From Porticoccaceae bacterium (GTDB taxonomy: Bacteria > Pseudomonadota > Gammaproteobacteria > Pseudomonadales > Porticoccaceae), in the NCBI GenBank assembly GCA_029250825.1, contig JAQXEN010000075.1, forward strand, positions 1 to 48,180: DNA of 48,180 nt. The letters run 5' to 3'. The notes under the pieces were generated by a model, which did not search any database, was not told where the DNA came from, and saw only the letters and a program-made list of their open reading frames with translations. Below are positions 1 through 48,180 of the stretch, piece after piece. Position 1 is the first letter of the stretch. Each line of letters begins with the position of its first letter. The position numbers and the translations under genes were made by a program.

Positions 1-470
1 ACTATGCCATCGCGACCAATGGTTAGACTGGCAGCGTTCTGTGGCACGGTGATGGCAGGCAATACTGCTTGGCCACCAGCAGTCACTAGGTTGCCATCAG
101 CTGAAAGCTTGAACGAACCGTCGCGGCTATAGGCGATGGTGCCGTCAGCTTGCTGAACCGAGAAGTAACCGTCGCCAGAAATGGCTAAATCCAATGCATT
201 TTCCGTGGTAATGATATTGCCCTGAGCGTGCAGCTTTTCAGTGGCAACAACCCGAGTACCTGTACCCAGCATCAGCCCGGTCGGCGTTTCCGACTCAGCA
301 TCAACCTGTCCACCAGCGGGAACAATGTTTTGATACAGCAGGTCTTCGAACACCGCACGGTCTTTCTTAAAACCAGTGGTATTGACGTTAGCCAGGTTGT
401 TGGAAATAACGGACATGCGAGTCTGCTGAGCAGTCAGGCCTGTTTTAGCAATCCAAAGTGAAGCATCCAT
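1..470 (-). CDS. flgG: Flagellar distal rod protein FlgG (5' part, cut by left edge)
   Basis: The first 156 residues of FlgG are present; the gene runs off the left edge. FlgG forms the distal rod of the basal body in the periplasm. The N-terminus [17 protein letters not shown] is the family start, followed by the rod/hook signature [14 protein letters not shown] at about residues 23-36 and the GDGYFSV block near residue 95. The ATG at 470 follows a short gap after flgF and has a GGAG-like ribosome site. It is the last visible gene of a flgBCDEFG operon read leftwards; flgHIJKL would be expected beyond the edge but cannot be seen. Identification is secure. Confidence 0.96.
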
Positions 471-504
471 CGTGTATATCCTCTCCAGTTACGCCCTATA
501 AGGC

Positions 505-1266
505 CTAAGGAATTCTCATCATTGTTGAGCCAGCTTCATCAATCGACTGGGTCTCTTTAACTAATTTCAGCTGCATCTCAAATTGGCGGCTAAAATCTAA
601 CATTTTGACCATGGTTGCCACCGGGTTGACGTTGCTACCCTCAAGCATGCCTGGTGAAACAGATACTGGCTTTGGCCCAGTGGGAAAATCCCGCCCCTTT
701 AAGGCCGCATCACGGGGCTCAAACAATCCGTCGATGCGGCGCACTAACTCGGTCTGGCTGGCGTCGCGCAACATCAATTGGCCGATCGGCACAGCGGCGG
801 CCTCTGGATCAGTGGGAAGCTGCGCAAATACGCTACCGTCTGGACTGACAGTAATAAGATTGCCGACCGGTATCGTAATTGGCCCGCCCTCGCCCATCAC
901 CAATTCACCCTCAGCATTCTCAAGTACTCCTGTTGGACTAACTTGTAGATCTCCTCGGCGGGTATAGGCAATATCTCCCTCAGCGGTTTGCACGGCCAAT
1001 ACAGTCTGATCATTCATCGCTACATCTAAGGGTCGTCCGGTGCTCATAGGCGTACCCGGAGACAGATTAATAACATCATTTATCTGCAGACCTGGCTGAT
1101 AGCGCGACTCATGTCCTGGGCCATCGATCTTGACCGCGGATGAGGCAATCTGAAAACTTTTCTTAAAGCCGATTGTCGACACATTCGCCAGTTCGTTGGT
1201 AATGGCTGCGCGCACCACAGATTGACTCTGCATTGCCGACAGTGCTGTATAAGCTAATTTATCCAT
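505..1266 (-). CDS. flgF: Flagellar proximal rod protein FlgF
   Basis: FlgF (253 aa) is a proximal rod subunit exported through the flagellar secretion system, without a cleaved signal peptide. The N-terminal rod motif (TNELANVSTIGFKKSF, about residues 23-38) and the C-terminal block (SNVNPVATMVKMLDFSRQFE) are typical of the FlgF/FlgG group. Length is normal (about 245-255 aa). The ATG at 1266 is preceded by AAGAGG at good spacing. It lies between flgE and flgG in the same operon with about 35 bases either side. Nothing unusual was seen. Confidence 0.95.
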   Translation of the reverse strand: MDKLAYTALSAMQSQSVVRAAITNELANVSTIGFKKSFQIASSAVKIDGPGHESRYQPGLQINDVINLSPGTPMSTGRPLDVAMNDQTVLAVQTAEGDIAYTRRGDLQVSPTGVLENAEGELVMGEGGPITIPVGNLITVSPDGSVFAQLPTDPEAAAVPIGQLMLRDASQTELVRRIDGLFEPRDAALKGRDFPTGPKPVSVSPGMLEGSNVNPVATMVKMLDFSRQFEMQLKLVKETQSIDEAGSTMMRIP

Positions 1267-1301
1267 TTCAGATTCCTCTTACCGCGCGCCTAATTCGACG
1301 C

Positions 1302-4136
1302 TTAACCGCGGATTTGAATAATGGTCTGGGTTAACGATGAACTGGTCTCAATGGCTTTGGCATTGGCCTGGAAGTTTCGCTGGGCGGTAATCAAATCCAC
1401 CAATTCAGCGGTCAGATCCACGTTGGAACGCTCTCGTGCACCAGCACGAATGGTTCCAAAGCCAGCCGCGCCCGGTTCACCTAGGGTCGCGTCACCGGAC
1501 CTTGAAGTGGCGTAATAACTTGTATCACCAACCTGACGCAGGCCTTTGGGCGTGGAGAAGTTGGCGAGAATAATTTTACCCAGAGATTTCTGTGAGCCGT
1601 TTGAGTAACTGGCTACAACCAAACCGTCATCGCCGATGTTTACACCGACCAAGTCCCCTTCCGGCGCACCGTTCTGGGACTGACTCAAGACCGAGAATGG
1701 GCTGTTAAACTGGGTGCTGTTGTCGTAGTTGAGGGTGATATCACCACCGGTGATACCGGCACTCTCTAACTTAACGCCAGCCACTGGAGAGACCAGCGAA
1801 CCACTGGTATCGAAGGTCAACTCGCCCTTATCCAAGAAGATCGGTGTCCAGTAAGGCACGTCGTTGGAGTCAAATTCACCACCGTCGGTAGTTTCAATCC
1901 AATCGCCATCTTTGGTCTGTGTGACATAGACAGTACTGGTACCTGAGGTATCGGGAAATAGCTCGATAAAGGTCGATGACTCACCAAAACCTGGGGCAAT
2001 GTTTTGCAGGCCCCAGTCAGCGTGACCAGCGATCTGAATAAATGAGTTATCGGTTGTGGTGGATCCGGTGATCAGCAGGGTTTCAGTAGAATCCTGATAG
2101 TCCACGGTAATACCGGAAACCGTTCGTCCCAGGGAATCCGCCATAAGGTTTATTTTTTGCTGCAGGTGCTCAGTAAAAGTACCAATCGAATAGAGACCTT
2201 CGTCCAACTCAATCTGGGCAGAGATCGAATCGATAATCACTGTCATGGAGCTGTTGTCTGGATTGACCGAGAATGATTTGCGTGGATCTATGCCCATGGG
2301 GTTACCGGTGACGATAGCCGGTGTTGATGCCTGACCACGAACCGCTGGCACATTGTAGATCTGCGAGGTTTCAGGGGAGACAAAATTACCCAGCTCATTG
2401 ATGCCCAAGAGCTTCTGCGCCAATTCGCCTGCATTGTCGATGGCGAGGCTTGAAGTATCACCTGTGGTCCCTGAAGAAACTGTAAAGGCACCCTCGGCGT
2501 AGCTCACTTTCATGCCAAAACGCTGGTCGCGCGTGGCGATAATATTCTCACCGTTGGGCAGTGCACCACGGAGTAATACATCCGCCTCATCCGTATCCAA
2601 TGGCAGCAACAATGTGCCCATGGAGGTGAGGTCATCGGCGTTAAACTCAGTGTCTGCTGGTACTCCGAAGACGCTGTTGGCACTGGCGCCGCCATTTACA
2701 TAGAGCGCGTCAGTGGCACTGCCATTCTGAATAAAACGAAAGCCCTGATTAGCCGAGCTGTAGCTAACTTCAACATCAGAGAAATCTGCGCTGGCTGCCA
2801 GTGCGGCATTAACTGCGTAGGCTAATGGCTCTGAAGCAACCTGGCCATCCCAGTTAACGTCAGTGGCGTTGGTAAGAGTAGTGTGGGTGGCCAAAATTGT
2901 GGGGATATCAAGCTCAATCGACGTCGAGTTATCAGACCCACGATAGAGCTTTAAGGTCTGGTTATCAGCATTTGAAAAATCAAAGTTTTTGCCATCGCCA
3001 AAACGCTCGTTAATTACGTTGGTCAACTCAAAGGCAATCTCGGCACCAGACATAGGTGTAGCTGAACCGGCGAGATGCTCAAGGCCAATATTGACCGCGC
3101 TAGAACCGTCAATCGAGAGGTTGAACATACCGTCAAGCTCGGCCCGTGACATGGTGCTAAAGTCAACACCATCGCTGTTATTGGTTAGATTTAAAGCGTC
3201 TGCATAGGCGGAGTCTTCGGAAATGGTGAGCTTGGCTGTGGCCGGAATCGACTGAGTGGGCTCGGAGAGCACATCATAGGAATACTTCTTGTACAGGGTT
3301 CCCTGAGTAATCAGGTATTTCTCACTTTCGGCACTGGTGCTCTGCAGCTCCAACAGTTCAGAGCGAGTTTTTAGCTCGCCATACTTGTTGATAAAGTACT
3401 CGTCACCCGTGGTGTCTGAAGACTGAATCAGTGCTGTGTCTACCTCCTGATCGTCCACATAAACATAGGTCTGCCACTTGTTATAAGGAGAGTCCGCTGT
3501 GGCGTTGGCGGTTTTAACATAATAAATAGTTGCCAGATTAGCCGATCCCGATGTGCCATAAACGGTTAGGGATGTGGTCTTGTGGTAGGTGTCTGGCTTG
3601 TCTGGATTAAAAGTCTTGGTAATCGGTGTTACTTCAGATGGCAGGTTCAAACCCAACTCAACTTCTGTGGTGGGCAAAAACTCTGACACTGTGGCCCGCG
3701 GAATAGTCAGTGCACTGGGGTCGACACCAAAGTCGGCCTTATTAGTCGAATCCACCGGCAGTGACTGCAGGGCCTGACCGGCACTGTTAACCATCTGATT
3801 TTGCTCATTGAGCATAAAGGCGCCGTTGCGCGTGTAGATCTTGGTGCCATCAGATGACTCAAGAGGAAAGAAGCCGTCACCGGTGATCGCCAGATCCAGA
3901 GAGTTGGCAGAGAACTCGATGTTGCCCTGACTGAATTCCTGGCTCACTTCTTTCAGCGATACGCCTCGACCTACAACACTTGATGCCTTCTCCAAAGGAG
4001 AGGTAGCAAAAATATCGCCGAAATCCGTGTCCGAGCGCTTAAAGCCGCCTGTTCCGGAGTTGGCAATGTTGTTCGAGGTCACGGCGAGCTGTGTTGTCGC
4101 GGCGTTCAATCCTGTTAACGAGGTATAAAATGACAT
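1302..4136 (-). CDS. flgE: Flagellar hook protein FlgE, greatly enlarged (944 aa)
   Basis: FlgE polymerises into the hook joining rod and filament. Family ends are clear: N-terminal MSFYTSLTGLNAATTQL with the rod/hook motif SNNIANSGTGGFKRSD, a GDGFFPL block near residue 88, and a C-terminal region with NVDLTAELVDLITAQRNFQA. Usual FlgE is about 400-450 aa, so this is roughly twice the size. The extra sequence lies between about residues 170 and 840, is Ser/Thr/Asp-rich with few Cys, and probably forms enlarged outer hook domains. The reading frame is open throughout with consistent composition, so it does not look like a fusion or frameshift. ATG at 4136 has GGAGAA upstream. It sits between flgD and flgF. 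Confidence 0.93.
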   Translation of the reverse strand: MSFYTSLTGLNAATTQLAVTSNNIANSGTGGFKRSDTDFGDIFATSPLEKASSVVGRGVSLKEVSQEFSQGNIEFSANSLDLAITGDGFFPLESSDGTKIYTRNGAFMLNEQNQMVNSAGQALQSLPVDSTNKADFGVDPSALTIPRATVSEFLPTTEVELGLNLPSEVTPITKTFNPDKPDTYHKTTSLTVYGTSGSANLATIYYVKTANATADSPYNKWQTYVYVDDQEVDTALIQSSDTTGDEYFINKYGELKTRSELLELQSTSAESEKYLITQGTLYKKYSYDVLSEPTQSIPATAKLTISEDSAYADALNLTNNSDGVDFSTMSRAELDGMFNLSIDGSSAVNIGLEHLAGSATPMSGAEIAFELTNVINERFGDGKNFDFSNADNQTLKLYRGSDNSTSIELDIPTILATHTTLTNATDVNWDGQVASEPLAYAVNAALAASADFSDVEVSYSSANQGFRFIQNGSATDALYVNGGASANSVFGVPADTEFNADDLTSMGTLLLPLDTDEADVLLRGALPNGENIIATRDQRFGMKVSYAEGAFTVSSGTTGDTSSLAIDNAGELAQKLLGINELGNFVSPETSQIYNVPAVRGQASTPAIVTGNPMGIDPRKSFSVNPDNSSMTVIIDSISAQIELDEGLYSIGTFTEHLQQKINLMADSLGRTVSGITVDYQDSTETLLITGSTTTDNSFIQIAGHADWGLQNIAPGFGESSTFIELFPDTSGTSTVYVTQTKDGDWIETTDGGEFDSNDVPYWTPIFLDKGELTFDTSGSLVSPVAGVKLESAGITGGDITLNYDNSTQFNSPFSVLSQSQNGAPEGDLVGVNIGDDGLVVASYSNGSQKSLGKIILANFSTPKGLRQVGDTSYYATSRSGDATLGEPGAAGFGTIRAGARERSNVDLTAELVDLITAQRNFQANAKAIETSSSLTQTIIQIRG

Positions 4137-4170
4137 AAATTATTCTCCAAAGACTTTTCTAATTCTGTTG

Positions 4171-4857
4171 TTAAATTGCAATGCGTTCTATATCGGCGAG
4201 GGCGACAAAGACGTTGTCTCCCACTTCCAGAGTTATTTCCTGCGCGCTGGGGTCCCAGCTAACGCTGCGGACATCGGCCATAGTGGTCACCGGCACGGTT
4301 TCTAATTTTCCATTGATCACGGCACTGGCCGACATCAAATAGCTACCTTCAGGGACGATTTCGCCCTGGCGATCGCGGCCATTCCAGTTCATCTCTGCGC
4401 GCCCGGGCAACCTTGCGCCCTGAGTGTCGCGGTAAATAAGGTCACCTGAGGCAGGGTCGTAAACACTCAAAATAACCGACTGAGCACCGTTCTTCAGGTC
4501 TATAGATCCCTTGGTAATCTCGCCGTTGCCACCGGTAAAGTTGCCGCCGGCAACCTGGACCTTTTTACCCACTAGGTTGGCACCTGCGACCATCTGGTCC
4601 TGGCGCATGCCATTAACCATATTGTCGAGAGAGCCCTGCATACCTTTAATTCCCTCCAGAGAAGAGAACTCAGCGAGCTGGGAGACAAAAGCTTCGTTGT
4701 CCATGGGATCCAGTGGATTCTGATTTTGTAGCTGGGCGGTAAACAGCGTTAAAAACGCTTCCTGCCCGAGCTCGTCTTCGCCATAGGCGACCGCATTTTC
4801 TTTTTCAAGATATTGATCGCTGGTTAAGAAAGTTGTGTCTGTGACTGTACTGACCAT
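4171..4857 (-). CDS. flgD: Flagellar hook assembly scaffold FlgD
   Basis: FlgD (228 aa) caps the growing hook and helps FlgE polymerise; it is exported and later replaced by HAP1. The N-terminal half holds the FlgD signature LFTAQLQNQNPLDPMDNEAF followed by a LAEFSSLEGI helix (about residues 37-72). The C-terminal half carries the FlgD Ig-like/Tudor region (GRAEMNWNGRDRQGE, about residues 150-165). Size and order (flgC-flgD-flgE) are normal. FlgD also supplies the export gate signal recognised by FlhB before substrate switching, so it links to the flhB and fliK genes elsewhere in the window. Confidence 0.95.
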   Translation of the reverse strand: MVSTVTDTTFLTSDQYLEKENAVAYGEDELGQEAFLTLFTAQLQNQNPLDPMDNEAFVSQLAEFSSLEGIKGMQGSLDNMVNGMRQDQMVAGANLVGKKVQVAGGNFTGGNGEITKGSIDLKNGAQSVILSVYDPASGDLIYRDTQGARLPGRAEMNWNGRDRQGEIVPEGSYLMSASAVINGKLETVPVTTMADVRSVSWDPSAQEITLEVGDNVFVALADIERIAI

Positions 4858-4868
4858 GAGTATTTGTC

Positions 4869-5294
4869 CTAGGCCTTGGTGATATCTAAGGTGCGCATCA
4901 TCAACTCGCGCGCCGTATTAACCACTTCAACATTGTTTTGATAGCTTCGTGCTGCGCCCATCATTTCAACCATTTCAGTGACTTCATTGACATTAGAGCT
5001 GTAGACAAAGCCGTCTTTGTCAGCCAGCGGACTGCCCGGGTCGTGCATCTTCTTTGCCGCAGCGGTGTCATCCACCATGCCGGCAACTTTTACCCCGCCG
5101 AGAAACTGTGCGCCCTGATCCAACTGATGCTCATGTAACAGCGCCTGAAACACTGGACGCTTGGCTTTAAACGCGTCTTCAGCTGACCCACCAACAGTGC
5201 CAGCATTGGCCATATTCGACGCAGTAGAGTTCATGCGTACCATCTGAGCGTTCATCGCCGATGCGGCAATACCAAAAATATTTGCAATAGACAT
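4869..5294 (-). CDS. flgC: Flagellar proximal rod protein FlgC
   Basis: FlgC (141 aa) is a proximal rod subunit. It starts MSIANIFGIAASAMNAQMVRM, has the rod motif NSTASNMANAGTV at about residues 22-34, and ends with a coiled-coil helix including NNVEVVNTARELMMRTLDIT, typical of FlgC. It lies between flgB and flgD with gaps of 5 and 11 bases, so it is clearly translated within the operon. Length matches the family (about 135-145 aa). Confidence 0.95.
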   Translation of the reverse strand: MSIANIFGIAASAMNAQMVRMNSTASNMANAGTVGGSAEDAFKAKRPVFQALLHEHQLDQGAQFLGGVKVAGMVDDTAAAKKMHDPGSPLADKDGFVYSSNVNEVTEMVEMMGAARSYQNNVEVVNTARELMMRTLDITKA

Positions 5295-5299
5295 AACTG

Positions 5300-5683
5300 T
5301 TACTCTCCTCGCAGTGCTTTGCGCACACCGGCAATATTGCCTTCAATAAATCGCAGCGTGGCCTGATACTCGGCTGCCGCCTTACCGTATTTCGCATGCT
5401 CAACAGAGATATCAACTGTGTTGCCATCAACCGCAGTGCTAAACGGCACTGTGTAGACCAAGTCGGCACCGGCACTGCCAGCGTGACGCACATGACCCGC
5501 GTGAGTTGCGCGCAGTGAACCGCTCTGCTGAACATTGTTGAGCACATTTTTAAAATCGACATCGCGAGCTTTAAAGCCCGGGGTATCGGCATTGGCAATA
5601 TTCTGCGAAATCACTTCCATGCGCTGAGCACGCAAGTTGAGTGCTTTTTCGTGAAGTCCAAATGCCGTATCAAAAATTTTCAT
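5300..5683 (-). CDS. flgB: Flagellar proximal rod protein FlgB
   Basis: FlgB (127 aa from the chosen start) is the most proximal rod subunit. The start is the ATG at 5683 (MKIFDTAFGLHEKALNL), which gives the usual length; an open frame continues upstream but only adds non-homologous sequence. The motif SQNIANADTPGFKARDVDFK at about residues 24-43 is the FlgB signature. It is the first gene of the flgBCDEFG operon and follows a good sigma-54 element at 5778-5795, giving a leader of about 80 bases. The SD before this ATG is weak. Confidence 0.94.
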   Translation of the reverse strand: MKIFDTAFGLHEKALNLRAQRMEVISQNIANADTPGFKARDVDFKNVLNNVQQSGSLRATHAGHVRHAGSAGADLVYTVPFSTAVDGNTVDISVEHAKYGKAAAEYQATLRFIEGNIAGVRKALRGE

Positions 5684-5777
5684 TATCAATTCGCTAAAGT
5701 TTTTTGCCCTTGGGCCGATTAGACTCTTTAGGAGCTGTATAGAAAGCGTCACTAAAAGAACCCGTCTCTGGAGATAA

Positions 5778-5795
5778 TGCAAAAGCAATGCCAAA
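5778..5795 (-). promoter_or_regulatory. Sigma-54 promoter for flgBCDEFG
   Basis: Read on the minus strand the element is TTTGGCATTGCTTTTGCA, with the invariant GG-N10-GC spacing of RpoN promoters. It lies about 95 bases before the flgB ATG. Sigma-54 control of flgB is the rule in polar flagellates, so the match in sequence, strand and place is convincing. Confidence 0.8.
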
Positions 5796-5908
5796 CCCCG
5801 CCATATTGCCGCATTTCATTTATTAATCCGTTTAAAACCAGATAGTTAGGTATTCTAAATCTGTCCTGCGCTTTGCGCCTTGCCGCTTTTTCGGCACAGT
5901 CTTGCCAC

Positions 5909-5920
5909 CGGCAATTGCCG
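5909..5920. repeat. Perfect 12-bp palindrome between flgB and flgA
   Basis: CGGCAATTGCCG reads the same on both strands and lies in the divergent flgB/flgA spacer, upstream of the flgB sigma-54 element and about 47 bases before the flgA ATG. It could be an operator for a dimeric regulator. A related inverted repeat (arms CGGCAAA/TTTGCCG) lies between the fleQ-like and fleR-like genes. Confidence 0.5.
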
Positions 5921-5966
5921 CTATGTCGGTATTGCGTCACCCTCGATCTACACTCATACTCGGCCC

Positions 5967-7097
5967 ATGCTTGTATTTCTAAAAAAACCTTTTACGCTCT
6001 TTTTCGGCTGCCTTGCGATAAACCTTGCCCTTGCCGCAACTGCATTGGCTAGCAACCCCAACGATAGTCATGGCGAAACCATTTCTCAGGGTGTTGATAG
6101 CAAACATATACTCGTCTCTCAGGCTCAGGATTGGGTAGCGGAGAGTCGTCAGCTGCAGAAGTCCATGGTCGAAGTGGCCCCATCTGACCGGCGGTTAATC
6201 ATTCCCGTCTGTAAAACGGCCTTTGAATTTAACTACCCTTTTGCCGCCAGCCAGAAGACCCTGCGCGCTGTCTGTCCACCGAGTGGCTGGCAGATTTTTT
6301 TAGGTATTAGCGTTCATCAATCTGACAATGCCCTGCGTTACACCGGCGACTTTAAGGCGGGCCATCAACTGATCGGCACTGATGTGGAGCTGGTAAGCCT
6401 GTCCAGCGCCATTGCCGGCCTGGCGAGTGATCTTCGCGCCATAGAAGGCTTTAGCCTAGCCTCAGCGGTAAGAGCCGGGGATCTGGTTATGCAGCGCCAG
6501 CTTGTCACCCCCGTCGAGGGTTACAGACTGAACCGGGCTGTGGGTGCAGGAGAGATTGTTGAGCGCAGCAGCATAGACAGTATATTGATCGCCTCGGCGA
6601 CCCTCTCGGCGGGTCAAACAGTGACCCTCGAGCAGCTGGATGGCGCTCGTGCTGTCAGAGATTTAGCCGCGGGTAAGGTGCTCTCTAGTTACGATATAAA
6701 GCAGCGGCACCAAGTGTTGATAACCCAGTCTGGAATTCCTCGAGGGCAAGCCGTCACGCGCGCTAATATTGCTCTGCAAGACTATTATGGCAAGCTGCCC
6801 AAAGACAGCCTGCAAAACTACAGCAGTGCTGAGCAGATGCAGGCCATTCGCAATCTAGCTGCAGGTAGCATGCTGCGGCTGTCAGATCTGACACCAATAG
6901 ATATCATCCGCAAAGGTGACAATGTGCAGCTCAGCGTGCGCGCTGGAGCCCTTGAGATTACCGTGACCATGCTGGCCCTAGAAAATGCGCGCCTCGAACA
7001 GCGCGTACTGCTGCTCAACCCAGAGTCCGGTGAAGAGATTCAGGCAATTGCCACTGCTATAGGTCAGGCTCGGGGACTGAGTACTGTCGCGAGATAG
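5967..7097 (+). CDS. flgA: P-ring assembly chaperone FlgA, enlarged with extra SAF-like modules
   Basis: FlgA is a periplasmic chaperone for P-ring (FlgI) assembly around the rod. The ATG at 5967 is chosen because it begins a good signal peptide (MLVFLKKPFTLFFGC..., cleavage after about LAATALA); an earlier open stretch lacks one. The C-terminal ~130 residues match ordinary FlgA: SGIPRGQAVTRANI, then AAGSMLRLSDL and IIRKGDNVQLSVRAG. Before this lie additional short SAF/beta-clip-like units (RAVGAGEIVERSSI; ATLSAGQTVTLEQL; AAGKVLSSYDI), making 376 aa against the usual 220-250. It heads flgA-flgM-flgN and is divergent from flgB. Confidence 0.88.
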   Translation: MLVFLKKPFTLFFGCLAINLALAATALASNPNDSHGETISQGVDSKHILVSQAQDWVAESRQLQKSMVEVAPSDRRLIIPVCKTAFEFNYPFAASQKTLRAVCPPSGWQIFLGISVHQSDNALRYTGDFKAGHQLIGTDVELVSLSSAIAGLASDLRAIEGFSLASAVRAGDLVMQRQLVTPVEGYRLNRAVGAGEIVERSSIDSILIASATLSAGQTVTLEQLDGARAVRDLAAGKVLSSYDIKQRHQVLITQSGIPRGQAVTRANIALQDYYGKLPKDSLQNYSSAEQMQAIRNLAAGSMLRLSDLTPIDIIRKGDNVQLSVRAGALEITVTMLALENARLEQRVLLLNPESGEEIQAIATAIGQARGLSTVAR

Positions 7098-7163
7098 AGC
7101 TGCGTCAATCTAGCAGTCATAATAGACTTGCAGGCTAGAGTGAAATTAATTTCAATATTCCCC

Positions 7164-7190
7164 TATAGAAAATTTAACTGGTGCCGATAT
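7164..7190 (+). promoter_or_regulatory. Sigma-28 (FliA) promoter for flgM
   Basis: TATA at 7164, a 15-base spacer and GCCGATAT at 7183 match the FliA consensus TAAA-N15-GCCGATAA closely. It lies between flgA and flgM, about 45 bases before the flgM ribosome site. A FliA-dependent flgM promoter, giving negative feedback, is well known in enterics and pseudomonads. Confidence 0.75.
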
Positions 7191-7242
7191 ACTTAGGGAA
7201 GAAGGTAAACTTTGGGTCTTAGAGCCCGAAAGGACAATCAAA

Positions 7243-7548
7243 ATGACAGATGGTATTTCAAAGCTTGGGCGCAGCGCTGTTGAGATGAACAGCTCCGCGG
7301 ATAAGTTAAAAAACAATAAATCTGCGCCTGAGGCGACAGCGAACAGTGCCACTGCGGCACCCCGCCCTCAGGCAAATGACGAAGTGATTCTCAGCAAAGC
7401 TGCAGAAACCGCAATGACCGCTGGCGAGTTTGACGAGGCTAAGGTGGCTGAGATAAAGCAGGCACTTGCCGAGGGTAACTATCCCCTGGATGAGCGACGC
7501 ATTGCGGAAAGCTTTGTCGCTATTGAAAGCATGTTAGGTGGCAAATAA
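7243..7548 (+). CDS. flgM: Anti-sigma-28 factor FlgM
   Basis: FlgM (101 aa) binds FliA (sigma-28, encoded at 16.5 kb) and is exported when the hook is finished, releasing late transcription. The N-terminal half is low-complexity and hydrophilic, as expected of a disordered exported protein. The C-terminal FliA-binding helices are clear: ILSKAAETAMTAG, DEAKVAEIKQALAEGNY and DERRIAESFVAIE. It has its own FliA-type promoter and is followed by a strong terminator at 7610. ATG at 7243 follows AAAGGA. Confidence 0.94.
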   Translation: MTDGISKLGRSAVEMNSSADKLKNNKSAPEATANSATAAPRPQANDEVILSKAAETAMTAGEFDEAKVAEIKQALAEGNYPLDERRIAESFVAIESMLGGK

Positions 7549-7609
7549 GCTTTTTTTATAGCTTAACTCTGGCTTATTGCCTCTTAAACTCTAGGCATAT
7601 CCGACAATT

Positions 7610-7637
7610 CGCCACTCCCCAAGAGTGGCGTTTCTCT
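7610..7637 (+). terminator. Rho-independent terminator after flgM
   Basis: An 8-bp perfect stem (CGCCACTC / GAGTGGCG) with a 5-base loop is followed directly by TTTCTCTT. It lies 62 bases after the flgM stop and before flgN, so flgM and flgN may be partly uncoupled. Confidence 0.8.
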
Positions 7638-7680
7638 TAATATCCTTTCGTATTTATCTGCTTGGCAGTATGCTGCAACC

Positions 7681-8112
7681 ATGAATCAATCTGACTTAGA
7701 CCATCTGACACAGGCCGTACATAAAGCCCAGGCTTTAAAGCTGGTGCTCGACAGCGAGTTTGATGCGCTCAAACAACAGGATCTAGCGAGCTTTGAAACA
7801 CTCCAGGCACAGAAGCTGGAGATCCTCCATTTCTTGGCTAGCGACGAATTGATGGAAAAAATTAAAGCCCACACCGATGATCAAGATAAAGCTGCAGCCA
7901 CCGTCGTAATCTGGGATCAGGTAGTGGAGTTGATGAGTCAGTGTCGCGATCTGCACCGGCGCAACGAAATTTTAATCAACCATAAGCTTGAAACCATTCG
8001 TGGTGCACTGCAGACCATTCAGTCCCCGGACCCTTTAAACAGTGTTGAAATCTATGACCGCTTGGGCAAGATGCGCCCCAACCGCAATCGCACGTCTGTG
8101 GGTGATGCTTAG
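7681..8112 (+). CDS. flgN: Flagellar export chaperone FlgN
   Basis: This 143-aa, Glu/Gln-rich, mostly helical protein fits FlgN, the cytoplasmic chaperone of the hook-filament junction proteins FlgK and FlgL. Its features are an N-terminal long helix (LVLDSEFDALKQQDLASFETL), a central LEILHFLASDELM, and a C-terminal region RRNEILINHKLETIRGALQTIQ, which resembles the FlgN substrate-binding segment. The place directly after flgM is the standard one in gammaproteobacteria. Flanking partners flgK/flgL are outside the window. The terminator after flgM means it may have a separate promoter, which I could not identify. Confidence 0.88.
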   Translation: MNQSDLDHLTQAVHKAQALKLVLDSEFDALKQQDLASFETLQAQKLEILHFLASDELMEKIKAHTDDQDKAAATVVIWDQVVELMSQCRDLHRRNEILINHKLETIRGALQTIQSPDPLNSVEIYDRLGKMRPNRNRTSVGDA

Positions 8113-8131
8113 AGTCTTAATTAGGCTCTGC

Positions 8132-8413
8132 TCAGGGATTTTTTTCATCTCCCGGCTCCATACCTTTTAACCAGTAAACCCAGGATAAAATCACCGACAC
8201 TGCCACATAGAGACTCTCGGGTATCTCTTCATTGAGCTCCAGCTGTCCCAGTAGGGCAACCAGCTGAGGATCTTCGGCAATATGAACACCCTGCTTCTTT
8301 GCCTCTTCGATAATCAACTCAGCAATTTCGCCCTGACCTTTGGCGGTCATAATGGGCGCTGCCAGCTTGCCATATTCCAGAGCCACAGCCCGCTTTAAAG
8401 GTTTGTAAGTCAT
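8132..8413 (-). CDS. Stand-alone FlhB C-terminal domain protein (FlhX/YlqH-like)
   Basis: This 93-aa protein matches only the cytoplasmic C-terminal domain of FlhB, starting just after the place of the NPxH cleavage site: AVALEYGKLAAPIMTAKGQG compares with AVALSYDPSKDGAPIMVAKG in the full-length FlhB at 21.4 kb. There is no membrane segment and no NPxH. Similar small paralogues are known (YlqH in Bacillus, FlhX in Campylobacter) and may substitute for the cleaved FlhB fragment in export-gate function. Its ATG overlaps the stop of the upstream FliK-like gene by four bases (ATGA), so the two are translationally coupled. An open frame upstream of this ATG lies inside the preceding gene and is not used. 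Confidence 0.88.
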   Translation of the reverse strand: MTYKPLKRAVALEYGKLAAPIMTAKGQGEIAELIIEEAKKQGVHIAEDPQLVALLGQLELNEEIPESLYVAVSVILSWVYWLKGMEPGDEKNP

Positions 8414-9501
8414 GTGCTCAGATCTACCATTTGGCCACTGCCACTGCCACTGAGCCCTTCGCAAGCAGAGGGCCGCCGCGCATTGAGCACATCGAGCTTT
8501 TCTAGCGTCAGGCCAAAGCGCTGTAATTCGTATTGCAGTTCACTGGCAGCTTCACGGGCGCGATCTGCAACATCGACACGGGGCGCCCACATCACCATTT
8601 GAATACTCGCCGCCGACTGCAATGTGGTTTTCAACCACAACTCACCCAGACTGGGGGATTCCGTGTGCAGATTGATAATCCACTCTTGATCCTCAGCGGC
8701 TGAATTGGAGGCCTCACGATAAAGCTCTATTTCCACCGCATTGGCATCCATAAAAGGCAGCACAAAACTATAGCTCAACTCTCTCGACTGTTGCGCCTGA
8801 AGACTCTCCAACTGCTTGCTTTCCACTTCATCTATAGCGCCCTTAAGCTCTGCACCAATGGCACTCTGCAGCGGTGCATTGCGCAGCAAGCTGCGCAACA
8901 GCTGTTTCAGATCAGGTCCCTGCCTGACCACCCCACTGGCAAGTAACTGTTCACCAAATAGACCAGAGTTACTTAAACCGCGCTTAACCGACATTGGTGA
9001 AAGCTTTTCCATTGAGAGCTTTGCCATGGGGAGCTTTGCCATAGAGAGCATCAGGCTGGCGCGCAACTGCTCGCTGCCACCGAGCTGAGCGGCAAGCGCC
9101 TCTATGCCACCAGACTTAAACAGGCCGGCCAAAACCGAGGGCTGATCTGGGCGATGCATAAGCTGCAAAAGTGCAGGTGAAGGGATTGCCGGAGGCGTAT
9201 TTCCAGGCGAAGTTGTCAGGCCTCTAATAGGCACCAGAGAGCGACCAAAAATACTGCTGTCGACGCGAAAGTCTAATTTGTCACCGAGCTTAAAACGACT
9301 ACTGCCGGGCCACTCTAACTCTTTATTGTTGATCAACAATTTCAGCAGATCGCCGCGGGCTGCAATCACCCCCTGAACAATCTGGCCATCTTTTAGTCCT
9401 AGGTCTTTAGCTGCCTGTTGAGTCAACTGAATCGCGGCTGAGCCCTCCAAAAAAATCGGCGTGGGTCGCGCGGTTAAGTTGATCAGCTCGGGACCTAGCA
9501 C
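8410..9501 (-). CDS. FliK-like hook-length control domain protein (second FliK)
   Basis: A 363-aa protein with a C-terminal FliK/Flg_hook-type domain (about residues 270-345, including LGELWLKTTLQSA and RAREAASELQYELQRFGLTL). The region before it is Leu/Gln/Ser-rich and holds three near-identical pentapeptides (LPMAK/LSMEK type). The canonical fliK lies elsewhere (26.9 kb), so this is a paralogue. The start is GTG at 9501, with AGG eight bases upstream. Its partner is the FlhB C-terminal protein, mirroring the FliK-FlhB substrate-switch pair. It starts immediately after the terminator of the flgP-flgT operon. A role in switching or in a YlqG-like function is inferred. Confidence 0.8.
   Translation of the reverse strand: MLGPELINLTARPTPIFLEGSAAIQLTQQAAKDLGLKDGQIVQGVIAARGDLLKLLINNKELEWPGSSRFKLGDKLDFRVDSSIFGRSLVPIRGLTTSPGNTPPAIPSPALLQLMHRPDQPSVLAGLFKSGGIEALAAQLGGSEQLRASLMLSMAKLPMAKLSMEKLSPMSVKRGLSNSGLFGEQLLASGVVRQGPDLKQLLRSLLRNAPLQSAIGAELKGAIDEVESKQLESLQAQQSRELSYSFVLPFMDANAVEIELYREASNSAAEDQEWIINLHTESPSLGELWLKTTLQSAASIQMVMWAPRVDVADRAREAASELQYELQRFGLTLEKLDVLNARRPSACEGLSGSGSGQMVDLST
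9002..9046. repeat. Three 15-bp tandem repeats inside the second fliK
   Basis: Three adjacent units of the form AGCTTTGCCATGGGG/AGCTTTGCCATAGAG/AGCTTTTCCATTGAG encode repeated (L/S)(P/S)M(A/E)K pentapeptides in the FliK-like protein. In-frame repeats of this kind can vary in copy number and so change the length of a ruler-type protein. Confidence 0.75.
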
Positions 9502-9521
9502 TGGATTAACCTGTTAGTGGA

Positions 9522-9557
9522 AAATTATTTTAAAAGGCTGCTCGTAACTGGCAGCCT
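9522..9557 (-). terminator. Rho-independent terminator after the flgP-flgT-LysM operon
   Basis: On the minus strand AGGCTGC and GCAGCCT form a 7-bp stem around a 9-base loop and are followed by a T-rich tail. It lies just after the LysM gene and just before the second fliK gene, separating the two units. Confidence 0.75.
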
Positions 9558-9576
9558 GCAACTGAATGCAAGAACC

Positions 9577-10053
9577 CTAGGGATACTTTACCCAACTGAC
9601 TCGATCATTGGGCTTGAACTTTTTCTGATTGGCTTGCTTGATAAACACCACATTGTGTATATCGTCGGCTCCGGGCAATCTCAAGCGCTTGCCTGAGTAC
9701 ATCCAGTTGGGGTTGCTGCGTTTAAATGCATGGGGATTAGCCTTGACCAAAGCCTGTCGCAAAATGGCTTTTTTAACCGGCATATTGGGCAGCATACGCA
9801 ACAGAATCATATCCACAGTGTCGCCAGGACGGGTTGTGTAATAGCCGTCTTTTGATGGGTTTTTTGCCAACTTTGGCTCTAGACGCTGCACATCTTTCAT
9901 CAGTTGGGCTAGAGCTCGCTCAGCACTGACCGGGGCGGCTTGGCTGACATTACTCAGCAGGCACAGGGCGATCACTACTGCCGACCAGCCTTTTATAGTG
10001 CTGCAAATACTCAGACTAAAATTCTGACTAAAATTGTGCATAAAATTGTGCAT
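9577..10053 (-). CDS. Periplasmic protein with FimV-type LysM domain
   Basis: A 158-aa protein read from the ATG at 10053, which has AGGA at correct spacing; an upstream TTG is possible but poorer. It begins with two MHNF repeats and a signal peptide ending near SNVSQA-AP. The body carries a single LysM-like domain: YYTTRPGDTVDMILLRMLPN at about residues 72-91, then a segment (ALVKANPHAFKRSNPNWM) leading to SGKRLRLP. This is the form seen in the N-terminus of FimV/HubP polar proteins. LysM domains bind peptidoglycan. It is the third gene after flgP and flgT, so a role in anchoring the H-ring to the cell wall is plausible but inferred. FlgO is absent from this position. Confidence 0.75.
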   Translation of the reverse strand: MHNFMHNFSQNFSLSICSTIKGWSAVVIALCLLSNVSQAAPVSAERALAQLMKDVQRLEPKLAKNPSKDGYYTTRPGDTVDMILLRMLPNMPVKKAILRQALVKANPHAFKRSNPNWMYSGKRLRLPGADDIHNVVFIKQANQKKFKPNDRVSWVKYP

Positions 10054-10091
10054 AGTATCTTTCCTAACCTTTGCCTTCAGTTTCAACTTAC

Positions 10092-11279
10092 TTAAAAATA
10101 AATTGCCACATATTGATTAAAATTATGCCTCTCAGCACGGCTATCACCCTGACCAGCAGTCACCACCAGTGTCGCTGCGTGGGAGTCTACTCTCTCCACT
10201 CGCGTTAAAACCAGCTTCTCAATATCATCCAGACTAGCCCCGCCACCGCTGATCTGCGGCGTCGGACTGAGCAAGAACTGATCGCCAACCTGAACCCCGG
10301 CTACACTGCCCCCATTAATCCGCAAGCTAACATCAGCGTCGAGATCTACTTCTACTGGCATGCTGTTGATTACATGGTAGAAATCAGGCCGACACTCCAG
10401 GCTCTTATCCATCTGATCGACAAAACGCCGCACCGAGCTGGTCAGCTGCTCGAGCAGTTTATTTGGCAGCTGGGTTTTACTGTAGCCACGGTGCATATTT
10501 GGGTAGTCAATGTCAGCTGTCTCAACAGCAATCGTAGTGCCGAGAACTGGATCAAAAAGCCGCAACTCTAAGGCCAAAACTTTCTTGGGCCAAGACTCTC
10601 GAGCCGCTAGGGCTGGAATCTGAGCGCGGCTCCAGCGCAGCGCACTGTCGCTCTGAGCGACGAGGAAGCGCTGTACTCCGCCAATATTTTTACCAAAATC
10701 TGGCTGCGCTTGCTGCAGCCGCAGCTGAATTTCAAAGGGCGGTTGATTGCCGCCCGAGGCCGCCATTTTGTGATGATAGCTGCTATTAAACTGCTGTCGC
10801 GGCGCCACCGCCCAGGCCGCTGTGCGCGATAATGACTGAGTCAAAATCTGTTGCGCCAAAGTACTTAACTCGCTGAGATAATGATCGCCAAAACGCAGGT
10901 CTTGAACGCCCTGGAGAACACCGATCCGCGCCTCTCGCCGCAGACCGGGACGCGCCACCGAGCAAGTACTGGCCGACAGTGTTGCCTCAATATTGGCACT
11001 GCTCAAGCCTGCCTCTTCAAGATAGGAGAGCACCCGCACACCGCGCACCCGCGATTGACTGGTCAACAGTGATGACTCATGCAGGACACCGCGCTCATCG
11101 AGATAGGCGCTGCTGGCCAGGCGCACTTCGGAACCGAGACTCAAGTCTATCAATGCTTGCTTGATCGCCTCAAGACGCTGATCTGCCTCTATGGCCAGCG
11201 CTCCTTGAGCGGCGCTCAGCAGCAGCGACCACAAAAGCCAGCTACGCCACGGACCAGTATTTGAACAAAACCATTTCAT
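10092..11279 (-). CDS. flgT: Flagellar H-ring protein FlgT
   Basis: FlgT (395 aa) is a periplasmic component of the H-ring around the LP-ring in sodium-driven polar flagella such as that of Vibrio, where it helps place MotX/MotY. The protein has a signal peptide ending near LSAAQGALA and the FlgT N-terminal domain (IEADQRLEAIKQALIDLSLG; RVRGVRVLSYLEEAG). A middle domain follows with a long Gln-rich segment, and the C-terminal domain includes NGGSVAGVQVGDQFLLSP. Length agrees with Vibrio FlgT (about 380 aa). It is in one operon with flgP upstream and the LysM gene downstream, driven by a FliA-type promoter at 11.9 kb. Confidence 0.88.
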   Translation of the reverse strand: MKWFCSNTGPWRSWLLWSLLLSAAQGALAIEADQRLEAIKQALIDLSLGSEVRLASSAYLDERGVLHESSLLTSQSRVRGVRVLSYLEEAGLSSANIEATLSASTCSVARPGLRREARIGVLQGVQDLRFGDHYLSELSTLAQQILTQSLSRTAAWAVAPRQQFNSSYHHKMAASGGNQPPFEIQLRLQQAQPDFGKNIGGVQRFLVAQSDSALRWSRAQIPALAARESWPKKVLALELRLFDPVLGTTIAVETADIDYPNMHRGYSKTQLPNKLLEQLTSSVRRFVDQMDKSLECRPDFYHVINSMPVEVDLDADVSLRINGGSVAGVQVGDQFLLSPTPQISGGGASLDDIEKLVLTRVERVDSHAATLVVTAGQGDSRAERHNFNQYVAIYF

Positions 11280-11316
11280 CTCAGCTATCTCTCAGCGCAA
11301 CCTTTAAGCGCAAACT

Positions 11317-11793
11317 TTAAGCGCCGGAGCGCGTGGTCATCTGGTCTAAATAGAGAACTCGCAGATCATTCACAATATCGCGATCGAGAGACATAGTAAC
11401 TTCGTAAGTGTCCTCTCCCACTGGCGTGATACTCACCAGATATGCGCCGTAGATGACCCCCTGAACACGGGCACGGAAAGTATCGCTCTCAACCACCATT
11501 TGGCCCACCGTGGTGTTGGCATCCAGATACTGGCCGTAGACCTGTTCCATCAGTGAGCGGTAAGCGTCTAGTTTTGAAGCCCTTATGGACAGCAGTCGCT
11601 GCTGCGCAGGATTATCATGGGGCTGAACGCTTATCACCGCGTAACCAGTAGCAACTATATTGCCTTTTTCGCCGACCAGTGTCTGGACCACAGCGGCATT
11701 GTAGTCATCCATAGTCAGCGCGCAGCCTGTCGAGAGCATTACCAAGCTCCCCAGAATAATGATTTTCAAACGTTTAATAATAAAATTGTTCAT
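11317..11793 (-). CDS. flgP: Flagellar outer-membrane lipoprotein FlgP
   Basis: FlgP (158 aa) is an outer-membrane lipoprotein of the basal disk/H-ring in Vibrio and Campylobacter. The lipobox MLSTGC puts the lipidated Cys at residue 24. The rest matches the LPP20/FlgP family: IVATGYAVISVQ, then RASKLDAYRSLMEQVYGQYL and VQGVIYGAYLVSITP. It is the first gene of flgP-flgT-LysM. A FliA-type promoter lies about 110 bases upstream. It is divergent from flhA. Confidence 0.9.
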   Translation of the reverse strand: MNNFIIKRLKIIILGSLVMLSTGCALTMDDYNAAVVQTLVGEKGNIVATGYAVISVQPHDNPAQQRLLSIRASKLDAYRSLMEQVYGQYLDANTTVGQMVVESDTFRARVQGVIYGAYLVSITPVGEDTYEVTMSLDRDIVNDLRVLYLDQMTTRSGA

Positions 11794-11904
11794 GGTAAAT
11801 CCCGCTATAGCTTTTTTGATTATTGGCTAAATATTCTGACTACCACGCCAGCTCAGGCACTGGATCCACAGTCGACAGATGAAATTCATGTTTCTCTCCC
11901 TCTA

Positions 11905-11931
11905 ACATCGGCAGTTCGGCGCCAGCCTTTA
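11905..11931 (-). promoter_or_regulatory. Sigma-28 (FliA) promoter for flgP-flgT-LysM
   Basis: On the minus strand TAAA at 11931, a 15-base spacer and GCCGATGT match FliA consensus in both boxes and spacing; the -35 extends to TAAAG. It would give a leader of about 100 bases before flgP. This places H-ring genes in the late, FliA-dependent class. Confidence 0.65.
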
Positions 11932-12022
11932 GATGCATAAGATATTAAATACACTGCCGGAAGTTGCGGCAACAGACGTTATTAATCTCGCCAAGCAGAC
12001 TAATTAGGCGGCATGCAGTCTA

Positions 12023-12038
12023 TGGCACAGATATTGCT
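12023..12038 (+). promoter_or_regulatory. Sigma-54 promoter for flhA-flhF-flhG-fliA
   Basis: TGGCACAGATATTGCT matches the -24/-12 consensus with GG-N10-GC spacing, on the same strand as flhA and about 73 bases before its ATG. Sigma-54 control of flhA-flhF-fleN-fliA is established in Pseudomonas and Vibrio. Confidence 0.85.
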
Positions 12039-12110
12039 AACCATGGGTAAGGGCGGCAAATTCCCAATTACTCAAAAAGTTAACTTACTGTTTTAGATAG
12101 GTTTTATTTA

Positions 12111-14216
12111 ATGGCTTCAGCAATACTGTCAAACATACGTCAGGATATGTCGAGAATCGAACTCTCGAGCCTGGGCGTTCCAGCGCTGGTACTGCTGATT
12201 ATCTCGATGCTGATTCTGCCCTTGCCGGCTTTTTTATTAGATTTCCTGTTTACCTTTAATATTATTATCGGCCTAGTAATCATCATGGTCGCCATCAATA
12301 GCTCCAAGCCTCTCGACTTTTCATCCTTTCCATCGATCCTGCTGTTGGCCACCATGTTGCGGCTTGGACTCAATGTTGCCTCGACGCGACTGGTCTTGGT
12401 CAAAGGTCACGAGGGTCCAGATTCTGCCGGCAAGGTTATTGAAGCCTTTGGCGAATTCGTTATCGCCGGCAACTATTTAGTCGGTTTTATTATCTTTTCG
12501 ATTTTAATGATCATTAACTTTATCGTTGTCACCAAAGGTGCTGGGCGAGTATCCGAGGTCATAGCTCGCTTTACCCTCGATGCCATGCCCGGCAAACAGA
12601 TGGCCATTGATGCGGACCTAAACGCCGGCGTTATTGATCAGGAGACAGCCAAGTTTCGGCGCGAAGAGATTACTCAGGAATCAGACTTTTTCGGTTCTAT
12701 GGACGGCGCCTCGAAATTTGTTCGCGGTGACGCCATCGCTGGCCTACTGATTCTAATTATTAATATTGTTGGCGGTCTGATTATCGGTATCGGCCAACAC
12801 GATCTGACATTCTCCGAGGCTGGCCGCATCTATGTGCTGCTGACTATTGGTGATGGTCTGGTTGCGCAGATTCCGTCGCTGCTGCTGTCACTCGCCACCG
12901 CCATTATTGTCACTCGAGTCACCACCTCAGAATCAATGTCTGACCAGGCCAAGACTCAGCTCAATAATCCCATGGCCTTCTTTGTTGCCTCTGGTATTTT
13001 AATTCTTCTCGGCCTAGTTCCGGGGATGCCCCATCTGATGTTTTTAAGCCTCGGCGCTGGCTCTGCTGTACTCGCATACACCCTTGCTCAGAGCGCTCAA
13101 AAGCGCGAGCTGACCGTTACCATGGATGCTGCCACCATCGAGACCGCAAAGGCCAATACTGAAGAGTTGGGCTGGGACGATGTGGATCAAGTTGACCTTG
13201 TAGGCTTGGATATTGGCTACGGACTTATCCCTCTTGTGAATGCAGATGCCGGCGGCCAACTTTTAACCAGAGTCAAAGGTGTACGCAAAAAGCTCTCGGC
13301 TGAACTGGGCTTTTTGATCCAGCCGATTCGTATTCGCGACAATTTAGATCTGGCACCAGATGTCTATCACATAGTGATGAACGGCGTAGTGCGAGGCAAA
13401 GGCGAAATTAAAGTAGGTCGGGAAATGGCTATTAACCCCGGCCAGGTGCACGGCAAGTTGGAGGGCACAGCCACCAAAGAGCCGGCCTTTGGCTTAGATG
13501 CAATATGGATCGACCCGAGCCAGCGCGACTATGCTCGAACTCTGGGCTATACCGTTGTCGACTCGGCCACGGCCATTGCCACCCACCTCAATACATTGCT
13601 GCGCGGCAATTCTTCAGAGTTACTCAGCCATGATGAAACCCAGCAGCTGCTCGACAAAGTCGCGGCGCGAGCGCCTAAATTAGTCGAAGACCTGGTGCCC
13701 GGAAAACTGCCTTTGGCGACCATTACCAAAGTGCTACAAAATATTCTCGATGAGTCTGTCTCGGTGCGCGATATGCGCACCATTATTGAAGTGCTCTCCA
13801 CCGAGAGCGGCCGCACTCAGGATGCGGACGAGTTAACCGCAGCAGTGCGACCACGACTCGGGCGCATGATTGTGCAGGGCCTGGTGGAGATTAATGACAG
13901 CTTGCCAGTGATCACACTGGAGCCCTCTCTCGAGCAAATGCTGCATAACGTATTGCAGCAAAGCAGCACTAATCAGGGTTTGATTATTGAGCCAAAGCTG
14001 GCCGAGGGGCTGTTTAAGGCCCTCGCTGAGAACACTCAGGAAGTTGAAAATCAAGGACTCCCGGCAGTGCTGGTAGTGTCGCCGGGAATACGCCCCTGGC
14101 TGTCAAAAATTATTCGTCACAGACTGACAGATCTCACGGTTCTCTCCTACAGCGAGATACCTGAAGATCAGTCGGTAAAGGTTGTGGCCACAGTCAGTAT
14201 TGATGAAGAGAATTAA
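12111..14216 (+). CDS. flhA: Flagellar export gate protein FlhA
   Basis: FlhA (701 aa) is the major export-gate membrane protein of the flagellar type III system and couples proton or sodium flow to export. The N-terminal half has about eight membrane segments. The FHIPEP signature is present around residues 147-170 (RVSEVIARFTLDAMPGKQ). The C-terminal cytoplasmic domain that docks chaperone-substrate complexes follows from about residue 340, with the family end region LTDLTVLSYSEIPEDQSVK. Length is typical (about 690-710 aa). It starts the flhA-flhF-flhG-fliA unit behind a sigma-54 element. Confidence 0.97.
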   Translation: MASAILSNIRQDMSRIELSSLGVPALVLLIISMLILPLPAFLLDFLFTFNIIIGLVIIMVAINSSKPLDFSSFPSILLLATMLRLGLNVASTRLVLVKGHEGPDSAGKVIEAFGEFVIAGNYLVGFIIFSILMIINFIVVTKGAGRVSEVIARFTLDAMPGKQMAIDADLNAGVIDQETAKFRREEITQESDFFGSMDGASKFVRGDAIAGLLILIINIVGGLIIGIGQHDLTFSEAGRIYVLLTIGDGLVAQIPSLLLSLATAIIVTRVTTSESMSDQAKTQLNNPMAFFVASGILILLGLVPGMPHLMFLSLGAGSAVLAYTLAQSAQKRELTVTMDAATIETAKANTEELGWDDVDQVDLVGLDIGYGLIPLVNADAGGQLLTRVKGVRKKLSAELGFLIQPIRIRDNLDLAPDVYHIVMNGVVRGKGEIKVGREMAINPGQVHGKLEGTATKEPAFGLDAIWIDPSQRDYARTLGYTVVDSATAIATHLNTLLRGNSSELLSHDETQQLLDKVAARAPKLVEDLVPGKLPLATITKVLQNILDESVSVRDMRTIIEVLSTESGRTQDADELTAAVRPRLGRMIVQGLVEINDSLPVITLEPSLEQMLHNVLQQSSTNQGLIIEPKLAEGLFKALAENTQEVENQGLPAVLVVSPGIRPWLSKIIRHRLTDLTVLSYSEIPEDQSVKVVATVSIDEEN

Positions 14217-14247
14217 TATCCACCATTTAAGACAGGGTAATTGAGCA

Positions 14248-15546
14248 ATGGAACTACAACGAATTTTAGCCCGCGATACACGCAGCGCTATGGAGCAGGT
14301 TTTCAACCTTTACGGCGATGACGCAATGATCGTTGCTAACAATCGAGTGAAGGGTCAAACTGAAATCATTGTTGCTATGGATCTGGTGTCCGAGGTTAAA
14401 GCCGCTTTGATTAAACCCCTTGAAGCGGCCAGTCAGGATCAAAGTGCCAGCCAATTTGGTCAACTGATCGAGGCTCACATGCAGGTTAAGTCCGAGGACC
14501 AAAGAGCGGACATCTCGGACCATAGCGAGATTAGTTTCGGCACCGCTTTCGAGCCTTTTAGTGCGGCAACTGCAATCTCGAAGAAGCCTGCTCTAGATCC
14601 GCTAGTAACAGCGTCACTGGAGAATGTCAGCAACGCCCTAAATGGTGAAAACTATAAAGAGGCTGCTGACAGAGAGTATTTAAAGGCACGGGAAATCGTT
14701 GATCTGGTGAAGCAGGAACTCAGTCTGATGCGCGATGACTACAAGCTGTCCCAGCACAAAGACTCCTGGACGGGCAAGTTAGCAGTCAGTGACGAGATGG
14801 CGCCGCTAGTTGAAGCCTTTAATGAAACCGGCATGCCCTTGGGTATGCGCGAGTCAGTGATTGAAGTGATCAATCAAAGCAGCTCATTGGCCGATGCCAT
14901 CGACCAGATTAGCAGCGCTATCGGCGATGAAATAGACCATGTAGATCTACTTGATAACCTGCAGGGCGTGCATATTATTGCCGGCAGTTCAGGTTCTGGA
15001 AAAAGCATGATGGCCGGCCGACTGGCCAAGCAGATGGCTCAGCAGTACGGCGCAGATGATGTCGCGCTAATTAGTTATAACGACCAGCGCATTGGCGCTT
15101 GGGCACAGACCCAACTGATTGGCTCACAGGCCGGTGTCGACACGTTTCGTGCCAACTCAGCTGAAATACTGACCCAGCTGATGAGCGAACTAAGTGCCCG
15201 AAAACTGGTTCTTATTGATACCTCAGGTGTGGATGTTGAAACCCACCTTAACGCCCTTAGCGCAGCCCTGCCCGAGGCGCAAAAACACTTGCTATTAGCG
15301 GCAGATGCCTCTGAAGCCTCAGCTAAACGACAGCTAAAAAACGGCACTCTACAATGGGACTCGGTGATGCTTTCTCGGTTTGATGGCGACGTACATCCCT
15401 GGGCCATTATCTACTTATTGCTCCAGTATGCGGTGCCTCTCTCAGTATCCGCTGTAGAGCCCAACATCACTGGTAAAGTGTTGCCTTTAGATGGATTTAA
15501 ACTAGCGGAGCAGGCTCTTTCGCAACTGCCTATCCATTTAGTTTGA
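14248..15546 (+). CDS. flhF: FlhF, polar flagellum placement SRP-type GTPase, with divergent G motifs
   Basis: FlhF recruits the first flagellar parts to the cell pole. Identity rests on position between flhA and flhG, size (432 aa), the FlhF N-terminus (a helix starting MELQRILARDT, then the GDDAMIVANNRVKG segment) and an NG-type domain from about residue 180. The GTPase motifs depart from the usual ones: G1 is GSSGSGKS (about residues 247-254) instead of GPTGVGKTTT, the DTAG motif is DTSG (about residue 323), and the TKLD guanine-specificity motif is replaced by SRFD (about residue 375). The P-loop lysine is kept. Nucleotide binding is possible but its specificity and turnover are open. Confidence 0.85.
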   Translation: MELQRILARDTRSAMEQVFNLYGDDAMIVANNRVKGQTEIIVAMDLVSEVKAALIKPLEAASQDQSASQFGQLIEAHMQVKSEDQRADISDHSEISFGTAFEPFSAATAISKKPALDPLVTASLENVSNALNGENYKEAADREYLKAREIVDLVKQELSLMRDDYKLSQHKDSWTGKLAVSDEMAPLVEAFNETGMPLGMRESVIEVINQSSSLADAIDQISSAIGDEIDHVDLLDNLQGVHIIAGSSGSGKSMMAGRLAKQMAQQYGADDVALISYNDQRIGAWAQTQLIGSQAGVDTFRANSAEILTQLMSELSARKLVLIDTSGVDVETHLNALSAALPEAQKHLLLAADASEASAKRQLKNGTLQWDSVMLSRFDGDVHPWAIIYLLLQYAVPLSVSAVEPNITGKVLPLDGFKLAEQALSQLPIHLV

Positions 15547-15691
15547 CTAGGTATGGGCGATCAACGAGAATGGTTCAGAGGTGGGTTCCAAAATCATCCA
15601 CAATAAGCCCGTTTTAATGCGGTGCCCAAAGGCCAAATAGCCTTTATTAGAAGCATGAAATTAATAGCTCGAGACATAGTCATAAAAATTT

Positions 15692-16519
15692 ATGAATAAA
15701 CCGGCTACACAAATTATCGGCGTTGCCAGCGGAAAAGGCGGTGTCGGCAAAACAACAGTCTCCGTCAACCTGGCGGTGAAGTTGGCTTCGCTCGGCAAAA
15801 AAGTGATGATTTTTGATGCCGACTTGGGGCTGGCGAACGCTCAGTTGGCGCTGGGTATTCGTGCACCGTTTAATTTCAGCCATGTTATCTCCGGCGAAAA
15901 AACCCTCAGCGAAGTGATTGTCGAAGGTCCCTCTGGGGTAAAACTGGTGCCTGGCGCCAGCGGTATTCAGCGCATGGCTGCGCTCGGGCCTCAAGAGACT
16001 GCTGGCATCATTCAGGTTTTTTCTGAGATTGAAGATGATCTCGACTATTTAATTGTCGATGTTGCCGCCGGGTTATCGGATGCTGTGATGGCGTTTATGA
16101 GCGCCTGCCAGCACAGAATTGTCGTGGTAAAGAATGAGCCCTATTCAATCGCCGATGCCTACAGCACTATTAAAGTGATGATTCAGGAATACAAACTTGA
16201 TCATATTCATCTGCTGCCAAACGGCGTGGAATCCCAGCGCGAAGGTGAGCGACTCTTCACCAGCATAAATACCGTGGTGCAAAATTTTCTCGACGGGCAG
16301 ATTAAATATCTCCACTCCATCAGCGCCGACAGCATGGTCACGCAAGCCATGAAAGCCTCGCAGCCACTGGTTAACCATTCTCCTGCATCTGTTGCCGCAC
16401 GGGACTTTAGTGCGCTGGCAAAGAAAGTCATGCTGCTCGAACAAAATGTTCCACTGAATGGCAATATTCAGTTTTTTGTTGAGCGTGTTGCAGCGCAGAT
16501 GGCGTCTAAGGTCTCATAG
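15692..16519 (+). CDS. flhG: FlhG/FleN, flagellar number regulator (MinD-like ATPase)
   Basis: FlhG (275 aa) is a MinD/ParA-type ATPase that limits flagellar number, antagonising FlhF and, in pseudomonads and vibrios, the FleQ/FlrA activator. The deviant Walker A SGKGGVGKTT starts at residue 13, the switch I region is IFDADLGLANAQLALG and Walker B-like sequence is DYLIVDVAAGLSD. The C-terminal membrane-targeting helix is suggested by FFVERVAAQMASKV. A stop codon lies three codons before the ATG, so the protein truly starts six residues before the first beta strand and lacks the DQAxxLR helix that activates FlhF in several species. No clear SD precedes the ATG. fliA begins two bases after its stop. 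Confidence 0.93.
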   Translation: MNKPATQIIGVASGKGGVGKTTVSVNLAVKLASLGKKVMIFDADLGLANAQLALGIRAPFNFSHVISGEKTLSEVIVEGPSGVKLVPGASGIQRMAALGPQETAGIIQVFSEIEDDLDYLIVDVAAGLSDAVMAFMSACQHRIVVVKNEPYSIADAYSTIKVMIQEYKLDHIHLLPNGVESQREGERLFTSINTVVQNFLDGQIKYLHSISADSMVTQAMKASQPLVNHSPASVAARDFSALAKKVMLLEQNVPLNGNIQFFVERVAAQMASKVS

Positions 16520-16521
16520 CT

Positions 16522-17244
16522 ATGTCTGATGCCAGAGTCTATGAAGAAATTCAAAATGCCGGACAGCCGAGTGCATCCCTGGTTGACTATCTAGGCCTGG
16601 TAAAACGTGTTGCTCTCCATTTGAAGGGGCGACTGCCGGCCTTTATGGAGCTCGATGAGCTTATTCAGGTGGGAATGATCGGGCTGATTGAGGCGGATAA
16701 ATCCTTCGATGCCAGTAAAGGGGTAGATTTCGAAATATTTGCCAAGAACCGTATTCGCGGCGCAATTTTAGATCAGGTGCGCAAGATGTCATATCTGCCG
16801 CGCTCAGCGATTGTCAGTATTCGCGATCACAACGAGGCTACCTCGGCATTGACCGGTGAACTAGGGCGCGCTCCCAGTCAGGGTGAACTGGCCGATTTTA
16901 TGGGCAAGGATGCAGAAACTTTCCAAAAAGAGCGCACTCATGCCCACCGTTTTCAGACTGTATCACTAGAGGCACAGCTTCCCGATTCGGTGGATCTGCC
17001 CATAGCCCAGGGCAATGGCCCTGAAGAGGAGTTTGTCGAAGAACAGTTTATGGGTGCGCTTGCCGCATCCATCGGCAAACTGCCCGAGCGCGATCGAACT
17101 GTGGTCTCGCTATATTATGTGGAAGAGATGAATTTAAAAGAAATCGGTTCGGTATTGGACATTAGCGAATCCAGAGTGAGCCAAATTCTCTCTGCGTGCG
17201 TTAATAAGCTGCGCGTGCAAATGCACGATCATGTTGGCGATTAA
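16522..17244 (+). CDS. fliA: Flagellar sigma factor FliA (sigma-28)
   Basis: FliA (240 aa) directs late flagellar transcription and is held by FlgM until hook completion. Region 2 is clear (LDELIQVGMIGLIEADKSF and EIFAKNRIRGAILDQVRKMS, about residues 46-90). Region 3 follows, then region 4 with LPERDRTVVSLYYVEEMNLK and the helix-turn-helix ISESRVSQILSACVNKLR near the C-terminus. The length is typical. It is the fourth gene of the flhA operon. Genes downstream are not the usual cheY/cheZ. Confidence 0.97.
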   Translation: MSDARVYEEIQNAGQPSASLVDYLGLVKRVALHLKGRLPAFMELDELIQVGMIGLIEADKSFDASKGVDFEIFAKNRIRGAILDQVRKMSYLPRSAIVSIRDHNEATSALTGELGRAPSQGELADFMGKDAETFQKERTHAHRFQTVSLEAQLPDSVDLPIAQGNGPEEEFVEEQFMGALAASIGKLPERDRTVVSLYYVEEMNLKEIGSVLDISESRVSQILSACVNKLRVQMHDHVGD

Positions 17245-17261
17245 GCATTTAGGACTTAGAA

Positions 17262-17804
17262 ATGGTACTACCAATATTTAAAAATCGTGCGGCTAAAAAA
17301 GCCATGGAAAGCGCCAAAGCGTCTTATGTTAAGGCGACAACCTTAACCGCTATGTCCCGGGAATCGCGAATTTTCAAATCGCGGATTGCCGGTCGCGCCA
17401 GAGCACACTTAGACAAAGTCTTTATTCAGGGCGCAGAGCAGTCGGAAGCCTATCAAGAGTCCTGCTTGGCCGCTCTTTCAGAGGGCCGTGAACGCCCAGA
17501 AATGCCTGAGCCGCAACCTTTTCAAACGGTTAAGACCAAGTCTGAAACGGTCTACACCTATGTGCCATCAGAGTTTGCCAAAGAGATGTATGCTCTGGGT
17601 AGCCTCTATCAATCCGCCTCAATTGGGCCCAGTGAAACATTAAATATGGCCGCTGAAATAGCGGCGAAAGTGTCACTGGATATTGGTCTTGAGGAAGCCT
17701 TTATCGCTCTACAGTTCCTCCGTGATGAGCTCGAAGAAGATCTCCCTGAAGATGCTGATAGCGATGCAGAAAGCCCTGACAGTGAAGATGGCGCCGACAC
17801 CTAG
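17262..17804 (+). CDS. Uncharacterised soluble protein after fliA
   Basis: I do not recognise this 180-aa protein. It has no signal peptide or membrane segment. The first 60 residues are basic (FKNRAAKKAMESAKASYVKA; RIFKSRIAGRARAHLDKVF), the middle has a TVYTYVPSEFAKEMYALGSL segment followed by predicted helices, and the last 35 residues are strongly acidic (DELEEDLPEDADSDAE...), so the protein is dipolar. The ATG follows AGGA. It lies 17 bases after fliA and 35 before the next unknown gene, so it belongs to the flhA-fliA operon and takes the place of cheY. Function unknown; a pole-related or motor-related cytosolic role is only inferred from context. Confidence 0.8.
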   Translation: MVLPIFKNRAAKKAMESAKASYVKATTLTAMSRESRIFKSRIAGRARAHLDKVFIQGAEQSEAYQESCLAALSEGRERPEMPEPQPFQTVKTKSETVYTYVPSEFAKEMYALGSLYQSASIGPSETLNMAAEIAAKVSLDIGLEEAFIALQFLRDELEEDLPEDADSDAESPDSEDGADT

Positions 17805-17839
17805 TTAGAACCCCAATTGGCCACAGGCAGGTAGCATTT

Positions 17840-18469
17840 ATGACAACTATTCTCCTCTTAGCAGTTCTATTTGGCAGCGTCGTGGCAATCATTTTGATGG
17901 TATACCTGATCGATCGTGTTAAGCGTCTCGAGTCACTGTCTATTCAAGCGAACAACGCCTCCGCCGATGTCCAGGCTGCACCAAACGATAATGGTTTTCT
18001 CGGGCTATCGGGAAAGGTGCTCTGGGATGCCATGTCCGGTCAGCTTCCCGAAGGCTTTCAGGAGGGTGATCTATTAGCGCTCAAAAGCCGTTTCGAATTT
18101 GTTTTGCAAAATCATATTGAAACGCTTTTTAAGCTAGGCAAAAAAGATGGTACAGCTGGTAAGAGCCCGGAGACCCCTAGCAATCCGATCGAGATTTCGA
18201 CTCTGCGCGGTTCGATCGAATCTTGGATTCCAGCACAGCATGTCTCGGTTCTGTACCGTGCCGGCCACGAATCTGTCGCCGCTGACAGCATTGCGATCAA
18301 TCGCTTAAAAGCTGATATAGACGAGACGGCGCAAGTGCTTTTTTCCCGCACCGGCCTGACTATCAAACAAGCGTTCTCGGAAAAACTCTTGGGCAACGCA
18401 GTACCAGCGGCGCTGCCTAATTCAGAGACGATGACAGATCTCGATGAAGATCTCTCTGAAGCGCTTTAA
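17840..18469 (+). CDS. Uncharacterised membrane-anchored protein, positional analogue of FipA
   Basis: A 209-aa protein with one N-terminal membrane helix (about residues 4-24: ILLLAVLFGSVVAIILMVYL), then a short basic stretch (DRVKRLESL) which predicts a cytoplasmic body. The body has a segment VLWDAMSGQLPEGFQEGDLL and a helical C-terminal half. The final residues are acidic. Its place, two genes after fliA, and its topology resemble FipA, a DUF2802 polar flagellum protein encoded next to flhF-flhG-fliA in Vibrio, Shewanella and Pseudomonas; but I see no convincing DUF2802 sequence match. Last gene of the operon; followed by a 13-bp repeat array and convergent genes. Confidence 0.8.
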   Translation: MTTILLLAVLFGSVVAIILMVYLIDRVKRLESLSIQANNASADVQAAPNDNGFLGLSGKVLWDAMSGQLPEGFQEGDLLALKSRFEFVLQNHIETLFKLGKKDGTAGKSPETPSNPIEISTLRGSIESWIPAQHVSVLYRAGHESVAADSIAINRLKADIDETAQVLFSRTGLTIKQAFSEKLLGNAVPAALPNSETMTDLDEDLSEAL

Positions 18470-18487
18470 ACAACCCCCTGTTGACAC

Positions 18488-18552
18488 TTGCTCTGCTAAG
18501 CTGCTCTGTAAAGCAGCTCTGTAAAGCCGCCCTACAAAGCCGCTCTAAAGAG
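18488..18552. repeat. Five imperfect 13-bp tandem repeats
   Basis: Five adjacent 13-base units (18488, 18501, 18514, 18527, 18540) share the pattern CTGCTCTGTAAAG; units two and three differ at two positions, the outer ones at more. They fill the spacer between two convergent operons. No clean hairpin with a T-run was seen, so they are not an ordinary terminator. Function unknown. Confidence 0.75.
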
Positions 18553-18583
18553 TAACTTTGATCGGCAGACCTGGAACACAGCT

Positions 18584-19525
18584 CTACTTGCTAATTGAAA
18601 TATAGGGATAGACAACCACTGAAGGTGCGGGCTCGGGCTCCACTGGTTTGCCCTCCGCCTGACGCGCCTCTTCCACTGCAACCTGTCGCTGCAGCACATC
18701 CAAATAATTTTCTCGCTCTAGAGCGATCAGCGCTTCAACGTCGGCATTGAGTTTCTTGACATTGCTGACCTGCGCTTCGAGAGACTTCATTTGCTGCCCC
18801 AGGGCGCCGACAGATTTTGACAGCGTCGAAACTATAGTGCTCTGGCCCGCCAAATCATCACTCAAACTACTCACTTGGGTAGCTATCTGATCCGTTTTTA
18901 AGCCCACTTGCTGTGCGGCTAAATCGGGCACTTCTTTGGCCAGAGAACGAGTCGATACCTCTGAACGAGACACCGCCTCAATCAACAGCATCTGGCGATC
19001 GCTAAACTGGGCCTGAGTAACGGCTAACTGGCCAATTGAAGAACGCAGCTGTTCAAAGGTATTGAGAGCACTGTTCATCTGCACAATGCGCTTGCTTACC
19101 GCGACCAGCATGGAGTCGACCTGAGTGACACGAGAGGCTAATTGAAATGCAATAAAACCGTAGAGAAAGACTGAAATCACTAGCGCCGAGACGGCGCCGA
19201 TCATAACGCGACTAGCCAGCACGGCACTCTTTTCACTGGCGTCATTCAAAGCCTCCGCTTGGACCTTAACCTGGTCGAGTCCCTTTTTTAATGCCGCCGC
19301 AGATTTGCGATTGACGTCTGCGGCACTGTTTGTCGCTTCGGCAATTTCAAGCACTCCGGGCAGTAACTGCTCGAGGGTTTCAGTGATCTTCTCGGCAGTG
19401 GCATCGCTGCTCTCCACATTAGCATCAGAGACTATATCCTCAGCGCCTAACTCTTCTGTGGGGGTAGTCGGCAGCACATTTTCTGGTGCATCGCCGGCTG
19501 CATCTTTAGATTTTTTGTCACTCAT
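18584..19525 (-). CDS. Uncharacterised single-pass coiled-coil protein, third gene after flhB
   Basis: I do not recognise this 313-aa protein. The first 100 residues are acidic and hydrophilic (probably cytoplasmic), one membrane helix spans about residues 107-130 (MIGAVSALVISVFLYGFIAF), and a long region from about 135 to 285 has the heptad pattern of a coiled coil (e.g. SDDLAGQSTIVSTLSKSVGA). The C-terminal tail is proline-rich and ends VYPYISISK. It resembles in outline methyl-accepting or motor-associated scaffolds but no signalling domain was seen. It is separated by 17 bases from the small gene before it and is the end of the fliK-flhB operon; convergent with the fliA operon. Confidence 0.8.
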   Translation of the reverse strand: MSDKKSKDAAGDAPENVLPTTPTEELGAEDIVSDANVESSDATAEKITETLEQLLPGVLEIAEATNSAADVNRKSAAALKKGLDQVKVQAEALNDASEKSAVLASRVMIGAVSALVISVFLYGFIAFQLASRVTQVDSMLVAVSKRIVQMNSALNTFEQLRSSIGQLAVTQAQFSDRQMLLIEAVSRSEVSTRSLAKEVPDLAAQQVGLKTDQIATQVSSLSDDLAGQSTIVSTLSKSVGALGQQMKSLEAQVSNVKKLNADVEALIALERENYLDVLQRQVAVEEARQAEGKPVEPEPAPSVVVYPYISISK

Positions 19526-19542
19526 AACGGATCCGATAACAT

Positions 19543-19827
19543 TTATTGATCAGCAAAATGTAAATTCTTTAACTGCTTAAAAATATCGGCAGTTTTGCGT
19601 TTTACTTTAGCGATACGCGCGCTAAAGATACCCTCATAGGAAAGGCGAATTGATTCTGGAGCGGTTACAGATGAATTAGCTGTGTCACTGTTAACAATGC
19701 TGTAGCGAACCCTCATTTCTGGTTCTGCAACGGGCACAAAAACAATCGCATCAGGGACTGCAACAACTTCGACTGCTCCAGACGGACCGGAAGCGGTGAA
19801 TAATTCACCGGTGGCAATTTCTGTCAT
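19543..19827 (-). CDS. Uncharacterised small protein, second gene after flhB
   Basis: A 94-aa protein without signal peptide or membrane segment. The first half is beta-like and valine-rich (VEVVAVPDAIVFVPVAEPEM), the second half contains IRLSYEGIFSARIAKVKRKT and a basic helix. It lies two bases after the stop of the SPOR-domain gene and 17 before the coiled-coil gene, so tight coupling supports it as real. No family recognised. Confidence 0.72.
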   Translation of the reverse strand: MTEIATGELFTASGPSGAVEVVAVPDAIVFVPVAEPEMRVRYSIVNSDTANSSVTAPESIRLSYEGIFSARIAKVKRKTADIFKQLKNLHFADQ

Positions 19828-19829
19828 AT

Positions 19830-21380
19830 TTAACGCCTCAAAATGGCCTGCAACTGAGCGGCGCTACGAATCCAATAATCATCGGGCACGGCGCTATCTT
19901 GGGTGAAAAGCGCTGCGGCTGCGCGCGTGGTAAACGGTCCTGAGACAACCCCATAGGCATTTTTTTGGCTCAAGCGCAGGGGCACTACTGCTGCGTCACC
20001 CAATATCGGGTAACGACTGACATAGGCCTTGGCGGCAAGCTCGCTGCTCAGCACAATATGTTGCACGAAATAGGCATTCGGGGGAGCTGAAGACAGAACT
20101 TGAGCAGCGCGCATAAGATCAGTGACTGCGACGTCGGTAATGGCTGCTTCTGCGCTGAGCTCTTCTGCTGCAGGCTTCTCTAGGACAGCTTCTTCCGTTA
20201 AAGACTCTTCTGCTACAGGCTCATCTACTACAAGCTCTTCTACTACAGGCTCGTCTGTCACAGCTAGGTCTGCGGATGGCGGTTCGCTAGCTGAAGAGTT
20301 ATCTAGGGATTCTATTTGAAGGGTAGATTCAGCGTCCTTTTGCTCTGCTGCGGCTTTTTCTTGAGTAACTTTCTCTTGATCAAGTTGCTTTGCCTCAAGT
20401 TGCTCTTCTGTAGGCACTGGGATTGACTCTATTCTGTACTTCGGCAGAGTCAGTGTTTCACTACTGCCCCCTTCGATATCAGCGTTTTGGCTAGTAGAGT
20501 CAGTAGCGCTGAGGGAATTAGGATAGAGCCACGAGATAACCAGTAATGACAGTGCCAGACTCAGCGTGATTAACATTATGACGAGCCAGGTTCGGCGACC
20601 CTTTGGGCTCTCTTCACTACCATGAGCATAATCCGCGGCAGGACTTTCTTCGTCCTCTGCGGTCACCCCCAGCAGCACATCAACATTCAATTCTGGCAAG
20701 TCTGGCAGGTCGGGATCTAGGGGTTCGTTGTTATCATCGTTGTGGCGACTGCCGACCAGAGTTCCCATACCCGCATCCACCAACAGGGCTTCGACCTCTA
20801 TTTGATAACCGCTTTCTTCCGCGGCAATCAGTAGTTGTCGCGCTTCTTCGATGGCTGGCGCCTGGGTTGGCCAACGATGCATGCGCTTGCCGAGGCTCTG
20901 GAGCAATTTCTCATGCCCCGGCCAGCCCGATTTGTTGATCACCAATATTAGGCGTGCATTAACGCCGGGAAAATCCCCCAGCAAGCGGACCAACAGAGCC
21001 CACTGATCATCATTGATAACCCGCGCGTCATTGATCACTAGACATCTCACCGGCTGTTCCGCAGAGGGCGGCGCAGCGGCTTGTTCCAAGCTCATTTCAG
21101 AGAGCATGTCATTAAAACGAATTAAAAGGCTGTCAGTGGTGACCGGTAAAAAAACATCGACGCTGAATCGCTCAAGCTTGCGTAAACGGGAAATCAACAT
21201 GCGGCTGTAGTGGTCGATCACCGTTTCATTGGACCCAATAATGGCAACCCCAAGATCATCTTCCACCACCGCATCTAAGGCGTCAGCGAAGCGCTTTTTA
21301 TCCTTGGGTCGAAAGAAAATATCGCCGCCGTCAAACCAACTGTGCAGCTCAAATGTAGGTTCTTGTTTGTTATCTACCAT
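19830..21380 (-). CDS. DamX/ExeA-like membrane protein with degenerate AAA and SPOR domains
   Basis: A 516-aa protein with three parts. Residues 1-200 resemble the AAA domain of the ExeA/MshM/DamX group: a strand-loop GVAIIGSNETVIDHYSRML where a P-loop should be, but with no GKT/GKS, and RCLVINDARVINDDQW in place of Walker B. It is therefore probably a non-hydrolysing pseudo-ATPase. A membrane helix lies at about 264-287, followed by a Glu/Pro-rich linker (residues about 300-420). The last 80 residues look like a SPOR domain (YFVQHIVLSSELAAKAYVSR; AYGVVSGPFTTRAAAALF), a fold that binds denuded peptidoglycan at division sites. It lies 58 bases after flhB in the same direction. DamX itself is a cell-division protein, so a link between flagellum and septum/new pole is inferred. 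Confidence 0.78.
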   Translation of the reverse strand: MVDNKQEPTFELHSWFDGGDIFFRPKDKKRFADALDAVVEDDLGVAIIGSNETVIDHYSRMLISRLRKLERFSVDVFLPVTTDSLLIRFNDMLSEMSLEQAAAPPSAEQPVRCLVINDARVINDDQWALLVRLLGDFPGVNARLILVINKSGWPGHEKLLQSLGKRMHRWPTQAPAIEEARQLLIAAEESGYQIEVEALLVDAGMGTLVGSRHNDDNNEPLDPDLPDLPELNVDVLLGVTAEDEESPAADYAHGSEESPKGRRTWLVIMLITLSLALSLLVISWLYPNSLSATDSTSQNADIEGGSSETLTLPKYRIESIPVPTEEQLEAKQLDQEKVTQEKAAAEQKDAESTLQIESLDNSSASEPPSADLAVTDEPVVEELVVDEPVAEESLTEEAVLEKPAAEELSAEAAITDVAVTDLMRAAQVLSSAPPNAYFVQHIVLSSELAAKAYVSRYPILGDAAVVPLRLSQKNAYGVVSGPFTTRAAAALFTQDSAVPDDYWIRSAAQLQAILRR

Positions 21381-21438
21381 AAATTTTTCTGCTTAAAATT
21401 ATTTTTCTTAAAAACATTTTAGGACGTTCTAGAACGCT

Positions 21439-22596
21439 CTATAAGCTTTCTGTGGCAAGTGTGCCATCACTGTTGTATCGCATTTCTTCCGGGACTTTGG
21501 GATTAGGTTTTTTCGACGTTTTCGCGCCCTGCTCGAAGCTGTTTAAGTTAAATATGTAGGCTATCACCTGCGCTACCGCGTAGTACAGTGATTCTGGTAC
21601 GGTCTGATTAATCTCGGTGGTAAAGAAAATAGAGCGGGCCAAAACAGGCGACGAAAACAGTGGCACACCCTCTTCTTTTGCCCGCTCACGAATCGCCTGA
21701 GCGAGTAAATCTGCGCCCTTGGCGACCATAATCGGCGCGCCATCTTTTGACGGATCATAACTCAACGCCACGGCAAAATGCTCCGGGTTAACGATGATCA
21801 CATCGGCATCGGCAATCGCTGACATCATCATGCCACTGGCTATCTCACGCTGCTTACGACGAATTTGTGCTTTGACCTCGGGACGTCCCTCGGTATCTTT
21901 CATCTCGTCCTTGATTTCCTGCTTGGACATTTTCATCTGTTTGTTAAAGGTGTACAGCTGATAGGGAATATCAATTCCCGCGGCGACAATTAGGCACAGG
22001 GTAACCAGCACTGTACCAAAGGCAATTATGCGCCCAGCCTCTTGCATAGCAGGCTGCAAATCCATAAATCCAAGCTTGATTAGAGTTGGGAAATTTTCAC
22101 TCACCACTAAATATAGTACGAAGGCGATTAAGACAAATTTGCTCAGAGCCTTACTCAGATCCACCACCGCTTTGGTACCAAACATGCGTTTTAAACCCGA
22201 CAGAGGGTTGAGTTTGCTAGCCTTCGGGGCAATCGATTTAAGCGAAAAGATATAACCGCCCATGGCCCCTGCTGCGGCAAATGCGATCAGCACTGCGAGG
22301 ACAAAAATCGGCACTACTACAAGTAAACTGTCGAAGGCTTGATTGCCAAACGCCGAGGCCAGCAGAGATGGGTCGTAAACTGCCTTGCGATCAAAGGTAA
22401 AACCCGCGGCAAACACAGCGGTCAAACCGGCGATAAAATAGCCGCCAAAAAGATATAAAAAGAATGCCACGCCGATCATCATGGCGGCCACTGAAAGCTC
22501 CTGAGAGCGGGCTACCTGACCGTCGTCTCGCGCCTTTTGCAGGCGCTTGGCGGTGGGGTCCTGATCTTTTTCTGCACCGGAGTCTTTATCTGACAT
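21439..22596 (-). CDS. flhB: Flagellar export gate protein FlhB
   Basis: FlhB (385 aa) works in the export gate and, after self-cleavage, switches specificity from rod/hook to filament substrates under FliK control. The N-terminus has the family sequence AEKDQDPTAKRLQKARDDGQ, four membrane segments follow, then the linker with MSKQEIKDEMKDTEGRPEVK. The cleavage motif is NPEH (about residues 268-271) rather than the commoner NPTH; the reactive Asn-Pro is preserved. The C-terminal domain includes GAPIMVAKGADLLAQAIRE. The ATG overlaps the fliR stop by one base. Three unnamed genes follow in the same direction. Confidence 0.96.
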   Translation of the reverse strand: MSDKDSGAEKDQDPTAKRLQKARDDGQVARSQELSVAAMMIGVAFFLYLFGGYFIAGLTAVFAAGFTFDRKAVYDPSLLASAFGNQAFDSLLVVVPIFVLAVLIAFAAAGAMGGYIFSLKSIAPKASKLNPLSGLKRMFGTKAVVDLSKALSKFVLIAFVLYLVVSENFPTLIKLGFMDLQPAMQEAGRIIAFGTVLVTLCLIVAAGIDIPYQLYTFNKQMKMSKQEIKDEMKDTEGRPEVKAQIRRKQREIASGMMMSAIADADVIIVNPEHFAVALSYDPSKDGAPIMVAKGADLLAQAIRERAKEEGVPLFSSPVLARSIFFTTEINQTVPESLYYAVAQVIAYIFNLNSFEQGAKTSKKPNPKVPEEMRYNSDGTLATESL

Positions 22597-23366
22597 CAGG
22601 TGACTCCCAGGGCTTGTCCAACAACCTCAAAGGACTCGCGCCACAACCACTGTATGCGGTAACCAATACTGCTCATGGATAGGGACAGCAATAACATGCC
22701 GGCCAGTATCATCGCTGGAAAACCCACGGCAAAAATATTCAGTGCCGGTGCGGCACGAGTAATAACACCCACGCCTATATTGACAAATAGCAGGCAGACC
22801 ATAATTGGCAGCGCCAATAACAGGGCGCCGAGAAAGATCATCGAGCTCCACTGGAGCAGCACGGCCATGAGCATATCTGCGGCCAGCATCTGACCAATGG
22901 GCAGTGATCGAAAACTCTCCAGAATCAGGCTGATCACCAGTACGTGGCCGCCGATCCCCATAAAAATCAGCGTTGAACAGATAATAAAAAACTGTGAAAT
23001 AACCGGCACATTACCCATATTTGGGTCGACCATATTGGCCATGCCCAGGCCCATGGAACCGGACACCGCTTGACCTCCAACCACTAGTGCAGCATTGACG
23101 ATCTGCAACAGCATGCCCATCACTGTGCCGATCAAGATCTGATTAAATATCTCGCGCAAGCCCGCAGCCGAATAGGGGTCAATGATTGGCCAGTCAACTA
23201 ATGGATAGATCATCAGGGTGAGTAGTGCGGCGAGTAATACACGAATACGTACGGTGACAGAACGCAGGGAAAAGAACGGCGCAGCGAGCAGAAAAGCGGA
23301 GACTCTTATCATCGGCCAGAGCAGCACATAAAAACGCTCAACTACTTCGGAGACGAGGAGATCCAT
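22596..23366 (-). CDS. fliR: Flagellar export gate protein FliR
   Basis: FliR (256 aa) is an inner membrane subunit of the FliPQR export channel. About six hydrophobic segments are visible. The family feature PALNIFAVGFPAMILAGMLL lies at about residues 205-224 and an RVSAFLLAAPFFSLRSVTVR segment near the N-terminus. Both its start and stop overlap neighbours (fliQ and flhB) by one base, showing translational coupling. Normal size. Confidence 0.95.
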   Translation of the reverse strand: MDLLVSEVVERFYVLLWPMIRVSAFLLAAPFFSLRSVTVRIRVLLAALLTLMIYPLVDWPIIDPYSAAGLREIFNQILIGTVMGMLLQIVNAALVVGGQAVSGSMGLGMANMVDPNMGNVPVISQFFIICSTLIFMGIGGHVLVISLILESFRSLPIGQMLAADMLMAVLLQWSSMIFLGALLLALPIMVCLLFVNIGVGVITRAAPALNIFAVGFPAMILAGMLLLSLSMSSIGYRIQWLWRESFEVVGQALGVT

Positions 23367-23635
23367 CAGACAAACAGCGCGGGAATACGCTCATAGATAC
23401 GTTGGAAAAAATCGACCATCACGCCGATTTGCCAGCTGCCAAAAATCAACAGCGCAACCACCATTATTCCAAGCTTGGGAATAAAGCTCAGAGTCATTTC
23501 CTGGATCGAAGTAGCAGCCTGAAAAATACCCACTACAAGACCTACGGCCAGGGCAACACCAAGCAGTGGCGAGGCAACCATCACCGCAACCCAAAGTGCT
23601 TCACGACCTAAATCAATAACCTGTGCAGCATCCAT
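23366..23635 (-). CDS. fliQ: Flagellar export gate protein FliQ
   Basis: FliQ (89 aa) is a two-helix membrane protein of the FliPQR channel. The typical sequence is present: REALWVAVMVASPLLGVAL, GLVVGIFQAATSIQEMTLSF (the conserved turn) and PKLGIMVVALLIFGSWQ. The stop overlaps the fliR start by one base. Gap to fliP is nine bases. Confidence 0.96.
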   Translation of the reverse strand: MDAAQVIDLGREALWVAVMVASPLLGVALAVGLVVGIFQAATSIQEMTLSFIPKLGIMVVALLIFGSWQIGVMVDFFQRIYERIPALFV

Positions 23636-23644
23636 CGGATTCTC

Positions 23645-24415
23645 CTAGCTGATTGCAAAACTGGCGGTCAGGGATCCCATAATTAGAGTCCAACCGTCGA
23701 CTAAGACAAACAGCATTAGCTTAAACGGCATTGAGATCATCATTGGTGAGAGCATCATCATACCCATAGACATCAGCACACTGGCGACTACTAGGTCGAT
23801 AACCACAAAAGGAATATAGATAAGAAAACCGATGGAAAATGCGCTTTTTAATTCCGATGTAATAAAGGCTGGCACTAATGTTAAAAAGGGCACATCCGCA
23901 GGCTCAGTGACTTCAGTGTTGCCGGCGATTTCCAGGAACATGCCAATGTCCGACTCGCGGGTTTGGTTGAGCATAAAGGTTCTGATTGGCGCTTCAGCGG
24001 CGTCTAGGGCAGTTTCAAAACTGATCTGCTCTTCAAAATAGGGGGTAATGGCGTCGTCGTAAACAGAGGTCAATACTGGCGCCATAATAAATAGCGTGAG
24101 AAACAGAGCGAGGCCAACCAACACCTGATTGGGTGGTGTCTGAGCTGTACCCAGAGCCTGACGCAACAGCGAAAAAACAATAATAATCCGCACAAAGGAG
24201 GTCATCATTAGCAGCAGCGATGGCAGTAACGTGAGTACTGACATCAGTGCAAGTAGCTGCAATGTCAAACTGTACTTTGTGCCGCCAGTGCCATCGTCCA
24301 CCATATTGACCACCGGCAGACCCACTTGGGCAGCGGCGGGCAATGCAATGGATAGTCCGATCAGGGCCAACCCAGCAAGCAGAAATTTTGTGAAAATAGT
24401 TTTTTTCGACAACAT
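23645..24415 (-). CDS. fliP: Flagellar export gate protein FliP
   Basis: FliP (256 aa) is the core of the export channel and is made with a cleavable signal peptide (MLSKKTIFTKFLLAGLALIG..., cut near PAAA). The family signatures are present: FVRIIIVFSLLRQALGTAQT with PPNQVLVGLALFLT (about residues 70-105) and VVIDLVVASVLMSMGMMMLS (about residues 205-224). Length is standard. Begins one base after the fliO stop codon. Confidence 0.96.
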   Translation of the reverse strand: MLSKKTIFTKFLLAGLALIGLSIALPAAAQVGLPVVNMVDDGTGGTKYSLTLQLLALMSVLTLLPSLLLMMTSFVRIIIVFSLLRQALGTAQTPPNQVLVGLALFLTLFIMAPVLTSVYDDAITPYFEEQISFETALDAAEAPIRTFMLNQTRESDIGMFLEIAGNTEVTEPADVPFLTLVPAFITSELKSAFSIGFLIYIPFVVIDLVVASVLMSMGMMMLSPMMISMPFKLMLFVLVDGWTLIMGSLTASFAIS

Positions 24416-24416
24416 A

Positions 24417-24791
24417 TTATTTTTCTTTAGAGTCGGTCATTTGCTTGATGAGCTTTTGAAAAACACTCGGATTATCACTCTCGGACTCTGCGTCTACCAT
24501 CACTGCAGATTCTGCGTCACTGGCGGATTGTTGGTCGGGCCAATTGCCCAATCGGTTTATCGCCTGAGGTGTAACGCCGAGCAGAACTTCTTCGTTGTTG
24601 ATTTTGACAATGATTAATTTTTGTCGCGGACCCAGGTTGTGAACTTCGCGGACCTGCAATTTCTTGCTTCCATCAGCAGCGTTTGTCATACCCATTTTTT
24701 TCAGGCCAAACAGGGTCGCGGCTAGCAGGACTAACACCACCGCTAGAGATGCCATCATCGACAACCATTCATTCCAACCAACGTCAGCCAT
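24417..24791 (-). CDS. fliO: Flagellar export assembly protein FliO
   Basis: FliO (124 aa) is a small membrane protein that helps assemble the FliP ring. It has one membrane helix near the N-terminus (MMASLAVVLVLLAATLFGL), then the FliO domain with a basic stretch and REVHNLGPRQKLIIVKINNE, EVLLGVTPQAINRL. The tail is acidic. It sits between fliN and fliP with short gaps. FliO is poorly conserved, so position matters, but the REV...LGPRQKL motif is clear. Confidence 0.92.
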   Translation of the reverse strand: MADVGWNEWLSMMASLAVVLVLLAATLFGLKKMGMTNAADGSKKLQVREVHNLGPRQKLIIVKINNEEVLLGVTPQAINRLGNWPDQQSASDAESAVMVDAESESDNPSVFQKLIKQMTDSKEK

Positions 24792-24803
24792 GGGATTGCT
24801 ACT

Positions 24804-25118
24804 CTAAAGATTTTTAACGCGATCGGCGGCAGGTATTACGCTCGTTAAGCGCACACCGTAGCGTTCATTGACTAAAACTACTTCACCCTGGGCTACTAAG
24901 GTATTATTCACCAGCAGGTCGAGGGGCTCTCCAGCTAAGCGGTCAAGTTCCACCACGCTGCCCTGAGTGAGACGCATTAAATCGCGAATTTTAAGCGAGG
25001 TGCGGCCCACTTCAACAGAAATAGTGACTGGAATATTTTGCAGTACATCGGCATTAATTTTGTTTTTCAAGTCATCCAATTCTGTCGAATCTAAAACGTC
25101 TACATTGGTATCGGACAT
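24804..25118 (-). CDS. fliN: Flagellar switch protein FliN
   Basis: FliN (104 aa from the ATG at 25118, which has GAGAG upstream) forms the lower C-ring with FliM and binds export complexes through FliH. It is a short form containing essentially only the SpoA domain: PVTISVEVGRTSLKIRDLMR at about residues 28-47, then LTQGSVVELDRLAGEPLDLL and GEVVLVNERYGVRLTSVIP. An upstream in-frame stretch lacks homology and is not included. It is between fliM and fliO. Confidence 0.95.
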   Translation of the reverse strand: MSDTNVDVLDSTELDDLKNKINADVLQNIPVTISVEVGRTSLKIRDLMRLTQGSVVELDRLAGEPLDLLVNNTLVAQGEVVLVNERYGVRLTSVIPAADRVKNL

Positions 25119-25209
25119 ATTGTTTCTCTCTCTTACGTAACTAAATATTTTACAAAATCGACATTGCAATAAATGCCTAAAAGGCTCATCTAAAAAGGTA
25201 AGCCGCGCT

Positions 25210-26202
25210 TTATTTGTTCGGTGCCAGCGGTTTTACAACACGCGCTGCCATCTGTGAGCCATTGGCGCCAACATCCGCATCGAATACAGGTATTGAATTG
25301 ACATACATGCGTGCATGTTCACTTTTGCTGAAATAAATCACATCACCTTCACTCAACGCTTCAAACTTTTTCAGCGTGGTTTCGATCTGGGCTAATTCAA
25401 CGGTTATTTCAAGTTCGGCATCCACAGCTGCAGACTTTAGTTCGGCGCTCCACTCTTTATCTGAGATATCGTCGCCATCGCCAGTCTGAACTCGACTGCG
25501 GAGTAAATCACGAATCGGCTTGAGGGAGTTGTAGGGATAGACCAAATCTATATTGCCCGACACATCACGGCCGAGATCAGCAACAAAACGGCTGACAACT
25601 ACAAGGTCATTTTCGTCGGCAATCTGAGCAAATTGCGGATTAATTTCAGAGCTTACATGTTCACAGTTAATCGCCAGAATCGGCGCCCAAGCTTCCTTTA
25701 GCGAACCAAACAGGACATCCAGCATAATTTTAATAATGCTCGATTCAGTTGGTGTAAAAAGTCGGCCAGGTGGTAGCTTGTCGAAACCGCGACCAAAGCC
25801 ACCGAAGAAATTGTCCAGTGCTGCGAAGACAATAGAGGGTTCGATGACAGCCATTGAATAGCCACGCAATGGATTTAGTCTGATTGTGTTAACCGATAGA
25901 GGTGCAGACAAATCTTTAACATATTCGCTAAATTTCATTATCTGAACATCAGCCATATTGACTTTTGGAGTCGTGCGCAGCACCTCAAGCAAGCCCAATC
26001 GGAATTGCCTGATAAAGCGCTCGTTGATCATATCAATAGCGCCAACATTGACACCTAGAGACGAGTCTTCGTTGGTCAGGTCGTGACGCATTACGCTGAC
26101 ATCACTGTTCAGCCCAGTATCAGCTTCAATAGAGCCGTCCTGAAGCCCAGCCGTTAGCGCGTCCAGTTCTTCTTGGGATAGTAAATTGTCAAGTTCAGCC
26201 AT
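25210..26202 (-). CDS. fliM: Flagellar switch protein FliM
   Basis: FliM (330 aa) is the C-ring protein that binds CheY-P and sets rotation. The start at 26202 (MAELDNLLSQEELDALTAGL) is preferred: GAGG lies eight bases upstream and the LLSQEELDALTAGL segment is the CheY-binding peptide; a GTG four codons earlier is possible. The middle domain has FIRQFRLGLLEVLRTTPKVN and DNFFGGFGRG; the C-terminal SpoA domain follows from about residue 245. Because FliM keeps the CheY-binding peptide, chemotaxis genes should exist elsewhere in the genome even though none lies in this window. Confidence 0.95.
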   Translation of the reverse strand: MAELDNLLSQEELDALTAGLQDGSIEADTGLNSDVSVMRHDLTNEDSSLGVNVGAIDMINERFIRQFRLGLLEVLRTTPKVNMADVQIMKFSEYVKDLSAPLSVNTIRLNPLRGYSMAVIEPSIVFAALDNFFGGFGRGFDKLPPGRLFTPTESSIIKIMLDVLFGSLKEAWAPILAINCEHVSSEINPQFAQIADENDLVVVSRFVADLGRDVSGNIDLVYPYNSLKPIRDLLRSRVQTGDGDDISDKEWSAELKSAAVDAELEITVELAQIETTLKKFEALSEGDVIYFSKSEHARMYVNSIPVFDADVGANGSQMAARVVKPLAPNK

Positions 26203-26247
26203 TTTGGCCCTCACACACCGAGAAATTCAGTGTTGGTTGTTGGTGCA

Positions 26248-26832
26248 TTACTGAACAACAAACTCAGTAAAGTAAACCGCTTCGATACCGCCAAAATCTT
26301 CGAGAGACTCGAGCACAGCATTCATCTCCATCTTCAAGCTGGCAGCCAGATTGGTCTGAAAATCAGGTCCAGAGATCTCTGACTCAGTCACTCGGCGCAT
26401 TACCGCTAACATAGCAAAACGCAGTGGGAAATCGTGCTTCTCTACATTGGCGACAACGCGCTCATCGTAGTGGGTCATGATCGCGACAGTTCCCTGCATC
26501 ACCTTTCTGGAATTGGCAACATTGGCCACCAGAGGTTTTGGCAGTTGAAAGTAGGATTGCTCAAAACGGGTTAACTCTGGAGAATCCTGCTTGACCTTAT
26601 CGGGCCCGGCGGCTGCAGCTTCAGCTGCAGCGGCTTGCACTGCGGCCTCGGCTTCAAGGGCGGCGATCGCCTCTTCTGCATTGACGTCTTTACCAGCATC
26701 AAAAAAGCCACTGGCGAAAAGTGTTCCGCCAACGGTTATGCCGATCAAAAGTAAAATTCCGACGACGATTAAAATAATCTTCAATACCGGGCTCTTGGCT
26801 TTTTCTTCGTCTTCTAGCTGCTCGTCACTCAT
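26248..26832 (-). CDS. fliL: Flagellar basal body protein FliL
   Basis: FliL (194 aa) is a single-pass membrane protein that rings the stator units and supports torque. A membrane helix is at about residues 16-38 (ILIIVVGILLLIGITVGGTL), followed by an Ala/Glu-rich linker, then the FliL periplasmic domain (FQLPKPLVANVAN; FPLRFAMLAVMRRVTESEIS; FGGIEAVYFTEFVVQ at the end). Slightly long because of the Ala/Glu linker. It begins the fliLMNOPQR portion after fliK. Confidence 0.94.
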   Translation of the reverse strand: MSDEQLEDEEKAKSPVLKIILIVVGILLLIGITVGGTLFASGFFDAGKDVNAEEAIAALEAEAAVQAAAAEAAAAGPDKVKQDSPELTRFEQSYFQLPKPLVANVANSRKVMQGTVAIMTHYDERVVANVEKHDFPLRFAMLAVMRRVTESEISGPDFQTNLAASLKMEMNAVLESLEDFGGIEAVYFTEFVVQ

Positions 26833-26870
26833 TGTTTATTCCTCTTATCCGCCTATTTCGATAGCGTTGT

Positions 26871-28562
26871 TTAAACTAGTACATCCAAGCCATCAGCTGA
26901 AAGCTGCTGGCTATTTTTCCCGCTAACACCCTCAACATCTGGGTCTAGCCGTTTATCTGATCCTGGGGCACCATTGCCAGAGGCTGTCGGCTTTCCGTCA
27001 TCCGCACCCTGGTTTGCCGTTCCTAAGTCTTTATAAGCAGTTTCCGTGCCATGTTCTTGAAATGCCTCACGCAATCTAGGCATACCCTCGTTAATCAGGT
27101 CTCTTGTGGTGGCGTTAGCGGCGATAAAGCGTGCTTCCAGCTCACCATTTTTCATTTCTAACTGGACTTCCACGCGCCCTAAACTCTTTGGATGCAGCTC
27201 CATTTCAACGTGCCAGGAGCCGCGCTGAATCTGTGCAGTGAGGCGCTTGCCCAGGGCATCGGTCAGTTGCCGCGACAGCTGCGTGTAGTCGTCCTGCCTG
27301 CGCAGCATCTCCTGCCGCGTATCCTCCGCCGGCGCTGCTGCCGATAGATCCGACTTCAAACCGCTGGCCGCAGCCCCACTGGTTGCAGTTGCCTCAGCAA
27401 ACATTGGCGCTGAAGCGACGCTTGCGGACAACACCGGTGCTGAGCTAAGCGTCGATGACGCACTGGCAGTTAAAGCCTTGGCCTCGGTAAGATTGATGGC
27501 ATCCATTTTTGTCGGCGCCAGGTTCTGACGATGTCGGTGTTGCTGTAAGAAAGCGTCAGCCATCTTTGGCCCAATCTTCAACTGACTCGCTTCAGTGGCG
27601 ACTGAAGCACCGTCAAGCGACGCTGCGCCGGCCTCTAGTCTACCACTGCTAATTGTTGTTTCAGGCTTTATATGCAGTGTTTTTTTAACTGTGTCCACTG
27701 CTAAAAGTGAGCCTTGGGTAAGCTTGCCAGAGAGGTTCTGTGAATTTGGGTTGGCGGCCTCATGAGGCTTGAGATTCGACATCGAGGCGTCATCGCCGAC
27801 GCTGGCTAGGTTGCTGTGCTGCGCACTGCTTAGGTGCTGCTGAGGGCTGAGAAATTTGCCATCGAGCAGGGTGCGCTGCAACACTGCTGTCGCTGCATTT
27901 GGATTTATTGTCGCCATCGGGTTGTCAAGCTCGGCGCCCTTTGAGGCGGTCTTAGCTGCCAGCTCTTGGACAGATATATATGACGTATCGGCGGCTGGGC
28001 TCAGTGGCTTAATCATCAGATTACTGAGTGTGGCCTGTTTGGTAGCAGCGCCTGCAACGCTACCTTCTACAACGCTACCCTCTGCAACGCTACGATCCAC
28101 ACCACCAGGCCGCGTAATACTTGCGCCTGCACTACTAGAGCTTTTCGATAGGACAGTATCAGCCATAAATGCGGCTGCATTAAGAGTGGCGCCAGACTGT
28201 TGAGGCGTTACTGCGGCGGCTAAGCCTAGGGCTTCAGGATCTATGCCCTGAGCACGTGCAAAGGCTAGCAGGCCAGCGTCAGTGGGCTCGGGGCCAGCAA
28301 CTATAAGAGCAGTGCCACCCTGCAAGACCCGAGTTGACAACAGCCCTGGGGGCTTTATGTCAGCTGCAGCTGTCTGCTGGGTCGAAAGCGGCGTTTTGTT
28401 GCCGCTTTCGGCCGCTTTAAATTTCCCCACTGCAGCCCCAAGCAACGCTGAAAATTGCTCTGGCTTTTCTGCTGCAGCGTCTTGGGAAAACCCTGCAGGG
28501 CCCGCATGATCTGCATTTTGGGCTCTACCTATGTCCAGTAGAATATTTTTTGATTCAAGCAT
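26871..28562 (-). CDS. fliK: Flagellar hook-length control protein FliK
   Basis: FliK (563 aa) measures hook length and triggers FlhB to change substrate. The N-terminal ~430 residues are Ala/Ser/Thr-rich and of low complexity, as expected of the exported ruler part. The C-terminal Flg_hook domain is clear at about residues 440-520 (WHVEMELHPKSLGRVEVQLE; NGELEARFIAANATTRDLI). Three 15-base in-frame repeats at 28051-28095 encode SVxEG units. It is long for the family (about 400-450 aa), which matches the very large FlgE only in a loose sense. It starts 45 bases after a sigma-54 element and heads a ~10-kb operon. Confidence 0.92.
   Translation of the reverse strand: MLESKNILLDIGRAQNADHAGPAGFSQDAAAEKPEQFSALLGAAVGKFKAAESGNKTPLSTQQTAAADIKPPGLLSTRVLQGGTALIVAGPEPTDAGLLAFARAQGIDPEALGLAAAVTPQQSGATLNAAAFMADTVLSKSSSSAGASITRPGGVDRSVAEGSVVEGSVAGAATKQATLSNLMIKPLSPAADTSYISVQELAAKTASKGAELDNPMATINPNAATAVLQRTLLDGKFLSPQQHLSSAQHSNLASVGDDASMSNLKPHEAANPNSQNLSGKLTQGSLLAVDTVKKTLHIKPETTISSGRLEAGAASLDGASVATEASQLKIGPKMADAFLQQHRHRQNLAPTKMDAINLTEAKALTASASSTLSSAPVLSASVASAPMFAEATATSGAAASGLKSDLSAAAPAEDTRQEMLRRQDDYTQLSRQLTDALGKRLTAQIQRGSWHVEMELHPKSLGRVEVQLEMKNGELEARFIAANATTRDLINEGMPRLREAFQEHGTETAYKDLGTANQGADDGKPTASGNGAPGSDKRLDPDVEGVSGKNSQQLSADGLDVLV
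28051..28095. repeat. Three 15-bp tandem repeats inside fliK
   Basis: Three adjacent 15-base units sharing CAACGCTAC encode SVAEG-SVVEG-SVAGA in the ruler part of FliK. Copy-number change would alter ruler length by five residues per unit. Confidence 0.75.
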
Positions 28563-28606
28563 ATTCGCTTTTAGTCCTGTGCCATATCTTAGTTACAGAG
28601 GATATT

Positions 28607-28623
28607 TGCAAGACACATGCCAA
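28607..28623 (-). promoter_or_regulatory. Sigma-54 promoter for the fliK-flhB operon
   Basis: On the minus strand TTGGCATGTGTCTTGCA has GG-N10-GC spacing and lies 45 bases before the fliK ATG, in the 167-base gap after fliJ. It fits the RpoN consensus at nearly every defined position. Confidence 0.83.
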
Positions 28624-28729
28624 TAAACCGACAGGGGGCAGAGTTAACCAACTCGCGGCGACAGGCTTGAGCTTTAGCAGGCCCAGGCAGAGTTATAGTT
28701 TGACCACAATTAGCCTGTGATTTAAGGCG

Positions 28730-29173
28730 CTAAGAGATGCGTGCGCGAAAGTTATGCTGCTGAATCGCTTGAGCATCGATATTGCGAGTTTCCAGTGATA
28801 GAGCCTCGCGCTGCAGTTGCTCTTCAGCGCGGGTAGCCAGATGCTCGACTTTCATACGCTCGCGCTCGGCGCTAATTAATACTTGGCGCGCCAACTGAAA
28901 CTCAATATCGATACGCTGTTGTTCGTATTTTGAACGGCTTTTAAGCTCCTGTAGTTGAACAATAAAGTGACGATAATTATTCACTTCAGTGGCGCTGTGA
29001 TCGCGCTGCTGGACCTCCTGCAGCTGTTGATTGTAGTCCAACAGCAAGGCTGTCACTTTCTCAGCCTGCAGCAGGGCATTTTCACGGCGCCGATTAATCT
29101 CGGCGAGCCTTAGCCGCGCATCGCGCAGTGTTCGCTCGGCTTTCGCGAGCAGTGCTGACCAGACTGTTTTCAT
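28730..29173 (-). CDS. fliJ: Flagellar export chaperone FliJ
   Basis: FliJ (147 aa) is the coiled-coil stalk of the flagellar export ATPase. It is almost wholly helical and charged: LLAKAERTLRDARLRLAEIN, QLQEVQQRDHSATEVNNYRH and the C-terminal helix with RAEEQLQREALSLETRNIDA. The ATG overlaps the fliI stop by four bases (ATGA). Family length is about 147 aa. It is the last gene of the fleR-fliEFGHIJ operon. Confidence 0.93.
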   Translation of the reverse strand: MKTVWSALLAKAERTLRDARLRLAEINRRRENALLQAEKVTALLLDYNQQLQEVQQRDHSATEVNNYRHFIVQLQELKSRSKYEQQRIDIEFQLARQVLISAERERMKVEHLATRAEEQLQREALSLETRNIDAQAIQQHNFRARIS

Positions 29174-30504
29174 TGTTTGCCCTGAGCGGTTAATTGCATA
29201 ACGATCGCCTGACTCTGGTGCAGCGGCACAGATTCATCGCTGCCCTGTCGCAGAATCGCTTCCATGCCGGGACGCAGGCGGATGGCTTCGTCAAGATCTG
29301 GGTTGGTGCCTGCTTCATAGGCACCGACTTGAATTAAATCTTCGTTTTGCTGGTAGAGCGTCCACAGGCGCCGGAAACGGTTGGCCGCTTTAAGTACCTG
29401 GGGATCGACTAGGTTGGGCATGACTCTTGAAATTGAGCCGGATAGATCAATTGCCGGATAGTGCGCGGCATCCGCTAGGGCCCGCGACAGTAGCACCTGA
29501 CCATCGAGAGAGGCTCGAGCAATATCGACGATGGGGTCGGCGCGGTCATCGCCCTCGGCTAATACCGTGTACATTGCGGTAATAGAGCCGTGACCGTTGC
29601 GTCCGACTCCTGTGCGTTCAATTAGCCGCGGCAACATAGCAAACACTGACGGCGGATAGCCTTTTGCAGTGGGCGGTTCGCCAATCGCCAAGCCAATCTC
29701 GCGCTGAGCATGGGCGACTCGGGTAAGACTGTCGCAGAGCATCAGGACATTTTTGCCGCGATCGCGAAAGTATTCGGCGATCAAGTGGGTCAGATAAGTG
29801 GCTTTTAGACGCAGTACCGGAGAAATATTGGCCGGTGCTGCGACGACCACAGATTTGGCCAAACCCTCCTCTCCAAGAGTGTGCTGAATAAATTCTTGAA
29901 CTTCGCGGCCGCGCTCTCCGATCAAACCAATAACCACAACATCGGCTTCGGTGTTGCGCGTCAACATGCCAAGCAGAACACTTTTGCCAACGCCAGAGCC
30001 GGCCACCAGGCCAATGCGCTGACCTTGACCTAGGGTTAGGCAGGTGTTGATGGCTTTGATGCCAGTATCGAGAATGTTTTTAATCGGCCCTCTTTCCATT
30101 GGGTTAATGGCCAGACCTTCAAGACCCAACTGGTCGCTGTAGGCGATGGGACCACCCCCATCCAGGGGCTGCCCGAGTCCGTCGATCACGCGGCCTAACA
30201 TAGCTTCGCCCAGGGACGCTTTGGCGTGTTTGGAAACCACCCAGACACGGGCGCCAGGGCCTATGCCAACCGGCTCGGAAAAGGGCATTAGATAGAGGGT
30301 GTCGTCATTAAAGCCGACCACTTCTGCATCAACTAGGGTGCCCATGTCGACATTTTCCACCCGGCAGTGCGCGCCTAAGGGGGCGATAATCCCTTTGGCT
30401 TCAAGGGTTAAACCGACCACGCGCACCAGTTTGCCACTGAGAATGGGCTCAGGGACCATCAGCTCGGCAATTTGACTATCGATGGCGGCAGAGAAATCAA
30501 GCAT
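29170..30504 (-). CDS. fliI: Flagellum-specific ATPase FliI
   Basis: FliI (444 aa from the ATG at 30504) powers unloading of export substrates. Walker A is GLVAGSGVGKSVLLGML (about residues 158-174). The type III ATPase signature SLTRVAHAQREIGLAIGEPP and the Walker B region VLMLCDSLTR are present. An upstream in-frame stretch is excluded because it lies inside fliH and lacks homology. It overlaps fliH by eight bases and fliJ by four. Confidence 0.97.
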   Translation of the reverse strand: MLDFSAAIDSQIAELMVPEPILSGKLVRVVGLTLEAKGIIAPLGAHCRVENVDMGTLVDAEVVGFNDDTLYLMPFSEPVGIGPGARVWVVSKHAKASLGEAMLGRVIDGLGQPLDGGGPIAYSDQLGLEGLAINPMERGPIKNILDTGIKAINTCLTLGQGQRIGLVAGSGVGKSVLLGMLTRNTEADVVVIGLIGERGREVQEFIQHTLGEEGLAKSVVVAAPANISPVLRLKATYLTHLIAEYFRDRGKNVLMLCDSLTRVAHAQREIGLAIGEPPTAKGYPPSVFAMLPRLIERTGVGRNGHGSITAMYTVLAEGDDRADPIVDIARASLDGQVLLSRALADAAHYPAIDLSGSISRVMPNLVDPQVLKAANRFRRLWTLYQQNEDLIQVGAYEAGTNPDLDEAIRLRPGMEAILRQGSDESVPLHQSQAIVMQLTAQGKQ

Positions 30505-31504
30505 CTGGGAGTTCACCCTCAATGCTGGGGTTAAGGTCGTTAGTCTTCTCGGGGCTAGGCTGTTCAGTCGTATCCTTAACAGATATTTCAGCAATATCCT
30601 CAAGCGACTCTGCAACAGCCTCAATAATGGTGGCGTCTTCCTCAGCGGCGTTTTGATCCCGAGTTTGGCGTCCAGGGACGGATGCCGGGGCCGAGTGATG
30701 TTCTGGTAGGCCGAGCATCTTTTCGCTCAGGGCAGACAGGCGGGTTTCGATTAAATCTTCAACGGCGCTGTCATTCATGGTTATTCTGATACTACCTTGA
30801 GTCAAGCTCGGGTCTACACGCAGGCTTAGGTGCTCAAGATCGCTGCTGAGATGGGCGGTAAATTGCCGATGATCTGCAGCGCTTAGATTCACCACTATGG
30901 GACCTTCACCCTGCTGTTCAATATCTTTGATAGCTGCGTCGATTAATCGCTCGATGGTGGCTGTGGATTGAGTCAATTCACCGCGAACCAACTGCTCTGC
31001 CAGATGCAGAGCGAGCTTTTTTAGAGGTCGGTGAAAATCGCTATCTTTTGCTTGAGCGCTGCGCAGGGATTCGGTGAAGGCGACAAACTCATCTCGGGCG
31101 CTGGCCCATTTGCCTTCGGCTTCCTCCATGGCTTGCTGATAACCCTGGTCGAAACTGTCACTGCGCGCTTGGTCTAGTGCCTGCTGATCAAATGAGGGTG
31201 CTGCGGGTGGCGACTCTTCGGCAACAGGTTCCATCTCTACTTCTGAGACAGCTGCCTGCTCTGCGAGGGCGGCTTCGTCTATGTCTTGCTCGGCACTGAG
31301 GTCTGCTTCGACCTCGCCTTGGCTATCAAGTACTTTTGGCGCCCAGAGCTGAAAGCCAGTACTGCTATCAGCGGCGTCAACCTCGCCAGCTTGGTCTGGA
31401 GCATTGTTCCAGCCCGCAGCGGCAAAGGCCTTAGCTTTGCGGCCGGCACTAATCAATTCGTTGAGACGCCAGCTGACAGATGAGTCTGATTTAGACAAAG
31501 TCAT
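30497..31504 (-). CDS. fliH: Flagellar assembly protein FliH
   Basis: FliH (335 aa from the ATG at 31504) is the negative regulator and stator-like partner of FliI. The first ~110 residues are acidic and variable; the conserved part includes the DQGYQQAMEEAEGKWASARD helix, then LHLAEQLVRGELTQSTATIE and the C-terminal domain with VVNLSAADHRQF and RVDPSLTQGSIRITMNDSAV. A further acidic tail of about 70 residues follows and ends LNPSIEGELPDA; that tail is unusual. The ATG lies within the end of fliG (14-base overlap) with a GAGGGG directly before it; a TTG two codons later would have better spacing. Confidence 0.9.
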   Translation of the reverse strand: MTLSKSDSSVSWRLNELISAGRKAKAFAAAGWNNAPDQAGEVDAADSSTGFQLWAPKVLDSQGEVEADLSAEQDIDEAALAEQAAVSEVEMEPVAEESPPAAPSFDQQALDQARSDSFDQGYQQAMEEAEGKWASARDEFVAFTESLRSAQAKDSDFHRPLKKLALHLAEQLVRGELTQSTATIERLIDAAIKDIEQQGEGPIVVNLSAADHRQFTAHLSSDLEHLSLRVDPSLTQGSIRITMNDSAVEDLIETRLSALSEKMLGLPEHHSAPASVPGRQTRDQNAAEEDATIIEAVAESLEDIAEISVKDTTEQPSPEKTNDLNPSIEGELPDA

Positions 31505-32558
31505 CCCCTCGTCCAGCGAGCACAAGCTCACCTTTATCCGAGAGCACTCGAGCAAGACGCATAATAGTCTTCTGCGCATCTTCTACATCGGTGATTCTGA
31601 TCGGCCCTTTGGCTTCCATATCGTCGAGGAACATAATCCGCGCGCGCTGGGACATATTGTCGAGGAATTTCTCTCTGACCTCTTCATCGGCACCTTTCAG
31701 TGCAGTCATCAACAGATCCGACTCAACGCTGCGCATCAGTACCTGAATAGCGCGGTTATCAACGCCACCGAGATTATCAAAGGTGAACATGCTGTCCTGA
31801 ATCTTCAGTGCCAGCTCTTCATCGAGACCAGATACGCCACTCATAATTGAGGTTTCCAGATCCACTTTAGTGAAGTTCATAATCTTCGCCGCGGTGGCAA
31901 CACCTCCAAAGCTTGAAGATTTGGCCGATGAGCTGGAGCTAAACTGCTGCTGCATAATACCTTCTAGCTCGTCCATTGCCGATGGCTGGACTGTTTCTAG
32001 ACTCGCCACGCGCTGCATAATTTCAGCGCGATTTTCCTTGGGCAAGAAGTTCAGTACATCAGCCGCAATATCGTATTCCAGCACCGAGAGAATAATAGCC
32101 ACAACCTGTGGATGCTCTTCGCCGATCATATCGCCAATTGAACGGGCATCCATCCAGCGCAAAATTTCCAAGCCTTTGCTCGAAGAGCCGGGCATGATTC
32201 GGCCCAGTACTGTAGCCGCCTTGTCTTCACCTAGCGCTCGGTTGAGGACTTTTTCAACATAGTCGCCAGTACCCAGACCCAAGCTGGTCTGCTGCTTTAT
32301 AGTCACAACAAAGTTGTCGAGGACAATATTGACCGCTTCTTGAGAGAGGTCTGCAACACCGACCATAGCTGAACCCAGCGCCTGAACTTCTCGCGGGCTG
32401 AGATAGCGAATAATATCAGCTGCTTGCTGTTCACCGAGCAATAGCATTATCACTGCCGCTCGGTCTGTGGTGGTCATGCCGTCGAGTTCAGTTTGCAGTG
32501 CCTCGGATATGGGTACAGGCTCTACAACTACTGCGTCTTTTACTTTGGGGTCTGCCAT
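31491..32558 (-). CDS. fliG: Flagellar motor switch protein FliG
   Basis: FliG (355 aa) carries the torque-generating contacts with the stator. The middle-domain EHPQ motif is present (EEHPQVVAIILSVLEYDIA, about residues 143-161). The C-terminal domain has the charged torque helix region (VDNRAIQVLMRSVESDLL; LDNMSQRARIMFLDDMEAKG). A Ser-rich insertion (FSSSSSAKSSSFGG, about residues 205-220) lies in the linker between middle and C-terminal domains, which makes the protein a little longer than usual. It lies between fliF and fliH. Confidence 0.96.
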   Translation of the reverse strand: MADPKVKDAVVVEPVPISEALQTELDGMTTTDRAAVIMLLLGEQQAADIIRYLSPREVQALGSAMVGVADLSQEAVNIVLDNFVVTIKQQTSLGLGTGDYVEKVLNRALGEDKAATVLGRIMPGSSSKGLEILRWMDARSIGDMIGEEHPQVVAIILSVLEYDIAADVLNFLPKENRAEIMQRVASLETVQPSAMDELEGIMQQQFSSSSSAKSSSFGGVATAAKIMNFTKVDLETSIMSGVSGLDEELALKIQDSMFTFDNLGGVDNRAIQVLMRSVESDLLMTALKGADEEVREKFLDNMSQRARIMFLDDMEAKGPIRITDVEDAQKTIMRLARVLSDKGELVLAGRGDDFV

Positions 32559-32577
32559 TTTAATTCTCCTCGCCGCG

Positions 32578-34386
32578 TTATAAGGGGCGAATCATTTTCT
32601 TCAATACGTTAGCCACTCGACCAGAATCTTCGGCAACCAATAGGCGCACTAGCGCAACTTTGTCGTCGTAGGTATTTGCCGTATCCAACATCTCTGCGGA
32701 TATGGTGGATTTTTTCGGCTTTAACTTGGCCTTAATATCTTCCAGTGACTCGCCGTCGCCCATTTCAATCAAGCGCATTTCTTCATCATTGAGTTCGCCG
32801 TCTTTAGAGCTCGACTGAGCGTCTTCAGCGAGACTTTCATCAACCGCTGGCAAGTAGGCTTTGACTACTGGGCGCACTACGCCAAAGAGGATAAAGAGAA
32901 ACACAATCGCGGCGCCAAGGGTTTTGATGGCGCTGATAATCTGATGGTTTTCGTACCAGACAACAGCCGACTCAAAGGGCGCGGGCTTTTCGAATTTAGC
33001 CGAAACTATGGTAACCACATCACCGCGATCGCCATCATAGCCGACAACACCTTTAACCAGGTCGGTAAAGCGCTCTAGTTCGAGCTCGGTAAAACTCTGA
33101 GCGGCTAGCACTGCTGCTGGATCATCTCCATCACTGACCTGTCCCACAGGCTCATTGATAACCACCGCCACAGAGATGCGCTCGACACTGCCGCCCTGGC
33201 GTTTAACATGGCGGACTGTGCGGTCCATTTCATAATTTCTGGTGGTGGTACTGCTCGATGTGCGCATGCCTGCGTCACTCTCGTCAGCATTCAGCTGGCC
33301 ATTGACTATAGCCTGCGGTGCCTCTGGAATAGTATTGGTGGTGGCGCCGGGGATACCCTGAGCTTTCTGGGTGGCATCCTGATCTAACGAAAGCACTTCG
33401 GAGCGCGCTTTAGGTCCATTGTTATTGCCATCGTACTCTTCAAAGGTCGACTCTTCTTCGGTGTAATCGATTTGAATATCCACTTCGGCGCGCACATTGC
33501 CCATGCCAACAACCGGCATCAACAGAGCATCGATACGATTGCGATAGGTCTCTTCCAAGCGCTGCTTATGTTCCATTTGGGCAGAGTTAAGCTGCATGGA
33601 GGCAAAATTATTGGCGTCAGTGAGAAGCTTGCCTCGCTGATCAACCACCACTACATCTTCCGTGGCCAGATAGGGAATACTTGAGGAGACCATATGGGTG
33701 ATGGCTTCAACCTGAGAGCGGGAAACCTGTCTGCCGGGATAGGGCGAAACCACAACCGAGGCTTTTGCCGGGGTTCTGTTGCGCACAAACACGCTCTGTT
33801 TGGGTGAGGCTAAATGCACTCGGGCAGAGCGAATGGTGTTGATCTGAGTAATGCTGCGAGCAAGTTCCTGCTCCATGGCAGAAACATATCGCACCTGCTC
33901 CATAAACTGACTGGAGGTCATTGAGGCTTCGTCGGTGAGACCGCTAATACCGCCGCCTGTGCCCTCTTGCGGTAAACCGCGAGAGGCTAGGAAAATTCGC
34001 GCTTCATGATAGCGGTCATCGGGCACTTTTAGCTCGCCAGTGCCGCTATCGATGCGGGCTTTAAAGTCGGCTCCGGAGAGCGCCTCAAAGGCCATCTGCC
34101 GATCGGACTCGGAGAGTCCAGGATAGACTGTGCGATAGACCGGGTCCTGCAGCCATGAATAGGCAATAAGGAAAACCGCCACACTTAGGAAAGCAATAAT
34201 CGCCGGCATCGCTTTGCGCACCGCAGGTTGCTGCAGAATCTCAGTGACATTGGGCAAGCCAACACTGTTATTCGCCGCGGCCTGAGTGGCCGGTGCTTGA
34301 GCCTGTCCAGCTTGAGCCATTGCACCAGCGGCGCCGGCTACTGCGGGGGCCATATTCTGAGTTGTAGTTGCTGCTGTGGTTGCCAT
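32578..34386 (-). CDS. fliF: Flagellar MS-ring protein FliF
   Basis: FliF (602 aa) forms the MS ring in the inner membrane and the base on which the motor is built. Two membrane helices frame the periplasmic part (about residues 57-77 and 475-495). The YscJ-like domain has YPGLSESDRQMAFEALSGAD and RVHLASPKQSVFVRNRTPAK. The C-terminal cytoplasmic tail, which binds FliG, ends with AEDSGRVANVLKKMIRPL. An Ala/Gln-rich N-terminal cytoplasmic extension precedes the first helix. FlhF is thought to recruit FliF to the pole. Confidence 0.96.
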   Translation of the reverse strand: MATTAATTTQNMAPAVAGAAGAMAQAGQAQAPATQAAANNSVGLPNVTEILQQPAVRKAMPAIIAFLSVAVFLIAYSWLQDPVYRTVYPGLSESDRQMAFEALSGADFKARIDSGTGELKVPDDRYHEARIFLASRGLPQEGTGGGISGLTDEASMTSSQFMEQVRYVSAMEQELARSITQINTIRSARVHLASPKQSVFVRNRTPAKASVVVSPYPGRQVSRSQVEAITHMVSSSIPYLATEDVVVVDQRGKLLTDANNFASMQLNSAQMEHKQRLEETYRNRIDALLMPVVGMGNVRAEVDIQIDYTEEESTFEEYDGNNNGPKARSEVLSLDQDATQKAQGIPGATTNTIPEAPQAIVNGQLNADESDAGMRTSSSTTTRNYEMDRTVRHVKRQGGSVERISVAVVINEPVGQVSDGDDPAAVLAAQSFTELELERFTDLVKGVVGYDGDRGDVVTIVSAKFEKPAPFESAVVWYENHQIISAIKTLGAAIVFLFILFGVVRPVVKAYLPAVDESLAEDAQSSSKDGELNDEEMRLIEMGDGESLEDIKAKLKPKKSTISAEMLDTANTYDDKVALVRLLVAEDSGRVANVLKKMIRPL

Positions 34387-34410
34387 TTCTTATATCTCTT
34401 TATGCGTTCT

Positions 34411-34758
34411 TTAAACGGGCATGTTCATAATGTCTTCGTAAGCCTTGAGCACTTTGTTGCGAATCTGCAACGTTGCTTCAAAGGCCAGCGATGACTTCTG
34501 CATATTCATTACGACATCAGTGAGAGGCATATCTTCACCTCTCTCATAGGCGGTACGCGATGCTTTCGAGAGCATCTGTGCGCTGTTCACTTCATTCAGT
34601 GCGCCTTTGACCGCATCGGCAAAACCACCGCCTGTGGCAGACTGGCTATCAACCCGCTGGGTCGATGAGATATCGACCCCTTGAGCGGCCTGAGCTTGGT
34701 ACTGTCGAATCTGACTCAATAGGGATTCAACATTTCCGGCATTAACGGGACTAACCAT
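34411..34758 (-). CDS. fliE: Flagellar MS-ring/rod adaptor FliE
   Basis: FliE (115 aa) joins MS ring and rod. The conserved C-terminal half is clear: ALNEVNSAQMLSKASRTAYE, GEDMPLTDVVMNMQKSSLAF and EATLQIRNKVLKAYEDIMNM. Start ATG at 34758 lies 11 bases after the stop of the fleR-like gene, so it is probably co-transcribed with it from the sigma-54 element at 36.3 kb. Confidence 0.95.
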   Translation of the reverse strand: MVSPVNAGNVESLLSQIRQYQAQAAQGVDISSTQRVDSQSATGGGFADAVKGALNEVNSAQMLSKASRTAYERGEDMPLTDVVMNMQKSSLAFEATLQIRNKVLKAYEDIMNMPV

Positions 34759-34769
34759 GATCTATTCCT

Positions 34770-36209
34770 CTAGCGCGCGTAAGCACGGGTAACATTGATA
34801 CCCTGCTCGCGCAGTCTCTGTAATTTGTGGCGCAGGGTTCTCGGGCTTATGCCCAGCTGCTCTGCCGCGTGCTCGCGACTGCGAGTGCCACTCAAGGCAT
34901 TCATAATGGCTTGCCACTCACTGTGTTTAACAGTTTCGTTCAATCCTTCGGTACTGGCTTGAGGTATTGCCCAAACAGCCGAGCTATCTTTTGCTGGTGC
35001 CGTTCGCGAAGAGGCGTACTGGGCAAAAGGATTTTCCTGTGGCTGACTCGGGCGGCTGTCAAAGCTATCCGCCAGCTGAATGTCATCAAACAGTAAGTGC
35101 TGTACGTCAATTGGCGCACCGTTGGCCAAGACCATGCCGCGCACCAACACATTTTGCAGTTCACGGACATTGCCGGGCCAGCGATAGCTCTCTAGGCTGA
35201 GCTGGGCGGCGCGGGTTAATCGCAGTGTCTGGATGCCACCGCCCTGCTGACTTAAAAACTGTTCAGCGAGGGGAAGAATATCTTTGGGTCGCTCACTCAA
35301 GGAGGGAATTGCCAGCTTAAAGGCGGTCAAACGGAAATACAGGTCTTCTCTAAAGGTCTGTTGCGCAATCGCCGCTTTCAGATCGCGGTTGGTGGCGGCA
35401 ATAACTCGGATATTGAGGTCAATGGCTTTTTGTCCACCCAACCTGACGACTGAACGCTCCTGTAAAATGCGCAGAAGCTTGGCCTGCAGGTGAAATGACA
35501 TTTCGCCGATTTCATCGAGGAATACAGTGCCACCCTGAGCCTGCTCAAATAGACCCGGCTGCACTTTGGAGGCGCCGGTAAATGAGCCCTTCTCGTGACC
35601 GAACAACATATCTTCAATCAGATTCTCTGGCATAGCCGCACAGTTAAAGGCAACAAAAGGGCCCTGATGCCGCGCTGAGGCATCGTGAAGAATCCGCGCC
35701 AGTACCTCTTTACCTGCGCCTGTTGGTCCGGTAACCAATACGGTTACATCCACCTCTGCAACTCGCTCTGCCAAGGCTAGCAAATTGCGGCTCACTGGGT
35801 CGGCAAAGACAAACGCTTGCTGGGAATTATTTTTTACCGGCTGGCACTGTGCCAGCTCTAACACCTCAGCCCACTCGTCGGCATTAAAGGCGCCCTGAGA
35901 GATAACCGTGAGTGCGCCTTCGCGCATGGCGCCAATGCCCAACTCAAAGTTGCTGCGATCGACTCGCGCAATAATCGGTGCCGAACTGTTTGCCGCCGCG
36001 AGATGCGACTGCAACTCTTTGAGTTCCTCGGTTGACTGGGAGAGGGTTACAACAATCAGCTGAGCACTAAATAGTGCTGTGTTCGCGGGTTCTGTGATAT
36101 CGGCCTGGGTTATGGCTAAACCCTGCTCGGCAAAGGTCGTTACCTCAGTAGGCGATAGCGGTCGATTTGAATCGAACCAAATAACATCAATCATTTTGTG
36201 ATCAGTCAC
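34770..36209 (-). CDS. fleR: FleR/FlrC-like sigma-54 activator with a degenerate receiver domain
   Basis: A 479-aa enhancer-binding protein with three parts: an N-terminal ~120-residue receiver-like domain, a AAA+ domain (Walker A TGPTGAGKEV at about 161-170; loop 1 motif GSFTGA; Walker B GGTVFLDEIGEM) and a Fis-type helix-turn-helix at the end (REHAAEQLGISPRTLRHKLQ). The receiver lacks the phosphoacceptor: the place of the catalytic Asp, after the third strand, reads LIVVTLS (about residues 51-57). No FleS/FlrB kinase gene is next to it. It sits before fliE, where FleR/FlrC lies in Pseudomonas and Vibrio. GTG start at 36209 with AAAGGT upstream; an ATG five codons later lacks an SD. Confidence 0.87.
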   Translation of the reverse strand: MTDHKMIDVIWFDSNRPLSPTEVTTFAEQGLAITQADITEPANTALFSAQLIVVTLSQSTEELKELQSHLAAANSSAPIIARVDRSNFELGIGAMREGALTVISQGAFNADEWAEVLELAQCQPVKNNSQQAFVFADPVSRNLLALAERVAEVDVTVLVTGPTGAGKEVLARILHDASARHQGPFVAFNCAAMPENLIEDMLFGHEKGSFTGASKVQPGLFEQAQGGTVFLDEIGEMSFHLQAKLLRILQERSVVRLGGQKAIDLNIRVIAATNRDLKAAIAQQTFREDLYFRLTAFKLAIPSLSERPKDILPLAEQFLSQQGGGIQTLRLTRAAQLSLESYRWPGNVRELQNVLVRGMVLANGAPIDVQHLLFDDIQLADSFDSRPSQPQENPFAQYASSRTAPAKDSSAVWAIPQASTEGLNETVKHSEWQAIMNALSGTRSREHAAEQLGISPRTLRHKLQRLREQGINVTRAYAR

Positions 36210-36271
36210 GGTTGCTTACCTTTCCCCAATAGACGCGTTTATGTGTTTGGATTTGTTGCGTACTAGGACTT

Positions 36272-36289
36272 TAGCAATTTGCGTGCCAA
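36272..36289 (-). promoter_or_regulatory. Sigma-54 promoter for the fleR-fliEFGHIJ operon
   Basis: On the minus strand TTGGCACGCAAATTGCTA is a full match to the RpoN consensus (TTGGCACG-N4-TTGCW), 62 bases before the fleR GTG. It is the best such site in the window and implies that the FleQ-like protein activates fleR and the operon behind it. Confidence 0.92.
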
Positions 36290-36349
36290 TCAATTTTTTG
36301 CTTTTAATACAAGGTGTTAGTGAAAGAGTGGCAAGAAACCGTCAGGTTA

Positions 36350-36362
36350 TTGCCAGTGGCAA
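36350..36362. repeat. 13-bp palindrome upstream of fleR
   Basis: TTGCCA-G-TGGCAA, arms of six bases around one base. It lies about 60 bases upstream of the sigma-54 element, the usual distance for an activator site, and could be bound by the FleQ-like or FleR-like protein. Confidence 0.5.
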
Positions 36363-36407
36363 GCCGTCGGCAATCTGACACCGCTTCGGCTCTCATGGCA
36401 GCGATGC

Positions 36408-36423
36408 CGGCAAAGGTTTGCCG
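36408..36423. repeat. 16-bp inverted repeat upstream of fleR
   Basis: CGGCAAA-GG-TTTGCCG, arms of seven bases. It lies between the fleQ-like stop and the fleR promoter. There is no T-run after it on either strand, so it is more like an operator than a terminator. It shares CGGCAA/TTGCCG with the palindrome between flgB and flgA. Confidence 0.5.
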
Positions 36424-36466
36424 CCTAGAACAGAGGTTGAGAGAATTTTAAAACAGAAAAAACCGG

Positions 36467-37624
36467 TTAAGCGCTGTCGGCAAGGCCGTGCTTATTGATT
36501 TTTTCGATTAGAGTGGTGCGCTGCAGATTGAGCATGCGTGCGGTTTTTGAGACATTGCCACCAGCGTTGTTGAGGGCGTGACGAATAAGATTACACTCTA
36601 TATCAAGCAGATGCTGCTTCAACTGCAAACCCTCCTCAGGAAATGCACCGCCCCCCTGAGCTAACAAAATGGTCTGCTCAACTTCATAGTTGAGCTGGGC
36701 ATCGTTAATCCGATCTAGGCTTTCAGCCTCAGACGCGCCACTGATGGCTGCGAATAGTTCGGCGCCGAGGGGCTCTGACGAACTGACATAGTCAGTCACT
36801 GCTTTGGGTGCAGGGCGCTGCTCAGCATTTGCTTGCGGCCAACTGGCCAGGGCGCGGATGCCCGGCGGTACCATGCTCGGAATAACGTTGCGCAGATCCA
36901 CTTCCTGACCTGGGTAGAGTGACGAGTAGCGGTCGACAAGATTAGCCAGCTCTCTCACATTGCCGGGCCAGCTGTAATCTAAAAATAGCTGCATGGAGGT
37001 AGGATGTAATCTAATCGGTTTCTTACCATCTACGATATGCTGTTTGGCGAAATACTCAAACAACACCGGCACGTCGTCCACTCGCTCACCGAGAGTTTTA
37101 ATCTCGATTGGCATAACATTGAGTCGATAGTAAAGATCTTCACGGAACAGTGATTTCTCCATCAAACCAACAATATCTTTATGCGTTGCGGCTAACACTC
37201 GCACATCAATCGGTATCGACAGCAGTGAGCCGACGGGATCAATCTGACGCTCTTGAAGTACGCGCAGTAACTTTACCTGCAGATCGATGGGCATATCGCC
37301 AATCTCATCTAAAAACAAAGTGCCTTTATTGGCCAGCTCAAAGCGCCCTTTGCGATCCGCAATAGCGCCGGTGAATGAACCTTTACGGTGGCCAAATAAT
37401 TCACTTTCAAGAAGATCTCTTGGAATAGCGCCACAGTTAACCGGTATAAATGGGCCCCCAGCGCGACTCGATGAATCGTGTAATGCGCGTGCAACAAGTT
37501 CTTTGCCGGTGCCGCTGTCACCGAGAATCAATACCGTGGACTCGCTCGGCCCGACCATTTCGATAAGCGTACGCAACTCTTCGATGGCAATGCTCTGGCC
37601 GATAATTTTTTGCGAACTGGTCAA
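36467..37624 (-). CDS. fleQ: FleQ/FlrA-like sigma-54 activator lacking the N-terminal domain
   Basis: A 385-aa enhancer-binding protein that starts directly with the AAA+ domain: IIGQSIAIEELRTLIEM, Walker A GDSGTGKE at residues 35-42, loop 1 motif GSFTGA, Walker B GTLFLDEIGDM. The C-terminal Fis-type helix-turn-helix is GNVSKTARMLNLQRTTLIEK. FleQ and FlrA usually have ~130 more residues at the N-terminus, which are missing; in-frame sequence upstream adds only about 20 unrelated codons before a stop. The start is TTG at 37624; no ATG precedes the AAA+ domain. C-terminal sequence with the LNLQRTTLIEKI helix resembles FleQ. It is the candidate master regulator; its own transcription signal was not identified. 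Confidence 0.82.
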   Translation of the reverse strand: MTSSQKIIGQSIAIEELRTLIEMVGPSESTVLILGDSGTGKELVARALHDSSSRAGGPFIPVNCGAIPRDLLESELFGHRKGSFTGAIADRKGRFELANKGTLFLDEIGDMPIDLQVKLLRVLQERQIDPVGSLLSIPIDVRVLAATHKDIVGLMEKSLFREDLYYRLNVMPIEIKTLGERVDDVPVLFEYFAKQHIVDGKKPIRLHPTSMQLFLDYSWPGNVRELANLVDRYSSLYPGQEVDLRNVIPSMVPPGIRALASWPQANAEQRPAPKAVTDYVSSSEPLGAELFAAISGASEAESLDRINDAQLNYEVEQTILLAQGGGAFPEEGLQLKQHLLDIECNLIRHALNNAGGNVSKTARMLNLQRTTLIEKINKHGLADSA

Positions 37625-37948
37625 AAAATAGTTTCTCGTCTCTGTGCAGCAGCTTAATTCAAGTTTGTTTTTAAGCCTCTGAGCTCAGCTTAAAACAGTC
37701 GTAATCTGGAAACTGTAACCAATCTTGGCGCCGCGGCCAAGTCACAGGTATCCGTGAGGCAAACTTCTTCGGGCGTCTATTGTAACTAAATACGCTGCAT
37801 ATACAGCATTTATAACCATTCCATCCAAATCAGCTAAGTTTTGCCGCTGTCTTATCGCTGGTAGCGCGGAATCTTTGACCGCACAGTCTCTACTGGATAA
37901 GCTGTCCTCCGGTGGGTGACTAAGAATTATTTGGGGAGTATCAGTTTC
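37625..37948. other. fleQ-like/ClC divergent spacer (about 320 bases)
   Basis: No credible gene. It contains an 18-bp inverted repeat CTTGGC-GCCGCG-GCCAAG (37724-37741), a 10-bp palindrome CTGAGCTCAG (37679-37688) and the short repeat GCTG-CATATA-CAGC near 37794. They may serve autoregulation of the fleQ-like gene. No convincing sigma-70, sigma-54 or sigma-28 promoter was found for either flanking gene. Confidence 0.5.
37724..37741. repeat. 18-bp inverted repeat upstream of the fleQ-like gene
   Basis: CTTGGC-GCCGCG-GCCAAG, six-base arms with a six-base centre, about 100 bases before the TTG start of the fleQ-like gene. It may be an operator; no T-run follows. Confidence 0.45.
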
Positions 37949-39646
37949 ATGCGCAAAGTACGTGATGCTTTGATTGAAGTGATAATTATTATTTTGATCG
38001 GCGGGCTTATCGGTGGGGTGCTAGCTCTGGTCTCCAATCTGTTTGTCATCGGCGTGCAGTGGTTTGGTCAGCAGCGCGAAGCCAGCGACATGCTGTCAGT
38101 GACGCTTGCCGGCGAGACTGTCTCGTTTTCCAGTGTAATATTTTTATGGGCTGCCGCAGCCGTGGTGGTGGTACTCAAAACCGGACTCGGCATTGCGCGC
38201 TGGGCTGGCCCGGCAGACTCCATGTATGCCGCCCATCAAGTCAACGAACCACTGGATATCAAGACCGGCTTAGCCTCGACTCTCGCTGCCTTTGCCTCAG
38301 CCAGCGGCGGCGGCTCTGTGGGCCAGTACGGACCAATTGTGCATTTTGGTGCGACCATGGGGATCTGGGTTAAGCGCTTTATTTCCAGCCGCCTATCCCA
38401 TGAGATCTATCTCGGCTGCGGTGTTGCTGCAGCTATTTCTGCTGGTTTTAACGCGCCCATTGCCGGGGTTATTTTTGCCCATGAGGCAATCCTTAGACAC
38501 TTCTCTGTAAGAGCCATTGCGCCCATCACTGTAGCGTCGGTGTCGGCAAGTGCACTGGGAAATCAGTGGTTTCCCCATACTACCACCTTTGAAATTAGCT
38601 CTGTGCTACCACCCCTAGCGGAAGTAGTGCCGGTATTGGTTATGCTGGCGCCGGCCTTTGCCCTAGTGGCGATCTGCTTTATGGCTGCGCTGCGTTACTC
38701 AGCGCAGACCGCCGCCAAGATGAATACTTCGCCGCTGCTATTGCCATTTATTGCGGCAACTATTTGCGGCTTGGTTGGGGTCTGGATCCCACATGTTCTC
38801 GGTCTCGGTATTTCTAGTATCAATGAAATGATCGCCGGTGAATTTACTCTGCCACTGCTGCTGACAGTGCTAGTAGCCAAGTTATTGATGACCGCGTTAT
38901 GTATTGGTTTCGGTTTATTTGGCGGGGTCTTTTCGCCCTCACTGTTTATTGGTGTGGCCGCCGGCGCAGTGGCAGGTGAACTATTGATACTGTTTGGCTT
39001 TGCTGATATCGCTAGTATTATTAGTGTCGCCGGGATGGCGGCGGTGAGCTCTGCAGTAATTGGTGCGCCGGTGTCAGCAGTATTAATTATTCTTGAGCTG
39101 ACCCAGTCCTATGAATATGCAGTGGCAGCAATGATCGCAGTTATGGTTTGCAATCTGCTTACCAATCGCCTGTTTGGTAATTCATTTTTTGATCGACAGC
39201 TGCTAGATCGCGGAATTGATCTGCTCAAGGGACGCGAGGCCATTGCCCTCAATCAGCAATCCGTCGGCCCCTTTGCCAGTCAGGACTATGTTCGCGCCGA
39301 ACCCTCAGCCACTGGCTCTGAGCTGCGCGAGGAAATGCGTCAGCGGGGTCATACTGAAGCTTACATTATCAATGCTGACGGTCAGTTCTTTGGCAAGGTT
39401 TCTATTTATGAAGTGATCGAAGCTGCCGATAATAGTATTAGTGATTTTGTCGATACGCGGCCGCTCACGCTGTATATGAATGAGAGCCTCGCCGAGGCGA
39501 TGGAGAAGGTCAGCCAGTTTGTCGGTGAAAGTCTGCCGATTGTTGATCGGGCAACCGGCGAGTTGCAGGGTAGCTTGGCGGAAGGCGAGCTGTTCCAAGC
39601 GGTAATCGATGTACAGAACCAGGCCCGCGGTCTTGAGCGGGCGTAA
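37949..39646 (+). CDS. ClC-family chloride transport protein with CBS domains, missing both key glutamates
   Basis: A 565-aa ClC membrane protein (from the ATG at 37949, with GGGGAG upstream; a GTG 33 bases earlier is possible). About ten membrane segments are visible. The filter motifs can be aligned with E. coli ClcA: GREGP becomes GQYGP (gating Glu148 replaced by Tyr), GxFxP is AGFNAP and GVFSP. The segment after the AGFNAP motif, IFAHEAI, aligns with FIIEEM, so the internal proton Glu203 is Ala. Loss of both suggests it is not a Cl-/H+ exchanger. The cytoplasmic tail (about residues 450-560) has two CBS-like segments. Not obviously flagellar. Confidence 0.85.
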   Translation: MRKVRDALIEVIIIILIGGLIGGVLALVSNLFVIGVQWFGQQREASDMLSVTLAGETVSFSSVIFLWAAAAVVVVLKTGLGIARWAGPADSMYAAHQVNEPLDIKTGLASTLAAFASASGGGSVGQYGPIVHFGATMGIWVKRFISSRLSHEIYLGCGVAAAISAGFNAPIAGVIFAHEAILRHFSVRAIAPITVASVSASALGNQWFPHTTTFEISSVLPPLAEVVPVLVMLAPAFALVAICFMAALRYSAQTAAKMNTSPLLLPFIAATICGLVGVWIPHVLGLGISSINEMIAGEFTLPLLLTVLVAKLLMTALCIGFGLFGGVFSPSLFIGVAAGAVAGELLILFGFADIASIISVAGMAAVSSAVIGAPVSAVLIILELTQSYEYAVAAMIAVMVCNLLTNRLFGNSFFDRQLLDRGIDLLKGREAIALNQQSVGPFASQDYVRAEPSATGSELREEMRQRGHTEAYIINADGQFFGKVSIYEVIEAADNSISDFVDTRPLTLYMNESLAEAMEKVSQFVGESLPIVDRATGELQGSLAEGELFQAVIDVQNQARGLERA

Positions 39647-39702
39647 TTAACAGTTTAAATTTAAGCCTCTCAGGCTGAGTGGCCAGCGAGATAAAAACAC
39701 TT

Positions 39703-40401
39703 ATGAAACACATACAACGTGCCATTTTATGTCTTGCACTGATCAGCGGTTCTGCTCTCGGCGGGCCTTTTGAGGCCGGTCTTAGCGCCCTTGATCGGGA
39801 ACACTATGCTACGGCAATGAGAGCTTGGCTTAAGCTGGCTAACGAGGGCGCAGCAGAGGCACAAAACAATATTGGCCATCTCTATGAGCAGGGGTTTGGT
39901 GTTTCACAGAATTATACGGAGGCCATGAACTGGTACCGCAAAGCCGCAGATCAGGGCCTAGCCGAAGCCCAACACAATATGGGCATGCTCTATTACCACG
40001 GTTATGGCGTGGCTGAGAATCAGCGCACTGCAGCGAGTTGGTTTAAGCGCGCAGCACTGCAGGATCTGGTGGATGCAGAATATATGCTCGGGCTGGCCTA
40101 TCACGAGGGCAAAGGTGTTGAGTTGAACTATCAGCTGGCTAAACACTGGTTTAAAAAAGCAGCGCTAAAGGCCTATGGCAACGCGCAGTTTATGTATGCC
40201 TTTATGTTGCAGGCCGGTGCAGCTGGAAAATCGAAACCGTTTGAAGCGCTGATTTGGAGCGAAGTGGCAAGACTTAATGGTCAGCCGTCGACATCAGATA
40301 TAGCGGACATCGCCAAACTCAAATTAGAAGATGAGCAGATTGGTGAGGCCGAGAAGCTAGCGCTGCGCTGTGTCGAAAGCGGCTATGCAGATTGTCCTTA
40401 A
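39703..40401 (+). CDS. Exported Sel1-repeat protein
   Basis: A 232-aa protein with a signal peptide (MKHIQRAILCLALISGSALG) and four or five Sel1-like repeats, e.g. AEAQNNIGHLYEQGFGVSQN, AEAQHNMGMLYYHGYGVAEN and DAEYMLGLAYHEGKGVELNY. A tail with two Cys (LRCVESGYADCP) ends the protein. Sel1 proteins are scaffolds for protein complexes. The Vibrio stator partner MotX has Sel1 repeats and this genome has a PomAB-type stator, so a MotX-like role is possible, but I see no specific MotX sequence; low confidence in that. ATG at 39703 chosen over a GTG at 39679 because of the signal peptide. Confidence 0.82.
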   Translation: MKHIQRAILCLALISGSALGGPFEAGLSALDREHYATAMRAWLKLANEGAAEAQNNIGHLYEQGFGVSQNYTEAMNWYRKAADQGLAEAQHNMGMLYYHGYGVAENQRTAASWFKRAALQDLVDAEYMLGLAYHEGKGVELNYQLAKHWFKKAALKAYGNAQFMYAFMLQAGAAGKSKPFEALIWSEVARLNGQPSTSDIADIAKLKLEDEQIGEAEKLALRCVESGYADCP

Positions 40402-40452
40402 TCAGTAACGTTAAATGAAATAAATAAAACTGCCTTAAACGCCATTTAAAAC

Positions 40453-40479
40453 TAAAGAAATCAGACTAGATCCCGATTC
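40453..40479 (+). promoter_or_regulatory. Sigma-28 (FliA) promoter for fliS
   Basis: TAAA at 40453, 15-base spacer, then CCCGATTC, with TAAAG at the -35. The spacing and seven of the key bases fit FliA consensus. It is about 43 bases before the fliS ATG. Confidence 0.6.
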
Positions 40480-40521
40480 TATTATTAAGCTTAAAGAAAT
40501 AGTCGATCGGAGATCTCTAGC

Positions 40522-40938
40522 ATGGCCTTAAATAGCAAAGCACTCAACGCATACCACAACGTGCACATTGCATCCGCAGTTCCCTATGCCGATGGTGTTC
40601 AGCTTATTCAAATGTTGTTTGATGGTTTAGTCGACGCCCTGGCCACTGCTGAAGGTGAAATCGAGCGTAAAAATATTCAGGAAAAATGCCGCGCTTTAAA
40701 TCGTGCAACTAGTATCCTCTATGGCCTGCAAGATTCTCTAGACTTCAAAAAGGGATCCGATCTGGCACGCAACCTCAGTGACTTATATGAGTATATGATT
40801 CGTCGGGTGATGTTTGCCAATCTGCATAACGACGTCAATGCACTTCACGAAGTGAAAGGCTTGATCAGTGAGATACGCAGTGCATGGGCGCTATTGCCTT
40901 CGCTGTTAAAGGAACAGCCAATCGCCATGGCATCTTAA
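40522..40938 (+). CDS. fliS: Flagellin export chaperone FliS
   Basis: FliS (138 aa) binds the C-terminus of flagellin in the cytoplasm and prevents premature polymerisation. Features: NAYHNVHIASAVPYADGVQL at the start, QMLFDGLVDALATAEGEIER, the middle RATSILYGLQDSLDFKKGSD and LARNLSDLYEYMIRRVMFAN. Length typical. ATG follows GGAG. fliC and fliD, which usually neighbour it, are not here; it stands alone between a Sel1 gene and a K+ channel gene, behind a FliA-type promoter. Confidence 0.93.
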   Translation: MALNSKALNAYHNVHIASAVPYADGVQLIQMLFDGLVDALATAEGEIERKNIQEKCRALNRATSILYGLQDSLDFKKGSDLARNLSDLYEYMIRRVMFANLHNDVNALHEVKGLISEIRSAWALLPSLLKEQPIAMAS

Positions 40939-41250
40939 AAGGCGCTTTTGAAAATAGCTGTTTAAAAATAGCGCTTAAAAAATATCTCTTGAAAGTTAGT
41001 TCTTCCAGCCCCAACTTCAAGCACCACTCTGCCAAAATCCCATCTTGTCTTATGGCAGCCGCCTTCTGCTCTGCTCTCGTTTCTAACCGCTTTATTGACC
41101 TTTAGCTTTAACTTTAAATCTCATCATTATGCTTGTATATCAGTATCTGTGAGCTTGACAGTCCCCTTAGGCACATGGCATAACTGCCCGCAGATAAAAA
41201 TTTATTTGGCATGTTATTGCCAAGAAAAGTGCGATGGGGGCAGATAAAAA
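40939..41250. other. fliS/K+ channel spacer (312 bases)
   Basis: No credible gene. It holds short AT-rich repeats just after fliS (GGCGCTTTT/AGCGCTTAAA), a sigma-70-type promoter at 41155-41184, the inverted repeat TTGGCA-TGTTAT-TGCCAA (41206-41223), and a direct repeat GCAGATAAAAA at 41190 and 41240. The inverted repeat lies just after the expected start of transcription. Confidence 0.6.
41155..41184 (+). promoter_or_regulatory. Sigma-70-type promoter for the K+ channel gene
   Basis: TTGACA at 41155, an 18-base spacer, and CATAAC at 41179. The -35 is perfect and the -10 matches at four of six. It is about 65 bases before the gene start. Confidence 0.55.
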
Positions 41251-42159
41251 ATGATGCTGAGTCAGCAGAGGGTTATGTCAATCCTCAATAAGAGCAACGA
41301 CGGTGACCGAATTAGTCACGGCTGTGATATGTTTCTGTCGATACTGATTGTGCTGAATTTAATCGCCGTGTGTCTCGAATCGGTTGAGAGCTTCAACAGC
41401 CTTTATCGTACACCGCTGATAATTTTTGAAGCTATTTCGGTGACTATTTTTTTAGTCGAATACTGCCTGCGTATCTGGTCAGTTGCCGCGGACGAAGACA
41501 ACAAGTCCGCCACGGCAAGTGGGCGTCGGTTTGGCTATCTGTTTAGTTTTACCGGGATTATTGATTTGCTGGCGATCTTGCCCAGCGTGCTGCCCCTGGT
41601 TATGGGTGGTGTAGATTTGCGCTGGCTGCGAGTGCTTCGTCTGGTGCGCCTGCTGAAGATTTCACATTACTCATCAGCCCTTGAAGACCTCTTTTCTGCG
41701 ATCTACCAAGAACGTCGTTCCTTTTTTGCAGCACTTTATCTGATGGGTATTGCGCTGTTTTTGTCTAGCTCGCTGATGTATCTCGCCGAGTACGACGCTC
41801 AACCTGAGAAGTTTGCCTCAATCCCACAAACTATGTGGTGGGCACTGATCACCCTGACCACCGTCGGCTACGGTGATATCTATCCGATTACACCTTTGGG
41901 GCAGACTATTGGCGCCTTTACTGCCCTACTGGGTGTCTGCACTGTGGCTCTACTCACTGGTATTGTTGCCTCGGCCTTTTCCAATCAAATGGCGCGGCGG
42001 GAAGCTATTTTTGAAGCCGAAATTACCTCTGCGTTAAGCGATGGTGTGGTGACTGACGATGAGCAGTATCACATTGAGGAATTGCGCGAGAAATTTAAAA
42101 TTACCGAAGAACATGCTAAGGCAATTTTTGCATTGATCGAAGAAAAGCGCGGCCACTAA
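41251..42159 (+). CDS. Voltage-gated-type potassium channel (Kv-like)
   Basis: A 302-aa six-transmembrane channel. S1 to S3 occupy about residues 25-130; S4 is the regular arginine pattern RWLRVLRLVRLLKISHYSSA (about residues 128-147); the pore has the filter TLTTVGYGDIYP (about residues 200-211). It belongs to the bacterial Kv family. The C-terminal cytosolic tail (about residues 250-302) is a short helical domain with an acidic face (SDGVVTDDEQYHIEELREKF). The start ATG has GGGGG ten bases upstream; an internal ATG eight codons later is an alternative. Flagellar relevance unknown. Confidence 0.9.
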   Translation: MMLSQQRVMSILNKSNDGDRISHGCDMFLSILIVLNLIAVCLESVESFNSLYRTPLIIFEAISVTIFLVEYCLRIWSVAADEDNKSATASGRRFGYLFSFTGIIDLLAILPSVLPLVMGGVDLRWLRVLRLVRLLKISHYSSALEDLFSAIYQERRSFFAALYLMGIALFLSSSLMYLAEYDAQPEKFASIPQTMWWALITLTTVGYGDIYPITPLGQTIGAFTALLGVCTVALLTGIVASAFSNQMARREAIFEAEITSALSDGVVTDDEQYHIEELREKFKITEEHAKAIFALIEEKRGH

Positions 42160-42209
42160 TACATTTTTAATCGGCTATACGCTGACCGCTAACCTATTTG
42201 GCAACCCTG

Positions 42210-43439
42210 TTAGCTGCCGTCGATAATCACTTCAATGCGACGGTTTTTAGAGCGGCCAGCGGGGGAGTCATTAGCTACCAGTGGTTTGGTGTCAGCCAGG
42301 CCAGTGACCGAGACGCGCCCATCGTCAATTGCTGAGCTATTTAACAGGTAGTCTGCCACCGCCGCTGAACGGGCTGCGGAAAGGTCCCAGTTGGAGCGAA
42401 ACCGTTCGCTAAAGGCCATAGGGATATTATCGGTGTGGCCTTCAATCGTAATCAGCCCAGAGCTGTCGGCAATCGAGGCGCCAACCTTATCCAGCAGCGG
42501 CTTAAAGGCTGGCTGGAGATCTGCGTAACCACTGCGAAACGAACCGCGCTCGGCGAGGCGCACAATAATTTTGTCGCCATCGCGCTCAACCTCCGCCAAG
42601 CCCTCGGCAATCTCATCGCTTAGGCGTGCACGAATTTTCTCATATTGATCGGCAATTGCCTGCTCGCCAGCTTCATCGCCGCGACCGCTAAGATCTCCAT
42701 CAAGGGTCTCTGGCGAGGCATCCATGACCTCAATTTGTGACTGCACCTGAGCCTGGGCAGAGGCTACCTTGGCATAGATTTCTAAATCTGACTGCATGAG
42801 CTGGGCGCCAGATTTCGTCTTATTGGCCTCTCCCTGCCTGCCTGTCTTGGCGTCGGCTACCACTTCAACTACCAGCTGCTTGTCTTTAACTGTGACCTTC
42901 ACCTTGCCTTCAGCAATTTCTTTGGCGAGAGATTTTTTCAATACTTCAACATCAGCGTTGGTGTCAAAATCATTCTTTTTTAGGGCATCTTTTAATTCTG
43001 GGTCTTCTGGCTGTGGCTCGGCTGTTGTCTGCTCTTGGATTACATCCAATAGTGTCGGATCCACTTTGGCGGTTTTGTACTGCTTGGCAATAATATTGTC
43101 AGCAGTAGGTTGCTCTACCGTTGGGACAATTTTTTGCACGCCAAATTTGTCATTCATAGAACCACTGACTTCTTTGTATTTGGGCACATTCATATGGGCA
43201 AAGGAGAGAATCAAGACAAAGAAGGCCATTAGCAACGTGGCCATATCGGCAAAGGTTGCCATCCACGCCGGCGCGCCACTTTTACAGGGCGGGCAGTCCG
43301 GCTCTTCTTCAGGCTCTTGCGCTGGTGGCGGCGGTTTCGGCGCGACAGCCTCTTCCGCAGCCGCCTCGTCAACAGTAGCCTCTTCGACCTCTGCTTCGAT
43401 GGCGGCGTCGGGCTTGATGTCGTCTAGTTCATCAGCCAT
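42210..43439 (-). CDS. pomB2: Second PomB/MotB-type stator protein
   Basis: A 409-aa PomB-like protein. A long acidic/Pro-rich N-terminal tail precedes CPPCKSGAPAWMATFADMAT; Asp64 in TFADMATLL is the ion-binding residue, followed by the membrane helix LLMAFFVLILSFAHM. The plug/early periplasmic region has VPKYKEVSGSMNDKFGVQKI. The C-terminal OmpA-like peptidoglycan domain has ITIEGHTDNIP and GRSKNRRIEVIIDGS. A strand module precedes the OmpA domain twice (about residues 170-198 and 267-298). It lies 23 bases after the first pomB and has AGGAG upstream. Convergent with the K+ channel gene. Confidence 0.88.
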   Translation of the reverse strand: MADELDDIKPDAAIEAEVEEATVDEAAAEEAVAPKPPPPAQEPEEEPDCPPCKSGAPAWMATFADMATLLMAFFVLILSFAHMNVPKYKEVSGSMNDKFGVQKIVPTVEQPTADNIIAKQYKTAKVDPTLLDVIQEQTTAEPQPEDPELKDALKKNDFDTNADVEVLKKSLAKEIAEGKVKVTVKDKQLVVEVVADAKTGRQGEANKTKSGAQLMQSDLEIYAKVASAQAQVQSQIEVMDASPETLDGDLSGRGDEAGEQAIADQYEKIRARLSDEIAEGLAEVERDGDKIIVRLAERGSFRSGYADLQPAFKPLLDKVGASIADSSGLITIEGHTDNIPMAFSERFRSNWDLSAARSAAVADYLLNSSAIDDGRVSVTGLADTKPLVANDSPAGRSKNRRIEVIIDGS

Positions 43440-43462
43440 ATCAGCGTTCTCCTACTATGAAA

Positions 43463-44656
43463 TTAGGAACCATCGACAATTACCTCAATACGGCGGTTGC
43501 GCGCACGACCCGCAGCAGTATTATTCGACTCAATGGGCCTGGTGTCGGCAAACCCAGCGACGGTGATGGCACCCTGATCAAGCTCGGAATTCTGGGAAAA
43601 AAAGTCCGCCACAGAAGCGGAGCGGGCAGCGGAGAGGTCCCAGTTGGAATTAAATCGCTCGCTGAACGCCACTGGAATATTGTCAGTGTGACCTTCGACA
43701 CGGACCTTACCCTTGGCCGCCGATAGAGAATCGCCAACCCGAGTTAGCAACCCGGCAAAGCCCGGCTGGAGGTTGGCACTGCCGGAGACAAATGAGCCTT
43801 GGCTGGCGAGGCGAACAATGATTTTGTCGCCATCGCGCTCGACTTCAGCGAGTCCGTTCTGAATATCGGCGGCAAGGGACAGGCGTATCTGTTGGTACTG
43901 GTCTTCGACATCTTGGCGCCGTTGGTCGGCACTACCGCCGGAGGACGGACTGCTGTCGCTGTCTGATTGAGAGCCACCGCTCTGGTCTCCTGAGGCCAAC
44001 TGCTGTTTGCGCACCTGTATCTCTGTGGATAGAGTTGACTGAAGATCGACCACTTTAGAGGCTATTTCAATGGTGACTTGGCTGACCGGGCCTCCGGCGC
44101 CTTGCCCACTGTCGTCTTTGTCCTGACCTCCACTGCTACTGTCTGAGCGCAACTCAACGACCACTTTATTATCTTCGATGCTAACCACTACTTGACCCTG
44201 CTCGATCTGCTCTGCAAGTGCTTCCTGAACACTGCGGAATTCTTGCTGAGTTTTAAAATCAGCCGCTTTAGACTCAGTTTTTTTGACGATAAACTCTTGG
44301 GTGATATCTTCAGAGCGCTGACGCTTTTGGTCAATCACTGTCGGCTCTGCTAGAGCAGGAGTGTACTCCTGCTTGACCAGGCTGGTAGCAGTGGGGATAG
44401 AGATTTTTGGGACTATTCGGGCAACACCAAAAGCCGATCTCAGAGAACCGGCAATTTGTTTGTATTTGGGTACACTAACCTCGGCAAATGACAGCAGCAA
44501 GACAAAGAAAGCCATCAGCAGAGTCGCCATATCGGCAAAGGTCGCCATCCACGCCGGCGCGCCACCTTTACAGGGTGGGCAGTCCTCAGCCGGAGCCGGA
44601 GCTGGCTCTTGAGCGCCGGCTGGTGGAGCCTGATCTAGATCCTGGTCGTCTGCCAT
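43463..44656 (-). CDS. pomB: First PomB/MotB-type stator protein
   Basis: PomB (397 aa) with PomA forms the ion channel stator that turns the motor. Short cytoplasmic tail, CPPCKGGAPAWMATFADMAT with Asp42 as ion site, membrane helix LLMAFFVLLLSFAEVSVPKY, then the PomB-like AGSLRSAFGVARIVP. The OmpA-like domain has VRVEGHTDNIPVAFSERF and ends GRARNRRIEVIVDGS. The periplasmic linker is Gly/Ser/Asp-rich (e.g. SSSGGQDKDDSGQGAGGP). The strand module LAEQIEQGQVVVSIEDNKVV is repeated later as LAADIQNGLAEVERDGDKII. Starts eight bases after pomA. The membrane region is almost identical to that of the second copy. Confidence 0.9.
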   Translation of the reverse strand: MADDQDLDQAPPAGAQEPAPAPAEDCPPCKGGAPAWMATFADMATLLMAFFVLLLSFAEVSVPKYKQIAGSLRSAFGVARIVPKISIPTATSLVKQEYTPALAEPTVIDQKRQRSEDITQEFIVKKTESKAADFKTQQEFRSVQEALAEQIEQGQVVVSIEDNKVVVELRSDSSSGGQDKDDSGQGAGGPVSQVTIEIASKVVDLQSTLSTEIQVRKQQLASGDQSGGSQSDSDSSPSSGGSADQRRQDVEDQYQQIRLSLAADIQNGLAEVERDGDKIIVRLASQGSFVSGSANLQPGFAGLLTRVGDSLSAAKGKVRVEGHTDNIPVAFSERFNSNWDLSAARSASVADFFSQNSELDQGAITVAGFADTRPIESNNTAAGRARNRRIEVIVDGS

Positions 44657-44664
44657 TGTCTTAG

Positions 44665-45417
44665 TTACGCAGCCGCTAGCTTAGAGCGTGCTTTCGGACC
44701 CAGGAAGGATGCCAGGAAGTCGCTGAGTACGCGGGGGTTGCCACCGTCTTGAATAAACAGTATGCCTTCAATAATCAGCTCATTGTTGGCAGCTTCTAGC
44801 TCTGCCTGGTTTTCCAATTTCATGGCGATCGGCAAGCAGATCACATTGGCCAAAATAGCACCGTACATGGTGGTCAAAAGCGCCACCGCCATAGCCGGTC
44901 CAATGGACTTTGGATCACCCATATTGCCGAGCATCTGCACCAGACCAATCAAGGTGCCAATCATGCCCATGGCCGGCGCAATTTCACCCCAGGCGGAGAA
45001 GATTTTCGCTCCCCGCGCGTGACGCATTTTAGTGCTGGTCAATTCTCTGTCCAGGGAGCTTTTGATGATCAATGGATCTGTGCCGTCAACGAGCATGGAA
45101 ACAGCTTTGGACATAAATGGGTTGTCGATTTCCTGACCTTCGAGGGCGATCATGCCGTCTTTCCGAGCGATAGTCGCAAGCTCAACAATTTGCTCAATCA
45201 ATGTTGCAGGCTCATCGATTTTATTTTTAAAGGTCTTGCCCATAACGCCAACAGCACCGAGAAACTCTCCCAGTGAAGAGCGGAACATAACAACCATGAT
45301 TGAGCCGCCAACCACGATCAGTAGCGACGGAGTATCGATAAATGCAGCCATATCGTCGATCGCCATAAAGATCAAACCGAAGGCACCGAGCAGGCCAATA
45401 ATCGTTGCGATATCCAT
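44665..45417 (-). CDS. pomA: Stator protein PomA/MotA
   Basis: PomA (250 aa), four membrane segments, partners with PomB to conduct Na+ (or H+). Typical sequence: MDIATIIGLLGAFGLIFMAI at the start, TPSLLIVVGGSIMVVMFRSS, then the torque loop (about residues 60-150) and APAMGMIGTLIGLVQMLGNM with PKSIGPAMAVALLTTMYGAI (about residues 155-195). Length and pattern agree with Vibrio PomA and Pseudomonas MotC rather than with the longer E. coli MotA. One pomA is followed by two pomB genes. FliA-type promoter at 45.56 kb. Confidence 0.93.
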   Translation of the reverse strand: MDIATIIGLLGAFGLIFMAIDDMAAFIDTPSLLIVVGGSIMVVMFRSSLGEFLGAVGVMGKTFKNKIDEPATLIEQIVELATIARKDGMIALEGQEIDNPFMSKAVSMLVDGTDPLIIKSSLDRELTSTKMRHARGAKIFSAWGEIAPAMGMIGTLIGLVQMLGNMGDPKSIGPAMAVALLTTMYGAILANVICLPIAMKLENQAELEAANNELIIEGILFIQDGGNPRVLSDFLASFLGPKARSKLAAA

Positions 45418-45560
45418 GAATATTCCTTACACATTTTTGAAATTTTGGTCGCCCGATTCGGGAATCCGGCGGCGGTAATAGTTGCTCTGCGGTCCTTCAG
45501 TCGCCTTGAAGCGCCCAATTTGTCACTGGCAGAGCTGACTCACTATCTGACTATCTCTAT

Positions 45561-45587
45561 ATATCGGCAGCTGTGCCGAAATATTGA
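45561..45587 (-). promoter_or_regulatory. Sigma-28 (FliA) promoter for pomA-pomB-pomB2
   Basis: On the minus strand TCAA, 15-base spacer and GCCGATAT; the -10 fits FliA consensus at seven of eight, the -35 at three of four. Transcription would start about 135 bases before the pomA ATG. Motor genes are usually FliA-dependent. Confidence 0.62.
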
Positions 45588-45753
45588 GGCCCGCTCCTGT
45601 CCCAGGCAGAATGATTTAGCTATATTGGAGTTATTGACCTAGCTGCCGATTGTTAAATTAGTCGTCGGGCGGTCAAATTGCAGTGCTGGGTTATTGTAAG
45701 TTATGCTGCGATGCCAGTGTAACTTGATTTTTAAAGGCGTCGCAAAGCAATGG

Positions 45754-45777
45754 AGGTCAAATCCGAGGAAATGACCT
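45754..45777. repeat. Inverted repeat AGGTCA-N12-TGACCT
   Basis: Perfect six-base arms 12 bases apart, ending about 40 bases before the DUF1566 lipoprotein start. It has the form of an operator for a dimeric regulator. Confidence 0.45.
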
Positions 45778-45814
45778 AACGTCTATTTAGCTGCACATAT
45801 CAGGAGGCTCCACC

Positions 45815-46366
45815 GTGATAGCAAGGTTAACCAAATTGCCCAGTCGCAGAATTTTTTCAATTCTCTCAAGTTTAATAATAGTTTTTACGCTAAACAGTTG
45901 CGGCGATTACCGCAGTGAAGAAACCTGCGGCGACAGTATTGCGGTGGGTGACAAGGGGCGCTTTGAGGTCGACAAAGACGGCTTCGCTAAAGACACAGAG
46001 AGCGGCGTGGTGTGGTACCGTTGCGCTGCTGGGCAGCAGTATTCAAACTTTCGCTGCAAAGGCGAAATTCTCTATCTCAGCTGGGATGAAGCTATAGATT
46101 ATGCTGCTGAATTCTCAGAAAAATCCGGGATTATCTGGCGGCTGCCGACCGACAATGAAATGCAGTCAGTGACCGAAGACGCGTGCGTGGCCCCGGCGGT
46201 CAACCATAACGCATTCCCGTCGATTGCTGTCGAAAATCATTGGACATCAAGCAAAGGTCTACACCAGGATATTTTTCGTTGTGCTGTAAACACTTACAGT
46301 GGCCGCCTTTCTTGCCGTCAACCGCGTGATGTTGGTCAGCCATTTATGCTGGTTCGCGAGGATTAA
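45815..46366 (+). CDS. DUF1566-type (Lcl C-terminal-like) lipoprotein
   Basis: A 183-aa lipoprotein: signal sequence with lipobox TLNSC (Cys29), then a body with SGVVWYRCAAGQQY, a LSWDEAIDYAAEFSEKSG helix, WRLPTDNEMQSVTED, and HWTSSKG. This WRLPT...N...YWTS pattern is that of DUF1566. Six body Cys probably form disulfides. GTG start at 45815 is supported by AGGAGG seven bases upstream. Family function is unknown; some members are surface ligand-binding domains. No link to the flagellum visible. Confidence 0.82.
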   Translation: MIARLTKLPSRRIFSILSSLIIVFTLNSCGDYRSEETCGDSIAVGDKGRFEVDKDGFAKDTESGVVWYRCAAGQQYSNFRCKGEILYLSWDEAIDYAAEFSEKSGIIWRLPTDNEMQSVTEDACVAPAVNHNAFPSIAVENHWTSSKGLHQDIFRCAVNTYSGRLSCRQPRDVGQPFMLVRED

Positions 46367-46403
46367 AAAGATAGCTTGGGCTGACCGAGCAGCGCTTACC
46401 GAT

Positions 46404-46592
46404 TTATTTTTTTAATGTAGGTTTAGGCTGGAAGCTAAGGCAGTTAGTGCCGTCTATTTGAGCCACGGCCAAGCAGGGCAAAATTTTTGACTTAAAGCCC
46501 ATGGCTTGGCAGCCATAGGGCATTTTCGGCTGATGGGTTATCTGGAAGTGCCGGCACCCCCAACAATCATTTTTTATTTTTTCTGGCGGCAT
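46404..46592 (-). CDS. Small conserved Cys-rich protein
   Basis: A 62-aa protein from the ATG at 46592. It has five Cys: CWGC at the N-terminus, then GC, PC and NC, in the segment CWGCRHFQITHQPKMPYGCQ and further GFKSKILPCLAV. The pattern suggests a small metal-binding fold. I recall similar small proteins in many gammaproteobacteria, without a known function. The start lies inside the end of the next upstream gene (26-base overlap), supporting co-expression. Confidence 0.65.
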   Translation of the reverse strand: MPPEKIKNDCWGCRHFQITHQPKMPYGCQAMGFKSKILPCLAVAQIDGTNCLSFQPKPTLKK

Positions 46593-46812
46593 CGATCTTC
46601 GGTTTCCAAAATTCATGGTAGGCCTTCCACAGAATGGTGCAGACCAGCATCACGCCAATTAGCGTAGAAAATATATTAGTTAGATCATATCCCTTGAGGC
46701 GACTGACTTCTGGCCTGATCCACATTATCAAAATAATCGGCACTGCGACCAGCAGATACATGCGCACTAATTTGCACACCGCGCAGGGTGGCTTGGTCTT
46801 TTTCTCCTGCAT
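46567..46812 (-). CDS. Small membrane protein
   Basis: An 81-aa protein from the ATG at 46812 (GAGG upstream). It has CAVC near the N-terminus, two membrane helices (MYLLVAVPIILIMWI, about residues 18-32; IFSTLIGVMLVCTILWKAYH, about residues 46-65) and a basic tail. No family recognised. Follows the M48 protease by about 30 bases in the same direction and overlaps the next gene. Confidence 0.65.
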   Translation of the reverse strand: MQEKKTKPPCAVCKLVRMYLLVAVPIILIMWIRPEVSRLKGYDLTNIFSTLIGVMLVCTILWKAYHEFWKPKIDAARKNKK

Positions 46813-46845
46813 AATCAGCAAATCCTCTGGGGCTTTTGATGGTCG

Positions 46846-48180
46846 TTAGTCTACCAGCTTTGCACTCTGTGCCACGATACGATAACCCACCGCTTGCTGG
46901 TTGGGCAAAAAATAACTCAGCCCAGTGTTAATCGTCACTTGCTGCCCCGGCTGAAGATCTTTAGTGATGTTAATTGTCTTGGCTGCCGCATAACCCCTCT
47001 GGTCCGCCGGGCCCGATATCTGCAAAATAATACTGCGCATGGCTCGTGGGCTGGTATTGACGACGCTGACTAATAGCGCGCCTTTGTTACTCGCTGCCTG
47101 ACTAAAGGCTAAAAAGCTCTGGGGGCGGAGCTGTAAATTCACCTGCTGAATTTTTTCTCGACTCTGATTGCCGAGCTCACCTCGATCTTGAGCCGCCTGC
47201 TGAAAATAGCCATTGGCCTGCTGGTACTCTTTGTTATCTAGCACTAGCTCACCGAGGTAGTAGCTAGCTTTGGCCGTGGGCAATAATTTATAGCTCTGCG
47301 TTAAATCCACTTTGGCGGCGCTTTTATCTCCCTGCTCATAACGCAAAATGCCACGGGCCAGATAGGGGCTATAGATTTGGTTATTTTTGCCGATTGCGGT
47401 GCTGTAGGATTTTTCTGCATTACTGTGATTATCCAACATAGTCCAAGCCTGACCGCGTAATAGCCAGAACTGCGCCTCTGCCGGTTGCAGGGCAACCGCT
47501 CTATCCAGATGCTTTATTGCCAAGCTGGGTTGGTTGTCGGCCAGAGCCTTGATCGCGAGTTTTTCTGCAGCATATGCTGGCGCATCTTTGATCAGCTGAG
47601 CAATCGCCGCCTGATACCGCTGTCGATAGCGCTTGCCGGGAGCAAAGTCGGCAACACGTAACTTATTCGCTTCCACGCGCTCCACAGAGGGTGGATGACT
47701 GGCGAAGAGGCCACTGAGGAAATCAGTCTGGCGCGACTTGCTCAATTCGACAAAGGTCTCTTGTAACTCCACTGCACCTCGTACGTCATACCCAGCCTTG
47801 GCCATATAAGCCATGCCGTAGTAGTCAGACTCCAGCTCATCGTCGCGGCCATATTTGGCCATCCATGCTGCGGCGCCCATTTGCGAAGCCATGCCATAGA
47901 GCTGCTCCCCAGGCTGGCCCTGAACCGCTGCACTAATGGCGATCATACCTATATTAGCCAGAGTTCCACTGGTCATTTGCGTGGCACCGTGACGGGCAGC
48001 GGCATGAACAATCTCATGGCCTAATACAGCAGCGAGCTGTGCCTCATCGTCTAGCAACACCAGCAGGCCAGTGTTTATGGCAATTTTGCCGCCAGGTAAG
48101 GCCCAGGCATTGGGCACTCTGTTGTTGAGCACAACGAATTCGTAGGGTAAGTTGGGGCGGTCACTGACGGCGGCGAGTTT
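46846..48180 (-). CDS. BepA-like M48 zinc metalloprotease with TPR repeats (5' end cut by right edge)
   Basis: The last 444 residues of a periplasmic M48 protease. The frame is open to the right edge: the visible part starts with RPNLPYEFVVLNNRVPNAWA, typical of BepA/YfgC, so the true start lies beyond the window. The zinc motif HEIVH is at about residue 55 of the visible part, with the third ligand in ELESDYYGMAYMAKAG. The C-terminal half has TPR repeats (e.g. AEAQFWLLRGQAWTMLDNHS). BepA degrades and assists outer-membrane proteins such as LptD. A final ~90-residue domain (SVVNTSPRAMRSIILQISGP) is an addition not usual in E. coli BepA. Confidence 0.88.
   Translation of the reverse strand, partial: KLAAVSDRPNLPYEFVVLNNRVPNAWALPGGKIAINTGLLVLLDDEAQLAAVLGHEIVHAAARHGATQMTSGTLANIGMIAISAAVQGQPGEQLYGMASQMGAAAWMAKYGRDDELESDYYGMAYMAKAGYDVRGAVELQETFVELSKSRQTDFLSGLFASHPPSVERVEANKLRVADFAPGKRYRQRYQAAIAQLIKDAPAYAAEKLAIKALADNQPSLAIKHLDRAVALQPAEAQFWLLRGQAWTMLDNHSNAEKSYSTAIGKNNQIYSPYLARGILRYEQGDKSAAKVDLTQSYKLLPTAKASYYLGELVLDNKEYQQANGYFQQAAQDRGELGNQSREKIQQVNLQLRPQSFLAFSQAASNKGALLVSVVNTSPRAMRSIILQISGPADQRGYAAAKTINITKDLQPGQQVTINTGLSYFLPNQQAVGYRIVAQSAKLVD

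Follow-up and report, generated by a model that had tools for sequence, protein, structure and literature searches.

Varying subsets of five linked genes characterize a distinct flagellar lineage in the Pseudomonadales

A distinct flagellar lineage, one clade in core-gene trees, is marked by five genes that are located next to flhB and fliA and occur in varying subsets, and there is little doubt that this module is dedicated to the flagellum of that lineage. Flagellar clusters with module genes are referred to here as type B, and clusters without them as type A. Three of the genes (DamX-like, S94 and CC313) lie on the minus strand of the window, the 48,180-nucleotide stretch of a Porticoccaceae genome that was analyzed (contig JAQXEN010000075.1, covered in full; its closest named relatives put the bin in Porticoccaceae/SAR92), in the order fliR, flhB, DamX-like, S94, CC313. 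The initial annotation had described these three as a trio locked behind flhB and had proposed them as an undescribed system. The layout was confirmed, with all genes on one strand and gaps of 58, 2 and 17 bases after flhB. However, the trio is not the whole unit, since X17262 and X17840 on the other strand belong to the same set; the end of X17840 faces the end of CC313 across 114 bases, the two genes being convergent (Table 1). The natural unit is therefore larger than the trio and consists of five genes in varying subsets.

Table 1 Features of the flhB–fliA region of the window.
Feature	Positions	Strand	Remark
flhB	21439..22596	-	directly upstream of the DamX-like gene, same strand
DamX-like gene (516 aa)	19830..21380	-	
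S94 gene (94 aa)	19543..19827	-	
CC313 gene (313 aa)	18584..19525	-	
X17840 gene (209 aa)	17840..18469	+	module partner
X17262 gene (180 aa)	17262..17804	+	module partner
fliA	16522..17244	+	upstream of X17262
flhA-flhF-flhG-fliA	12111-17244	+	followed by X17262, X17840

All five genes are under purifying selection. When the window is compared with MOLA455, the DamX-like, S94 and CC313 proteins are 91, 86 and 95% identical over aligned residues, and most flagellar proteins of the window are 92–100% identical to those of MOLA455. Between positions 17200 and 22700, neither promoter-like sites (3 observed, 5.1 expected) nor terminator-like sites (7 observed, 5.7 expected) are in excess. Because the bin of the window's contig (genome G000) may mix two strains, co-occurrence within G000 alone was left out of the arguments that follow.

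The DamX-like protein consists of an AAA+-type fold (residues ~11–220), a transmembrane helix (264–282), an acidic linker and a C-terminal SPOR domain (434–490), with the AAA+ domain probably cytoplasmic given the predicted membrane orientation. An AAA domain that has lost its P-loop lysine and a terminal SPOR domain had both been described from the sequence, and both hold up. The P-loop pattern is found in none of 32 aligned rows, representing 27 different DamX-like proteins, although the AAA+ fold is present, and the window's protein matches SPOR (PF05036) at 22.1 bits against a Pfam cut-off of 21. Its SPOR domain has FVQH where the consensus is VQVG. SPOR is likewise matched by 14 of 18 members of set A2 at E ≤ 0.1 and by 8 of 14 members of set A7 at E ≤ 0.01. 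In the three f44 proteins seen, SPOR is gone while the pseudo-AAA+ domain is kept (these proteins are tail-anchored or soluble), and that of G384 has neither transmembrane helix nor SPOR. These three proteins indicate that peptidoglycan binding is not obligatory and make it unlikely that reading septal peptidoglycan is the core function. The earlier suggestion that SPOR allows the complex to read the new pole is thus weakened as an account of what the module primarily does, and stands as one of several readings. A scaffolding role would fit a dead AAA+ domain that is anchored in the membrane and, in most species, also to peptidoglycan.

The protein is likened to DamX by architecture, as both are single-pass proteins with a C-terminal SPOR domain and, here, also an N-terminal AAA+-type fold. 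Gammaproteobacterial DamX has an AAA+ domain with an intact P-loop, and its gene neighborhood is aroKB-dam. In contrast, the DamX-like protein lacks the P-loop, goes with the flagellum and has lost SPOR in f44; its gene, rather than lying by aroKB-dam, follows flhB in the window and in the type B loci where it is present, as the immediate next gene in nearly all of them.

S94 has a conserved N-terminal ELF motif and a C-terminal RIAKVKRxTADI stretch, and is taken as soluble and mostly disordered. CC313 has an N-terminal helical region, one transmembrane segment (107–125) and a long coiled coil ending in a conserved ALxxLERExY; its most conserved stretch follows the transmembrane segment, in the part taken as periplasmic. 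No credible name was obtained for S94 from Pfam or NCBIfam, or for CC313 from Pfam, NCBIfam and PDB sequence searches, and coiled-coil matches of CC313 to Sec3, SMC, chemoreceptors and viral proteins were rejected as compositional. DotF/IcmG of the Dot/Icm system also has a cytoplasmic N-terminus, a transmembrane segment and a periplasmic coiled coil. CC313 scores 19.6 bits against the NCBIfam model (cut-off 200) and has a weak PDB match (E 0.013), which is most likely a coiled-coil resemblance only. X17840 begins with a transmembrane segment (3–21, within a modeled helix at 2–43) followed by a mostly helical domain; it belongs to no Pfam family, and Foldseek against the PDB returned no fold match (best E 2.2). 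For X17262, no transmembrane segment was predicted and no family was found. Neither of these two proteins received a credible name in Pfam, NCBIfam or PDB sequence searches, and none of the five yielded a signaling domain.

The window's genus was represented by 35 genomes; flhA was detected in 19 of them, the DamX-like gene in 17, and both in 16. The DamX-like count is 18 matches minus a spurious one in G017, which was dropped since it covers 58 residues of a 951-aa frame at E 3.8e-4, with no flagellar genes nearby and no flhA in the genome. In the seventeenth genome (G031), flhA was undetected and the DamX-like gene lies beside flhB, flhF, flhG and fliA. Three genomes have flhA and no DamX-like gene: G007, in which CC313 stands alone between fliA and flhB, and G025 and G032, both fragmentary. 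Neither gene was detected in the other 15 congeners, one of which (G013) has a contig ending inside flhB and is therefore regarded as a flagellate with a gap.

Across the order, the CC313 profile matches 29 of 390 genomes, or 28 after G060 is dropped. The match in G060 is false: its frame is 635 aa long, none of the flagellar core genes occurs in the 16 kb read, and the ordinary flagellar cluster of that genome counts against it as well. flhA was found in 27 of the 28 credible genomes, and in the 28th (G353) CC313 is near flhB, X17840, X17262 and fliA. Flagellar genes are present in the stretch around CC313 in 22 of the 23 genomes in which it was read (all but f15 genomes G201, G300, G335, G370 and G404); in the remaining one, G397, the CC313 contig shows only X17840 alongside, and the DamX-like gene is on the flhB contig. 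The carriers belong to five families (f1, f15, f38, f40 and f44), with linkage of the module to flhB/fliA in loci of all five. A CC313 scan of genome contigs gave six loci, including MOLA455 and HTCC2207, the others being three titled Porticoccaceae and one titled Pseudomonadales. A class-wide X17840 profile matched only G000 among 369 genomes, in a draw apparently poor in the window's order, and would miss type B genomes without X17840 at the locus. In line with the initial annotation, a flagellar role is very likely, given that the genes are linked to and inherited with the flagellar genes and are absent from congeners that have none; neither wide occurrence away from flagellar genes nor a match to an unrelated known system was found.

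The composition of the module varies between loci (a gene is called absent when the locus read did not show it, except where a search of the genome is stated). In the window's genus, the stretch between flhB and fliA was read in 16 genomes. Ten have all five genes, some S94 being recognized by position and alignment only, while G019, G029, G020, G031 and G033 have DamX-like and CC313 and show no S94, X17262 or X17840 at the locus. All five genes are also found in G399 (f1) and in f15 genomes G048, G353, G151, G123, G387 and G281, the S94 of G151, G123 and G281 being assigned by position alone. The f40 loci (G213, G234, G073) have DamX-like, CC313 and X17840, and two f44 genomes (G115, G333) have CC313, X17840, X17262 and a SPOR-less DamX-like gene behind flhB; the third, G384, has CC313 and DamX-like. 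In none of these f40 and f44 loci was S94 found. G165 (f38) has CC313 and no DamX-like gene at the locus, and the protein behind its flhB is long and repetitive, with an S94-like start and end. Since S94 is missing from these loci and DamX-like from the loci of G165 and G007, the three genes do not form a locked unit.

In 13 of the 14 type A clusters read, flhA is the next gene after flhB and has the same orientation; G041 has two genes between them. In a tree of joined FliP, FliQ, FliR, FlhB and FlhA (49 rows; quick search with SH-aLRT only), a branch with support 100 separates the 26 type B rows from the rest; of the 23 type A rows, 14 were read as clusters and nine were labeled from short flhB loci together with the absence of a CC313 match. 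Both types occur within each of the five families, and AU tests, made on 20 chosen rows with a simpler model, reject keeping each family together (p 7e-5 to 7e-46). Either whole-cluster transfer or ancient duplication followed by losses would explain both types in each family. G384 holds both kinds of cluster, and in its ordinary one the reading frames of flhB and flhG are broken. The SAR92-genus member G007 falls with the type B rows of f44. Within type B, the first lineage to branch off is G165, which has no X17840 beside its fliA. A FlgP-like gene, named by resemblance, lies beside flhA in type B loci where that side was read. Type B clusters bear FlhF/FlhG (the subject of a review, PMC12826062) and are hence probably polar.

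The explanation that best accounts for these observations, tentative and at somewhat less than even chances, is that the module forms an inner-membrane scaffold, dedicated to the flagellum, by which the basal body is anchored at the pole; the tether or landmark role taken by itself is rated no higher. Complex formation, polar location and tethering are inferred, as is the membrane orientation of the proteins. The DamX-like protein would be a non-catalytic AAA+ scaffold on the cytoplasmic face, with one helix in the inner membrane and, in most species, a SPOR domain tying it to peptidoglycan. CC313 would cross the membrane beside it, with the coiled coil reaching the periplasmic part of the basal body, and S94 would be a flexible adaptor between cytoplasmic partners. 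As a scaffold in the envelope, the proteins would recruit the nascent basal body to the pole and keep it there, a task performed by HubP/FimV and FipA in other Gammaproteobacteria.

The polar landmark HubP/FimV has a wall-binding periplasmic part, a transmembrane segment and a cytoplasmic part (PMC12918733), which is the plan proposed for the DamX-like protein, although the trio has no LysM-like or FimV domain match and has SPOR and an AAA+ fold instead. FipA, a partner of FlhF, has an N-terminal transmembrane segment and a cytoplasmic domain, and its gene is downstream of flhA-flhF-flhG-fliA (PMC11620751). X17840 also has an N-terminal transmembrane segment, a remainder that is probably cytoplasmic, and a gene downstream of the same four genes. 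Unlike FipA, it has no DUF2802 (PF10975 is unmatched by the window's X17840 and by 19 members of set A4), and no chemotaxis genes lie between fliA and X17840. DUF2802 was detected in 2 of 20 type B genomes and in 12 of 21 others, two of the 12 below the Pfam cut-off. The type B exceptions are G165 and G384, and in the latter the DUF2802 gene neighbors fliA of the second, ordinary flagellar cluster. Polar tethering is favored by the usual non-detection of FipA together with the topology and gene place that X17840 shares with it. Against this argument, FipA is also undetected in 9 of the 21 genomes without the module, and G019 shows no FipA genome-wide and no X17840 at its locus, so that X17840 is not a required FipA substitute.

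A close rival, although unlikely in its own right, is a motor or stator scaffold. MotX/MotY (the T ring) and FlgOPT (the H ring) are periplasmic add-ons of polar motors. Here, the CC313 coiled coil and the pseudo-AAA+/SPOR protein would replace the MotX/MotY T ring and hold the stators to the wall, with S94, X17840 and X17262 acting at FliM/FliL. MotY_N (PF18393) was detected in 1 of 20 type B genomes (G384, with its second flagellar system; G000 gave no match) and in 16 of 21 others. The retention of the FlgP-like gene and the conservation of CC313 in its presumed periplasmic part are both consistent with such a role. Further evidence that points to the motor comes from one SAR92 subclade (G019, G029, G020, G033), in which S94, X17840 and X17262 are missing together, FliM is divergent (41–57% identity to the window's) and FliL is divergent or not found adjoining fliM. 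G031, outside the tree, shows the same pattern, and where the three genes are kept in the same genus, FliM is at least 75% identical to the window's. However, f15 keeps module genes with FliM at 56–62%, so FliM divergence alone is not the sign, and the co-loss is confined to one clade and thus probably one event. MotY is also undetected in five genomes without the module, and no trio protein matched MotY_N, CC313 being a coiled coil. A broader possibility, which we consider improbable, is that type B is a separate flagellar system that spread among Pseudomonadales by transfer, or through ancient duplication with loss, and in which the FipA landmark, the MotY ring and chemotaxis input gave way together to an envelope complex of five proteins organized around a dead AAA+ scaffold; if so, the flagellum would be placed, and its motor set, by cell-wall and cell-cycle state rather than by chemosensing. 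Each of the losses of CheW, FipA and MotY may have happened just once on the tree, and they are hence not independent proofs.

Without CheA/CheW, the module could instead modulate rotation or switching through FliM in place of che genes, but this seems still less probable. X17262 and X17840 occupy the place after fliA where cheY and cheZ often sit in Pseudomonas and Vibrio. Flagellar-type CheW, defined by a best E below 1e-30 (a line drawn after the scores were seen), was found in 1 of 42 type B genomes (19 plus 23 examined, several only 71–90% complete), the one being G165. Among flagellated genomes without credible CC313 it was found in 62 of 77 (12 of 15, G060, and 49 of 61 hand-picked to span families from 264 with flhA and no credible CC313). 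The other type B genomes have no CheW match or up to three weaker ones, and several have one weaker match inside a frame of ~1,900–2,100 residues, which we take to be as in pilus Chp systems. Type B FliM retains an N-terminal LLSxEELDAL-like stretch that resembles the CheY-binding motif, and this too would suit steering. However, the loss of Che can be one event after G165 branched, in which case the CheW association is not independent evidence; 15 of the 77 controls, including f1 genomes with ordinary flagella (G141, G275, G331), lack both flagellar-type CheW and the module; and the lack of a signaling domain in all five proteins also argues against it.

ExeA/GspA-type AAA+ proteins, which have an ATPase P-loop and a peptidoglycan-binding (PG_binding_1) domain, serve type II secretion. 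By analogy, a pseudo-AAA+ protein on FlhB/FlhA might control export or insertion through the wall, as the position of its gene directly after flhB and its ExeA-like plan of AAA+, transmembrane and wall-binding domains would suggest, but this is the least likely reading, as neither a P-loop nor PG_binding_1 was found in the trio, the missing P-loop means no ATP-driven action, and SPOR is gone in f44.

Searches of open papers in PMC, judged by title and the start of the abstract, turned up none that describes these genes or, for this group, a flagellar lineage that does without chemotaxis. The initial suggestion of an undescribed flagellar system is well supported. SAR92 bacteria are abundant in coastal seawater (PMC10746254), and motility genes are reportedly highly expressed in an HTCC2207 bin (a mention in PMC4391266). 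The module offers five testable genes, with carriers that include the cultured SAR92 strains MOLA455 and HTCC2207. Its losses form a natural series, SPOR having gone in f44, and S94, X17840 and X17262 in one SAR92 subclade. It bears on how a polar flagellum comes to lie and stays at the pole when FipA is absent, and on the use of a flagellum without chemotaxis.

The bin that contains the window carries another complete type B cluster, on contig G000:C55 (L028), belonging to the same flagellar lineage. The FlhB proteins of the two clusters are 88% identical and their DamX-like proteins 58% identical; the second cluster probably reflects two strains in one bin. In the f44 type B genome G384, an additional cluster is of the ordinary type (G384:C32, L150); the reading frames of its flhB and flhG are interrupted in the assembled sequence.

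The gene behind flhB in the f38 genome G165 encodes a repetitive protein of MGHHEGVGAGH-like units (L127:6444-7159; L085:8803-9364), and two contigs break off inside this gene. The protein's start and end resemble those of the small protein S94; it is apparently an expanded S94. In f44, an unnamed hydrophobic protein of 149-156 aa is common to two loci (L128:9245-9715; L130:859-1308), its gene facing the SPOR-less DamX-like gene.

FliM has diverged strongly in G020, G031 and G033 (fliM at L035, L036 and L037), SAR92 genomes with no S94, X17262 or X17840 found at the loci read. An FFGGFGRG-like FliM stretch is altered in these three and retained in SAR92 genomes with all five module genes.

By reading, window segment 42210-45417 (-) places one motA-like gene next to a MotB/OmpA-like pair. 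Sequence comparison aligns the window's 110-aa FlhX-like protein with the C-terminal part of FlhB (40% identity, 87 residues, E 1e-16).

FlhB-like and stator-like genes in the window
Feature	Position	Strand	Basis
FlhX-like paralogue of FlhB, 110 aa	8132-8464	-	sequence likeness to FlhB
MotB/OmpA-like stator gene	42210-43439	-	named by reading, not family search
MotB/OmpA-like stator gene, adjoining the preceding	43463-44656	-	named by reading, not family search
motA-like gene, single	44665-45417	-	named by reading, not family search
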